The notes under the pieces are model-generated. The model had not been told where the DNA came from, made no database searches, and saw only the letters and a program-made list of their open reading frames with translations. Below, in pieces: positions 1 to 64,000 of a stretch of DNA of 64,000 bases (positions within the stretch are counted from its first letter, which is position 1; each line of letters starts with the position of its first letter). The translations under genes and the position numbers were made by a program. The DNA is from Isoperla grammatica (taxonomy: Eukaryota; Arthropoda; Insecta; Plecoptera; Perlodidae): contig OX246743.1 in the NCBI GenBank assembly GCA_945910005.1, forward strand, positions 37,603,398 to 37,667,397, read 5' to 3'.

Positions 1-180
1 CTGCAAAGAAGAGGCGGGTACGGGATCCGTCCCAATTCATAGTAGGGGCCCTGGATGGTTCAGCCCTAGACTGAGACGCCCTTCCTCGCACTGCAAGAAG
101 AGGCGGGTACGGGATCCGTCCCAATCCATAGTAGGGGCCCTGGATGGTTCAGCCCTAGACTGAGACGCCCGCGCTCCCAC
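1..180. repeat. Tandem repeat of about 90 bp, two copies at window edge
   Basis: Two near-identical copies begin at 1 and 91. Both contain the GGCGGGTACGGGATCC segment and the GGGGCCCTGGATGGTTCAG segment. The array may continue to the left of the window. Confidence 0.75.
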
Positions 181-2061
181 TGATCACTCTCATTCAGATT
201 CCATCATGTCTTTTCACACTTGTCCCGGGAATATTTGTCCCGGGCATGTCCCGGGGGGTTCTACCCACATATTTTATCTTGACAACCAGTTTTACTATAT
301 TATATCACCCCAGCCCTCGGGCTAACGCGTTTTTAATCCTATGTTCCCTATTCCTTCATCTGATTTAAAGGGCAGCTCGGGAGAGCGTTCCAGCAAAGTT
401 CAAAGCTGAACTATTGTAATAAGCTTACCAAATACCACCAATGGTACTTCAAAGAATCTGATAAAATCATACCATTCAGCGGACAATCTTTACTCTAAAC
501 CACGTAACACAATAATTGAAACAAACATATTTTCTGATTAAGGCATTGTTGTGGGGTGGGGTCACCCCCCCCCCCTTTCTCTGAGGGGTATACGCCACAG
601 ACTACGTACGAGTCATATCACACTTAGTTCCATTAAGCTATTTTGAACTGGAACGAATGCAACCATTCACACAGCAGTCACGACAACTATTAAATAATCT
701 TAAGTGAGCAGCCGTTTGTTTTGTTTTACTGTAATGTGTTTTAAACACAACACTCAAGTAAGGATTACGTCATGTGATTATTGTGCTTTGCCGACGGTAG
801 CAGCATCACAGTGGCAGATAAATATTTCGCGATGCCGTTTATTTATTAGTTAGTTGTATTCCAAATAGTGTTGTCAAATGTTTATTTAATTACCGATCGA
901 AATCTTATGCCTATGATTCTAAAACGTATCTAAGCAAAAGTAATATTTAAATAAAATGCTATTGCGAAAATAGCATTGTCTCATAAGTTCCAAGAAAGAT
1001 TTCACAATTTCTGTAATGTAATAAATCTACTAAGCCAATTATCTGAAGATTAACAACAGAATGAAGGGCTGCTTCATCTTCTGTTTAATCATGACATCAG
1101 CAAAATGTATTACACAATTATTATGATTTAATAATATAGTACACTGTAAAAACAATTGCGTGTTTCACTTTCATAATGATGCGTCAATTAATTATTTGTC
1201 GTGTTGCGTCAAGTCTGTCATGTATGATTTTGTGCGAACATTCCCTTTTTAGCTTCAAATTATACGTTTGTTTGCGGCGCTGTTGGTATGCTCGTGGTAG
1301 GTACATTACATGAAGCAATCCAACCAAGGGCGTTTAAAATTCAGAAACGATTGATTACATCCCATTTATTTTCATTTATGTGTGAAGGTTCATCAGTTTG
1401 GCTCAACTTTTCAATGCCAGACACGATTGCTAGACGGGAAAATGTCCGGATTATTATCAAACTTGTAATTAGGTATTTTACACTTGTCGCGCAAGTCCTT
1501 TATCTGCAATTTCTAGTCGTCTGTCGAATAACAAGCAATCAAGTGCATCTTGAAAGAAGGGTCAAGAACTTGGCAACATGATCGTGGTTGCATAATGCAT
1601 GGTCAGTTGGTCACCCAAACGATTTATTTCCTATTTATTGTTGAATATATCACATAATTTATTATTTAAATTTATTGTGACGTTCAGTTTCATTTTCTGA
1701 CGATAGATGTCAGGTGCTCCTTTTCGATAAATGTGACCAACGTCCAAGCACTGAAATTTCATAAAGTAGGTGTAGGATAATGTTGGAATTAAAACGTAGT
1801 GAACGACATTTGACTTAAAATTCATGATAAATCCTAATAAAATATTATTTTTCTGTGTTATAATTTAATGAAGTAAATATTTAACGCAGCCTTTCACGTA
1901 TTCTGCACAATAAATTATTCAGATTTTTTGTTTAGAGTTGGTATGTAAATTTGTCTGCGACCTCCATCTTTACAGCTGTTTTGCATGGCAAAAGAAGGTC
2001 TAGAACAATATTTGAGATTATTGCATTGAAAAATTATTTAAAAAATCTGTAATTTTGTAAG
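181..2061. other. Intergenic, upstream of NDUFA8
   Basis: AT-rich sequence with no supported gene. An open frame of 97 codons at 1288-1581 has no recognisable domain and no splice context. The proximal promoter of NDUFA8 should lie in the last few hundred bases, but I see no clear TATA box. Confidence 0.5.
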
Positions 2062-4141
2062 ATGGTAATTACGAATGATATCACTCTACCTACAGAAGAG
2101 GATTTAACAGTTGATGAAGTGAATCTAAGTGGGCCAGCTTTACGAGCCGGAGCTTTTCATCTCGGAAAGTACTGTGAACAGCAAAACAATGTAAGCTGCT
2201 TAGGTTAGGGTTGACCGTTGATTAGTTCTTTGCTCTTGATGCAAAGGTCATTTGATCCGTGAGGGAAAGGGCATAATCTGTTATGTTGTATTGACCTTAA
2301 TTCCGTCACTTGCGATAGCTTAGCACTAGGCCTAAATAGGCCCGCCTAGGCCCTAGGCCTACTCTCCGGCAATTAATCTTCTAACCTAAGTAGGGCCTAG
2401 GCCTAGGCCTAGTAGCCTTGACCTAGGGTGTAGAGCTAAGCCTAGGCTTTCAGCTTTCAAGCCAAACCTTTGAATATGTTGGGCCGTGGCGAAATAGGCC
2501 TAGGCCCTAGCGTACAATTTTTTTGTCACTAGGGCCTATCTTCGTAATTAGGCCCTAGGCCTAGACCATACCTGAATCCTGACTGCAAATTGAAGCTCAA
2601 TCTAGCAGCATCTGTGTCACGGTGATGCTAAGCCTAATGACTATTCTGTGCTGTATTTTGTGTACAGATAGGCCCTAGGCCTATTTCATAACTTTGGACT
2701 GCACAAATAACCTGGGCCTAGCAGTGTAATCTAGAAGTACATCTTGTATCTATTCTTTGCTTTGCAGTATGGGCACTCTCCCAGTGGCAGAGACTCCTCC
2801 CATTACTAACGACCCTGACACCTTACATGCCATTAAGAATTACTAAGAGGGCATCTTATATCAATCATAGTAGGGCCTAGACTGGTCCTAGCAAATCTAA
2901 AATAGCCTACTATCACTTGGCAGCCTTGTGATAACTGTACGTTTATGTTCCGATCTTTTACAGGAATTTATGCTGTGTCGGAATGAGCTAGGCGATCCAC
3001 GGAAATGCATACAAGAAGGCAAAGCAGTGACGCGCTGCACGCTTGACTTCTTTCGACAAGTCAAGAAGTCTTGTGCGGACGAGTTCACACAGTATGCAAA
3101 CTGTCTTGACTTATCAAGTGGAAATTTGGAGTTCAAGCAGTAAGTTGAAATTAATATGTACGGTAAATGTGTAAGTAGAGCCGACAATCTGGGTTCAATC
3201 CCCAGTCGGAGCAAACTATATAGGCCAAGACCACACTTTTGTATATTCTTAGTTTCTCCCTGGTCCAATATGAGAAGGACGTTCGCGAGAGATTCGTTTC
3301 AATATAGTGTTGGTAGTTCGCTGTCATCACCGCACAGAATGCACCATGCTTTTCTTCAGGTATTTATGGCCTATGTGGTCTGTCAGCAATAATTGCGTTA
3401 CCTTTCGTTGATCTCCTGGAACTGACAGTGCCGATGCCGCATTACTACACCATTCGTGCCAGACGTCTGAGTGGGCCCAGTGCATTTTGGCACAATGGGT
3501 GGTACTATTATTTTCTTTTAGGCCTACTTCAAAATAAGTTTAAAAGTTATTTGGGTAGTTTCAGCAATTTCAGTACGCCTAAGCGATTACTGTCCTTTAG
3601 CCCTACTTTGCTAATTGCTGATATTTGATTTATATCAATGTTCACATTAGGTAGGCCTACCTAAGGAAAAGTGTAGGGATAACGTTGCTAGGCTTATGGC
3701 CGTAATTTTTTTTTTTTTATCATATGCCCACATTTGGCTTAATCAGGCCATCATGTAAGATCTGGTCAACCAGGCTTATGGCCGCCCATAATGTAACTCC
3801 AAAGAAAGGATAATTTTGTGCCTAACAAAAGAATTAGGACAGAAGTTTAAGAGCTGTTTATTGTCAGCATGTAAAATTTACTTCTGGATTCATGTGAATG
3901 CTCATTCAATCTGTTAAGCTGCCGCAAAACACAAGGAGTCTACGACAAATGCGTCATGGACAACATGGACATAGAGCGCCCACCGTACGGCTACTTCTGC
4001 CGAGTCAAAGTCCACCAGACGGACCGTCCGAAGCCCGAAGAGAAGAAACCGGTTCTGTATCCCGACGCGACCCCGACTTTGCCGGAGAACTATCCTCGTC
4101 CGCCCGCAAAGTACGGCTCCCGTTTCCACTGGCTAGAGTAG
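2062..4141 (+). CDS. NDUFA8: NADH dehydrogenase (ubiquinone) 1 alpha subcomplex subunit 8, 3 exons
   Basis: Accessory subunit of mitochondrial respiratory complex I, located on the intermembrane-space side. Coding exons are 2062-2190, 2964-3139 and 3919-4141, with splice phases 0 and 2, giving about 175 residues (human is 172). Donors are GTAAGC and GTAAGT; acceptors are CAG and AAG. The start ATG follows TTTTGTAAG and opens with MVITNDITLP, then the family segment LTVDEVNLS. Cysteine spacing matches the quadruple CX9C family: C-EQQNNEFML-C, C-RNELGDPRK-C, C-ADEFTQYAN-C and C-RKTQGVYDK-C. These form disulfides after Mia40-dependent import, as known for the family. The C-terminus is YGSRFHWLE, against GSRFYFWTK in the human protein. 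The downstream neighbour, a G-alpha gene, is convergent. The exon structure looks intact. Confidence 0.96.
2300..2720. repeat. Cluster of AGGCCT/TAGGCCTA palindromic motifs in NDUFA8 intron 1
   Basis: The first NDUFA8 intron contains a dense run of short, overlapping AGGCCT, TAGGCCTA and GGGCCTAG words. Similar but looser clusters occur at about 45200-45730 and 51350-51530. The origin is unknown; no longer repeat unit is visible. Confidence 0.6.
3150..3260 (+). repeat. tRNA-like SINE fragment in NDUFA8 intron 2
   Basis: A box B-like segment, GGGTTCAATCCCC, sits within CAATCTGGGTTCAATCCCCAG, just after the exon 2 donor. No complete cloverleaf or box A is convincing, so it is called a degraded tRNA-derived SINE head. 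The rest of intron 2 (3260-3918) shows nothing else recognisable. Confidence 0.35.
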
Positions 4142-4257
4142 AAACGGTTACGCCACTGTGGCGGTGACCTAAAGAAGGTAACACGTGCCAGTAAGGTTCG
4201 ATTTATTAGTTTATATCTAGGTGTTGTGTACGTAGCTGCGTGGAACACGTTTACATT

Positions 4258-4465
4258 AATAAAAAAGATAGACATTGCAATGACGTTAACAATATTGGTT
4301 CTGGCCTGTATACCTATTGGAAGCTCTGTTTATAACTTGCAGAATGGTTTGGTATCTCTCATAAATTGTTGGCTATGCTACGTATCGTAGGCTTGAATGA
4401 GGTTCCCTGTTTGAAGAACTTGTATATTTATTTCTTCATTGTAAATAATATGGTGTAGCAATAAA
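4258..4465 (+). promoter_or_regulatory. NDUFA8 poly(A) signals
   Basis: AATAAA hexamers occur at 4258-4263, 117 bp after the stop, and at 4460-4465. Either could end the NDUFA8 transcript. Confidence 0.5.
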
Positions 4466-5346
4466 CTGAATTTCATCCCAATGTTAATGGCTTTATTGCG
4501 TTCAAACTTCCCGTAGCCTAGTTATCACAGCATTTGGTTTCTACTTGCATCCAGGGCTCGATTTTTAAATTATAAAGCACTCGCCCGGTTTCTAATTTAC
4601 CAGTCCGAAAAGAAAAACACTACTCCTAACATTTCCTTTTCTTCTAATTTGTATCAACGTCTCACCTTATAACTTGCCACCACGGTCAAGTCAAGTTGAA
4701 GAACACTGTTTTGACCTAGTTGCTGAAATTATCAGGTGGAATTATTGGTATCAAGAACAACGTCTGTGTTACTATTTTGTAGCTTGTGGTAATGAGGTCG
4801 CATTTTTCGAATTTATGTTTGTTTAACTGCCACGGGCGACCAGGCGAGCGCTAAATTCGAGCCCTGCTTGCATCTTACATTTTTAGGTTTGTTTGATTAG
4901 GTTTACAACAAATAAATAAATGTATGTGTTGATATGAGTTAAATTATAATAATAATTATTGTTGCTCCAGTTTGGAATCAAAAGCATTGTTCTAGGTCAT
5001 GAGATTGGTGCTCAAGAAGACTTAAGTCCGAATGCATAGTTCACACTCAAGCCCTCCTCAACTCAGCCTCTCCTCAGCCGTACGTAGCCACCAATCACAG
5101 AGCCGTCCACATGGCAATGCCGTTCCGTGATTGGTGGTTGGGCGAGGCTGAGGAGAGGCTGAGTTGGGGAAGGCTTGAGTCTGGACTATATGCATTTGGG
5201 CCTAAGCTATCCAGTGTAGGCCTAGTTTTATTAGGAAAGCAGGAACCTGTTTATATATTAGTGTTAAGGTATACCTACAACATATACAACACAACTTAAA
5301 AATAAATGAATCTAGTATAAACTAAAGCTTACATGAAACAATTCAT
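4466..5346. other. Intergenic between convergent NDUFA8 and G-alpha
   Basis: No gene seen. It holds one foldback MITE (5032-5195). A reverse-strand AATAAA at 5347-5352 is a plausible poly(A) signal for the G-alpha gene, about 165 bp past its stop. Confidence 0.5.
5032..5195. mobile_element. Foldback MITE, family A copy 1
   Basis: The ends are inverted copies: CTCAAGCC...CTCAACTCAGCCTCTCCTC pairs with GAGGAGAGGCTGAGTTG...GGCTTGAG. ATGCAT lies at both outer ends. A second, closely related copy lies at 61814-61985, which establishes this as a mobile family. Confidence 0.8.
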
Positions 5347-5517
5347 TTTATTGTTGATGAGATCAGATAGGCAAGTCATTCTCTGTAGGCCTATGTACAG
5401 CTATATCATACTACTCATGTCATATTCTTTCTTGCTTTATCTACAGCATTCTTCTTATCACGTTCTCATTCTTTCTAATGTCTTATCTTCAATTTACATT
5501 AAATACAGTAGCATTGC

Positions 5518-5969
5518 CTATTCTAATCCGACCGATTGAAGGTTTTGCATGATGATTATAGTATGTACGTCATCAAACACAGTCCTTATGTTGTTAGTGT
5601 CTGTGGCGATGGTGAAGTGATGATACAGTTCTCGTGGGTTTCTGTCTTCGATGTTAAGCAAGCTCGAACTCTTCTTGTGGTTCGTTTGTTTTGTTGCCGA
5701 CTGTTGGTAAAAGATATTGAACATGTGAAAACGCTTAGGTACTTCGAAATATAAAACAAGCATCGGTCAAATCTTAGAATTTAGTCCAGTAAGAGCAGAG
5801 TAAGAAAGAGCAGAGGAAGAAGAAAGTGAAGACGAGGAGCCGGAGGAAGTTAACATGAGGGAAGCGTCAGGCATGGCCAGCCGGCTTCGATGTACCTAGG
5901 GGCCAGAATATGATGGGATGAAGTTCCTATCCCCTACCCGACTTCATTGTTGGACACAGGGAGCAGATA

Positions 5970-6000
<31 letters not shown>

Positions 6001-9000
6001 TACCCCCACAGCATTTATTCTCATTCTGATATATGCGCTAGTATGTGACTTCTTTCAAGAACCTCTTCATACCATGCATAAAACATAATTTACAGGTTTT
6101 TAAGTTTTACTGTATTAACTTCAAATACATGTGATGAAAGTAAGGTATCATTCAAGCTGCTGTATCATACAAGTTATACTTACAAGAAAAAGATCGCGGA
6201 TAAAACACTTGGTCCTAATGTATTCATCAGACTGGTCTCCGTCTGAAACGTTAAACGTAGGCACATGTTTTATTGTTGGAAATCTGGATAGTTCGATATG
6301 TGATAATGAAGGGTGGCTCGAAACAATTGCCACAGGATGGATTAGACAAGTAGTAGGTATCGAGTAAGTGTTCAGTCTCTAGCGAACCATCGTAGGCTAG
6401 GTATTCCATCTATCCTCCTATTGGCTAGTGAACTAGAAGAATTGTATGTATTGGAAGTAGTGGTAACAACACAGGCTAGATGAGCAACACACATTTGTCA
6501 ACAGGTTTTACCTTTAGGGCTCAGTTCGTAATTTGTGTATTCGGGAAAGTATTGGCCAATGCATTTTCCACTCGTGATTTTCTCTTGTAGTACATCTTGT
6601 TTGTTCAGAAACAAGATAAACCCAGAGTCTTGTAAGAATCTGAAACACATGGCATTGTATGAATTAAGTCTCCAATAGTTTGCTAAACTTGTTTTTTTTA
6701 GTTCTTGTTTATTGTACGTAGTATAAAATATAAATATAGTTTTCCTGCTGCAACTATTTTCATGCTGACCTTCCATTTTTATCTAACTGCTGTTGCATCC
6801 ACTCCGTTTCTACGAAAATCAATAGATTCCTGGAATTCTTTCGTGCAGATGGTCTTCCGCTCAGTAGAGTACACTAGACTGGCCTCATTACTTAAATTAG
6901 TAATGCCCAAGTGTGTTTAGGGTTTTCAGAAATCCAATAAGTGGACGAAAAGTATCACTAGACCTATATTTTACCAGTTTCAAGTAGATGTTAGCAACTA
7001 AAAGACTTGTAAGTTATGTTGATGTTATTGGACTCTATTATTTAGTCAGCTTAGGACAAATATACAAAGCATTTTTGTACCAAGGTTTCAAACTACAGTT
7101 GCTATTTGAGAAGAAAATTCAAACAATGACTTAAGAACTGTTTATCATCATACCCACAGAGACTCCCAAATCAGCTCACAACATTTAATAGGTGTAGTTC
7201 CCTACCTACTATTCCAAACATCTGTGAAGACGCTCAAAGATTCTGAGAGCCGGTTGATTCCCGCCACCTCCCGTAACGTCTGGTCGAAATCACTCGATGC
7301 TACCAGGAATAATATCGCCTCAATGCCTTCAAACACCTAGAAGATCACAGTGTCAATTTGTTCATTAGTTACCAGCTTGATGCTTCCAGAAGCATAGGTG
7401 GGTTCTTGAAAGTGAGGAATGGGTTGGTTACTAGTTCAGTTACCTCATTATGTAGGGAGGGGGTAATGTTTTTAGAATCGTTCTCAAGTTTGCCAATTGT
7501 TTCAGCAGATTTTAAGATCATAACTGAATTTATTTAATAACGTTTTGTTGTGGATCTTTTTGGGTTTCACTTGGTTGGTGTATTTAACTGATTTATAGAT
7601 TTTTTTAGTATTGATGGTTTGTAATGGTATTTAGTATTTAGCTTCTCTTCTATACATTATTATACATTCCATAAAGATGTTATAATTATGCTACTATTTT
7701 CATACACATTACTTTGGCCCTTTTAGTTTTAGGAGATCATCTTCTCATTCTCAGCTGTTGTCTCAAACATGACTGTAGGCTACTTACTTGTATCCACTTT
7801 CTTCTGTAGCCACGTTGGCCACCCACATCGTACATCCAGAACTGTTGAGACCCTCCTCCATATTTCTTTGGAACTTTCACCGAGAACTCCACCTTTTGAA
7901 TCGCTGTGGTCATCTTCCGGCAGTGGAGTATGTCCTAAAGTTAACAGGGCTATGAAATATAATACTGTTTTAGGGACACATCAAGAATAATAATCCTCAC
8001 ATACTGTAATGTTTAAATTGTTAATTTAGATTATTTTGTTGCACAATGCGAGACAATTAAGTCTTCATTTACAAAATAACGAAACAATCAATTTTAAATA
8101 CCGGTAAGTCTATAATACTGTTTATTAAATTTAATATAGCAAATGACAGCTTCCTCCTTTTGAGCCCTTAAAATACCAGAGGCCTAGAGAGCATCAGATC
8201 TCATGGTTGTATTACTATATTATCCCCCAAATTTATTACTCAACTGTCTTAGGGCCGGTATTTCAATGTCCAGTTAAAGTGCCAAGTAAATTTAACTGTC
8301 AGGTAGGCCCAGTTTGGTGTGTTTCTACTGGCCGTTGTCATGGTGAAAACAATTTAACTGAAAAGTAGATTTTAACTGGACATTGAAATACCGGACATTA
8401 ACCAATTAAAAGGTGATTTAATTTACATACTTCGTCACTTGGAGAGTAACTTGGTTGAGCAACCAAATCAATTCGATCCAGGAAGCTGAAACAAAAACAG
8501 TGTTATGTTGTGTGACTCATTGGTGTAGTGGGTTTATAGCTGCTTCCAATGCAGAGAGTCCAGGGTTCAATTCCCGGTTCGGGCTCGGTATTTTAACTTT
8601 GGAAATATACACGAACCTGTACTACTTATACTACTGTACTAGGGTACTGTATATTATGTAAATGGAGTTGTGGTAAAAAAGCTATTGTTTTCACTAATGC
8701 CTGGATTTTCCGAGCCCCGATTAGTGATTATACGATATTCTGAATTATCCGAGCTCAATTCAGCCGCCTAAAAATAGTAAATGAGTTTTCTTTATTATTT
8801 TACGATGTGGAGATAGAACATTAGACGAGATAACATTATCCCAACTCATTCTAAGTACTGTACGTAATTAACGATTTCCTAACTCCATTATATGATGTAA
8901 TTCTTACCCGTTTTCCTGTTCAATGTCCTCAAACCCATACATATAATAGAATACTAACTTATATCGCAATGGTTTAGTTGAATGTTTAGGTGTGCTTAAA

Positions 9001-10113
9001 CAAAAATGTCAGGATCAACCGAGTTTTCATTTATCCAATCTGTTATTGGTCCCATTAAACTCTGATAGGGCATTTAGAATAGTTTTTAATTTGTGTCCAT
9101 TGAAATACAATACACACACAAACATTAAAAAACAATACGTCAATGACTGTTAATAATTTGAAAAACCATAAAAGAGTACTGCAGTGATTGTATGGATGGG
9201 ATAGTGTACATGTGTAAACGTGTACACGTTAGCCGTTTTCCTCTAAATATTAAATGCATGAACCTGTGAATGCCGCCTACACAAGGTTCTGTTGTGTGCT
9301 ACCGGCCACAGCGTACGATCTTAGCTGACCGACGGCTCGCCGCTGAACCAACATCGCACACAAAATTCATATCGATACAGTGCACACCCTAATTCACATG
9401 TACAATCTCTTGGGTAGGCAGGCACTAATGTGTACACATGTAAAGTAGCCCCACAGCAACTTTGGAACTGGAGACGTCACATATGGGCGTGTTGGAGCCA
9501 ATCAGCGGGCGGCTTTCACCAATACTCACATTTGGTTGGTCAAGCCTCACTCATCTGTGACGACGCCAGCCCCGAAGTTGCTGTGGAGCGACTTTACACG
9601 CCTTTCATAGGGAGAGGATACAAGTTTACTGAAATTCACCATGACTGTTATGGTACTTTTACAGCTACATGTTGGGAGCGAAGCGAAGGCGCGAGCTCCA
9701 ATCAGCGGCCGAGTTTTACACGAACTCGGCTGCTTATTGGAGCTCGCGCCCTCGCTTCGCTCCCAACGCTTAGCTGTAAACGCACCGTTATTGGTTAAGA
9801 AAGTGTGTGTGTAGTACACTGTACACAAGATAGAAGATGTACTTACTACTTTGTACTGTCAATGAGCTGAAACTCGTTGGATCGTCGATAGCATTCTTGA
9901 ATACCTCCGTCAGCCCACAAACGATCCACAAAGTCAAAATAAACCTGATCAAGCGGAAACATACAATGATCTGCCGTTAGAGGTGATTACGTGATGTGAT
10001 TCACACACGACAAGTTAAATAATATTGCTTTACTTTTTTTTAAATTTATCATATAGGTGGTAGATCTATTTTGGAGAAAAGAGATCTTCAAAGTTCAACA
10101 ATCTTTATGATAA

Positions 10114-10144
<31 letters not shown>

Positions 10145-11472
10145 CTGTGCATATACCTAGACATATGTTTCTTCGGAGGTAAATTCAACTGGAGTAACTA
10201 GTCTTGATATAAGAAAATTGACAATGATGAATTGACCTGCCTCTTTAAATGGGCAGTTTGGAAACTGTGTGTGGAGTCACTCATAGGTCAAAGTTGCACT
10301 TGCTTATAAACTTACCTGTGTATATTGGTCAGGGGCCTCAGGGCCTATTGCTTGTATATATTGAGTGCATTCCTCATTTTCCTCATACTCCAACGCGACA
10401 GGTGGATCCAAGAGAGAAAGATGTGTCACCAGATCGAAGATTGCTTCGTGTACATTCGCTCGGATTTCATTTGCCTTCTCAAGCCGTTCACTTGGGGAAA
10501 ACATGGTCATATTATTTATAAGTGTAGACTGTAGGATATAAGCCAATTTGTTAGATTTGATTTTAAGATATAGATTGAAAATTTAATACCTAAATAAATA
10601 AATACAAATACACTTTGATTTAAACTGCAAAAAATTTAATACAACAAATAAGTATATTTTCACCTGGTCTATTTTTTTAAATTTATTTGAATATACTATA
10701 AACAAGACGAGAAAAATAGGAGAGAAAAATTCCCGAAGAAACTTCAACGACGGCGGCAAAATGGATTGAACCTCAAAATAATGAATTGGCATTTGAAGGA
10801 GCAATGATTACAGAAAAGGTAAATGGTAGGTTAAGTTTACTGTAAAGGGGTAAAAAGTAAGGTAAGTTAACTGTTGCCCTACATACCTGTCTGAGAATCC
10901 ACTGATGTGTAGAATTTTCATTTGTTTTATAATAGTTGTCTTTCCCGACTCTCCCGTTCCTGAAAGATCATAATTATGAACTGAAGCAGTCATTACTTGA
11001 AGTATATTTTAAAGTAATTAATTTACGTATCCTTGTATATATTAAATAGCACACCAGCAAGCATTTCATTTTTCATAATATCTAAGCAGTGGACTACACT
11101 GCCTAGATTTTTTGTGTATTTACTTATTTATCTCAGATTGCAAATCACTTTGTATTGTGTATATCTCAAGATCTCTTGTCTACTTACTAGTTACTTTATG
11201 TAATTTAATTTTGCTACACTTTGTCCTAACATTATTTAGTTGGGTGCTGATTTAGCTGGTGTTAATTATGCGGTGCCCATAATACCTCTGTGGTGGAAAC
11301 ACCTTTTCACCCAACTAAAAGAGAAATTACTCACACTAATCACCAAACACTTACCAAGTAGTAGGATTTTGATCGCTTTCTTATCATTGTTGTACCATGC
11401 AGCTAATTTCTTCTCAATTTCTTTACTCGCTCGCTTTTCTGGACTTTCTGGTCTTAAACAGTATAACTTCAT
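5518..11472 (-). CDS. Heterotrimeric G-protein alpha subunit, divergent, possibly Gv class, 10 exons
   Basis: GTP-binding alpha subunit that would couple GPCRs to effectors at the plasma membrane. Minus-strand coding exons: 11355-11472, 10887-10959, 10316-10490, 9847-9944, 8431-8485, 7788-7934, 7206-7336, 6512-6639, 6184-6242 and 5518-5700. All phases agree, giving about 388 residues. Motifs in order: LLLGTGESGKTT (P-loop), FSDSERLEK then the helical domain, YRRSNEFQLIDS, CRKMTTAI (switch I with the catalytic Arg), MYDVGGQRGYRRKW (switch II with the catalytic Gln), FLVASSDFDQTL, FLNKQD (guanine specificity), HHFTIATDT (the usual TCAT motif, with Ile for Cys), and the tail NLQSVGLE. The start MKLYC lacks Gly2, so N-myristoylation is not expected; Cys5 could be palmitoylated. 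The tail is not that of Gs (QYELL), Gi (GLF) or Gq (YNLV). Gv membership is an inference. An upstream coding exon is not excluded, because the frame stays open before the ATG. Confidence 0.93.
5970..5998. repeat. Poly(A)-rich tract
   Basis: A run of about 23 A followed by G and more A lies in the last G-alpha intron. It may be the tail of an old retroposon. No body was identified with confidence. Confidence 0.5.
8505..8600 (+). repeat. tRNA-derived SINE head in G-alpha intron
   Basis: TTGGTGTAGTGGG resembles box A and GGGTTCAATTCCC is a near-perfect box B, about 40 bp apart. The segment begins about 20 bp upstream (gene sense) of the exon at 8431-8485. It is likely a decayed SINE and not a functional tRNA: no intact acceptor stem is seen. 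Confidence 0.5.
9440..9597. mobile_element. Foldback MITE, family B copy 1
   Basis: The left end CCACAGCAACTTTGG and the right end CGAAGTTGCTGTGG are inverted copies. Imperfect pairing extends inward through the GACGTCAC...GTGACG segment. The outermost bases are GTAAAG and CTTTAC. A related copy lies at 47571-47727. It sits in a G-alpha intron, upstream (gene sense) of exon 9847-9944. Confidence 0.75.
9652..9785. mobile_element. Foldback MITE with long hairpin
   Basis: Near-palindrome: the left arm TTGGGAGCGAAGCGAAGGCG mirrors CGCCCTCGCTTCGCTCCCAA. Outer ends are TTTTACAGCTA and TAGCTGTAAA. Only a short loop separates the arms. It lies close to family B copy 1 in the same intron. Confidence 0.75.
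10119..10144. repeat. Poly(A) tract
   Basis: An uninterrupted run of about 25 A in a G-alpha intron. No retroposon body could be assigned. Confidence 0.5.
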
Positions 11473-12213
11473 ACCTAGGATGATAACAATATGTTTAGGT
11501 ACTCTAGATTTGTGTATCCCCTTTTTTATCTTACTTTAATGTGCGTGTTTGTACTTAATAGTCGTAATATTCTACACCTTTTTGCTACGTGAAGTGATCA
11601 CGTTACAGGCACACTTTCCACTTATCTTTCTCTTGGATGCACCTGACGCAGACACATACGTCTGCTTAGTTAAACCTTAATGATACACGTAATGATCATC
11701 TTATCAATATCCTGTCTTTGTCCAAACTCTGAATTAGATAAACTATCTAGGAGATTGCAAGTACAGTCTTTGACAAGAAGTGGTTAACATAATTATATAG
11801 CTGCAAGTGATGTTCATTGCATTTATCTTTATTGATACCAAAGATTACAAACTAGGGTTGATACATTTACACGATTTTTGTTTTGTGAGTTTATTCCATT
11901 GTTTTCCTGGTATATTGTGTAGTTGTATTTATTTTCTTGCTTTGTTTATCAGTTTTATAACATGAATAGGGCAGACATAAAATAAATGAAATAAATAGCT
12001 TTGATACAATACTGCGAGACCTTGTTATCTTGTATTGATGTTGTATTTGTATTGATCAAGTGCTTCACGTGTAATTGCCTTGTTAGTAGAAAGGCTTATT
12101 TGTGAGAATAGGAAGTATTTGTATAATATGCCAATGGATGTTTATCAGTACTGGTAGAGAGACATGGCATTATACCCTACAACGAAACATTTGTATAAGA
12201 TGAGAGAATATAA
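11473..12213. other. Upstream region of G-alpha gene
   Basis: No other gene seen. CCTAG lies 2 bp before the chosen G-alpha ATG and could be a splice acceptor joining a 5' UTR or further coding exon upstream. A segment at about 11948-11998 (GAATAGGGCAGACATAAAAT, then TAAA-type repeats) resembles one at 52728-52770 and is probably the 3' end of a retroposon family. Confidence 0.4.
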
Positions 12214-12534
12214 TTGCACCACTCAAACAAGAAGTACACCAAAACAAATGAAAAACGTTTTGCACAACCCATTTTTGCACAGTGCATAATAATTGATGAA
12301 AATCTAACTTTTGAAAAGCATGGACAAGAAATAATAAAGAAATTAGCTAGGAAAATAGGACTTTTTCAAAGAATGTGTGGATGTTTACCAATAAGTAGCA
12401 AGATTAACATTTGCCAGGCAATAATAACTCCACATTTTGATTATTGCAGTTCGATTCTATTTTTACTAAATAAAAATGCAATTACAAAAATGTAAAAATT
12501 ACAAAATAAAGTAATGCGAAGTATACTGTGGGTG
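12214..12534 (+). pseudogene. LINE reverse-transcriptase fragment, 5' part
   Basis: It encodes the post-catalytic region of a LINE RT: about 93 codons end with a stop at about 12493. The same frame then continues with LQNKVMRS up to the transposon insertion. It lacks the catalytic FADD box and so cannot be active. Confidence 0.7.
12532..12534. repeat. Target-site duplication GTG, left copy
   Basis: GTG at 12532-12534 directly precedes the transposon terminus TAGTAGAGGAGC. The matching copy is at 16514-16516. With one copy removed, the LINE reading frame is continuous across the junction. Confidence 0.7.
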
Positions 12535-12599
12535 TAGTAGAGGAGCAAAAGGTATCTCGTGCGCCTTTCGTGAAAGAGTATTGCGGTAAACGGTATTCT

Positions 12600-13180
12600 G
12601 TTACGGCATACCACACGAGTATTTTGCACCTACCTGGCACATCCTGGCACGCTGCAGAGGGCGCCAGGAGCGTCGTGACGTCATAGACACGTTTCAATTA
12701 ATAACGTTTGAACGGTTTATGTCACAGAAAATATCAAGAGGACAATTTTATGATGTCATACAAGAAAAGCATTTATAACCTATCTGCCACATTATGGCGG
12801 GCTGCAGAGGGCGCCAGGAGCGTCGTGACGTCATATACACGTTTGAACTAATAACGTTTGAACGGTTCATGTCACAGAAAATATGTAGGCGACAATTATA
12901 CTATAAAATACTATACGAGTATTTTGCACCTACCTGGCAAATCCTGGCACGTTGCAGAGGGCGCCAGGAGCGTCATGACGTCATAGACACGTTTTAATTA
13001 ATAACGTTTGAACGGTTAATGTCACAGAAAATGTTAAGGGCACAATTCTATTACAAAATACTATTTGAGTATTTTGCATCTACTTGTTACATCGTGGCAC
13101 GCTGCAGAGGGCGCCAGGAGCGTCGTGACGTCATACACTTTTTCATTAATAACTTTTGAACGGTTCATATCACAGAAAAT
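12600..13180. repeat. 150-bp subrepeats with TGACGTCA, left arm
   Basis: Four units at an exact or near-exact 150-bp spacing each contain GCAGAGGGCGCCAGGAGCGT followed by the CRE-type palindrome TGACGTCA (about 12677, 12827, 12977 and 13127). Each unit continues with AATAACGTTTGAACGGTT. The mirror array lies in the right arm. Confidence 0.85.
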
Positions 13181-13492
13181 ATCAAGATGAAAATATTATA
13201 GACAATTTAAATACAAATCGATTGATATGTACCAATAGGGTAATCATGCAATATTTAAGAGAGATATTGCTAACAAATAATAATAATTAGATGTGTATAT
13301 TAAATGCAGGGCATCCCTCATCGTAATATCTATTTATAACTATTTCGGAGTTATAATTGTATCGCTGTGAAGGACTAAATAATCGTAGTCATCCCAACAT
13401 ATCCATGGATATCTGTTGTTTAACAATTATAATAATTATTATTATTGTGTATTAGTTACTATTCATAGACTGATTAGTAAAACTCACGTTTG

Positions 13493-13867
13493 TTAGAAGT
13501 TCTCTTTATCTTCATCATCATTGTCTTCATCCTCATCTCCCGTGTTGTCGGTATTCAAGCACTCTTGTTCCTCGTCTTCAGTTGAGCAGCCACAAAGCTC
13601 GGTGCACCTCATGTTATTTGCTTTGCAGCTGCATCTTGACGCACACCTTGATTTTAAGCAGTTGACGGCAGCCGGTGCAGGTTCGAGGGTTGTCATGACT
13701 GCCACATACTCGTTGCTCTCAAGTAGCCATCCGTAGTCTTCGGGTAATAAGTTGATAGGGTTGGCAACCTGGTCATTATGCCACACCCAGCATTGATGGT
13801 GAGCACGAAGTATGGCTTGGAGATATGCGGCTTTGCTGGGTGGAAGCTTTTGGTGGGTGCTTGGCAA
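13493..13867 (-). CDS. Transposon-encoded Cys-rich (CXC-like) C-terminal domain, left-arm copy
   Basis: About 124 codons, open to the stop. Features: LPPSKAAYLQAILRAHHQCW, YGWLLESNEYVAVM, the cysteine cluster CLKSRCASRCSCKANNMRC then CTELCGC, and an acidic tail rich in D and E. The cysteine pattern is like the C-terminal zinc-binding region of proteins commonly encoded by invertebrate transposons. The first codon is TTG, so this is the 3' end of a longer ORF and not a complete protein. It lies wholly inside the left inverted repeat, so it has a mirror copy at 15172-15543. The function is DNA- or zinc-binding by inference only. Confidence 0.6.
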   Translation of the reverse strand: MPSTHQKLPPSKAAYLQAILRAHHQCWVWHNDQVANPINLLPEDYGWLLESNEYVAVMTTLEPAPAAVNCLKSRCASRCSCKANNMRCTELCGCSTEDEEQECLNTDNTGDEDEDNDDEDKENF

Positions 13868-14332
13868 GACTTTTTGTGAAACATGCGCTATCGAAGGTCA
13901 GACACTGAGCTCAGTTTAGTGAATGGACAGTACAGTTTGCAAACAAACTTCTCTAGACCACTTATCACGGAGTCTTTTAGAGCAAAAGTTTAACCTAGTT
14001 ATTTAAATATTGAAAATATTTCATAGTCGGATTCTTCCACACACCAGCACTTGTGAGAATCTAGCCAAACTTCTTATAATGCGCATTGACAACAGTTAAA
14101 GTGAGTTTTCAGAGGTCCACGTGGTATGGTATTTGATAGATATGACATTCCTGTTTCATTACAATCGGCTACTCGAAAGACCCGGCAAGGAGGAAAAGCT
14201 GCTGTAGCTTATCGCATTACAGACAACACGCCCATCGGGCACTTGAGCATGTCGTAACTACTTGGTCACACCAAAACCAAGTATGAGCTAACAGAATATT
14301 TTTCACAGAAGATAATTCGAGCCTCACAGGCC

Positions 14333-14689
14333 ATGGAGCGACAAACAGTTGTCGCATGGAGTGACAAGACTATTAGTACAAAAACACTTCTACCACACTT
14401 GAATAGTGAACAAGAAGAAACCGATACAAAGATGTTGCTTCATGCAGTAGATGCGACAAAACGAGGAGCTACTCAAACATCTATATTTTCCCCAGATACA
14501 GATGTCCTTATCCTGGCACTGCGACGTTACACCGATCTCTGTACAAATACTGTGTTCATTACATGTAAAGGACGAAATAATAGAAGGATAGCACTTGGGT
14601 CACTATACAACACACTTAGGCACAATCAAGTTTCAGGACTAACTGGATTTCACGCTTTCAGTGGTTCCGACAACACTGGGGGATTTTAA
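14333..14689 (+). pseudogene. XPG/PIN-like nuclease domain fragment of Academ-like transposase
   Basis: Encodes EQEETDTKMLLHAVDATKRG, SPDTDVLILALRRY and GFHAFSGSDNTGGF, then a stop. The D-rich SPDTDVL motif is typical of the nuclease-like domain in many transposon-derived invertebrate proteins. The family protein normally continues well past the GSDNTG motif, so this copy is truncated. After the stop, a stray piece of the arm subrepeat (14740-14810) follows. Upstream, 14100-14330 shows related but frame-broken coding sequence. Confidence 0.6.
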
Positions 14690-14819
14690 GGAATGTGGAA
14701 GCTTTCGTGCTGGAAAGCTTTCAGAGAATCCGACGATGTGCCAAGTAGGTGCAAAATACTCAAATAGTATTTCGTAATAGAATTGTTCCCTTGAAATTTT
14801 CTGTTGATTCTGGCATCTG

Positions 14820-15017
14820 TCTGCAGGTGTTCGCACTGTCCAATCACTGATTCATATGATTGTATTTGAAATATCGATCTTTGATTGGTTATAGCTCACT
14901 CGTCGATGGTGTTCGAGGCCTACAGGGTTGGTTTAGTCACTTTAAGTCTCCCACTGCAAATCAGTTTAGTTACTGAGTGGGTAGACTCTATATGTGAATT
15001 TATTTATTGTATTCATG
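14820..15017. repeat. Segment shared with 19420-19520
   Basis: CACTGTCCAATCACTGATTC and TTTGATTGGTTATAGCTCAC recur with few changes at about 19435-19520. Further on, CTGAGTGGGTAGACTCTA resembles 34770-34790. The transposon core therefore contains, or donated, dispersed repeat DNA. Confidence 0.6.
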
Positions 15018-15171
15018 AAATATTTTCAGCGTTTAAATAACTAGGTTAAACTGTTGCTCTAAAAGACTCCGTGATAAGTGGTCTAGAGAAGTTTGTTTGC
15101 AAACTGTACTGTCCGTTCACTAAACTGAGCTCAGTGTCTGACCTTCGATAGCGCATGTTTCACAAAAAGTC

Positions 15172-15543
15172 TTGCCAAGCACCCACCAAAAGCTTCCACC
15201 CAGCAAAGCCGCATATCTCAAAGCCATACTTCGTGCTCACCATCAATGCTGGGTGTGGCATAATGACCAGGTTGCCAACCCTATCAACTTATTGCCCGAA
15301 GACTACGGATGGCTACTTGAGAGCAACGAGTATGTGGCAGTCATGACAACCCTCGAACCTGCACCGGCTGCCGTCAACTGCTTAAAATCAAGGTGTGCGT
15401 CAGATGCAGCTGCAAAGCAAATAACATGAGGTGCACCGAGCTTTGTGGCTGCTCAACTGAAGACGAGGAACAAGAGTGCTTGAATACCGACAACACGGGA
15501 GATGAGGATGAAGACAATGATGATGAAGATGAAGAGAACTTCT
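15172..15543 (+). pseudogene. Cys-rich C-terminal domain, right-arm copy with 1-bp deletion
   Basis: Mirror image of the left-arm copy, nearly identical through CLKSRCAS. One base is then missing near 15399 (GCGTCAGATG against GCGTCAAGATG in the left arm), which breaks the cysteine cluster frame. The original frame resumes afterwards as NNMRCTELCGC and the acidic tail, ending about 15543. Confidence 0.6.
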
Positions 15544-15879
15544 AACAAACGTGAGTTTTACTAATCAGTCTATGAATAGTAACTAATACACAATAATAAT
15601 AATTATTATAATTGTTAAACAACAGATATCCATGGGTATGTTGGGATGACTACGATTATTAAGTCCTTCACAGCGATACAATTATAACTCCGAAATAGTT
15701 ATAAATAGATTTTACGATGAGGGATGCCCTGCATTTCATATACACATCTAATTATTATTATTTGTTAGCAATATCTCTCTTAAATATTGCATGATTACCC
15801 TATTGGTACATATCAATCGATTTGTATTTAAATTGTCTATAATATTTTCATCTTGATATTTTCTGGAATATGAACCGTT

Positions 15880-16430
15880 CAAAAGTTATTAATGAAAAAG
15901 TGTATGACGTCACGACGCTCCTGGCTCCCTCTGCAGCGTGCCACGATGTGGCAAGTAGGTGCAAAATACTCAAATAGTATTTCGTAATAGAATTGTTTCC
16001 TTGACATTTTCTGTGGCATGAACCGTTCAAACGTTATTAATTAAAACGTGTCTATGACGTCATGACGCTCCTGGCGCCCTCTGCAGCGTGCCAGGATTTG
16101 CCAGGTAGGTGAAAAATACTCGTATAGTATTTTATAGTATAATTGTCGCCTACATATTTTCTGTGACATGAACCGTTCAAACGTTATTAGTTCAAACGTG
16201 TATATGACGTCACGACGCTCCTGGCGCCCTCTGCAGCCCGCCAGAATGTGGCAGATAGGTTATAAATGCTTGTCTAGTATGACATCATGAAATTGTCCTC
16301 TTGATATTTTCTGTGACATAAACCGTTCAAAAGTTATTAATTAAAACGTGTCTATGACGTCACGACGCTCCTGGCGCCCTCTGCAGCGTGCCAGGATGTG
16401 CCAGGTAGGTGCAAAATACTCGTGTGGTAT
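15880..16430. repeat. 150-bp subrepeats with TGACGTCA, right arm
   Basis: Inverted counterpart of 12600-13180. Four units carry TGACGTCA at about 15905, 16055, 16205 and 16355, each followed by ACGCTCCTGGCGCC or a one-base variant. Confidence 0.85.
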
Positions 16431-16513
16431 GCCGTAACAGAATACCGTTTACCGCAATACTCTTTCACGAAAGGCGCACGAGAACTTAAAAGTTACCTTT
16501 TGCTCCTCTACTA

Positions 16514-16901
16514 GTGCCAAAACGAACATCTATTAAAAAGATGTGTGAAGCATTAGGATGGCTAAATGTTAAACAAAGGATTATTTTAAACACCCTAACA
16601 TTACTGTTTAAAATTTCAAAAGGTATTGGGCCAGGCTACTTATGTAAAAAGATAGGGAAAAAAAGAGAACTATTATAATACAAGAGATGGAAAAAATATG
16701 AAAATTGAAAGAAACAACACTAAATTTGGAAATAATTCTATATTTGCAAAAGGAATGAGAATATTTAATAGATTACCATTAGAAGTTAGGAATATACAGG
16801 ATGTGAAAAGATTTAGAGCTAAGTGCTGTAAGATAGTTAAGGGTTGCGGATGGAAAAGGGAGGTTACTGGAATGGAGGATTTCTGGACTCAACCAGATTA
16901 A
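16514..16901 (+). pseudogene. LINE reverse-transcriptase fragment, 3' part
   Basis: Resumes the LINE frame immediately after the transposon. LGWLNVKQRI and FKISKGIGPGYL are in one frame, with a frameshift before MRIFNRLPLEVRN. The frame ends at 16899-16901 and is followed by an AT-rich 3' region. Confidence 0.65.
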
Positions 16902-17154
16902 TGTCTGAAAGAATAAAGACTTAATGCTCACCCATTTAGCAATTATATTACATTGTTTTTGTTGTATTGTTTTTCATTTATTATTGTATTTTGTTACATC
17001 TCAAATAATTTATGTTTATTTTATTGATTTGTATGGATTTTTGAATAATTATATAGATTGTAAGATGTTTGTATGTGATATATTGTGATGTTTTGGGAAT
17101 GACATTGTAATTTGTAAAATAGCAAAAATGCTAATAAAGATTTACTACTACTAC

Positions 17155-17772
17155 AGTGTAACTGATACCGTCTGAAATATGTAACGCAACATCATCAGTT
17201 ATTCTTTTAGTAATCAAAAATCACCATCCCATCCTAGAAGTATAAATACCAATGTACTTTCCCATTGATTTGAATCAATTTGGTAGGTATGTTATTGTTT
17301 GTATCTTGTTTTATTTTAAATGGTCACTAATAATTTATTCAATGATGTTTTTCCTGATTAAGATAACTTTTTATTATGAACTGACGAGGATACTTGAACA
17401 CTTGAACTGAAAAAATAAAACTTGAGATTTTACACGGTTCTTTCTTCGTTATCAGCAAAACTTCGTCTATGGTAGCATGTATTTGTTAATCATCTTCAAT
17501 CTTCAACTAGATTACATTAATTAACTGTTATTATGTGGGTAACTCCCGTGATTCTCAGACAAGATTCACACATTGGACCATACACATAATATCGGCAGCA
17601 TTCCAAGTTTCAACAACCACTCAACGAAGTTTTTTATCACAACCAGCCATTCCAATGCCCTAAACCTAGTTATATACTTGAGTCAATGTTTAGAATATAT
17701 TATACCTTTTCAAACCTTTAGTTGCAAAATTAGTCAGTCACATAACTAGCAATAGCATCTACATAAGATAGG
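17155..17772. other. Gene-free AT-rich stretch
   Basis: No gene or clear repeat boundary seen. The first bases after the LINE tail may contain its target duplication, but I could not identify it. Confidence 0.4.
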
Positions 17773-18426
17773 CATAGGCGTGCGCAGGGGGGGGGGGGCA
17801 AGGGGGGGGGGCAAGGGGGGCATCTGCCCCCCCATTAGGATAGGTGAGTTTTTTTTTTAAATAGAATTTGGCCCAGGGTATATCGTATACGACTGTCGAT
17901 CGTAAAAGACGGAACGAGGACCTATAGCACCTTCCTCAAATTAAATTATATTCCTCAAACTGTCACTGTTGCTCCAACTGTCTTGCCCTTTTGACCCGGG
18001 AAAGAATAGGTCCAGAATAGTGCCTGTCGTAATGGGCAACAGAAATGCTGACGCCTGACATAATGGTTCTAATCTTACCTGAAGTCCTAGATTGGAATGA
18101 CGTTGGAATCAGCTGACCGGCCTCAACATCAACTGTTGCCTTACCACCAAGATTTTGGCTGTGGGACTGACCACTTCCTTCACTTTGTAATAATGATATC
18201 ACTAATATCCACAAATAATTGTGTGAAATTAACCCATTAAACAGACAACCTGTACTCCTCCTAAAACGCTTAAAAACACGTTTAAAAATGCATGTCTTTA
18301 AAAAATCTCCTGCGGAGCTTTTTGTGGGGGGCATCCCCCCCACACCCCCCATTGGCGGCGCCGTGAAGTACTTTCATTAGGAATTTATTGTGCCCCCCCA
18401 TTGATCAACCTCTGCGCACGCCTATG
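17773..18426. mobile_element. hAT-like non-autonomous element, 654 bp
   Basis: Terminal inverted repeats are CATAGGCGTGCGCAG and CTGCGCACGCCTATG. A perfect 8-bp target duplication, AAGATAGG, flanks it (17765-17772 and 18427-18434), as expected for hAT elements. G-rich runs follow the left end and C-rich runs precede the right end. A minus-strand open frame at 17963-18352 lacks any recognised domain. Confidence 0.88.
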
Positions 18427-18499
18427 AAGATAGGGTTTGGTCGAAAGCAATGTGTGCTCTGTGGGAATTGAATAATATAGGACAGGTAATATCTATTCC

Positions 18500-18800
18500 G
18501 ATGGTCGATGCTGAAAAAGCGCTATGAAGGAATGCCAAGGGGTTGGACTGGAAAGAACAGAAGTCTTATCTTTATTGGTTCTTCAATGCGTCATCAACTG
18601 CAACGCGTCAAGTCGACTGGAGCCCCAACCAGACCTTCACGAAGCTGGATCAATGGTTCTATGTCCACTGATTTTAGAGATGTGCAACATTGGTGTTAAG
18701 AAAATTAAAATTCACGACTTGAAAACAGAAAATCGCGATGTTTCGTTGTTTGCAATTTCAATCAAGCCAAAATTAATTTGCTTCCGTAAGAGTAAATAAA
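18500..18800 (+). repeat. Dispersed repeat, copy 1
   Basis: Shares AAGTCGACTGGAGCCCCAAC, then TGGTTCTATGTCC, with 33085-33270. Short open frames in both copies reflect shared DNA; no protein domain is recognisable. Confidence 0.6.
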
Positions 18801-19060
18801 ATGTAGGTGCATGATAGGGAGGGGTCGTTAAACGCGAGGTAGAGTTGGCCGTATGCACAGTCAAGTGTCAAGATTTGTTGCTATGGAATTGTTTTATTAC
18901 ATGCTATTTTCCATAAGAAGAACAAACCCCATAGCAACCATAAAGTAAACAAATCACATACTTATCTCGACTCTGCATTTAGTTTTTACACGACAAATGA
19001 AGGTGAAGTCGAGTCATGTTTTCTACCTACGTATAAGCGGTAAAAGTCTCGGCGAATGGT
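18800..19060. other. Gene-free stretch
   Basis: No gene or repeat recognised between the dispersed repeat and the tRNA-like segment. Confidence 0.4.
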
Positions 19061-19062
19061 AT

Positions 19063-19150
19063 AGGCCTATATGGTGAATGACGTCGTCGCTTAGCACGCT
19101 AGAGGTTGGGAGTTCGAGACTCACTCGTCACCCCCACTCTTTTTTTCCAC
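19063..19150 (+). repeat. tRNA-like SINE fragment
   Basis: TCGTCGCTTAGCACGCTAGA followed by a box B-like GAGTTCGAGACTC, then a T-rich run. A similar segment occurs at 47730-47800. It is probably a SINE head. Confidence 0.4.
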
Positions 19151-20040
19151 CTTATTCACACATTTATATAACAATACATTGGATGTTTTTTTATAAACTG
19201 ATCTTTTATTTATACGCGTCCAACATATACTCATATACACATAATAACACAATCAATTTTGAGGATTGTAGTTTGTGTATCACACTCAAATCCATAGAAT
19301 GGATTCAATTCCATCACTTCTTGGCTTAGGAATAAGTAAACGTTGGCTTTGGAGCCTGTCCTATAACAACGAAGCACTCATTAAATTCAAAGTTGTTCTG
19401 AATCGGCCTTGTTGATTATGGCATCTGTCCGCAAGTGTTCTCACAGTCCAATCACTGATTCATGTGTTTCATATTTGAAATGTAGATCTTTGATTGGTTA
19501 TCGCTCACTCGTCGATGGTCCCCCATTTTCCCTCCCATTTTCCATTCCCCCATTTGCAACGTGAAGTCCAAGAAAGTCCCATTTTCCCAGGCAAAACGAT
19601 GTTCACTGTGAAGAGGTTTGTATATGACGAGGAGTTCAGACGGCGATAAGAGGTTATGATATCAGCTCTCGGAAAAGTAGAAATTCTGGCTCTGCCACCA
19701 CCGGGGTTCGATTCAACGACCTCTGACTTACATTCTTGTGCAACAACATTAAATGCAAAACTTGTGAGAATTTAAAAAAAAAAAAAAACACGCCTTTTGT
19801 CGTTCTTGAAAGTAACGAGTTGTGGTTTCTCACATTAGGTCTATTTTTTTAAATAATTTATTTTTGTATTTATTTATTTTATTTGTGTTTTATTACAATG
19901 CATTTTTTTTACATGTTTGTCATTGGCAGAGCATGAGTGCACATCATGGAAAGAGGCCTTTAGAGGAACTAATTGTATATTATATTTGGCAGGCATTAAA
20001 TACATTAAATACACTTTGTGGTTGTATGCGGTTATCTCCC
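19151..20040. other. Gene-free stretch with repeat scraps
   Basis: It contains the segment shared with the Academ core (19420-19520), another box B-like GGGGTTCGATTC near 19701-19712, and a poly(A) run near 19772-19788. No gene seen. Confidence 0.4.
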
Positions 20041-20160
20041 GCCTAGCTTATCACCAGCCCCACACAGGGCAGACTACGTCACACGCGAGGGATGACTCAG
20101 TCAGTCTAGCTCAAAGCTTCGTACGGGTCGGTTGTGTTGCTGCACTTCTCGTGTCCAGGT
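20041..20160 (+). promoter_or_regulatory. Candidate promoter and first exon ending in a strong 5' splice site
   Basis: A GC-richer patch in AT-rich DNA holds TACGTCA and the AP-1-type TGACTCA, then ends GTGTCCAG followed by GTAAGACT. It reads like a short non-coding first exon of a plus-strand gene, perhaps the exon series at 27-31.9 kb. No open frame of note. Entirely an inference. Confidence 0.3.
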
Positions 20161-21849
20161 AAGACTTTGCTTTATTTCAATATCTTCTAGCTGATTTTTA
20201 ACACGGGAGTAGCAGCCCCAGTGGTGTCATACTAAATAGGGTAAATGCTCTTTCCAGGGGAAAATGCTTTTTGTACATTGGGTGTGAAGAGGGGGGGGGG
20301 GGGGGGACCCAGGGACTATCTAAACCCTGCGACCACACCCTATCGACAACAGCTCATACCTTAAATTCCTTTTGCCACACATAGTTTTTCTTATGAAAAC
20401 GGGTATTTCCTCTAGCAAGTCATATTTTATCCCATCATAATACTATAATATAATATTATCCATAATACTTATGGTATAAAACATTTTTCAAATGTGTAGG
20501 CTAATACACACATTAAAATTCCTATCAGCCCGCGGGGTTTGTTCGTTTTCAACTGCAATTGGTGGTATTTTACGAGTTTTTGAAAGTGCTTTCGTAGATT
20601 AGATGTATTTATTTATGTCATTACTCATTATGAAGTGGGGAGTAATTAATTTTAAACACACATACGTTAAAGAATCAGGGGTGTCCTTGTTACTTAAAGG
20701 ACTTGACTTTTTGATTTCCTCATGCATACCTGCACTCAATGCACCTTCAGATTGCTTCTAATAAGTAATTGTAATTGTCAACGCACTTGCTCAAGAAATC
20801 AACGATGACTCTTTGTTGACCTCCAAATACCGCCGTTCATTCCCGGCACAGATCCGCTGCCTAATTGAGTGTTGACTTCTTGAACATGACGTGTACTCCA
20901 GATATACGCTGTATACCGCGGTACCCTATGACATCGCTGCACAGTCCAACTATCTAAAAATTAAACTGCGCGTTTTACAGTTCTTTACTGTCAAGAATGC
21001 TACAACACATATAAAAAAGTAGGTACACAGCCACCCCCTGTTGCTTCAAATCTGTGTGCCGGTAAATAAATAATTACAGAATTAATGGTAAAAAACAAAT
21101 CTAGGTCCTACGTTCTGTTGAATATGAATTGTATTTCCTATTTTATCTTTATGTGAATTTATCTTTAAATGAATTAATCACTATATATGAACAATTAAAA
21201 TAATTACATAAATATAATGCCCTTCCATGTATTGCAAAGTGTATGTTAAACTCACTGGGAACCAAATAAATAAACAAATAAAATAAACATTAGATAAAAA
21301 AGATTGTTACATAACAATCTTCAACAATTCCCTCGTGACAATATTAATTGACATCAAATTAATGTTAATGGTGTGTGTTGAGCGTGCGCGTGTACGCCTT
21401 TGACCCCCCCCCCCCCCCTCACGCCTCTCCTTTAGTTCAAACGTTCTGCTTTGTTGCCGTGTATTTTTCTTTACTTATGTTTAACCAAGGTGTGTGTGTG
21501 TTTCTCGGTGCGTTGGTGACCACGCTGCCCGCAAAGAGGGCTCTCGCGCAAGTTTCTCCTCACCCCCCCACCCAACCCACTTGATTATTGCTCACTTTTC
21601 TCCACGACTTCTTTCTGGACGTAGCTCTGCTTGTCGTGATGAGGCCACAAATAGGCCGTCATATGACCTGGCGGTGGAAATTGTTTGGGAGGGTTGGGGG
21701 GGGGGGGGGGGGGGCAATACATTACCTAGCTTCTAAACCTAATTTTATCACATTATAGTTTTAACTTAATTTACGGGGCCATACAGATCAATGATCTGTC
21801 ATATACACATGTAAACCTTTGCCTACCCAAAATTTAGAAAAATAATTTT
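20161..21849. other. Gene-free stretch with homopolymer runs
   Basis: Holds G or C runs at about 20289-20306, 21405-21418 and 21695-21714. No gene or transposon ends recognised. Open frames at 21375-21736 run through the C and G tracts and are not supported. Confidence 0.4.
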
Positions 21850-22900
21850 ACCTATATTTACTGCTCTTAATGGGGTATTATTTCCCGCACGTAGGTACGA
21901 ACCTGGGTCAATTACTCAAAACCTGAGAGGTGTCACGCAGTTCGGAAAACATGTTTGTATAGCTTATATATTGCACATTAATAATTTACTATAGGCGACG
22001 CGAAACATATCAGGGTTTACTTAATAATGATGCGTATTTGGCTAATGGGGTATTATTTCCCTAACGGAGGTACGAACCTGGGTCAATTACTCAAAAACTG
22101 TGTGGTGTCACGGAGTTTGGAAAACATGTGTGTATATGTAATATATTGCAGATTGATAATTTACTAAAGGTGGCGCGAAACACATCAGGGTTTGGTTAAA
22201 AAATGATGCTTATTTGGTTAATGGGATATTATTTCCCGCTCGGAGGTACGAACCGGGGTCAATTACTCAAACACAGGGGTTTCGTGTTGTTGGAAAAATA
22301 TGTGTGAATAGGTAATATATTGCAGATTAATAATTTACTACAGGTGGCGCAAAAAATATCAGGGTTTAGTTAAAAAATGATGCGCATTTGGTTATAATGA
22401 GGTATTATTTCCCGCACGGTCAATTACTCAAAACCTGTGAGGTGTCACGGAGTTTGGAAAACATGTGTGTATAGTTCATATATTGCAGATTAATAATTGA
22501 CTACAGGTGGCGAGAAACATAACAGGGTTTAGTTAAGAAATGATGCGTTTGGTTTATGGGGTATAATTTCCCGCACAGAGTTACGAATCTGGGTCAATTA
22601 CTCAAAACCTGAGGGGTGTCACGCAGTTTGGAAAACATGTGTGTATAGTTTATTGCAGATTAATGATTTACTATATGTGGCGCGTTACATATCAGGGTTC
22701 AGTTAATAATATTATGCGTATTTGGCTGTATTATTTCCCGCACGGAGGTACGAACCGGGGTCAATTACTCAAAACCTGTGGGGTGTCACGCAGTTTGGAA
22801 AACATGTGTGTATAGTTTATAAATTGCAGATTAATTATTTACTATAGGTGGCGCAAAATATATCAGGACTTAGTTAAAAAATAATGCGTATTTGGTTAAC
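21850..22900 (+). repeat. Tandem repeat of about 175 bp, six copies
   Basis: Each unit has GGTATTATTTCCCGCACGGA or close variants, GGTACGAACCTGGGTCAATT, then GGAAAACATGTGTGTATAG and a GGCGCGAAA(C/A)AT segment. Units start at about 21873, 22049, 22226, 22404, 22558 and 22727. Copies differ by small deletions and substitutions. Confidence 0.85.
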
Positions 22901-22913
22901 TAGACCAGAATTT

Positions 22914-22985
22914 CTCAAAGTGTGGTCCGCGGAACCCCGGGGGTCCGCGGGCCCATACCAGGGGGTCCGCGGAGCTAACCTAAGG
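22914..22985. mobile_element. hAT-like terminus
   Basis: CAGAATTTCTCAAAGTGTGG followed by repeated GGTCCGCGG resembles the ends of many hAT elements. A candidate partner terminus is the complement of AAAAAAGGTTGGGTACCACT near 26866-26888, but no matching 8-bp duplication was found. Confidence 0.4.
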
Positions 22986-23048
22986 CCTAAGGAATGGGAA
23001 AAAACAATTATAGACTGCTGTTAATAAACGTTATTTTGTGTTTGAAAT

Positions 23049-26000
23049 GATAGTCCAGCATCAAAGTGTCGAAAATCATAGACCTGTGCAATTTCGAGGA
23101 AAGAGTATAGCACCATATACCAATGTGTTCATGAGGTTTTACAGTATTTAGCGCACTTTGGTGCCAGAGCGATATCCGCGACTGGGGGCGGGGGCGGTGC
23201 CCCCAATTTTGACTACACTTTGCATTGAATATCGCTCAATTACGGCCAAACGGTTGGTCTGACAACGAAAATGATGATTATAAAATATATTTGTGTGTAA
23301 TTGATAAATATTTCCTTGTCACAATTATTCATGTACGGTACATATTGCGAAAGTTATCGTCAATTAAGTATAAAATTAATATATTCTCAATATATAAAAC
23401 CATGGGACAACTATATATTATCGAAGCATTACAAACACATTCATACACGTATAAAAATGTCAGAGTGTTGCCATATCGGTGATTTTTTTTCATAATTTTA
23501 TCTTTAAGCGATTGGTATTAGTGAAGTATTAAAGACAAGAATGCGTGGGGCTTTTGTGCGCCCGCTAAACACAGGTGTAATGCATAGAAGCATTGGCAAT
23601 CATAATATTGTACTATTTCGAAAGAAAAGTACATTTATATCTTCGTTTTAGCTTGTAAAATAATAATTTGGATGGTGCCAAGCTCCAAAATTAGGCGTTT
23701 ACAAGTTATACATAAAAAACAAAATGGCCGACTCTCATGACGTTTTTCCTATTTATCTTCACAATCGTGCATTTTTTGGCAAAACTTAATAAGACAAAAA
23801 TTGTTGCTAGTAACATTCTACACACATATAATACTTGGATATTTTCATAGGAAGTACTACTTACGTACAAATTTAATTTTTGTATGTGTGCATCTGAACT
23901 CAAATGTACAAAACTTGGCTCCCGTTCGCTTCTTGATGAAGCAACTGGGACCTACGAGAGTGTTCTTAATATCTTCTTTTAAGCTCATCAAATAATAATA
24001 TTGATGGTGTCAAGCTCCAATGATAGTCGTTTACGAGTTGCATGTGAAAAACAAAATGGCTGTCACTTCAGGTGGTTTTGGCAATTTATCTTCATAACCG
24101 TACTATTTATGACAAAATCTAACATGACAAAAAATATTCCTTGTAAAATTCTACATACAATTCATATTCAGGTATTTTCATATGATTTACCATTTATCTA
24201 CAAATTTAGATTTGTGTATGTTAATCTGTACTCAAATGTACAAGCATTGGCTCCCCTGGGCTACCTAATGAAGCAAGTACGGACTATAGGAGTGGGCTCA
24301 ATCTCTTCCTTTTAACTTATAGAATAATAATTTCGATGGTGCCAAACTCAAGTATTAGGCGTTCAAGAGAAACACGTAAAAAAAAAGAAACATTTTAGTA
24401 CTAATTAACATGGAGAAATTTTAATTTTTAGGTTAATAGTAAGTCCTATAGAAATATGTAAATATCATATGTGTGTACAATTTTACAAGAACTAATTTTT
24501 GTCATATTAAATTTTGTCATAAAACATACGGTTATGACGGTAAATTGGAAAAACTACCTATAGTGGTGGCCATTTTGTATTTTACGTGTAACTCGATAAT
24601 GCCCCATATTTAAGGTAGGCACCATCACAATTATTACTTTATAAGCTATAAAGAAGAGATTGAGCCCACTTCTATACTTGCTTCATCAAACAACCGACGG
24701 ATGTACATCTGAATACACCCTATTGGCGGGCATTTTGTTTTTTGCGTGTTTCTCTTGAACGCCTAGTACTTGAGTTTCGCACCATCAAAATTATTATTCT
24801 ATAAGCTAAAAGGAAGAGATTGAGCCCACTCCCATAGTCCATACTTGCTTCATCAAGTAGCCCAGGGGAGCCAATGCTTGTACATTTGAGTACAGATTAA
24901 CATACACAAATCTAAATTTGTAGGTAAATGGTAAATCATATGAAAATACCTGAATATGAATTGTATGTAGAATTTTACAAGGAGTATTTTTTGTCATGTT
25001 AGATTTTGTCATAAATAGTACTGTTATGAAGATAAATTGCCAAACCCACCTGAAGTGACAGCCATTTTGTTTTTCACATGCAACTCGTAAACGCCTATCA
25101 TTGGAGCTTGGCACCATCAATATTATTATTTGATGAGCTTAAAAGAAGATAATAAGACCACTCCCGTAGGTCACAGTTGCTTCATCAAGAAGCGAACGGG
25201 AGCCAAGTTTTGTACATTTGAGTTCAGATGCACACATACAAAAATTAAATTTGTACGTAAGTAGTACTTTCTATGAAAATATCCAAGTATTATAAGTGTG
25301 TAGAATGTTACTAGCAACAATTTTTGTCATATTAAGTTTTGCCAAAAAATGCAGGATTGTGAAGATAAATAGGAAAAACCTCATGAGAGTCGGCCATTTT
25401 GTTTTTTATGTATAACTGGTAAACGCCTAATTTTGGAGATTAGCACCATCCAAATTATTATTTCACAAGCTAAAACGAAGATATAAGTGTACTTTTCTTT
25501 CGAAATAGTACAATATTATGATTGCCAATGCTTCTATGCATTACACCTGTGTTTAGCGGGCGCACAAAAGCCCCACGCATTCTTGTCTTTAATACTTCAC
25601 TTATAACAATCGCTTGAAGATAAAATTATGAAAAAAAATCACCGATATGACAACACTCCGACATTTTTATACGTGTATGAATTTGTTTGTAATTTTTTGA
25701 TAATATATGTTTGTCCCATGGTTTTAAATATTGAGAATATATTAATTTTATACTTAATTGACGATAACTTTCGCACTATGTATCGTACATGAATAATTGT
25801 GACAAGGAAATATTTATCAATTAAACACAAATATATTTCATTTCCTCATTTTCGTTGTCAGACCAACCGTTTGGCCGTAATTGAGCGATATTCAATGCAA
25901 TGCGTAGTCAAAATTGGGGGCACCGCCCCCGCCCCCAGTCGCGGATATCGCTCTGGCACCAAAGTGCGCTAAATACTGTGAAACCTTATGAACACATTGG

Positions 26001-26063
26001 TATAATATGGTGCTATACTCTTTCCTCGAAATTGCACAGGATTCCATTTGATGCTGGACTATG
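23049..26063. repeat. 3-kb palindrome with arms over 1.2 kb
   Basis: Sequence from 23049 (TAGTCCAGCATCAAA) inward is matched in inverted order from 26063 (TTTGATGCTGGACTA) inward. Matching landmarks are GGTGCCCCCAATTTTGACTA at both ends and GAAGCAA-type segments nearer the centre. Each arm contains degenerate subunits of about 330-360 bp starting GATGGTGCCAAGCTCC. The centre (about 24390-24730) has a further minus-orientation partial subunit. Mirror-image open frames (24001-24315 plus, 24806-25120 minus) are part of the repeat and not genes. Confidence 0.85.
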
Positions 26064-26119
26064 AATAGCATTTTCTATATCACGCTACCTTTTTATTATT
26101 ATTATTATTATTGAGTTTC

Positions 26120-26865
26120 ACGTCTACAACCGCCAGTTGCGTGCACGCTGTTTCAACTAAAGAAAACAGATACCTACACTCATGCTGTCATATAACATTC
26201 TAATATTCAACCGCCAGTTGCGTGCATGCTGTTTCAACTAAAGTAAACCGATACATACACTCATGCTGTCATATTACATTCTATACCCAACCGCCAGTTG
26301 CGTGCACGCTGTTTCAACTAAAGTAAACAGATACCTACACACATGCTGTCATCATACATTCTTAAACTCAACCGCCAGTTGCGTGCATGCTGTTTCTACT
26401 CAAGTAAACAGATACCTACACTCATGCGGTCATATTCATTCTTATACTCAACTGCCAGTGGCGTGCACGCTGTTTCAACTAAAGTTAACAGATAACTATA
26501 CTCATGCCGTAACTCACGTGTCATATTACATTCTTATACTTAACCACCAGTTGCGTGCATGCTGTTTCAACAAAAGTACAAAAGTAAACAAATACCTACA
26601 CTCATGCTGTCATATAACATTCTAATATTCAACCGCCAGTTGCGTGCATGCTGTTTCAACTAAAGTAAACCGATACATTCACTCAAGCTGTGTCATATTA
26701 CATTCTTATACCCAACCGCCAATTGCGTGCACGCTGTTTCAACTAAAGTGAATAGATACCTACACTCATGCTGTCATAATACATTCTTATACACAACCGC
26801 CAGTTGTGTGCACGCTGTTTCAACTAAAGGAAACAGATAACTACACTCATGCTGTCATTTTACAA
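26120..26865 (+). repeat. Minisatellite of about 83 bp, nine copies
   Basis: Units begin ACCGCCAGTTGCGTGCA(C/T)G and continue CTGTTTCAACTAAAGTAAAC then ACACTCATGCTGTCAT. Starts are near 26130, 26211, 26289, 26370, 26448, 26545, 26630, 26716 and 26799. It abuts the large palindrome through an ATT microsatellite (26092-26112). Confidence 0.9.
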
Positions 26866-26984
26866 GTCAAAAAAGGTTGGGTACCACTACTCTAATGCAT
26901 GACTATCTCAACTTACCCACAATTAAATATGACCAAAACAAAAGAAATTATTTACCGAATGTCTGCTTTTCTTGTGATTTTGGG

Positions 26985-29300
26985 ACTGGAGTCCAAGGCC
27001 CAGTCCCAAGGCTAGGGGGGAAGATGCGAACTACCACTACGAGGCTACTGCAGCAGCGGTACTGCCGACCACCCTTTCCCAAGACTAGCGGGGAAGATGT
27101 GAACTACGAGTACTACTGTGTAACTACTACAGCAGCGGTATACTGCCAACCACCTCGCCTCGTGAAGTGTCTCCCACCAGCGAGTGGTACTCCCGCAAGC
27201 AGAAGTAGGTAAGCTGATGGTGTTGTATACGACACTCTAATAACGTACCTTAAGATATTGACTACGCTGACCATGCTATAGATACATCATAAAAATTATC
27301 TTTGTACATAATCAATTATTTATCTAGGTAAAGGTACATAATATGTATAGTGAAGGCTATAACAGTTTAGCAGACAAGCATATTTAGTAGTTGCTATATA
27401 ACTTATGGCTCCCTACTTTGAGCTCAACTTGGCGGAAGTCAAAACATTAATGTTTTCCTCTATTATTGGCAGAAGACGCAGACTTCGAGGCTATCGCAGC
27501 AGCAGAATTCTCCAAACCACCTCGCCTCGTGAAGTGTCTCCCACCAGCGAGCGGTACTCCCGCAAGCAGAACTAGGTAAGCTGATGGTGTTGCATTCGAG
27601 ACTCTAATAATGTAGCTAAAGAAATTGACCATAAATAGAATAGATGTTTATTCTTTTGCAAGGTACATGGTACATTGTTAAACTCTTTGTAAAAAGAGCG
27701 AATAAATTTATAATGTAATTAAAACTAGTTACTAGACTAAACTACTACATGGCAGTGAGTAAAAACTAAAGACTAAAAACTAAAAACAGAATATGCTGCA
27801 ATGTACCGTTTACTAAGGTTTTAAGGTTAGTGAAGTGATAACATTCCTATGTATATACATAGTTATACAAATAATACCCTAGTATAGTGCCAGTACACAG
27901 GATGAGGTAGTATTGTATCAACGTGCTACTTGAAATTGACTACGCTGAACACGCTATAGATACGTCATAAAAATGATCTGTGTACAGGTATAATCAATTA
28001 TACTTATCAAGGTATTGATACATAATAATTAGGGATGCACACGATTATCGATATTATCGTTCGATATTCGATATGCAATAAAATTTCGATAATCGATAAT
28101 GCAAATATTATCGAATGGTCTGATTTCTAAAAAAGCGGGTTCGTAAAGCATTATTTCGTTCTTCTCGGACCTTTCTAGTATTGAAATACTCAAAGATACC
28201 GCCAAAATACTAGGCCTCGGGCCTCGTAAAATGTGATTATACTCTCAGAGTGTCACGTCAGATGTGTCCAAGTAATGTTGCCATATCGTTATGTGCTCGA
28301 TTAGGCGACATATCACTGAAACTGTAAAAGATTGCTTCAATTTTGTAAATTTATTATCGTTCGATATTATCGATCGATAATGCAGTCATCTTTCGATTAT
28401 CGATAGTTTTTATTTTATCGATGTGCATCCCTAATAATAATATATATAGTGAAGGCTATAATATTTTAGCAGACAAGCATATTTAGTAGTAGCTATATAA
28501 CCTATGGCTCCCTACTTTGAGCTCAACTTGAAGGAAGTCAAAACATTAATATTTTCCTCTATTATTGACAGAGGACCCAGACTTCGAGGCTATCGCAGCA
28601 GCAGTTTTCCAAACCGCTTCGCCTCGTGAAGTGTCTCCCACCAGCGAGCGGTACTCCCGCAAGCAGAACTAGGTAAGCTGATGGTATTGTATATGACACA
28701 TAATGTCCATAAAGATACTCAAAGACAGTGTGGTATAGATCTTCAAACGAAAATAGATAAAAGTTAAAAGTATTAATGATACGATTAACCAGAGATTCAA
28801 ACACTGGTATCCCATTTACATTTTGTACATGATCATAAGCAGATGTTCTGTTTTTGTTCAAATCATGTCAGCACTTTCTTATTTAACATTATGTATGGTA
28901 AATATGTAACTGTTTTCACAAAATAAAGTAGGCCTACCAATGATTGCATTTGAGTGCGCTGTAGATACATCATAAAAATGATCTGTGTATAGGTATAATC
29001 AATGTTTATCTAGGTATAGGTACATCATATTATGTTTAGTGAAGGCCGTAACAGTTTAGCAAACAAGCATATTTAGTAGTTGCTATATAACCTATGACTC
29101 CCTACTTTGAGCTCAACTTGAAGGAAGTCAAAACATTAATGTTTTCCTCTATTATTGGCAGAAGACGCAGACTTCGAGGCTATTGCAGCAGCAGTTCTCC
29201 AAACCACCTCGCCTCATGAAGTGTCTTCCAACAGCGAGTGGTACTCCCGCAAGCAGAACTAGGTAAGCTGATGGTGTTGTATACGACACTCTGATAATGT
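26985..29300 (+). repeat. Tandem segmental duplication with exon-like cassettes
   Basis: Four related copies carry a cassette of about 101-103 bp: 27473-27575, 28572-28672, 29162-29262, and a more divergent one ending at 27208. Each clear cassette is bounded by ATTATTGGCAG or ATTATTGACAG on the left and AGAACTAG followed by GTAAGCTGATGG on the right, i.e. consensus splice sites. The flanking intron-like DNA is also duplicated (CCTACTTTGAGCTCAACTTG). An open frame in the 101-bp copies reads FEAIAAAV then VS.(T/N)SE(R/W)YSRKQN and ends in TAG at the cassette edge. The 103-bp copy needs a different frame. Whether it is coding or a spliced non-coding transcript is unresolved. Confidence 0.6.
28030..28433. 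mobile_element. hAT-like MITE, 404 bp
   Basis: Ends are TAGGGATGCACACGAT and ATCGATGTGCATCCCTA. A perfect 8-bp duplication, ATAATAAT, flanks it (28022-28029 and 28434-28441). The interior is rich in TATCGAT words. It is present in only one of the duplicated cassette units, so it inserted after the duplication. Confidence 0.88.
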
Positions 29301-29679
29301 AGCAAAAGATATTGTATAAAAGATACGTTTATATGGAAAAATATAAAATTTTACGGTATTACCACTCTATTTTTAAAATTCAATGTGGTAGTGTGTTTTG
29401 GTTAGTTTTTTAACCTTGAGAAATAAAAAATAAAAATGTTATTCCATTAAATGTTCTTTTCCCACATTTTGCAACCAACAAAATAAAAAAAATACATCAT
29501 GTATTAAAATGGAAATAAACAATTCTATAATTATTATAATATTATATTGTATCAGTATCACAATCATTTCTGTAGACAAAAAATTATTTTGAAAGTAATG
29601 ATAGTGCCACTAGTTTGGAATAAGCCACCTAGCAAACAATCTTGACATGAAACTAAAACATTATTTTTCATTATTGCAG
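29301..29679. other. AT-rich spacer before the 56-bp array
   Basis: No gene seen. It ends with TTTTTCATTATTGCAG, a good 3' splice site immediately before the array block. Confidence 0.4.
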
Positions 29680-31147
29680 GACCAGTAAGAAGATCAGGCG
29701 ATTTCAGGACAGCAGGCAGGCGCAAGAAGACGGCAGAATATTACTCCAGCACTGCTCACAAGAGAAGACAGCTGTAGAACCAAAGAAGGCACCCTATAAC
29801 TCCAGCACGTTGCTCACAACAGAAGACAGCTGTAGAACAAAAGACAGGTACAAGAGGAAGGAAGGTTATGACTTCAGCACTGCTCACAAGAGAAGACAGC
29901 TGTAGAACCAAAGAAGGCAGCCTATAACTTTAGCACTGCTCACAAAAAAAGACAGATGTAGAACCAAAGACAGATGCAAGAGGAAGACAGCTTATGACTC
30001 AAGCACTGCTCACAAGAGAAGACAGCTGTAGAACCAAAGAAGGCAGCCTATAACTCCAGTACTGCTCACACGAAAAGACAGCTGTAGAACCAAAGAAGGC
30101 AGCCTATAACTCCAGCACTGCTCACACGAGAAGACAGCTGTAGAACCAAAGAAGGCAGCCTATAACTCCAGCACTGCTCACAAGAGAAGACAGCTGTAGA
30201 ACCAAAGAAGGCAGCCTATAACTCCAGCACTGCTCACACGAGAAGACAGCTGTAGAACCAAAGAAGGCAGCCTATAACTCCAGCACTGCTCACACGAGAA
30301 GACAGCTGTAGAACCAAAGAAGGCAGCCTATAACTCCAGCACTGCTCACAAGAGAAGGCAGCTGTAGAACCAAAGAAGGCAGCCTATAACTCCAGCACTG
30401 CTCTCACGAGAAGACGGCTGTAGAACCAAATACAGGTGCAAGAGGAAGGCAGCTTATGACTCAAGCACTGCTCACAAGAGAAGACAGCTGTAGAACCAAA
30501 GAAGGCACCCTATAACTCCAGCACTGCTCTCACGAGAAGACGGCTGTAGAACCAAATACAGGTGCAAGAGGAAGGCAGCTTATGACTCAAGCACTGCTCA
30601 CAAGAGAAGACAGCTGTAGAACCAAAGAAGGCACCCTATAACTCCAGCACTGCTCACAAGAGAAGACAGCTGTAGAACCAAAGACAGGTGCAAGAGGAAG
30701 GCAGCTTATGACTCCAGTTGCACTGCTCACAAGAGAAGACAGCTGTAGAACCAAAGACAGGTGCAAGAGGAAGGCAGCTTATGACTCCAGTTGCACTGCT
30801 CACAAGAGAAGACAGCTGTAGAACCAAAGAAGGCACCCTATAACTCCAGCACTGCTCACAAGAGAAGACAGCTGTAGAACCAAAGACAGGTGCAAGAGGA
30901 AGGCAGCTTATGACTCCAGTTGCACTGCTCACAAGAGAAGAACGCTGTAGAACCAAAGGCAGATGCAAGAGGTAGGCAGCTTATGACTTCAGTTGCACCG
31001 CTCACAAGAGAAGACAGGTGTAGAACCAAATACAGGCAACTACAGGATTCACACAGACACACACGCAAGAGGAAGGGAACTTCGAGGGATCATTGGCTCA
31101 TCTCAGCTCTCCTATCAAACACACGGCACATTGAAGAGAAATACTAG
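29680..31147 (+). ncRNA. Candidate spliced exon made of a 56-bp tandem array
   Basis: A 1,468-bp block is bounded by TTATTGCAG on the left and TACTAG followed by GTAAGCGG on the right, the same edge style as the cassettes upstream. Inside are roughly two dozen units of AGAAGACAGCTGTAGAACCA plus AGAAGGCA(G/C)CCTATAACTCC and CACTGCTCACAAG. A unit length of 56 shifts the frame at each repeat and two of the three frames contain stops, so it is unlikely to be coding. GAAGA-rich units resemble exonic splicing enhancers. I infer a long non-coding RNA or UTR exon; it could also be plain minisatellite. Confidence 0.4.
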
Positions 31148-31798
31148 GTAAGCGGTCGTCAGAACTACTTCATTTCTTGTGTAGCCCCTCCCACCTATTT
31201 TGCTAACCCATGTGTACATCCACTTGCATGGGATGTCTTCCCCCATAGCCATAGTTTTCCCAATCCAAGTCTTGCTTGGTTGTCCTGGCCCAATCTATGT
31301 CTTCACTCGTCTCGCCAATCGAGCTCAGTATTTAGGTCTAGTATTATTCATGTGTCCCTTTAAAGAGCGGTCATAAAAGGAACGTTTTAAAATGTTGTAT
31401 TGTTCATTTAAAACTTTCTCAATTAAAAGGTACTTGGTACAAAAACAGGTTGTTACTTGAAAAGTTCACTAAAAATGGAATGTGTTCATTTAACTCATTA
31501 ATTTATTGACTATCCTATTCAGTTACACATACAACTGATTTACTTAAGACAATAAATATAACTATGTATACAAATGATAATGGAAAATCATAAAATAGCA
31601 AGACTAACAAAACTAACAAACTATACGTACTGCATTATTGGCAAAATAACAAAAAAAATTAATTGAGAAAGAAACAAATTCTGTATAAATTTAAATATGA
31701 GAAACAAAATATATATATATAACAGAAATAAACCCATAAATAAAAGATCGTTCCCCCCAAGTACGCCTGTAACAACACGTGTTATCTCTGGGTTCCAG
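31148..31798. other. Intron-like AT-rich spacer
   Basis: Begins at a consensus donor after the array and ends at CTCTGGGTTCCAG. Nothing else is recognised apart from a short TA run near 31711. Confidence 0.35.
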
Positions 31799-31889
31799 TG
31801 GCCGTTCGAGCGTCCTCAGGCAACAGTTCTCCAAGCTGGGGCATCGCGAGGGACTACGATATAAGCGGCCTCGTCTTGCAACTCTACAG
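31799..31889 (+). other. Exon-like segment, 91 bp
   Basis: Bounded by GGGTTCCAG and by CTCTACAG followed by GTGAGTTT. It is GC-richer than its surroundings and open in one frame (SSVLRQQFSKLGHREGLRYK). No homologue recognised. It may belong with the cassette and array transcript. Confidence 0.3.
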
Positions 31890-34800
31890 GTGAGTTTCAA
31901 CACACAAAGCCCAACTGTGGGGAGGCGTAACAAGTGCACAGAGAGCGTTGCGAGCGATCCGGCCAACAGTCGCTGAATATTGGATACACACAACTTTCAA
32001 CAATTAGAATTTGCAAGTCATTGAGAAATTATTTGACTTCTTTTGAATCTAAGTATATTTTTCCAATAATAATAAGTGCACTGGCTGCTAGAGAGGTTTT
32101 TTGTTACTTCTATATCAGGCAGTGCTCAGTGGCCGGAACGCAGCTGTAGTCGTTTGTTGTACGCTTCCCCATACTATTACCAACACCTCACATTGTCAGT
32201 CCGAACTAATTGGGCTTTACACGGTAAGCTTGACACAGAAGCGCCACTATAGTACTGCAAGACAATGAGACATGATAAAATCATGGACTTATAATAGCAA
32301 CATAAAATATTAGATCAATGGGCATTTGGAGCCATATTAACAAGCAAGGGGAATAATCATGCAATAATAAATGTTATATAATTTAATGGTATTTCCTGCA
32401 AACAGCTGATCGTCTGTTCTACTCACTGTTTTGTATATGTATTCTGTTGCGAGATTGATTATGTACGTAGTAGCCTACACAGGCTACACATGATTTGATT
32501 ATTTATCTGTAAGTTCCTGTTTTGTTTTTTACAAATAGTATGTATTTGATAGTTAATTTCCATTTTTAAAATACATCGTTTTGACATGTGAATCACCTTA
32601 AATATGGCAAAACCCTATGGCGTACGTAAGTACATGAAAAAAACCTAAAACCAGTTCGACCGTCAGTATGAATCCTTAGATGAATTCGTGGCTTTTAGTT
32701 CAAGAAGTTCAAAAGGTTAGGGGGGGGGGGGGGTGTTGACCTTGAACCACAATAACAGCCGATCAGCTGTTCGCAAGCTTTACAAATTTAATTTAGTATT
32801 ACGTAATGACTAATGAGTAATGTCTAATGAGGTTCAATTGCCTTGTCTTGATATTGTAATAAAATAACAAACACACCTCATTACTATTAATTACGAGGTT
32901 GAATAGTTGGGATAATCCAGAATCTTGGGAAAAGCGGAGATTGGTAAACCTAGGTACTACTGTACTTGCAGACCTTGGGATAAAATGTTTTTTAATACTG
33001 TACTGGCAAGCATATAAGAATCAACCTTGTCAATGCTAATTTGTTACATTGTTTGTGTTGTAGATGGGACCGCGTCATGTCGACTGCAGATAGAACCGCA
33101 CCAAGTCGACTGCAGATACAACGCACCAAGTCGACTGGAGCCCCAACCAGATCTCCACGGATCCCGAGCAATGGAGCAATGGTTCTATGTCCATATTTTC
33201 AGAGATGTGCAAAAATGGTGTTTTAGAGAATTGACCTTCACGTCTTAAAAACGAAAAATCGCGATTACGTACTTAAAACCGCCGGTTTTAAACAAAAAAA
33301 GTTGATTTTTTTCTTGTTAAGCAGAAAATCAGAATAGGAGATACGGATTATCCAATTTCTCGTCGGCTCAAACTCGAATCACTTCCCTGCTCACTCTGTA
33401 CGGCCGCTGACTCTTTGCTTGTCACTATCATCAGCCACTATGCAAGTATACTCTCTTGAAGGTATCATTTGACATTTCAAATAAAAAGCTAAACCAAAAA
33501 CCTCTTTTAGTTGGGAGCGGGGGGGGGGGGGGGGGGGAGTTAAATGTAACGTTAAACGTCATTTTAAAAACGAGGATGAACATGTAGGATTTTAAATCTT
33601 TCTATACCTATTTTTGAGCAGATAAAGTAACCGAAAACTATTCGAAATAAATTCTGTGATTTGTAAAAGGATTTTAAGATTAAAAAAATGAAATTATCAT
33701 GTTTTTTTTCGAATTTTGACTGTAGGCCTATACAAAACCAAAATTTGAGACCAAAATAAAATAAGCTTCTCTTAGAAATATTGAAAAATAGATTTGTTTC
33801 CAGCTTACACATCTTTTCATATTTTTGTCTCTCAAATGCAAGACAAACTAGAAATTAATCACATTTCTGGGACATATTTAAATTCCCTTGTTTTGAATGT
33901 TTTTTTTGCAAGAATGAATTTTGAAACGTCTCTAATAAAAGTACCATTCATAAGATTTAGACAAAGAAAAAAACGCAATGGTTTTCATCTAAACATTACA
34001 TTTTTTTAAACAGACTTAAGTCCTATTTCATTTTAATAAAATCCAAAAATTGGTGTCCTCACATGTGAAAATGGGGTTTGAGGGTTAAAGGCTTTTTCCA
34101 TCCCGAATCAAGATGATATTGACAAGCATAGCTTTAACATTTGCATTTTCTCATTTTGCGGCAGGTGTAACAGTTTTCTTTTTGAGCTCATATTCATGAA
34201 TAAAGTTATCTAATTTTAGAGCAAGTTTAAAGTTATCCAATTTTTAGAGTGAGTTTAAAATTTCGCTTGCTAATTCCCGTTTTAAGTAGGAGTGACTTCA
34301 GATACCCGGAAACCGGATTGGAACCGGTTTTATCGAGATCCGGATCTGACTTTTCAAAACGGTCGATTTGTTTTGTTCAAAATTTGCATGTAGAATATTG
34401 ATAGGTAGAGCCCCGTATAATTCGCGATCACGAAATCATATGATTGTTCTGAATAGTATTGTTTAATTCTATAAAATGTCGGTGTTTATTAGCGAGGAGT
34501 CCAAAAATAAAAAAATTAAAGCGTGAAATTTGTATTATAACTACCGGTACACAAATAGCGGAATCTCTTGTTTTACGCAAAATAACCATGGAATCTCGCA
34601 AAACTGCGTCTGAGTTCCCATTTAACAGTGTACATTTTTATGGAGATCGAACAAAAAGTCGTTGTTTTTTAAAATTAATGAATTTTGGCTGAAATGAAAT
34701 AAACTTTGGACATTTTTCTATAGTGGGGATAAGATTAAAGTCCCCCACTGAAAATCAGTTTCATTACTGAGTGGGTACGCTCTAAATGTGAATTTATTTA

Positions 34801-35226
34801 ATATTTATTTCGCAAACTCGTTTTACTTTGCGCGAACGTGTGTAATAGGCCTGGCACGTGTAGTTCGTAGATTGTATCTTACATTGTATCACTCTACTGC
34901 CTGCTAAAAATAATAACACCGAAATTGTTGATTTTAAAACGAAATTTAGAAAAAATAAACCCACTTTCACGGGGCTCTATTGGTTGCACGTCCACTAATT
35001 TCTTTCGTAATTTGCCTTGAACTTGATTATATTCGTAAAATATATAAAGTGTTTCCGGTTACCACACGTCTTGCATAGAATACGTATTTAATTTTCCTTA
35101 GTCATTTTGTAATGAAAAATCATAAAATGAATAAAATCTATGATAGTTGGCGAGTTATGTATTAAAACTTGTTGTAGGCTTTTGCGGTCCTAGTCACTAT
35201 TAGTAATTCTTGGCTGTCGGGTGTCA
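31890..35226. other. Gene-poor stretch with dispersed repeat
   Basis: No supported gene. G runs lie at 32719-32732 and 33519-33537. The segment 33085-33270 repeats 18580-18760 (dispersed repeat copy 2). A segment at 34740-34800 resembles 14945-15005. Short frames at 33564-34009 and 34459-34692 show no domains. Confidence 0.45.
33085..33270 (+). repeat. Dispersed repeat, copy 2
   Basis: Contains AAGTCGACTGGAGCCCCAAC and AATGGTTCTATGTCCA, as in copy 1 at 18500-18800. It is preceded by a small internal triplication of the GTCGACTGCAGAT motif (33078-33115). Confidence 0.6.
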
Positions 35227-35338
35227 CCGCGTCCATCATTTATTGAAAACTGATGTTTCAGACTAATTACATAGTCGATCTTAAGATGGACTTTGTAATT
35301 AGTCTGAAACGTCAGTTTTCAATAAACGATGGACGCGG
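35227..35338. mobile_element. Short foldback MITE, 112 bp
   Basis: CCGCGTCCATCATTTATTG at the left pairs with CAATAAACGATGGACGCGG at the right, and the pairing continues inward through AGACTAATTAC...GTAATTAGTCT. The loop is tiny. No convincing target duplication. Confidence 0.75.
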
Positions 35339-35669
35339 AGTTATGTATTGTTTTGGAACCGGATTGAAACTGGATCTGCATTCAAGAACCAGATTCTAAT
35401 CTTTAGGCGTGAAGCCATTCCTAGTTATAAGACACAATTTCCTAATTTTGCCGCTAGTTCATAGGTTTAACTATAATACCGCAAAAATACACAAACAGAA
35501 ATTGGTCCTATTCAATTGCAAGTCAGGTGATTCGTGTGCCAACGGAATTCGGATGGATTAGTTTAAATTAAAAATAAAACGCGTATTTTGTTGTCACCAT
35601 TTTTGCACATCACTTGGTTTCATTTTTCTTCTTTCTCTCTCTTATCATCATCATCATCATCATCTCTCT

Positions 35670-35803
35670 CTGAACAGTGATGGGAGGTGGTGTGGAGGTG
35701 GGCTGGATGGACATGAGACTTGTCTTGTTGCCATGTAACCCCTCTCCATGCCGCAGCCAGCATGCAACACTCTAGCGCAGGGGCTCCCATCACTGTTCAC
35801 AGG
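35670..35803. repeat. Short inverted repeat
   Basis: TGAACAGTGATGGGAG at 35671 and CTCCCATCACTGTTCA near 35787-35802 are complementary. The stretch between carries no gene. It may be a MITE remnant. Confidence 0.55.
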
Positions 35804-35837
35804 TCCCATTTACTTGTGCTCTCTTCTCACATTTCTC

Positions 35838-35985
35838 ATGTTTGCTTCATTTAATTCTTTGCTTGCTTCATTTAATTCTTTGCTTGCTTCATTTCATTCT
35901 TTGCTTGCTTCATTTCATTCTTTGCTTGCTTCATTTCATTCTTTGCTTGCTTCATTTCCTTCTTTGCTTGCTTCTTTTATATTTC
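35838..35985 (+). repeat. 21-bp tandem repeat, about seven copies
   Basis: The unit TTGCTTGCTTCATTTCATTC plus one base repeats with minor changes. Because 21 is divisible by 3, open frames run through it; these are repeat artefacts. Confidence 0.85.
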
Positions 35986-36922
35986 TTTGCTTTCTTCATC
36001 ATTACTTGTTTCATTGGTTTTATATATACTAATCAATAATTTGTAACACATATATTTTGTAATCATATTTATTTGGTAATAATTAATATACAATTAACAT
36101 AATAACATATGTAATATATATAATATGTAATAAACATTGGACAATATAACACAATAAATAAAATATAAGTCTTTTTAATGAAAAAAAATATATTAAGTCC
36201 ATAACCTAGTTCCTTTTTGAAAATATTTGAAAGGCCCTATTGGAGATAGCCATTTTTTTGCAGGCAAGAAATCGTGCGACCAGGTTTAGCGCGAAACTTT
36301 GGCATGCCACTCGGACTATACTGTCCAACGCTAGGCGAGACTGATGGCTGCCGAGAACAAGGATCGAAGGCAACAAAGCCAGAGTGAAGCAGCGGGCTTA
36401 GTGTCAGCCACCACTTCACTCTGGCTTTCTTGCGTTCGATCCCTTGGAGCTCACACAGTCATCAGTCCCGTCTACACAGTGCATGGTTTGCCAAAACTTC
36501 CTGCAACAAAGAATGCGTACAGTTATGAGCATAAGTACAGATGAGCCTCATGTTGGAGGACGTTCCATCATTTCCACCTCACTTCCTGATTTCTTATACA
36601 AACGGTTTCAAATTTGGCTCACAATACTACATTTTATGGTATTATTCTATTGTTCAAACTGTTTTTCTATATCACAGTATACTACCTTCACAATAATTTG
36701 ATTCTAATTTAATTATTTTGTTGCTAAGTGAAACATAATGTTACAACAGCTGTTATTGTGGGAATTTTTTATGCTGGCAACCTTTGAACTGGTTGCACTA
36801 AGCATTCGTATTAGCCATCATATAAGACATTGCTTACGCTACAAATATTCACGTCCTTCGAAGCTACCAAGTCTGGCATAACACGTTTTAATAGACTCTA
36901 AGCCACTGCTTTATTTAAGGTG
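35986..36922. other. Gene-free stretch
   Basis: AT-rich with a TA-rich patch near 36100-36180. It contains one pre-miRNA-like hairpin (36357-36443). Small open frames at 36237-36701 have no recognised domain. Confidence 0.4.
36357..36443 (+). ncRNA. Pre-miRNA-like hairpin candidate
   Basis: Arms CAACAAAGCCAGAGTGAAG and CTTCACTCTGGCTTTCTTG pair almost perfectly and extend outward through GGATCGAAGG and CGTTCGATCC. The stem is about 32 bp with two mismatches and one bulge, and the loop is about 24 nt. Size and shape suit a miRNA precursor, but a small MITE is equally possible. Confidence 0.25.
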
Positions 36923-37272
36923 AAGGACTACTCGCCAATAATAAAACCCGCGAAATTAACGTATTTTCGTCATATCTCAATAACACCACACAATAACGAA
37001 AAAGTGACAACTACGCTTATTTTGGATTCGTGAGAGCTCAATACCGTATGAAAAAGATTTCGTAGATTGTAGTTTCTAATTAACTTGTGAATTAATTAAA
37101 TTAGAAATGATAATCATAATTACTGCAAACTAATAAATCTTTTTGCTACGGTATTGAGCTCTCACGAATCCAAAATAAGCGTAGTTGTCACTTTTTCGAT
37201 ATTGTGTGGCGTTATTGAGATATGACGAAAATACGTTAATTTTGCGGGTTTTAATATTGGCGAGTAGTCCTT
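36923..37272. mobile_element. Foldback MITE, 350 bp
   Basis: AAGGACTACTCGCCAATA and TATTGGCGAGTAGTCCTT are exact inverted ends. Arms of about 140 bp include GAGAGCTCAATACCG and CGGTATTGAGCTCTC. No clear target duplication was found. Confidence 0.8.
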
Positions 37273-37364
37273 TCTAAGCTCCCTTGAAAACTTACGGCTG
37301 ATGCTTTGTGTGTACGTGTAATGGGTAGTTATTAGGATACGGAATACATGAACAAGTTTGATAA

Positions 37365-37950
37365 TATCTCACGCGAGGAAGAGAGTAACCACGCTGTGGA
37401 CACTAAGTTTACCTCCGTTACGTTTAACGTTGGGGGGGGGGGGGGAGATTCAAGCAAACATTGAATTTGAAATTGTTACTGGGTGAAAGCTTTGGTTATT
37501 CCGACCTACATTTTTGTTATAAATTGTCGTAATTTTGTATGTGTATTCCAGACTGAACAAGTGCGATCTAGCAACGTATGTGGTTGGCCCTATTTATTAT
37601 GTTGCGCTGTTTATGGATTCACGGGGAATGATAATTGTGCACTAAGGTAGACCTAAATGCATTTACTATAGAAAATCCTCGCGAGGAAAAGGGTAACCAC
37701 CCTGTGCACACACAGTTTACCTCCGTTACGTTTAACGTTGGGTGGGGGGGGGAGATTCAAGCAAACATTGAAATTGTTACTGGGTGAAAGCTTTGGTTAT
37801 TTCGACCTGTAATTTTGTACGTGTATGAATGACTGAACAAAACCAAGTGCGATCTAGCAACGTATGTGGTTGGCCCTATTTATTATGTTGCGCTGTTTAT
37901 GAATTCACGGGGAATTGACAATTGTGCACTTAAGTAGACCTAAATGAAAA
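37365..37950 (+). repeat. Direct tandem duplication of about 300 bp
   Basis: Two copies (about 37371-37660 and 37677-37950) share TTTACCTCCGTTACGTTTAA, GTGCGATCTAGCAACGTATG and TTATTATGTTGCGCTGTTTA. Each includes a G run of 10-13 bases. Confidence 0.85.
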
Positions 37951-40900
37951 CTCATTGTGAAATAATGTCAGTAAAACAGTGACAGGAGAGGTTGCGGCTA
38001 CATTTTATTTAACATTAACTTTTTGTTTACTCGCTAACGCCAAACAGTTTTAAATCTTGCGTTATGTAATTGAAAAATCATGTATGTGGTTTGTTATTAT
38101 TTGGGAATGTTAAGCATAAGCGAACGTTTTCCATAATGTGTACATTTACTAACAAGGGAGCCTCCTTAAGTGGAATAAGTATGGCCTTGCATTTAATATA
38201 GCGCATACAATGTCGGTCAAGAGACGCAGGCTAGAAAGTATGAAAAGCACAAATTTGACTGCCGAGTCATAATGGTAATACGTATGTAGTATTAAATATA
38301 TGTACTGTACCGTACTGTACATACTATTAAAATAGAGTTTGTTTATGGCAAGTAGACTTGTAACTTTGTGAGCAAGAATGCTATTGTCATCCCGCGATTT
38401 GACCACGACTATACAATTCAATTATAGTACCGTAGTCAAGTTGTGAAATTAAGATTTTTGTATGTACGTTTATGAAAACAAAATTTGTGTATCTAAACAT
38501 CTAACAATGGTTATTCCATCTCACTGAATATTAGGCATAAGAGTCAATGACTCAATGCACTACATTTTATGTTTCAATCAGAATAAAATGTAATTAGTAT
38601 CGCTATATACTTTCAAAGCTTTGTATGGCAGGTGGGGAAATGATGGATCTGTCCATCAACATATTGTTATTACGACTACCACGTGGCACTCTGAAAAATA
38701 GTTAGTTAGTTCTTAAATTAGGCTCAGCTTTACATATGCTCACAACAATACACATTATCTACATTTGCCAGCGGTACATATCGTTAAGACATTCTAGGCA
38801 GCACCAACAGATTCAACAACGCTAAAATAAGCCATCAACATGATATTGTTGAGAAATGAACTTTTAACGTACGAATTACAATGGAAAGAGTTACGTATTA
38901 AATTAAGATACATAGAGCAGATCCAACATCATGGACAGAGGTGTGTAAACAGTAAGGTGTAATAGAACAGCATTTAGTAGGTACTTTCAAGTACCATGTT
39001 CAGTGTTAATGTTTACTAAAATATTGGAATTTCCGTCTTTTATCCAAATTTTTAAATTATAGTAATACTATACTTTTTCTTTTGAATTGTTAACTTATAA
39101 CAAAAAATGTTAAATAAGCATGTTGTGGTGAAACCATTGTATGCATGCTTACAATCGAACAAAGCTCAAAATTGATTCATCCTTTTTGTAATTCCTTAAA
39201 GCTACATTTTATATTATTGTTACTTCATTTTTGTATTTGAAATTGTTTTAAAGTAAGCTACGGTAGTTTTTTTCTACAAAAAGGGTCCGTTTCAACGGAT
39301 AGATTTTTGATCAACCAAGATGATGGGTAAATAAATACTGTTCACACATCTGCATTTATGATTTATCAGCTTTCACCTTAATTTAAACCAGTACAATAAT
39401 GGCCTTCAATCTAAATTTGATAAAAATTTGTAAACGCTAATGATGGAATACGATTTTATGTCCATAAAGACAAATTTTAAAGTTTCAAACACTAATTTTA
39501 CATTAGCCTATCAAACTGAAAAATTCATTAACCAAATAAGGTTGGTATCAAATTAACTAAATGCAAAATTATCCACAGAAATACCTGCATGTAATATGAT
39601 TTTTGAGTTTATACAGTATTAAAACTTTTGCACATCCAAAATGGAAGGACTGTAGGTCTACTTTTCAACAAGTTTTGTCAAAATATGAAAAGAAGCTGCT
39701 CAAATTTATCAACTTTACAACATTCTGAAAGATGTTCAGCTGACTGGGAATGTCCAACTTGTCAGTGCTGATAAGAAATTATTGGCCATCAAGGTGAAAG
39801 CTACATAATCATAATTGACTGTATCAGAATATCAACGTGAAATTAATATTACCTCTAGTCTACACCAGGTTGTACGCTCCAGAAAAATAAAATCTTATTT
39901 ATCAACTGATATAGACCTATAAGGTATTCATCACAAAATATTTCCATGAACAATTCGTAGTACTCTTTGGTAGCCAAAGCAACTATGTAGTTTTTAAATT
40001 CAGGAAAATTTATCATTGAACATTGTGCTCGGAATAAGACTGTCAGTTATAAATAAATACTGGTAACTTTAAAAATCCTCTATGTGCTCCTTTCCTAAGA
40101 ATGTCTGATGCATACCGCTGGCAATTAGGTTACAAGCGGTGGTGGGTAGTGGTGACATAAACACTACACTGTGGAATCATTACACTTTACAACCATGCTG
40201 CAGTTAGTTAGATGCATTGTCACCCACTACCTCACCACCAACAGATCGTCACTGAGACAACACGAGGGTGGCACGTGTTTACACTCAACAAGCTCATTAA
40301 CGCTGACATGGGGGGAGGACCGTATAAACGCTGAAACTTGATTGTGGGGTTTACAGTTCCGTTCGAAGAGTTTCATTTGAGCGTGCATTTCAATGTCAAT
40401 TAATAATTATTATTATTAATATTGTAATTAATATGTTTATTTATTTCCACATCATCAAATATTAATAATAATTATGATTATTATCAACATTATTAAATAA
40501 TTAATGCCTATAACTTGTTTACAAATAAAGCAAGGTGCACACTACAGGGTAGTGAGCACCTAACTGTCAAGAAGTTTCTAATAGCAATTTGGCAAATTTA
40601 AACGTTTAAGCGTGATTTGGAAACGAGGTTGGATGTTTACGGGTTTGCTCATCTTTGGTTGGGATTCTTTCATTAAAGATCAGATTGTTCTGCACAAATG
40701 AATATATAAGAGGCAATTAATAGTACATTATCATGACATTACGATTAAATTTAATACTGTAGTAGCAAAAAGTTAAACCTCTTGTGGCAAAGTTTGTTGT
40801 TGTGAGAACTTGAATGTGTTTATACTTTTATAGTTTATAGTGAGCATTGTGATACAGGAAGGATTCGATGATCAGCCTGAATGGGGTCGTTGAGCTTGAC

Positions 40901-42037
40901 ATGCCCCGACATGAATCATCGCTAGTTCCAATGCTTGCGACTGTTGTATGAACAGTCAGTTACCGTAAGTGCAAGATTTACAATAGATAGATACAATGCA
41001 TGGAGTTTGTGCCTACCCTTGCCATATTATTCACTATGCAAAATAACTAGACAACGCCTATATAGGGCCTATTAACTAGTTGTGGTACCACATTTAAAGC
41101 AGGATGGATGATTTTTTATATTTAATTCTTTCTTTTTCTAAATTAAAGTCAACTTTTGTATTTAAATACCATAGTTTATTTTTTCGATTCAAATCAGATT
41201 TTAAAAGATTCAAGTCAACAATAAAAAGAATCAGTGTCTTTGTCTATATGAACTACGTCTATTCTGGCAGCCATAATATGAGATCCCATTGGTAAAGTAA
41301 TGATCGTTGAAGCTCCAAATGACATAAAATGAGTTTTAGGTAGCCTACAAGTGAAAAATACTGCTTGTAAGTTTTTTGTTGATTACGGGTACAGCAATAA
41401 TTTTAAACATCATTTGATTTAAAGCTACAATCAATTCCACCCTGATTTAAAACTTAGGTAGACTAAACTGCACACTGGGTTAGTCTTTAAAAGCATTAAA
41501 TAGAACATGAAGCACTTTTCCCACCAGAATAATCTCTAGATTTTTAGGGGATTCAATGCATAAAATGCAAGTGCAAGCCAAACTGAGAAAAATGTACAAA
41601 TGGGAGAACATACAACTGGAAGTGTTCCATGTCATTGTTCTGAGGACCAAAACAATAAATTTATGAGATCTATATTAGTACCTACATAACATTTCCCATT
41701 CATATTTGATGCATCTATTACCTAGCAAAAGCGCGTAGTTCACTAAATATGGGTAGATTGCCGTTTGTCGATGTGTAGGCCTATTTGAAAACCTTCAGTA
41801 ATCCTCAAACAATAATTGATAAATGTTCCTTCTAAGCAATTGAAATGATTCGATTGTACGTATTAGCAATTGGCAAGGGCATTACTAACTCTCATGCACA
41901 TAACACGCCATAAAACAAAGAACGCAGCTTCATGTATGAAACTACGTTATGGTGGATGAAAAACCCGCCGTTGGAATTAGCAACGAGATCTGTTTTTGCG
42001 ACCTGTACGGCTAACCATTACAGTTTGTTTGACTCAC
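37951..42037. other. Gene-poor AT-rich stretch
   Basis: No gene, clear transposon end or tandem array recognised. The A/T-rich patch at 40394-40500 is simple sequence. If the minus-strand gene proposed at 42038-45815 is real, this would be its intron. Confidence 0.4.
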
Positions 42038-45000
42038 ACTTCCTCCATGAGGTGGGTCCCAGGATCCTGTGATGTTTTGATGTTTCACTGGAAGTTTTCT
42101 TCAAGTAACCTCCTGAAACAATGAAAGGTTTAAGGTTAAAAGGTTGCCTGATTGCATTTAGAAACAAAGTTAATACACTGCTATATTAATTTATTAGAGT
42201 GAATGTGAATTTTATTGAATGTATATGAGAAATGCATAAGTGAAATTTATATAATATAGGCCTAGCCTACCATTTTGTAGAAGCATTAGATCTAGTTTAA
42301 AGTTAGTTAGTAGTATAGTAACGATAAGCAAACACTAAAAATTTAACCTAGTTTAGCTTTAATTAGCAAAGATGAAGTAGGGGCCTAACCAATCAAAAGT
42401 TCAACAAATAAATTGAAAAACCAATCTCACACATTTATCTATCTATAGTCATTTTCCGGGAGCCCTAATCATGAGATATCATAGCCAATCATAATTCACT
42501 CACCAAGAGAACTTTGATCCATGACGTGGTTGTCAATGGGCGACAACTGAAGAAGGAAGCAAATACATACATGTACATGGAGAATGCAACAGTCAATAGT
42601 ACAGGACTTCTGGCAGTTACACAGCAAATACATGCATACATGGACAGTACAAGAAACAATAGTAGTAGCCTATACAGTTACACAGTAAGCATACGTCACA
42701 AAGTTAGCAAAGTATAAACTATAAAGCAAAACAGTAGAATCGATAAGTTAATAATAACACATCTCTTAAATGTTGTTTTGTTAATGTCTTGAGATTGTTC
42801 AATTCATTTCACTGGCTTCCGTCATTATATAAAATGCACTCGCATTAAAATTTAAAATAATAACACATATTCCTAAAACTACAATTTGCAAAAAACACTT
42901 TGAAAGACTGACAAAAATATTAATACAGTATCACAATTTTTAAATGAAATCATTCGTATTTTGCTCTTCGTTCCAGGCATGTTTAATGTTCTTTAGAACT
43001 TTGTCATTTAAATCCATTGTTGTTATATAAAATGCACTTGTATTAAAATAATAAAATTAAAATACTTTGTGAAAATTTACAATTACGTAAGGTACATAAA
43101 ATAGGCATGAAATAGGATACACAATAGCTATAGGCCTATATAAACAAATAAATAGATTCCTTTGAAAGACACTGACAAATTTGCAAATCAAATAGGCCTA
43201 ATTGATAGTATTTTACTGTTCGTTCCAGACATGTTAAATCTTCTTTGGAACTTTGTTAGTTAAAAAAGACTAAATAAAAACATGAATAGGCCTACATATG
43301 AACAAATTATAAATTATAATAATCAATATTTTACTGTTTGTAGGCCCTACCATGTAAAATGTCCATTGGAACTTCAAGTTGATTAGCACTTTTGAACGAC
43401 TAGACGACACACGAATGTAAACATCACAACTGACAAACAATATCAAATTAGGTACGGTACCGCGGTACCGGTAACTGTAATATAATTTTAGTATTCGTTC
43501 CAGAATTGTTCAATGATCTTTGGAACTTCATCTTGTTTAAACCATAAATATTAAAAATCTCAACTCAACAAAAGGACAACACAAAAGTACACAGTCTTTG
43601 TTCTACGTAAATGTCCTTAGGAACATTTGTTTTAACTTTTAAGTTAAGCTCGGTACAGACACTCATCACAAATTTAAATACCTACAGATTAATAGAATTA
43701 ACAATTTAACAAAATCAAAAATATAAATTTGTATATTCACTGGTGGTTCAACTTTCAATCTGAACAGTTATTTCTTTCTTTCTTTCTTTCTTTCTTTACA
43801 AATGTTTTTCTAGCTAAATCTTAGTTAAGAATGCATACAAATCAACACTGATCTATAGGCAATAATATGATGTACGAAAGTTGTGTACGCCCCAGTGTAT
43901 TTTATGTGGTAAAATATTTTTAAAACAAACTTTAAGAGACCACAATTATATATCATTACATGGTATTTAATTATTATACATGCCCCTAATATATCTTATA
44001 AGAACTATGACATGGTAGCCTACTATCATGTACTTGAAACACAAGAAAATTTTCCTAACTCATAAAAAAAGGCTCTAGGGCTAGTACTAGATGCCTAAAT
44101 TAGGCCCGATCACTTTGATTTTGTTGTAACTCAAGAGTCAAGACTTCAATTTTTTCCTAATAGGCCTTACTGTAGGCCCGCCTACCTATAGCTTAAAGAA
44201 GTGAACAAGTTTAAAATACATCAAATTATCCTGCATCTAGATAGGCTAATACATCCATAATTATTAACATAGTATTGTTCAACAAATAAATTGTGCGATA
44301 AGATCAGAAGAATATTTAACAAATAAAATAGTCAAAATATTATGATTTCCAACACAATTTGAGTCTTTATCATAGGCCTACAAACAACACAATGCATTTT
44401 TACTGACTCAACTTATATCTATCAAGAGCTGCAAAATTAATTTCTAAATTCGGTACTGTACATATTAGCCTACCGGTACTTAGTTCGAACTTCTAACACG
44501 TGCTAACAAACTGCTGTTTTAAAAACATATTTTACTTGTAAGCCATGTTCTTTAGTTCATAAATCATAACCGAAAAATAATTAAAAATCTTGCACACAGG
44601 TGAACACTGATCACATCGCAGCCACTGATGAACCTGAAACAAAACCAAAACAAATTAGAAATGTGTTGGGGTGAGATCTGCTAGGGTTAGGGTGAACTTC
44701 ATTGACAGATTTTTGCTAGGCCTATGAAATAACTAATTAATTTTGTGTTTCACGTGAAAGCTAGGCCTATTTCAATGCGGTGTAGTAACAATATTATGCT
44801 CGCCTACCAGTAGCCCTACTACTGAATAGGAACACTACCGGATAGAGTAATTCTCAGTCACAGTACTAGACAAGGCCATTTGCACAGTAGCTGGCTGTGG
44901 GGGTCACGGCTCTTGGCATTTTAAATATCTAAGTGAATTCACGTTTTTTGTTGACTTTTACTTAAATTTTCTTTTATGGACTCACAAGTTTCAAGGGGTA

Positions 45001-45815
45001 TAATGTAGAAAGGGGCAGGAAGGACCACTGTAATATGTATTTTAATCCCAGTAAGCAATGCTCTCTTATTAAATCTTGACGCACGGCTATGGCCGGAAGT
45101 GGGTGGGAGGGGGAATCTCTGCCACTGACGAGGTGCGCCGCCACAGAGTAGGAGCATCAAGTAAGTATCAAGTAACGCAAGTTGATGTTAGATCAAGTAG
45201 CCCTAGGCCTAGAGTCCTAGGCCTTAATAATTGTTGGTATAGGCATCAGGATCGAGATCGCATCACAATAGTAGTCGAAGTCATAGAAGATAATAGTAAC
45301 AAGACAATAATACATCTGCAATTGGTACCGTACCAATCATGATCTAGCCTACTGGGAGACACAAGGTCTTCTAAATCTTTTACTGTTGTCACAGTTTGTT
45401 TCAGTTTCTTCTCTTCTTCTGCAGCTAGGCCCTACTTGCCGGCACAGTACAAAGATCTCAGCATAGGCCTATCTTTATACTGCGGTAGAGAATCTACATT
45501 TTAAGCATTGCTAGGCCTAGGCCTAGGCCCTAATCAAGCCAGAACCGCCTCATGTGATTCTGCATTCACATGTAAGCCAAGGGTAACGGTCAAGTGACTG
45601 AGTAGGCCCTAAATAAAATATAGGCTAGGCCAGGCTTCTCGCCACCGAGCCTAGGCCTACGCTTATCCAGCCCAGCGCTCTCCATACAACTAATCTGCAA
45701 GTAGGCCTAGGCCCTACACCTAGGACCAATTAGGAATTAACAGAATTACTTTTAAATCGCATCTAAGCAGAGATTTTTAATTTTAAACATAAAAGCCGAA
45801 CCCACCTGTTGGCAT
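42038..45815 (-). CDS. Candidate 5' part of an unidentified minus-strand gene
   Basis: Two splice-bounded pieces are phase-compatible. The first, 45815-45806, holds ATGCCAACAG before the donor GTGGGTTC. The second, 42112-42038, follows GTTTCAG and precedes GTGAGTCA. Joined, they would encode an N-terminus opening MPTGGYLKK, with KHHRILGPTSW further in. I do not recognise the protein and found no further exons to the left, so the rest may be beyond a long intron. Further splice-like sites lie upstream (ACCGGTAAGC and GACAGGTAAG, read on the minus strand, near 45985 and 46060) and could bound 5' UTR exons. Chance cannot be excluded. Confidence 0.3.
42780..43640 (+). repeat. Degenerate tandem repeats
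   Basis: Related segments recur near 42960, 43213, 43330 and 43488: TTCGTTCCAG(A/G)CATG or a decayed form, then T(T/C)TTTGGAACTT. The spacing is irregular (about 115-255 bp). Confidence 0.5.
43641..44620. other. Gene-free stretch
   Basis: AT-rich. A TTTC microsatellite lies at 43773-43797. Scattered TAGGCCTA words are present. No gene seen. Confidence 0.4.
44621..45800. other. Candidate intronic or intergenic DNA rich in AGGCCT words
   Basis: Short frames at 44939-45160 and 45076-45342 show no domains. AGGCCT/TAGGCCTA words are dense at 45200-45730. GTTTCAG on the minus strand near 44636 could be an acceptor of an alternative exon, which would reach a stop within a few codons. Confidence 0.35.
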
Positions 45816-46295
45816 CAGTCTAGGGCCGCCAGCGCCAGCGGACGGCCAGTCAGCCCATGGGAGTGTATCCCAGCGAAACAATGTGATTTACACCAATCTT
45901 AACACAAGAGATCAAACAATTGTTAATTTCAGTTTAAATAATCATTAATAAAGGGCTAAATACAGACATTTAATTTCGCTTACCGGTTTTGTTGAAAGAT
46001 GAAATCATTTAGTTCAGTCAGCCATCTTTCTTTTTCCGTCCACTTCCGTTCTTTTTCTTACCTGTCAATTCTACCGGTTGTGGATGCGTTGATACGGCCA
46101 GCAAACTTCAGTACGTCAATTGATATCGCTCGCACGTTTCATGTTACGCGTGAATTATTTTAAATAATAAATTGTATTAATTTTTTATGTAAGTAATTGC
46201 AATAAGTGAAGTTCCTCTATTGGCCATTCCCAGTGTACACATGAAACATGTTTTGGTTTGTCTAGGATTCATTGTTAGCAGAGGACCCATGTTTT

Positions 46296-46446
46296 AGGCT
46301 GGAATTCATAGTCGGCCCCTACACCTAGGGGCACCCATTGTTGCTATGGATTTGTTTTGTTTATGGGAAATAACATGGAAACAACTGTTACCGTGGTAAC
46401 AATGGGCGCCCCTAGGTGTAGGGGCCGACTATGAATTCCAACCTTA
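46296..46446. mobile_element. Foldback MITE, about 150 bp
   Basis: GGAATTCATAGTCGGCCCCT and AGGGGCCGACTATGAATTCC are exact inverted ends. Pairing continues through ACACCTAGGGGC and GCCCCTAGGTGT and through GTTGCTATGG. Confidence 0.8.
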
Positions 46447-46622
46447 ATGTTGTCTGTTTAGTGGTGGTCACAATGTGCCAAGAAATTCTCATTTTCCCAG
46501 ACAAAACGGTGCTCGCTCAGCTGAGGTTTGTATCAGGAGTACAGACAGCTATAGGAGGTTATTATCGGAATACAAAAAGCTATGCCTACAATTAGGAGCA
46601 GTGTGTAGTAGTAGTATTAGCT

Positions 46623-47206
46623 TAGGGTGCCCAGACGTCCCGTTTTCGGCGGGACAGTACCGATTTTCAGATGTGTGTCCCGTGTCCCGCCACACTTCCC
46701 GGCGGGACGCACCTTTGTCCCGATTTTTCGAAAATGCAAAATTTCAGATTTTGAATTTTTCAAACTTCGCGCTTACTACCTTGTAATCCTTTCTTTATCA
46801 AAAAATTGACTAGTGCGCTGTCAGCCGGTTCCTTCTCGCTCTCGCAAGGGCAAGAGCGCGCATGTGTAATTCGAGTTTTTCGTTTCGTATCAACAGTTTT
46901 CGTGTGTTGTGTAAAATGCCGCCGCCTAAACGTAAGTGTATTTTCAATGACAGTATTAAAGGGAACATTTTCAAAAGACCACGGTGGACGACATAGAAAA
47001 ACATGCAAAGGGACAAAAACATAAAGAAGGATTGCTAGCACGTTGTAACAGTTATTTTGCCCAACAATATAAAATATTCAAAACTGTAACAACATTTCTC
47101 TTATTCCCCCCCCCCCCCCCCCCCATCAATCCCAACCTGCTAGACCACCAAGTTTGAAATATTCGTACTCGTCCCGCTTTTTCGGATTGTAGATCTGGGC
47201 ACCCTA
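46623..47206. mobile_element. hAT-like non-autonomous element, 584 bp
   Basis: Ends are TAGGGTGCCCAGA and TCTGGGCACCCTA, with CGTCCCG-type words inside each end. A perfect 8-bp duplication, TATTAGCT, flanks it (46615-46622 and 47207-47214). Open frames inside lack recognised domains. A C run lies at 47107-47124. Confidence 0.88.
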
Positions 47207-47570
47207 TATTAGCTCTCTCTTCTGGGCTTATAGCCCGGTGGCAGAGGCAACCCTCCCCCCAAGATTTAATAAGTGGGCATCTATATATGTTGGTATCAAT
47301 TCATAAAATAACTAATAAAATAATAAAATGCCCTGAAGTAAAATGCAATAAATTTTTTAAGCTAAATTATAAATAAAATTGCCAATAAAGGAAAGAGAAG
47401 GAAATATAATAAAATAAAATTTACCCCCCTACCTCATGATTTAGGTACAGTCTCCCCATCCCCCCGTTAAGACCAAGGCCCAAGTCCATAATTAATAATT
47501 AAGGCGTATAATTGTGCTTGGGACCTACCTGTGTAAGTGGTGAAAGTCATCGGGTGGCATGTTATACGCA

Positions 47571-47727
47571 GTAAAGTCGATCCACCTCAACTTTGGTGCT
47601 GGGAACGTCACAGATGAGTGAGGTTTAGCCAACTAAATGTGAGTATTGGTGAAAGCCGCCCGCTGATTGGCTCCGACACACCCATCTGTGACGTACCCAG
47701 CCCCAAAGTTGCTGTGGAGGGACTTTA
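47571..47727. mobile_element. Foldback MITE, family B copy 2
   Basis: Related to 9440-9597: both carry a CCAATCAGCGGGCGGCTTTC-type segment (inverted here) and CCCAAAGTTGCTGTGG near the right end. Ends are GTAAAG and CTTTAA. Confidence 0.75.
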
Positions 47728-47729
47728 AC

Positions 47730-47800
47730 GTCATCGCTTTTTAGCATGCTCGAGATCTGGGGTTTGAGATCCATCACCGCCACTCTTTTTTGACTCTATT
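47730..47800 (+). repeat. tRNA-like SINE fragment
   Basis: TCATCGCTTTTTAGCATGCT followed by box B-like GGGTTTGAGATCC and a T-rich run; similar to 19063-19150. Confidence 0.35.
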
Positions 47801-47896
47801 CTCATACCTTACCTATGTAACCAATCAATTGTATTGCTTTTTCCTAAAATTGACTGAATAAATATTATGTATATCCAGCATTAATAATGTAGGAAT

Positions 47897-48060
47897 AGGA
47901 TCCAACAGCTTACCTTAGATCATTAGATGTAACATGACAAATCTTCCTCTTAATGATCAAGACCTCATGTCGAAACATCTACTCGTTTTTGTTTTATGTC
48001 TTCAATGTACACGTTTACTCTCAAATTTGACATCTTAGTTCTAAGGTAAGCTCGGATCCT
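47897..48060. mobile_element. Foldback MITE, imperfect
   Basis: AGGATCCAACAGCTTACCTTAG at the left pairs imperfectly with CTAAGGTAAGCTCGGATCCT at the right. The loop region is AT-rich. No target duplication found. Confidence 0.55.
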
Positions 48061-49313
48061 GGACCTACATTATGCTATTTATCAACCTAACCTTTTAAGT
48101 GTTCATTGCAGGGGAAATCAAATAATTGGAGTATAGTCAGGTATGCATACAAGATGGTATTTATTTTCTATGTCAGTTGCCAGGTGTTACACATAAACAC
48201 ATCTTCCATAGGTACTACATAAAACATGAGATACATATATAACTTGTCTACTTAGTATGATGCTTGTGAAGAACTGTGAGATTACAATTATGAATACCTA
48301 CTGACATTTTTATTTGCACTGTCTGCTTTGAAATGGAAATGTTTGGTATCAAGTTCTAACTACCTGTAAGCCGATTTAGGTAATACTCATAAATCATGAG
48401 CACTCACCCCCCATTTTATTATTTTAATGTTACCTTTGACCTTTTGTGACCATCACACTTTTCTCAATTTAACATTTACAAAGTTTGTAATGAAATCAAC
48501 AAATCTATTTTTTGTTTACAACTTTCATGTATTCACAGTATTAAAAAATTAATAGCTGTTATACATTGAAGTAACCCTATTTTATAGGTCCACATTTGAA
48601 ATAATTAAAATCTACCTACATTTCTTTACATTTGATTATAACTGGCATTCCAGTTGTATAAATATGATTTTCACATTTATTGGGCAACTGTCAATCAAGG
48701 AACGTACAATTCTATGAAATTCGCAATTTCAAAATTTCTTATACAAACAAGAATAATGCTTTGAAGATTATGGCTGATAGTGATAACCGTCGTTGCTTTA
48801 ACACCTTTCAAATATAGAATGGCAAAACTGACAGTGTATTTTCTTCTCCATTATTTTACCATTTTTGCACATAGTATAAAGGCCAGTAGTACTACTTATA
48901 TTAGATCACTCATGATGGGAAATGAATACTAGATGTGTACATATGCCTACACCAAAATAAGTAACCTAGTACTGTCAACCAAGTAAAGCATTGCATGGAT
49001 GAACTGGTTCCCAATAACCAGTTATTAATTAACTTCAGAAGAGCACAGCCGTACAGCTCATACTCACTAATAGAAACATACCTAATTTAGGGTCAAAGTG
49101 CCAATGGCACAAAACACAGAAAATACGAAGAAAGAAAATACATTACATTCAAAGTGTTTGTTTGTAAATTGTATCAATGTAGATGATAGTGCAAAAAATG
49201 ATCCCGCTTTTTAAAAACTGTTGCTTGGTTTTTAAGTAACCGATAGGTACGTAACATTGTTTTTAAATACGTTCGTATCTTCACTGTTAATATTTTTTCA
49301 CTTTTATCTTCAT

Positions 49314-51758
49314 TCATTTTAGTAACGACCACTTTAGTTGTTCCTTTGCTGACTGCAATACCTGTAATTACAAAACATTTGTATTTCACTTAAATTCAAT
49401 TCCAATATCACCTACGTCTACCTAGTCAAGTCTTTAGTTTTACATATTTGAAAACATAACAATGCCAACCATATGGCAAACTCTACTTGATATCCCAGAA
49501 TAGCACTTTAACAGGGAAGGATACCTCTAAGTCAAAAACCGCACAAAATTTTCATTTTTAAATTATATCACAAGAATGGGCTTCGAAATCGAAAATCTGA
49601 ATCAACAGCGCACTGTGGTTTAGTAAGTCCTACACATTGAATGCGCTTAGTCGTAACTTATATTATAATCAGTATATGTTTTTATAAATAATTAATTGTA
49701 TTACTGATTATCTAATTATAATCAAAATACTACACTAATGGTTATAATATTTTATTCAATCTGTAGGGCTTACCAAAGCAAAGTGCGCTGCTGATTTAGA
49801 TTTTCGATTTCTTGTTGCAATCTTGAGATATAATTTAATAATGAACATTTTGTGTGGTTTTTGACGTAGAGACTACCATTTGCCCTTAAGGCCGGCCAGC
49901 TACAATTACCGTACCTGTGCAACAGTTTGCTCTCCTAGTGGAATGTCGTCCGTTCTCAGGGCCACTCGCTGCACGACAGCAGAAGAATCGGCTTCCATGA
50001 TGATACTGAAACAACAACATCTATAATTTTTAGAGAGTGAAATGATTAAATGGAAATTTTAATTCATTTTTTTATTTTATGTAAACCCTGCAGCTGTATG
50101 TTTATTATTATTCCGTATCTCGATCTTCTAAAGATGCAGATTTTGGGTTGTCAATAAACAAAACTACATTTTATTTCTCTTGCAATGGGTAGGTATAATG
50201 CTTGAAAAATGCTGAATCGATTATTGACCGTTTTGGAAAATAGCCCGTATCGAATATCAAACGGCAACCCTAGCAGAAGCCTATCACACTTCCAAATTTA
50301 AAAAAATTAAAAACAGGTGTATACATTATGATAGTTTGGCATCTGACAAAATGTAGTTTACAAGACTGTCTTCTTACCCTCCGTCACATATTTCATCCAT
50401 GGCCAACATAACGATGTCCAAGTTCTCCAAGACAACTCTCTTCTCTACGTTCTTCCGGAGAATCTGACTCACAGCATCGTACAGACAATTCAGTACGCTC
50501 ATCAGAATAAGCTGAAAAGAAAATAAGTTCTAGTTCAATTCAGGTAAACATTTAGCCTATATATCTCTGAGGGTTCCACTGCAAAAGGCATGCAAAAAGA
50601 GTTGGAATTGTAATATTAACCAGGTAGGGTAAAAAGGTGGCTTCGGAGATGCACTGGTTGAAAAAATAGTGTCACATGTACCTACGTCAGTCAACCCCAC
50701 TCAAGTTGAATGAAATGTAATTAGTCTGTAAAACAAGAAGTATCATATCTAAATAAAAAAAACATGCACAGGTACTACGAAGCATGCAAGTTCAGCATAT
50801 ATTATATTTACCTCGTTTTCATGCGAGCAACCCATGACGTAGAAGAAAAGGTCCACGTTACTTCGATACACACACGTCAAGCCATCTAGCATGATAATCT
50901 CTGCGTTTGCTCTGTGGGTCTTGCTGAACAAATTCTTCTCGAATGCCTTCTGTTCCTTGGCCAGTGGAAATACATGTTTGTCGTAGTATTTTGCAAGGAT
51001 ACGATTGCCGTCGTTGTCGAGGATCGCCATCCCCTTAATGGTGTATAACGTTGGTTCCTGAATTTAAAAGAAAGTTATTGTAATTTGATGGGTGAAAAAT
51101 TGTACATCCATACAGGAAAAAGGAAGTAATGGCAGTGAAAAAAAGGTTTAGGGGAAGGCAGCAAGGAGAGTTACAAGAGAGTTAAAAGATGAAAAAATGC
51201 AACTTCAATGAGAATACAAACTTTGAATCATTAGGATTTGTTTTTGCAAGGCCTACACCAGTCCGTACACATTAGTTAGTTGGAAAGAGCGACAAACATT
51301 CGAACTTCGGCATTTTATGGCCTATACAAAAGGTATTTTAAACACAATGCCTAGGCCCTAGGTCGAGCCTGTAGCTCATAGCATGTAGGCCTACCTATGA
51401 GGCTATGACCTAACAACTGCATGCAAATTAATAACATTAAAAAACAGGGCACTAGTCTTTGCACTGAACACAAATAGCGCGAACATACAATGACTATAGG
51501 TCGCCTAGCCTAGGCCTAGTCTCAAGCCGGGGCCAAACCCAAAATGTGAAATTTTGTTAGGTTATGATCTCATTGATAGGCTTGCCTGTCAACACTATTT
51601 TATTTGAAAACGCGAAGTGGTATGGTATTAGCGAAATAATTCATGTGTCTCCATACAAGATAAATTAAACAAGAACTAAAGCTATTTTGCTCTTACATTT
51701 ATTACGGAATAGGCCTAATTGATATTATTGCAATACATACCAAAAGTAGACCCTCCAT
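49314..51758 (-). CDS. COPZ1: Coatomer subunit zeta-1, 5 exons
   Basis: Small subunit of the COPI coat, partner of gamma-COP in the F-subcomplex, acting in Golgi-to-ER and intra-Golgi vesicle budding. Minus-strand coding exons: 51741-51758, 50812-51057, 50378-50511, 49915-50005 and 49314-49361. Phases agree, giving about 178 residues (human 177). The protein starts MEGLLL, continues [20 protein letters not shown] and [20 protein letters not shown], carries the longin-type core ([47 protein letters not shown]) and ends [15 protein letters not shown]. Every piece matches the family in order. A TTAA-type MITE sits in the last intron. The start lies 354 bp from the divergent RHBDD1 start. The first exon has only 18 coding bases. 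Confidence 0.96.
49508..49889. mobile_element. TTAA-flanked MITE, copy 1, in COPZ1 intron 4
   Basis: Ends carry GGAAGGATACCTCTA and TACGTCAAAA-type sequence in inverted order, bounded by TTAA at both ends (49508-49511 and 49886-49889). It is a diverged relative of 58987-59370. The TTAA duplication fits piggyBac- or Kolobok-mobilised elements; which one is not decided. Confidence 0.7.
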
Positions 51759-52112
51759 GATTTTTGACGTACAGTAAATGTCAACGTGGGCAAAGTCAGG
51801 TTACCCAACAAACAAAACAATTTATTGACATATTAATACGATCACAATTACAATAAATACATGCATGTAATCGTTGAAAAGCACTTAATTACTATCTTAT
51901 TATAATAAATTCATATAAGTGTCATTAATTACAAATCTATTGAATTAAACAAAATATGAACTGTTAATATATTTTCGTTGCGTTGGTCAAACTAGGCCAC
52001 GTCGACGTTCATCTCGAAGGTCGAATTTTGAAGATGTTGTTGACTATTTTCGGGCGTGAAGTTCAAAGGTGTGGGTTGTTTTTTTACGAAGGTGTCACAT
52101 TTTAAACATAAA
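51759..52112. promoter_or_regulatory. Divergent COPZ1-RHBDD1 promoter region
   Basis: A 354-bp gap separates the two start codons on opposite strands. It includes both 5' UTRs. No TATA box is obvious; CGTCGACGTTCATCTCG lies near the RHBDD1 side. A shared bidirectional promoter is likely from geometry alone. Confidence 0.55.
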
Positions 52113-55100
52113 ATGCAGCGTCGACGGGACAGGGGGATAGATTTGGGGGTTTTGATGCTAGTATTTGAAATGTTTAATGTTGGTTTTGATGAAATTCCAA
52201 TTGTGACGTTAGTAACTATATTAGGACAGGTGAGTTTTGGAACTGAAGGTGTCCATTAAGGTTAGGGTTGTCCTAACTTACTTTCACTGGTTTACGCCAG
52301 CCTACTACGCCTGCTTTATTTATTAATATTTAATTATGTTTTATTTATTCAAGTGTAAATTCAGCATCTAGATTAAAACTTCCGGTAATTGTACAGTATC
52401 GCCTTAGATTATACAGCTGGTATCGCTGATCGCGTTTCGTACTCACTTTTCGTGGGATGTCGGGCAGCTAGGCCCTAGGCCAAGATCGACCAAATACAAT
52501 AACCCCCCCTAACCTCGGGCAAAGTCACTTTCGAGCACAAATCGGTTAGGGGGGGTTATTGTATCTGGTCGATCTTGGCATAGCTGCCTGACATCCCACG
52601 CAAAAAAGTGAGTACGAAACGCTATCAGCGATACTGTACAATTACCATGAATGATAATGGCCTCATTATTATTAATTGTATGCATAGCCTAGTTTTATTT
52701 AAGGTCCTCTTTTGTAAATCAGTTTTTATAACTGAATAGGACAGACATTAAATAAATAAAATAAAATAGACTGCCTGATCGGTCTGGTCACTGTATGGTA
52801 CATGGTCATCACAGCCATTTTTTGCTTCCCTTTCAAAACTTTTGAGTAGCTGGAATGATTTGTAAATAACCTATATTCTGGTAGGCCTTACTGAAAATTT
52901 TTATAGTTAATGATCAACTGAGAGCAAATATCTTGGTTCCAGGTGTTGTTATTTATTGGCATTGTCAACGTTCCTTGGGACAAAGAGGATGTCTGTATCA
53001 GCAGTGAAACAGTTCTAAAGAAACACGATTACAAGAGACTTATTATTTCAATGTTTGAGCATGGCGACGATCTACACCTCTACTACAATATGATATCGTT
53101 TCTTGTAAAAGGACGGTCACTGGAAACCCGCTATGGAAGTACCAACTTTGCACTATTTCTCGCAACAATAGGCGTATTAACGAGCTGCATGTACGTCGCC
53201 CTGGGAGAACTTGGATTGATGCTGATGAGGGATGAATATTACATCAAATCGTGCGCAATTGGATTTTCAGGTAATCTACATTGAAAGTGATGGTTAACTT
53301 AAAAACATATTTTGTGTTTTGTTTTACGGGTAGTGACCACGGTCCGATATTAGCGGGTCTTGCAAGAGGTCAAGAAAGTCATTCTAATAATGTTGGCAGT
53401 TCTGCCGTAGCCGTATGGAATATGTGCCATGCATTGTTCTTCGTGTTATAATGAGTGCTATGTATGTGGCCCACCTACGTTTGGTGCTAGTTACCAGTTG
53501 TGTACTGATTGGAAGTACTAATACTGTGGAGCATGATGGCAAATGAGGGGGGTGGTGTAAAACAAGCACACTCAAGAGCCAATTAGACTAAAAAACGTGC
53601 ATACCCTTGTATGGTTACCACCCCTCCTTCTCTACGTCAGGTTGGGGCATGGGCGGACCGAAGAGGGCCCTTGGTCAAGGCCTGTTAGAGTGGGGGTTTA
53701 GTGTGGAACGGGTGAGCCTATTGACAGGACACGGTGCTGGGTGATTGTGTGTTCCATGTGTTTACTGTAATTTGTAGTATCCAAATAGGCCTATTCGTAG
53801 TTCTAATAAATAATCAACTTTTCTTATGCATTCGTGTAATTAGTGACATTACTCATCATTTACTACCCTAAATCGTCCTTGGAGATGTAGGCCTAACACC
53901 CTTTTCAAACACAATTTTTCCGTACATTTGTTGTTATCTGCATGAGTTAAAAATGCAAGATAGGGTAGGATGTGAATTTTCCCGAAAGAGAATTTTGGAG
54001 GATTGGTATTTAGTGTAATGTTTGTTGTGTCGACAGGCGTGATCTTTGCGCTGAAAGTGGTGACCTCGTACGAAGACCCGCCAACGACGACCATGGTTGG
54101 CGGCATTCCCGTGTCGTCAAAGTACGCGGCGTGGTTGGAGTTGGTCCTGATTCACCTGTTGGTGCCGCGCGCGTCGTTCATGGGTCACTTGGGGGGCATC
54201 TTGGCGGGGCTCGCGTATACCAGCACGCCTTTCGGCACGGCCGTCGATAACCTCATCACCAGCGTCACCGGTAAGCACGGCTAGCACGCCTTTCGGCAGC
54301 GCCGTCGATAACCTCATCACCAGCGTCACCGGTAAGCACGGCTAGCACGCCTTTCGGCACGGCCGTCGATAACCTCATCACGAGCGTCACCGGTAAGCAC
54401 GGCTAGCACGCCTTTCGGCACCGCCGTCGATAACCTCATCACCAGCGTCACCGGTAAGCACGGCTAGCACGCCTTTCGGCACCGCCGTCGATAACCTCAT
54501 CACGAGCGTCACCGGTAAGCACGGCCAGAACGCCTTTCGGCACCGCCGTCGATAACCTCATCACGAGCGTCACCGGTAAGCACGGCTAGCACGCCTTTCG
54601 GCACTGCCGTCGATAACCTCATCACCAGCGTCACAGGTAAGCACGGCTAGCACGCCTTTCGGCAGCGCCCTCGATAACCTCATCACGAGCGTCACCGGTA
54701 AGCACGGCTAGCACGCCTTTCGGCACAGCCGTCGATAACCTCATCACGAGCGTCACCGGTAAGCACGGCTAGCACGCCTTTCGGCACCGCCGTCGATAAC
54801 CTCATCACGAGCGTCACCGGTAAGCACGGCTAGCACGCCTTTCGGCACCGCCGTCGATAACCTCATCACGAGCGTTACAGGTAAGCACGGCTAGCACGCC
54901 TTTCGGCAGCGCCGTCGATAACCTCATCACGAGCGTCACCGGTAAGCACGGCTAGCACGCCTTTCGGCAGCGCCGTCGATAACCTCATCACCAGCGTCAC
55001 CGGTAAGCACGCCTTTCGGCACCGCCGTCGATAACCTCATCACGAGCGTCACCGGTAAGCACGGCTAGCACGCCTTTCGGCACCGCCGTCGATAACCTCA

Positions 55101-58100
55101 TCACGAGCGTCACCGGTAAGCACGGCTAGCACGCCTTTCGGCACCGCCGTCGATAACCTCATCACCAGCGTCACCGGTAAGCACGGCTAGCACGCCTTTC
55201 GGCACCGCCGTCGATAACCTCATCACGAGCGTCACCGGTAAGCACGGCTAGCACGCCTTTCGGCACCGCCGTCGATAACCTCATCACCAGCGTCACAGGT
55301 AAGCACGGCTAGCACGCCTTTCGGCAGCGCCCTCGATAACCTCATCACGAGCGTCACCGGTAAGCACGGCTAGCACGCCTTTCGGCACCGCCGTCGATAA
55401 CCTCATCACGAGCGTCACCGGTAAGCACGGCTAGCACGCCTTTCGGCACGGCCGTCGATAACCTCATCACCAGCGTCACCGGTAAGCACGGCTAGCACGC
55501 CTTTCGGCACCGCCGTCGATAACCTCATCACGAGCGTCACCGGTAAGCACGGCTAGCACGCCTTTCGGCACCGCCGTCGATAACCTCATCACCAGCGTCA
55601 CCGGTAAGCACGGCTAGCACGCCTTTCGGCACCGCCGTCGATAACCTCATCACGAGCGTCACCGGTAAGCACGGCTAGCACGCCTTTCGGCACCGCCGTC
55701 GATAACCTCATCACGAGCGTCACCGGTAAGCACGGCCAGCACGCCTTTCGGCACAGCCGTCGATAACCTCATCACGAGCGTCACCGGTAAGCACGGCTAG
55801 CACGCCTTTCGGCACCGCCGTCGATAACCTCATCACGAGCGTCACCGGTAAGCACGGCTAGCACGCCTTTCGGCACCGCCGTCGATAACCTCATCACGAG
55901 CGTCACCGGTAAGCACGGCTAGCACGCCTTTCGGCACGGCCGTCGATAACCTCATCACGAGCGTCACCGGTAAGCACGGCTAGCACGCCTTTCGGCACCG
56001 CCGTCGATAACCTCATCACGAGCGTCACCGGTAAGCACGGCTAGCACGCCTTTCGGCAGCGCCGTCGATAACCTCATCACCAGCGTCACCGGTAAGCACG
56101 GCTAGCACGCCTTTCGGCAGCGCCGTCGATAACCTCATCACGAGCGTCACCGGTAAGCACGGCTAGCACGCCTTTCGGCACCGCCGTCGATAACCTCATC
56201 ACGAGCGTCACCGGTAAGCACGGCTAGCACGCCTTTCGGCACCGCCGTCGATAACCTCATCACGAGCGTCACCGGTAAGCACGGCTAGCACGCCTTTCGG
56301 CACGGCCGTCGATAACCTCATCACCAGCGTCACCGGTAAGCACGGCTAGCACGCCTTTCGGCACGGCCGTCGATAACCTCATCACGAGCATCACCGGTAA
56401 GCACGGCCAGCACGCCTTTCGGCACGGCCGTCGATAACCTCATCACGAGCGTCACCGGTAAGCACGGCTAGCACGCCTTTCGGCACCGCCGTCGATAACC
56501 TCATCACGAGCGTCACCGGTAAGCACGGCCAGCACGCCTTTCGGCACCGCCGTCGATAACCTCATCACGAGCGTCACCGGTAAGCACGGCTAGCACGCCT
56601 TTCGGCAGCGCCGTCGATAACCTCATCACGAGCGTCACCGGTAAGCACGGCCAGCACGCCTTTCGGCACCGCCGTCGATAACCTCATCACGAGCGTCACC
56701 GGTAAGCACGGCTAGCACGCCTTTCGGCAGCGCCGTCGATAACCTCATCACGAGCGTCACCGGTAAGCACGGCTAGCACGCCTTTCGGCACCGCCGTCGA
56801 TAACCTCATCACCAGCGTCACCGGTAAGCACGGCCAGCACGCCTTTCGGCACCGCCGTCGATAACCTCATCACGAGCGTCACCGGTAAGCACGGCTAGCA
56901 CGCCTTTCGGCAGCGCCGTCGATAACCTCATCACGAGCGTCACCGGTAAGCACGGCTAGCACGCCTTTCGGCACCGCCGTCGATAACCTCATCACGAGCG
57001 TCACCGGTAAGCACGGCTAGCACGCCTTTCGGCACAGCCGTCGATAACCTCATCACGAGCGTCACCGGTAAGCACGGCTAGCACGCCTTTCGGCACCGCC
57101 GTCGATAACCTCATCACGAGCGTCACCGGTAAGCACGGCCAGCACGCCTTTCGGCACCGCCGTCGATAACCTCATCACCAGCGTCACCGGTAAGCACGGC
57201 TAGCACGCCTTTCGGCACCGCCGTCGATAACCTCATCACGAGCGTCACCGGTAAGCACGGCTAGCACGCCTTTCGGCAGCGCCGTCGATAACCTCATCAC
57301 GAGCGTCACCGGTAAGCACGGCTAGCACGCCTTTCGGCACCGCCGTCGATAACCTCATCACGAGCGTCACCGGTAAGCACGGCTAGCACGCCTTTCGGCA
57401 CCGCCGTCGATAACCTCATCACGAGCGTCACCGGTAAGCACGGCTAGCACGCCTTTCGGCACCGCCGTCGATAACCTCATCACGAGCGTCACCGGTAAGC
57501 ACGGCTAGCACGCCTTTCGGCAGCGCCGTCGATAACCTCATCACGAGCGTCACCGGTAAGCACGGCTAGCACGCCTTTCGGCACCGCCGTCGATAACCTC
57601 ATCACGAGCGTCACCGGTAAGCACGGCTAGCACGCCTTTCGGCACCGCCGTCGATAACCTCATCACGAGCGTCACCGGTAAGCACGGCTAGCACGCCTTT
57701 CGGCACCGCCCTCGATAACCTCATCACGAGCGTCACCGGTAAGCACGGCTAGCACGCCTTTCGGCACCGCCGTCGATAACCTCATCACGAGCGTCACCGG
57801 TAAGCACGGCTAGCACGCCTTTCGGCACCGCCGTGGATAACCTCATCACGAGCGTCACCGGTAAGCACGGCTAGCACGCCTTTCGGCACCGCCCTCGATA
57901 ACCTCATCACGAGCGTCACCGGTAAGCACGGCTAGCACGCCTTTCGGCACCGCCCTCGATAACCTCATCACGAGCGTCACCGGTAAGCACGGCTAGCACG
58001 CCTTTCGGCACCGCCGTCGATAACCTCATCACCAGCGTCACCGGTAAGCACGGCTAGCACGCCTTTCGGCACCGCCGTCGATAACCTCATCACGAGCGTC

Positions 58101-59886
58101 ACCGGTAAGCACGGCTAGCACGCCTTTCGGCACGGCCGTCGATAACCTCATCACGAGCGTCACCGGTAAGCACGGCTAGCACGCCTTTCGGCACCGCCGT
58201 CGATAACCTCATCACGAGCGTCACCGGTAAGCACGGCTAGCACGCCTTTCGGCACGGCCGTCGATAACCTCATCACGAGCGTCACCGGTAAGCACGGCTA
58301 GCACGCCTTTCGGCACCGCCGTCGATAACCTCATCACGAGCGTCACCGGTAAGCACGGCTAGCACGCCTTTCGGCACCGCCGTCGATAACCTCATCACGA
58401 GCGTCACCGGTAAGCACGGCCAGCACGCCTTTCGGCACCGCCGTCGATAACCTCATCACCAGCGTCACCGGTAAGCACGGCTAGCACGCCTTTCGGCACG
58501 GCCGTCGATAACCTCATCACAAGCGTCACCGGTAAGCACGGCTAGCACGCCTTTCGGCACGGCCGTCGATAACCTCATCACAAGCGTCACCGGTAAGCAC
58601 GGCTAGCACGCCTTTCGGCACCGCCGTCGATAACCTCATCACCAGCGTCACCGGTAAGCACGGCCAGCACGCCTTTCGGCACCGCCGTCGATAACCTCAT
58701 CACGAGCGTCACCGGTAAGCACGGCTAGCACGCCTTTCGGCACGGCCGTCGATAACCTCATCACGAGCGTCACCGGTAAGCACGGCTAGCACGCCTTTCG
58801 GCACGGCCGTCGATAACCTCATCACGAGCGTCACCGGTAAGCACGGCTAGCACGCCTTTCGGCACCGCCGTCGATAACCTCATCACCAGCGTCACCGGTA
58901 AGCACGGCTAGCACGCCTTTCGGCACGGCCGTCGATAACCTCATCACGAGCGTCACCGGTAAGCACGGCTCGTACTTTAAAAATACTTAAGAGCGAAGGA
59001 TACCTCTACGTCAAAAATCGCAGAAAATTTTCATTTTTTAATTACCTATATCTCAAGATTGAAACACAAAATCGAAAATCTGAGAAATCATAGCGCTGTG
59101 GTTTGGTAAGCCCTACAGACTGAATGATAAATGTATTTAACGTTATAATCAGTATGACTGTGATAACAATTTCCTTAAATTACTATGGAAATCGTTATCA
59201 CAGTCATACTGATTATAACGTTAAATACATTTATCATTCAGTGTGTAGCGCTGACTAAACCACAGTGCTATGATTTCTCAGATTTTCGATTTTGTGTTTC
59301 AATCTTGAGATATAATTAAAAAATGAAAATTTTCTGCGGTTTTTGACGTAGAGGTATCCTTCGCTCTTAACACTTGCCAATTGGGCGAGTGACGATTCTA
59401 ATTAACTAGTACGAAAAGAGAAACACTACCTACCTACTACATTTCCTAGAGTGAAGATATTTTCGATTGACAGCTAACAGTGTCCATGTATTGTAAATAT
59501 AAGGTACATATCTTGACCCCATTTCCAACATTAATTAACGGGGGGGGGGGGGGGGGGGATTAGCAAAGTAAGTACTCCATTTCTTGGTATTATAAATAAA
59601 TAACAACTAACTTTTTTTTTTTTTTTTACTTTCTGTGGCACATTTTTCCTGAGCGACATTTTATCTTCCCTTACGGCTTGCAAAATGTTCTAGGCAAGAA
59701 AATAATATACCGTACGTAGGCCTACCTACTAGGCCTAGTGTTTTCTCTTTCAGAAGGTTCAAATTTTCTGAGCAATTAGAATACGCTGTACATTTTTACA
59801 TGGGAGATTACTGTGTTGTTTCAGATGAACCTCTCATCCATTCTGAGTACTTCTACAGCACAATGCCACAAGCTGATGAGGACTAA
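52113..59886 (+). CDS. RHBDD1: Rhomboid-related protein 4 (RHBDL4), intramembrane serine protease, 4 exons
   Basis: ER-resident rhomboid protease that cleaves membrane proteins for ER-associated degradation. Coding exons: 52113-52229, 52943-53270, 54037-54270 and 59825-59886. Phases 0, 1 and 1 agree, giving about 246 residues. The start MQRRRDRGI aligns with the human start; an upstream in-frame ATG at 52056 is less likely. Signature pieces are FNVGFDEIPIVTL, LHLYYNMISF, the catalytic serine in CAIGFSGVIFALKV (split by an intron inside the GFSG codons) and the catalytic histidine in MGHLGGILAGL. The last exon adds EPLIHSEYFYSTMPQADED. The protein is shorter than human (315) and this last exon lacks the ubiquitin-interacting and VCP-binding tail. 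An alternative 3' exon may exist at 61048. Intron 3 carries about 77 extra copies of the exon 3 donor. Confidence 0.92.
52420..52634. mobile_element. Foldback MITE in RHBDD1 intron 1
   Basis: GGTATCGCTGATCGCGTTTC and GAAACGCTATCAGCGATAC are inverted ends. Pairing extends through GTACTCACTTTT, GGGATGTC and CAATAACCCCCCCTAAC for about 100 bp per arm. Confidence 0.78.
52728..52770 (+). repeat. Retroposon 3' tail
   Basis: TAACTGAATAGGACAGACAT followed by TAAA-type repeats. It resembles 11948-11998, suggesting a shared non-LTR element 3' end. Confidence 0.45.
54222..58970 (+). repeat. 61-bp minisatellite of RHBDD1 exon 3 end plus splice donor, about 78 donors
   Basis: The unit is AGCACGCCTTTCGGCACCGC, then CGTCGATAACCTCATCACGA, then GCGTCACCGGTAAGCACGGCT. 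It joins 49 bp of coding exon end to 12 bp of intron start. The spacing between the first donor (54271) and the last (58959) is 4,688 bp. That equals 77 x 61 minus the 9 bp missing from one short unit near 55000. Variants are few and recurrent: CACCGCC, CAGCGCC, CACGGCC or CACAGCC; CGAGC or CCAGC; CTAGC or CCAGC. GCACG occurs in both the exon end and the intron start, a likely seed for the first duplication. The array is GC-rich in an AT-rich intron. Confidence 0.95.
58987..59370. mobile_element. TTAA-flanked MITE, copy 2, in RHBDD1 intron 3
   Basis: Inverted ends GAGCGAAGGATACCTCTACG and CGTAGAGGTATCCTTCGCTC lie between TTAA at 58987-58990 and 59367-59370. Arms reach about 180 bp, nearly closing at the centre (AACGTTATAATCAGTATGAC and its complement). 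It starts within 20 bp of the end of the 61-bp array. Confidence 0.85.
59371..59824. other. Remainder of RHBDD1 intron 3
   Basis: Contains a G run at 59541-59558 and a T run near 59612-59628. The segment CTTGACCCCATTTCCAACAT (59512) recurs at 62595. The intron ends GTGTTGTTTCAG. Confidence 0.5.
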
Positions 59887-59981
59887 TAAGACTCCATATG
59901 GACAGAACAGAGTAAGGTGTGCGCTACCTTATCTTTACTATAGTATTGGCATACGTCCCAAAAGTTCAGGGTTGTCGTAAT

Positions 59982-60727
59982 TAGAGATGTAAAATTTCCG
60001 GAAAGATAAATCTCGGAAATTTTCCGGAAATATTTCTGGAAATATTTCCAAAAAAATTCCTTACCTAAAATTCATGCAAATTGCAAATTAATATGGTGGG
60101 GTGTAAGGGTACGGTTACCCGAGTCTGTATGGATAATGATAATATCGAATCCTTCATAGAGGTGATTAGGGCTTATCCATTAGGCCTAATTAGCATACTA
60201 AATTAGTAAATTGTATTCATTTCCCCTGGAATTTAATAGAAAATGTGTTGGAGTTGGTTCTTAATACAAAAACAAAGTATAAATAGCCTCTGCCTAGATA
60301 CCGGTAGTGGGAAAGTATAATTTTATTGTTACATAGTATAGTCAGTTGAATAATAGCAGTTTTATGAAGATAAAACATCACACAAAATAATTGTGCTTTA
60401 CTGCATAGGAGACCTATCAATTTGTGAACAGCTTGTGATCTTGTGAACAATAGGGTTATGTAGCCAATACCGTGTGTTGAAAAGCCACTGCCTTGCTCAA
60501 AAACATTTATTGTGGGAAATTTAACACATTAAAATAATAATAATAATAATATTATGCAGATGATCAAAAGTGTAAGGTAATGAAGTTCCGTGCCCACCTT
60601 ACATTTTGTGAGGGAAATTCAAAATATATTTCCAGAAAATTTCCGGAAAGATAAACTCGGAAAATTTCCGGAAATATTTCCATTTCCGGAAAATTTCCCG
60701 TGGAAATATTTCCGATTTACATCCCTA
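59982..60727. mobile_element. hAT-like non-autonomous element, 746 bp
   Basis: Ends are TAGAGATGTAAA and TTTACATCCCTA. It is flanked by GTCGTAAT (59974-59981) and GTTGTAAT (60728-60735), an 8-bp duplication with one change. TTTCCGGAAA words are abundant at both ends. Confidence 0.78.
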
Positions 60728-61047
60728 GTTGTAATGCCCCGATCCTGAAGTTTATCATCTAGTACCTATCTAAAACTTGACGACGTATTCACAATGTACC
60801 AGGTTGCTATTGTTCAGGTTGTAGACAATAATCAATTTTTTCAGTCTCATGCACTTCACACAAGTCACAGGCCTACTCATACCACATTTTTCCCCTCCTT
60901 CAAAAGAAGATTTTCTGGCACCAAGCATGTAGGCCTAATGTATGAATGTCAAAGTGCTGTTGTCAGTTGATCGCAATGGCAATGTAAGCTGAGAACAGTC
61001 GGAGAATGTAATGTATGACGATACAAATTTCAAAATTATTTTTTCAG

Positions 61048-61223
61048 GCAATGCCAAACGGAAAGACCTTCCCGAAAATACAAAATTAAAAAGCTGTTAC
61101 AGTACGGAGAACTACAGGCAAGAGTGCATGCAAGTGTGCAACATCCGTAGACAAGAGAATGCAAACAGTGCCCCCCCCCCCCCCCCCCCCCCATCTACCA
61201 CCAATCGAGAAAAGACTTTTTAA
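61048..61223 (+). CDS. Candidate alternative 3' exon of RHBDD1
   Basis: Preceded by ATTATTTTTTCAG and open for 58 codons in the phase that would follow RHBDD1 exon 3. It reads NAKRKDLPENTK, then RRQENANSA, a run of prolines encoded by a C tract, and ends NREKTF. The proline-rich stretch near the C-terminus loosely recalls the NSPPP segment of vertebrate RHBDD1, but I cannot show homology. The C tract makes the frame beyond it unreliable. It could be an unrelated open frame. Confidence 0.25.
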
Positions 61224-61813
61224 AAAATTCCTAAGTATAGGCCTAGTACTTTGTATTTTTATTATAATAACCTATTTTATTACTTATTTTAAATGAGCTT
61301 ATTTTGATGAAGTAATAGTGTATTGAATTGATATAGTATTTTTAATATTTAATATTTAGATGAACATTAAAGATTAACTTAAGTATGTACTATGTCAATT
61401 AGGTTGTGAATTGTGATATGCACTGTTACATGTGCCATATATTTTATGTGATGTGTAGTGTGTACATATTGCACTCTTGTATAGTACCCATAAGGGCCAA
61501 AATATTGACTTAGTTGAGTATATTTTTCTGTAGGTCTTTGACTACCAAGCAAATATGCTTCAGTAGTACGTCTTATAACCACAAGTCATATCTAGATTCT
61601 AGGCCCAGACTAGATGTTGAAAACACAATCTTTCAAAGCAAGGTTAGCAGTAATTACTACTGTAGTACAGTTAGTACAGTAGTCTCTTATAATTCAAACT
61701 TTTTTAATTCAAATTTATGTATATATAATTCAATCTAGTCCCTGGACAATTAATATTAATGTACCGTTTTAAGTCCCTGCACAAGGTTTGAGCATATTTA
61801 AGACTTTGTTCAA
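61224..61813. other. Gene-free stretch
   Basis: AT-rich, with no gene or repeat boundary recognised. Confidence 0.4.
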
Positions 61814-61985
61814 ATGCATACATAGTTCACACTCAAGCCTTCCTCAACTCAGCCTCTCCTCAACTTGACTGACCAAGCCACCAATCACAGAGCCGTCCAC
61901 ATGGCAATGCCATTCCATGATTAGTAGTTGGGAGAGGCTGAGGAGAGGCTGAGCTGAGGAAGGCTTGAGTCTGGATAATATGCAT
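61814..61985. mobile_element. Foldback MITE, family A copy 2
   Basis: Shares CACACTCAAGCC, CTCAACTCAGCCTCTCCTCA and CAGAGCCGTCCACATGGCAA with 5032-5195. ATGCAT lies at both ends. Confidence 0.8.
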
Positions 61986-62590
61986 GCGCCTTAGTGTTAC
62001 TGTTAATGTTCTTACTTCTTATTCACTTGTAAAAAAATCAAATTGAGGTTCTTAATTTTAGCATACCCGCAATTGAAATATTAGGGAGACTACTGTATAC
62101 CTGGATCTTGGGAGAATTGTACAGTCCAGCTCACTTATCAGTTTTGAAAGGACGTAATACATATTTGTGAGCTAGCGGTTGTTGTGTGAAGAGCAATTGT
62201 CAAATATCTCATACATGTTTGTTTTTATTTGTAGACATAACAATTAAAAATTTTGTATATACGTATAGTTGGTATAGATAAGTTGCAATATGATATGATC
62301 AAATAAATATTTTAGCATTATCCTGTATGCCTGTTTTTGATTGATGATGCCTTCATTTATCTGAATAATTCCCGATCCTCCTTCCTTAACCATTAAAGGC
62401 TAGACAAGTTAATTTGCTGTATTTTTTTTGCAAGATGAGTATATGAACATTTTGAAGGTTTAATCGCTTGCATGTTGTTCTACACAGTACATACCTGGAT
62501 AATAGTTTATATATCCTATGGCTCCTGTTCCCAAATTAGTTAGATCAGGGGGTGGCTATAGTAATATATAATTTTATATATATATATATA
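61986..62590. other. Gene-free stretch
   Basis: AT-rich. It ends in a TA microsatellite (62576-62592). No gene seen. Confidence 0.4.
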
Positions 62591-62689
62591 TATCTTGACC
62601 CCGTTTCCAACATTAATTTATCGGGTAGGGGGGAGTAGCAGAGTACTCCATGTCTTGGGCTAATGTCTTCGTTGCCGGCTAGCCAGGCC

Positions 62690-62995
62690 TGACACAACCA
62701 CCTCCTCAACCTCTTCCTCGATCACTTCTTCCGTTACCAGAGGGCTGTTTAGTAGTTCCCTCCATCTCTCACGGTTTTCCCATAGTCTTTCTGCTTCAAC
62801 TTCGTTCCATGATCTTCCTCTATTCTCCACACTGTCTTTGATCTGATTCATCCACTTGTCTCTTGGTCTGCCTACTTTCTTCTTATGCCCTTCTTCTTGT
62901 TGTTGTTCAAACTCTCTTCTTGGTATCCTAGTCAGGTCCATCCTTTTCATATGTCCAAACCAACAAAGACGTTCTCTCTCCAATCTCCAATCAAT
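62690..62995 (-). pseudogene. LINE-derived ORF 3' fragment
   Basis: Encodes RLCWFGHMKRMDLTRIPRRE, then KKKVGRPRDKWMNQIKDSVE and WRELLNS. This RW.GH..RM....P...GRPR..W pattern is the usual C-terminus of certain non-LTR retrotransposon reverse transcriptases. The catalytic part is missing. A TAATAA microsatellite (62994-63016) marks its upstream edge, and the frame beyond it is unrelated. Confidence 0.65.
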
Positions 62996-63247
62996 AATAA
63001 TAATAATAATAATAATCCTATACCTAATAATTAAACATCCATCCTGACAATGGTTTTCGTGGTTTTCCATTGTCCATAGAGTAGAATTACTAGGGTGGCT
63101 TCGAGAAATCAGCCACGACCCTACAAACAGTAACACAACGCAAAGAAGAGACACACGAGGACGACGCAAAGAAGATCATATCAATATACAGTGTATACTA
63201 TGAACAAGTACTAATAAGACAGTAATGACTGAAGTTGAACAAGGTAC

Positions 63248-63531
63248 ACCGATGGAGGTGGCTCAGCGGTAAGACGCGAGACTCGGATTCGGGAGGTCGC
63301 CGGTTCGATTCCGGCCACCGGCACTCCTGACTGAAGTTTTTTTCCGAGGTTTTCCTCAGTCGTAAAAGCAAATGCTGGGATTGAGTCATACTATCAAATC
63401 AACCCTCGGACATTCCTTCCCAACTATCCAAACACCCTAATAACCTAGTTAGTCACCTTAAGAGGGGCACATCAGGTAAAGCTGGTGTGCACCCTAGCTA
63501 TAACGGATATTCCTACGAAAAAATTATTATT
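63248..63531 (+). mobile_element. tRNA-derived SINE with intact target duplication
   Basis: The head holds box A-like GTGGCTCAGCGGTAAGACGC and box B GGTTCGATTCC. The body includes CCGAGGTTTTCCTCAGTCGT and AAATGCTGGGA, resembling a conserved central domain of some invertebrate SINEs. The tail is AAAAAATTATTATT. A perfect 10-bp duplication, AACAAGGTAC, flanks it (63238-63247 and 63532-63541). It appears full-length and relatively young. Confidence 0.85.
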
Positions 63532-63541
63532 AACAAGGTAC

Positions 63542-63831
63542 CTACCTCATGGAAATACTTGACATTACATCCGTATTGTCCGTATAACATGTAAACACCG
63601 GCTTTGACCGAGATTGATGACTGTTTAAACTAGTGACATGTGATTACTGATTAGTGAAGTTAAATAAGGTAGTCACATGAAAATACTTGACATTACGTCC
63701 TTACAACATGTTAACGCCGGTTTTGACCGAGATTGTATGATTATGATACATTCAATGAAATAATAATAATAATATGAATCATATTAATTTGGTTGAATTT
63801 GACGTAAACACAGTAATATAGGCCCACAATT
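63542..63831. repeat. Small direct duplication
   Basis: ATGGAAATACTTGACATTAC (63549) recurs as CATGAAAATACTTGACATTA (63676). ACATGTAAACACCGGCTTTG (63588) recurs in altered form at 63707. The period is about 125 bp. Confidence 0.5.
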
Positions 63832-64000
63832 TAGAGGTCTGCACGGGCCCAAATATAGAAGCCCGGCCCGGCCCGGGCCCGGTATTTCAGGCCCGGGCCC
63901 GTACCGGCCCGTACTGAGTAAGCTAATCAAAGCCCAGGCCCGGCCCAGGCCCGCCTCAAGTGTAAATTGGCCCGTAAAAGCCCGTTCAACTGTCAAAGCA
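63832..64000. mobile_element. GC-rich MITE cut by the window edge
   Basis: Begins TAGAGGTCTGCACGGGCCC and continues with repeated GGCCCG words. It looks like the left end of a hAT-like MITE. The right end is outside the window. Confidence 0.45.

Follow-up and report, generated by a model that had tools for sequence, protein, structure and literature searches.

What becomes of a 5' splice site that has been multiplied 78 times at the end of a coding exon? This question is raised by a locus in an insect gene for a conserved protease, RHBDD1, where a 61-bp tandem array lies across the border between exon 3 and intron 3. The locus is a natural stress test of 5' splice site choice: there are 78 near-identical donors, of which the in-frame one comes first and three stronger ones lie behind it. 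We consider it likely (a probability of roughly three in four) that the array is a minisatellite born on the exon–intron border and removed as intron, that the first donor is normally used, and that the units, including the first, exchange with one another. All positions are those of the 64-kb window, that is, the whole stretch of 64,000 nucleotides analysed.

On the evidence of its sequence, the host gene is a four-exon RHBDD1/RHBL4 rhomboid protease with the array on its exon 3/intron 3 border; all features lie on the plus strand. Exon 1 (52113..52229), placed by homologs, is coding from the ATG at 52113 and ends in the donor CAG|GTGAGT. Exon 2 (52943..53270) carries the GFSG motif, and exon 3 (54037..54270) has 234 nt, the final 49 of which (54222–54270) are the exon part of the first repeat unit. 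Exons 1–3 have GT–AG borders and give an open frame of 226 residues when joined. The Pfam Rhomboid domain (PF01694) is recognized in exon 2 (47.6 bits, E 2.5e-12) and in exon 3 (32.4 bits, E 1.2e-7), both above the cutoff of 22.6. The best named full-length relatives are the rhomboid-related proteins 4 of Cryptotermes, Macrosteles and Anabrus (62–64% along all 226 residues of the query); the two top matches (69% and 66%) are without name, and named matches near the top include termite, leafhopper, katydid, stick insect and cricket. The domain and these relatives confirm the identification as RHBDD1 made in the first-pass annotation. The protein has a GxSG motif followed by a downstream His: S148, in GFSG, and H199 are invariant across 15 aligned sequences, and from rhomboid biochemistry we take S148 to be the catalytic serine and H199 to be likewise catalytic. 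Among solved structures there were no matches.

The array extends from 54222 to 58970 (period 61, 78.0 copies and 97% matches with TRF), and splitting at the donors also gives 78 units, in agreement with the earlier count of about 78 tandem donors. As had been proposed, each unit joins 49 nt from the end of exon 3 to the first 12 nt of intron 3 and contains a 5' splice site consensus. Unit 1 (54222–54282) spans the border itself, its donor lying between 54270 and 54271. The step from donor to donor is 61 bp in 76 of 77 cases and 52 bp in one; this short step (unit 14, 55015..55066) fits a 9-bp loss between two AGCACG words of one unit joint. The unit joint, GGCT|AGCACG, has no homology between its two breakpoints. 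Unit 1 and most later units (75/78 in all) have the identical 11-mer CACCGGTAAGC at the donor; its 75 exact occurrences in the window all fall within the array (shuffle mean 0.01). Units 7 and 18 have CACAGGTAAGC, one base off the common 11-mer, and unit 11 has TACAGGTAAGC, two bases off, the changes lying just before the donor. The donor in these three units is CAG|GTAAGC, stronger than in the other 75. As one continuous sequence, the array has no open frame, with 73–76 stops on the plus strand and 99–102 on the minus strand.

The choice of donor has a simple consequence for the protein. Donor 1 (GT at 54271..54272) is the sole donor joining in frame to the terminal exon, as claimed earlier, and reading through it leads to a TAG at 54282..54284. 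The addition of Gly-Lys-His-Gly and a stop (...VTGKHG) foreseen for later donors or retention is likewise found. The first-pass annotation had also placed this TAG within the repeat unit, which is correct for unit 1 and most units; in 9 of the 78, C replaces the T. The consequence is unchanged: unit 1 has the TAG, so any later donor, or retention, ends the protein at 54282–54284. From this stop it is 47 nt to donor 2 and 108 nt to donor 3. The predicted truncated product would keep the rhomboid domain of exons 2 and 3 and lose the 20-residue tail, with GKHG instead. Exon 3 would grow by about 61 nt with each later donor, to about 4.9 kb with the last (an estimate that ignores the step shorter by 9 bp).

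Beyond the array, the rest of intron 3 (58971..59824) is AT-rich, with a fold-back element at 58987–59370. The terminal exon (59825..59886) encodes the tail DEPLIHSEYFYSTMPQADED, followed by a stop. Of 230 AG-started peptides downstream of the array with five or more residues, it scores by far the best against the C-terminal tails of ten relatives out of 14 (27.0 versus 10.9 for the next, z 6.3). The junction from donor 1 to 59825 reads VT|DEPLIHSEYFYSTMPQADED, and the frame is open from donor 1 to the stop. At the joint a residue that is a near-invariant Gly in relatives is Asp here. The EPLIH tail of the relatives is kept in the terminal exon, which argues that the joining of donor 1 to this exon is still in use. 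The resemblance to relatives' tails also speaks against use of the last donor of the array instead of the first, which we regard as improbable. That donor is the second most accessible of the 78 by prediction, and in vitro work on duplicated donors can be counted in its favour, but its use would need a 4.9-kb exon.

Local properties do not single out donor 1. Pairing with U1, scored with an assumed U1 end and assumed weights, is −8.2 kcal/mol for 75 donors, including that of unit 1, and −11.0 for units 7, 11 and 18. In predicted accessibility unit 1 ranks 48 of 78, and the highest values belong to units 11, 78, 18 and 7. Units 7, 11 and 18 thus combine the three best U1 matches with three of the four most accessible donors, and local strength alone would favour a wrong site. 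An RNA structure that hides or exposes donor 1 was rejected on the same accessibility rank. With no local advantage for the in-frame donor, position must decide, if donor 1 is the one used.

A known system has the same layout. In intron 7 of the human gene for coagulation factor VII (F7), which contains a handful of repeats, Borensztajn and colleagues in 2006 reportedly found that the first element spans the exon–intron border and that later units carry identical but silent donors. These later sites are said to be functional yet non-competing, even with a better match to U1. The first repeat in RHBDD1 likewise holds the authentic 5' splice site and spans the border, and its donor sequence recurs in later units (the 11-mer shared by 75/78). 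The present array differs in having 78 units of 61 bp, against a handful of 37-bp units, in an insect and in another gene; in addition, three later donors are stronger than the first. First-donor use is a prediction here, with which the frame and the kept tail are consistent. With the F7 layout, the RHBDD1 array is a much larger case of the same type, in which use of the first donor is expected. If only this donor is used, the F7 rule would hold in an insect at about a tenfold scale. For the 37-bp repeats of F7 intron 7, PMC6627357 describes the 5' splice site in the first repeat and reports use of the most upstream donor only. The consulted parts of PMC3778950, PMC7373156 and PMC6783214 contain nothing on the F7 repeats.

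Two other groups of cases are related to the array. Intron gain by tandem duplication is proposed, in the parts of the sources consulted, for a potato RdRp gene (PMC4974935) and for Drosophila (PMC2891723). These cases share with the array a tandem copy of genic DNA with splice signals; they propose a new intron, whereas the RHBDD1 array multiplies an existing donor, with no new exon evident. Tandem alternative 5' splice sites, as far as the consulted part of PMC2423196 describes them, also place competing donors near one exon end, but at spacings of a few bases (4 in the named class), in contrast to 78 donors 61 bp apart. No border minisatellite of an insect was found in the literature searched. 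Judged by its anatomy, the array appears to be an extreme new case of the known border-minisatellite type.

The following course of events is proposed. A 61-bp segment across the exon 3/intron 3 border would have been duplicated in tandem and have grown to a minisatellite of 78 units. Donor 1 would normally be the sole donor used: it is transcribed first, and the exon that it ends is of ordinary size (234 nt). Commitment to it could come about by 5'-to-3' oriented scanning, on which work has been done in mammals, or by exon definition. Exon definition and the transcriptional head start would act in the same direction as an F7-like use of the first donor. The 77 other donors would then leave with the intron. 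If splicing leaked to a later donor, or the intron were retained, the protease would lack its last 20 residues and end in GKHG. Exchange between units would homogenize the array; if the coding unit 1 takes part, coding selection would reach the array. The array itself is probably harmless intron ballast.

The first-pass annotation had suggested instead that the 77 extra donors bind U1 as a decoy or competition field, setting how much full-length protease is made relative to the truncated form, with array length tuning this ratio. Several features would suit such a role: a strong donor is kept in 78/78 units, the donors of units 7, 11 and 18 exceed that of unit 1 in strength, and the later donors all yield one defined truncated product. 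Furthermore, junction-dependent decay commonly needs roughly 50 nt between stop and junction, and with donor 2 the distance falls just below this value. We nevertheless consider the suggestion unlikely. Variants are not depleted in the 9-nt donor (one of the 13 variant types described below lies inside, against 1.9 expected, P 0.41), and no selection on the donor was found. The ten-base donor core contains 0/13 types (P 0.10); the units were located with this core as anchor, so that a broken core would appear as a gap in the spacing, and no gap was seen. The F7 precedent, in the part of PMC6627357 consulted, also reports the first donor only. If later donors are used, the C-terminus of a conserved protease could be governed by the length of the array. 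A fuller version, in which U1 along 4.7 kb of donors, bound more strongly at units 7, 11 and 18, diverts some transcripts to the truncated protease while units rotating through the coding slot preserve both donor and peptide, is as doubtful.

The order of the units bears on the history of the array and on the quality of the assembly. There are 19 unit types in mixed order (pi 0.026). No periodicity of unit types was found at lags 1–39 after correction (best single-lag P 0.0245, uncorrected), and block repeats did not exceed those of shuffles in length, the longest repeated run being four unit types; a higher-order repeat was rejected after these tests. No gradient away from unit 1 was detected (distance to unit 1 versus position, rho −0.16, P 0.16), and the difference between units rises weakly with the distance between them (rho 0.085; the pairs are not independent). 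Growth from the coding end is thus unsupported. Long arrays are difficult to assemble, and the sequence comes from one assembly and a single haplotype. An artefact of assembly or a wrong copy number is nevertheless very improbable: the number of types, their non-periodic order and repeated runs no longer than in shuffles are unlike a looped graph, and the flanks continue RHBDD1 on both sides.

The substitutions in the array carry a possible coding imprint. There are 13 variant types over 77 of the 78 units, 12 in the exon part and one in the intron part; unit 14 and the base at the deletion junction (position 59 of unit 13) were omitted. Eight of the 12 exon types are synonymous in the coding frame, where 25 per cent would be expected (37 of 147 possible changes; binomial P 0.003, spectrum-matched P 0.007). 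The other forward frames have 2/12 and 1/12 synonymous types and the minus-strand frames 1/12, 2/12 and 9/12. We know of no minus-strand gene at the array; the 9/12 in one minus-strand frame shows that the counts reflect a clustering of variants in a single codon column, which the two readings have in common. Counted by sites, six of nine are at third positions (P 0.024), one of them with a nonsynonymous change. In the coding frame all 78 units spell a stop-free peptide of 16 residues, identical in 61. The synonymous excess, resting on 12 variant types, suggests exchange between the inner units and the coding unit. It would be suggestive of inner units moving into the coding slot by contraction or exchange, bad ones being lost there, and might be a case of minisatellite units filtered by protein-coding selection.

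Some variants create AG sites (GGCAG in 12/77 units and CACCAG in 17/77), by which units could be spliced among themselves to give cryptic mini-exons. The sequence upstream of the AG in two units examined is 47–59% pyrimidine, compared with 53–59% at the three real acceptors of RHBDD1, but there is no strong polypyrimidine tract, and we regard such splicing as extremely improbable.

Base composition was also considered. In exon 3 upstream of the array GC3 is 0.84, compared with 0.36–0.48 in the other RHBDD1 exons. Local GC-biased conversion as the origin of the GC-rich exon 3 was dropped: GC declines at the edge of the exon, and the four exon pieces of the COPZ1-like neighbour range from 0.26 to 0.62. 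Within the array, S-to-W variants reach fewer copies than S–S variants, a weak difference based on hand-entered counts (P 0.043).

The array was finally compared with the insect's own 874-Mb genome. A query of two units gave at least 35 matches, all inside the array; such counts are lower bounds, with very common words skipped. No second copy of RHBDD1 was found in this genome among 66 candidates scored, three matches being the three exons. At the sensitivity of these searches, array and gene are a single locus. Minisatellites are common in the genome: 140 kb sampled at 14 fixed places contain six arrays of at least 200 bp, the longest of 1.15 kb and the highest copy number 19.6. The 64-kb window contains nine arrays of at least 200 bp, of which that of RHBDD1 is the longest.

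The third exon of the rhomboid protease gene RHBDD1 (54037-54270), whose end is repeated in the 61-bp tandem array, has a GC3 of 0.84-0.88, compared with 0.36-0.48 for the remaining three exons. Intron 1 of the gene contains an inverted repeat at 52450-52640, recognized by eye around CCCCCCTAACC. RHBDD1 is oriented head-to-head with a minus-strand gene (49177-51057), putatively coding for Coatomer zeta (presumably COPZ1-like, a name suggested by its translation).

A near-perfect fold-back element at 58987-59370 starts 16 bp past the end of the array; its self-complementarity is 93 per cent across 390 aligned bases, and a related copy with 72-74 per cent identity is found at 49508-49890.

Two pairs of longer-period arrays are also present in the window. 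The units of the arrays at 12617-13199 and 15852-16430, with a period of 150 bp, resemble reverse complements by eye; the two arrays are perhaps the ends of a single inverted-repeat element, and ORFs are located between them at 13493-13897 and 14258-14689. The arrays at 23637-24363 and 24758-25487, with a period of 332 bp, form an apparent inverted pair on visual inspection, which also revealed closely similar 110-aa ORFs on opposite strands.
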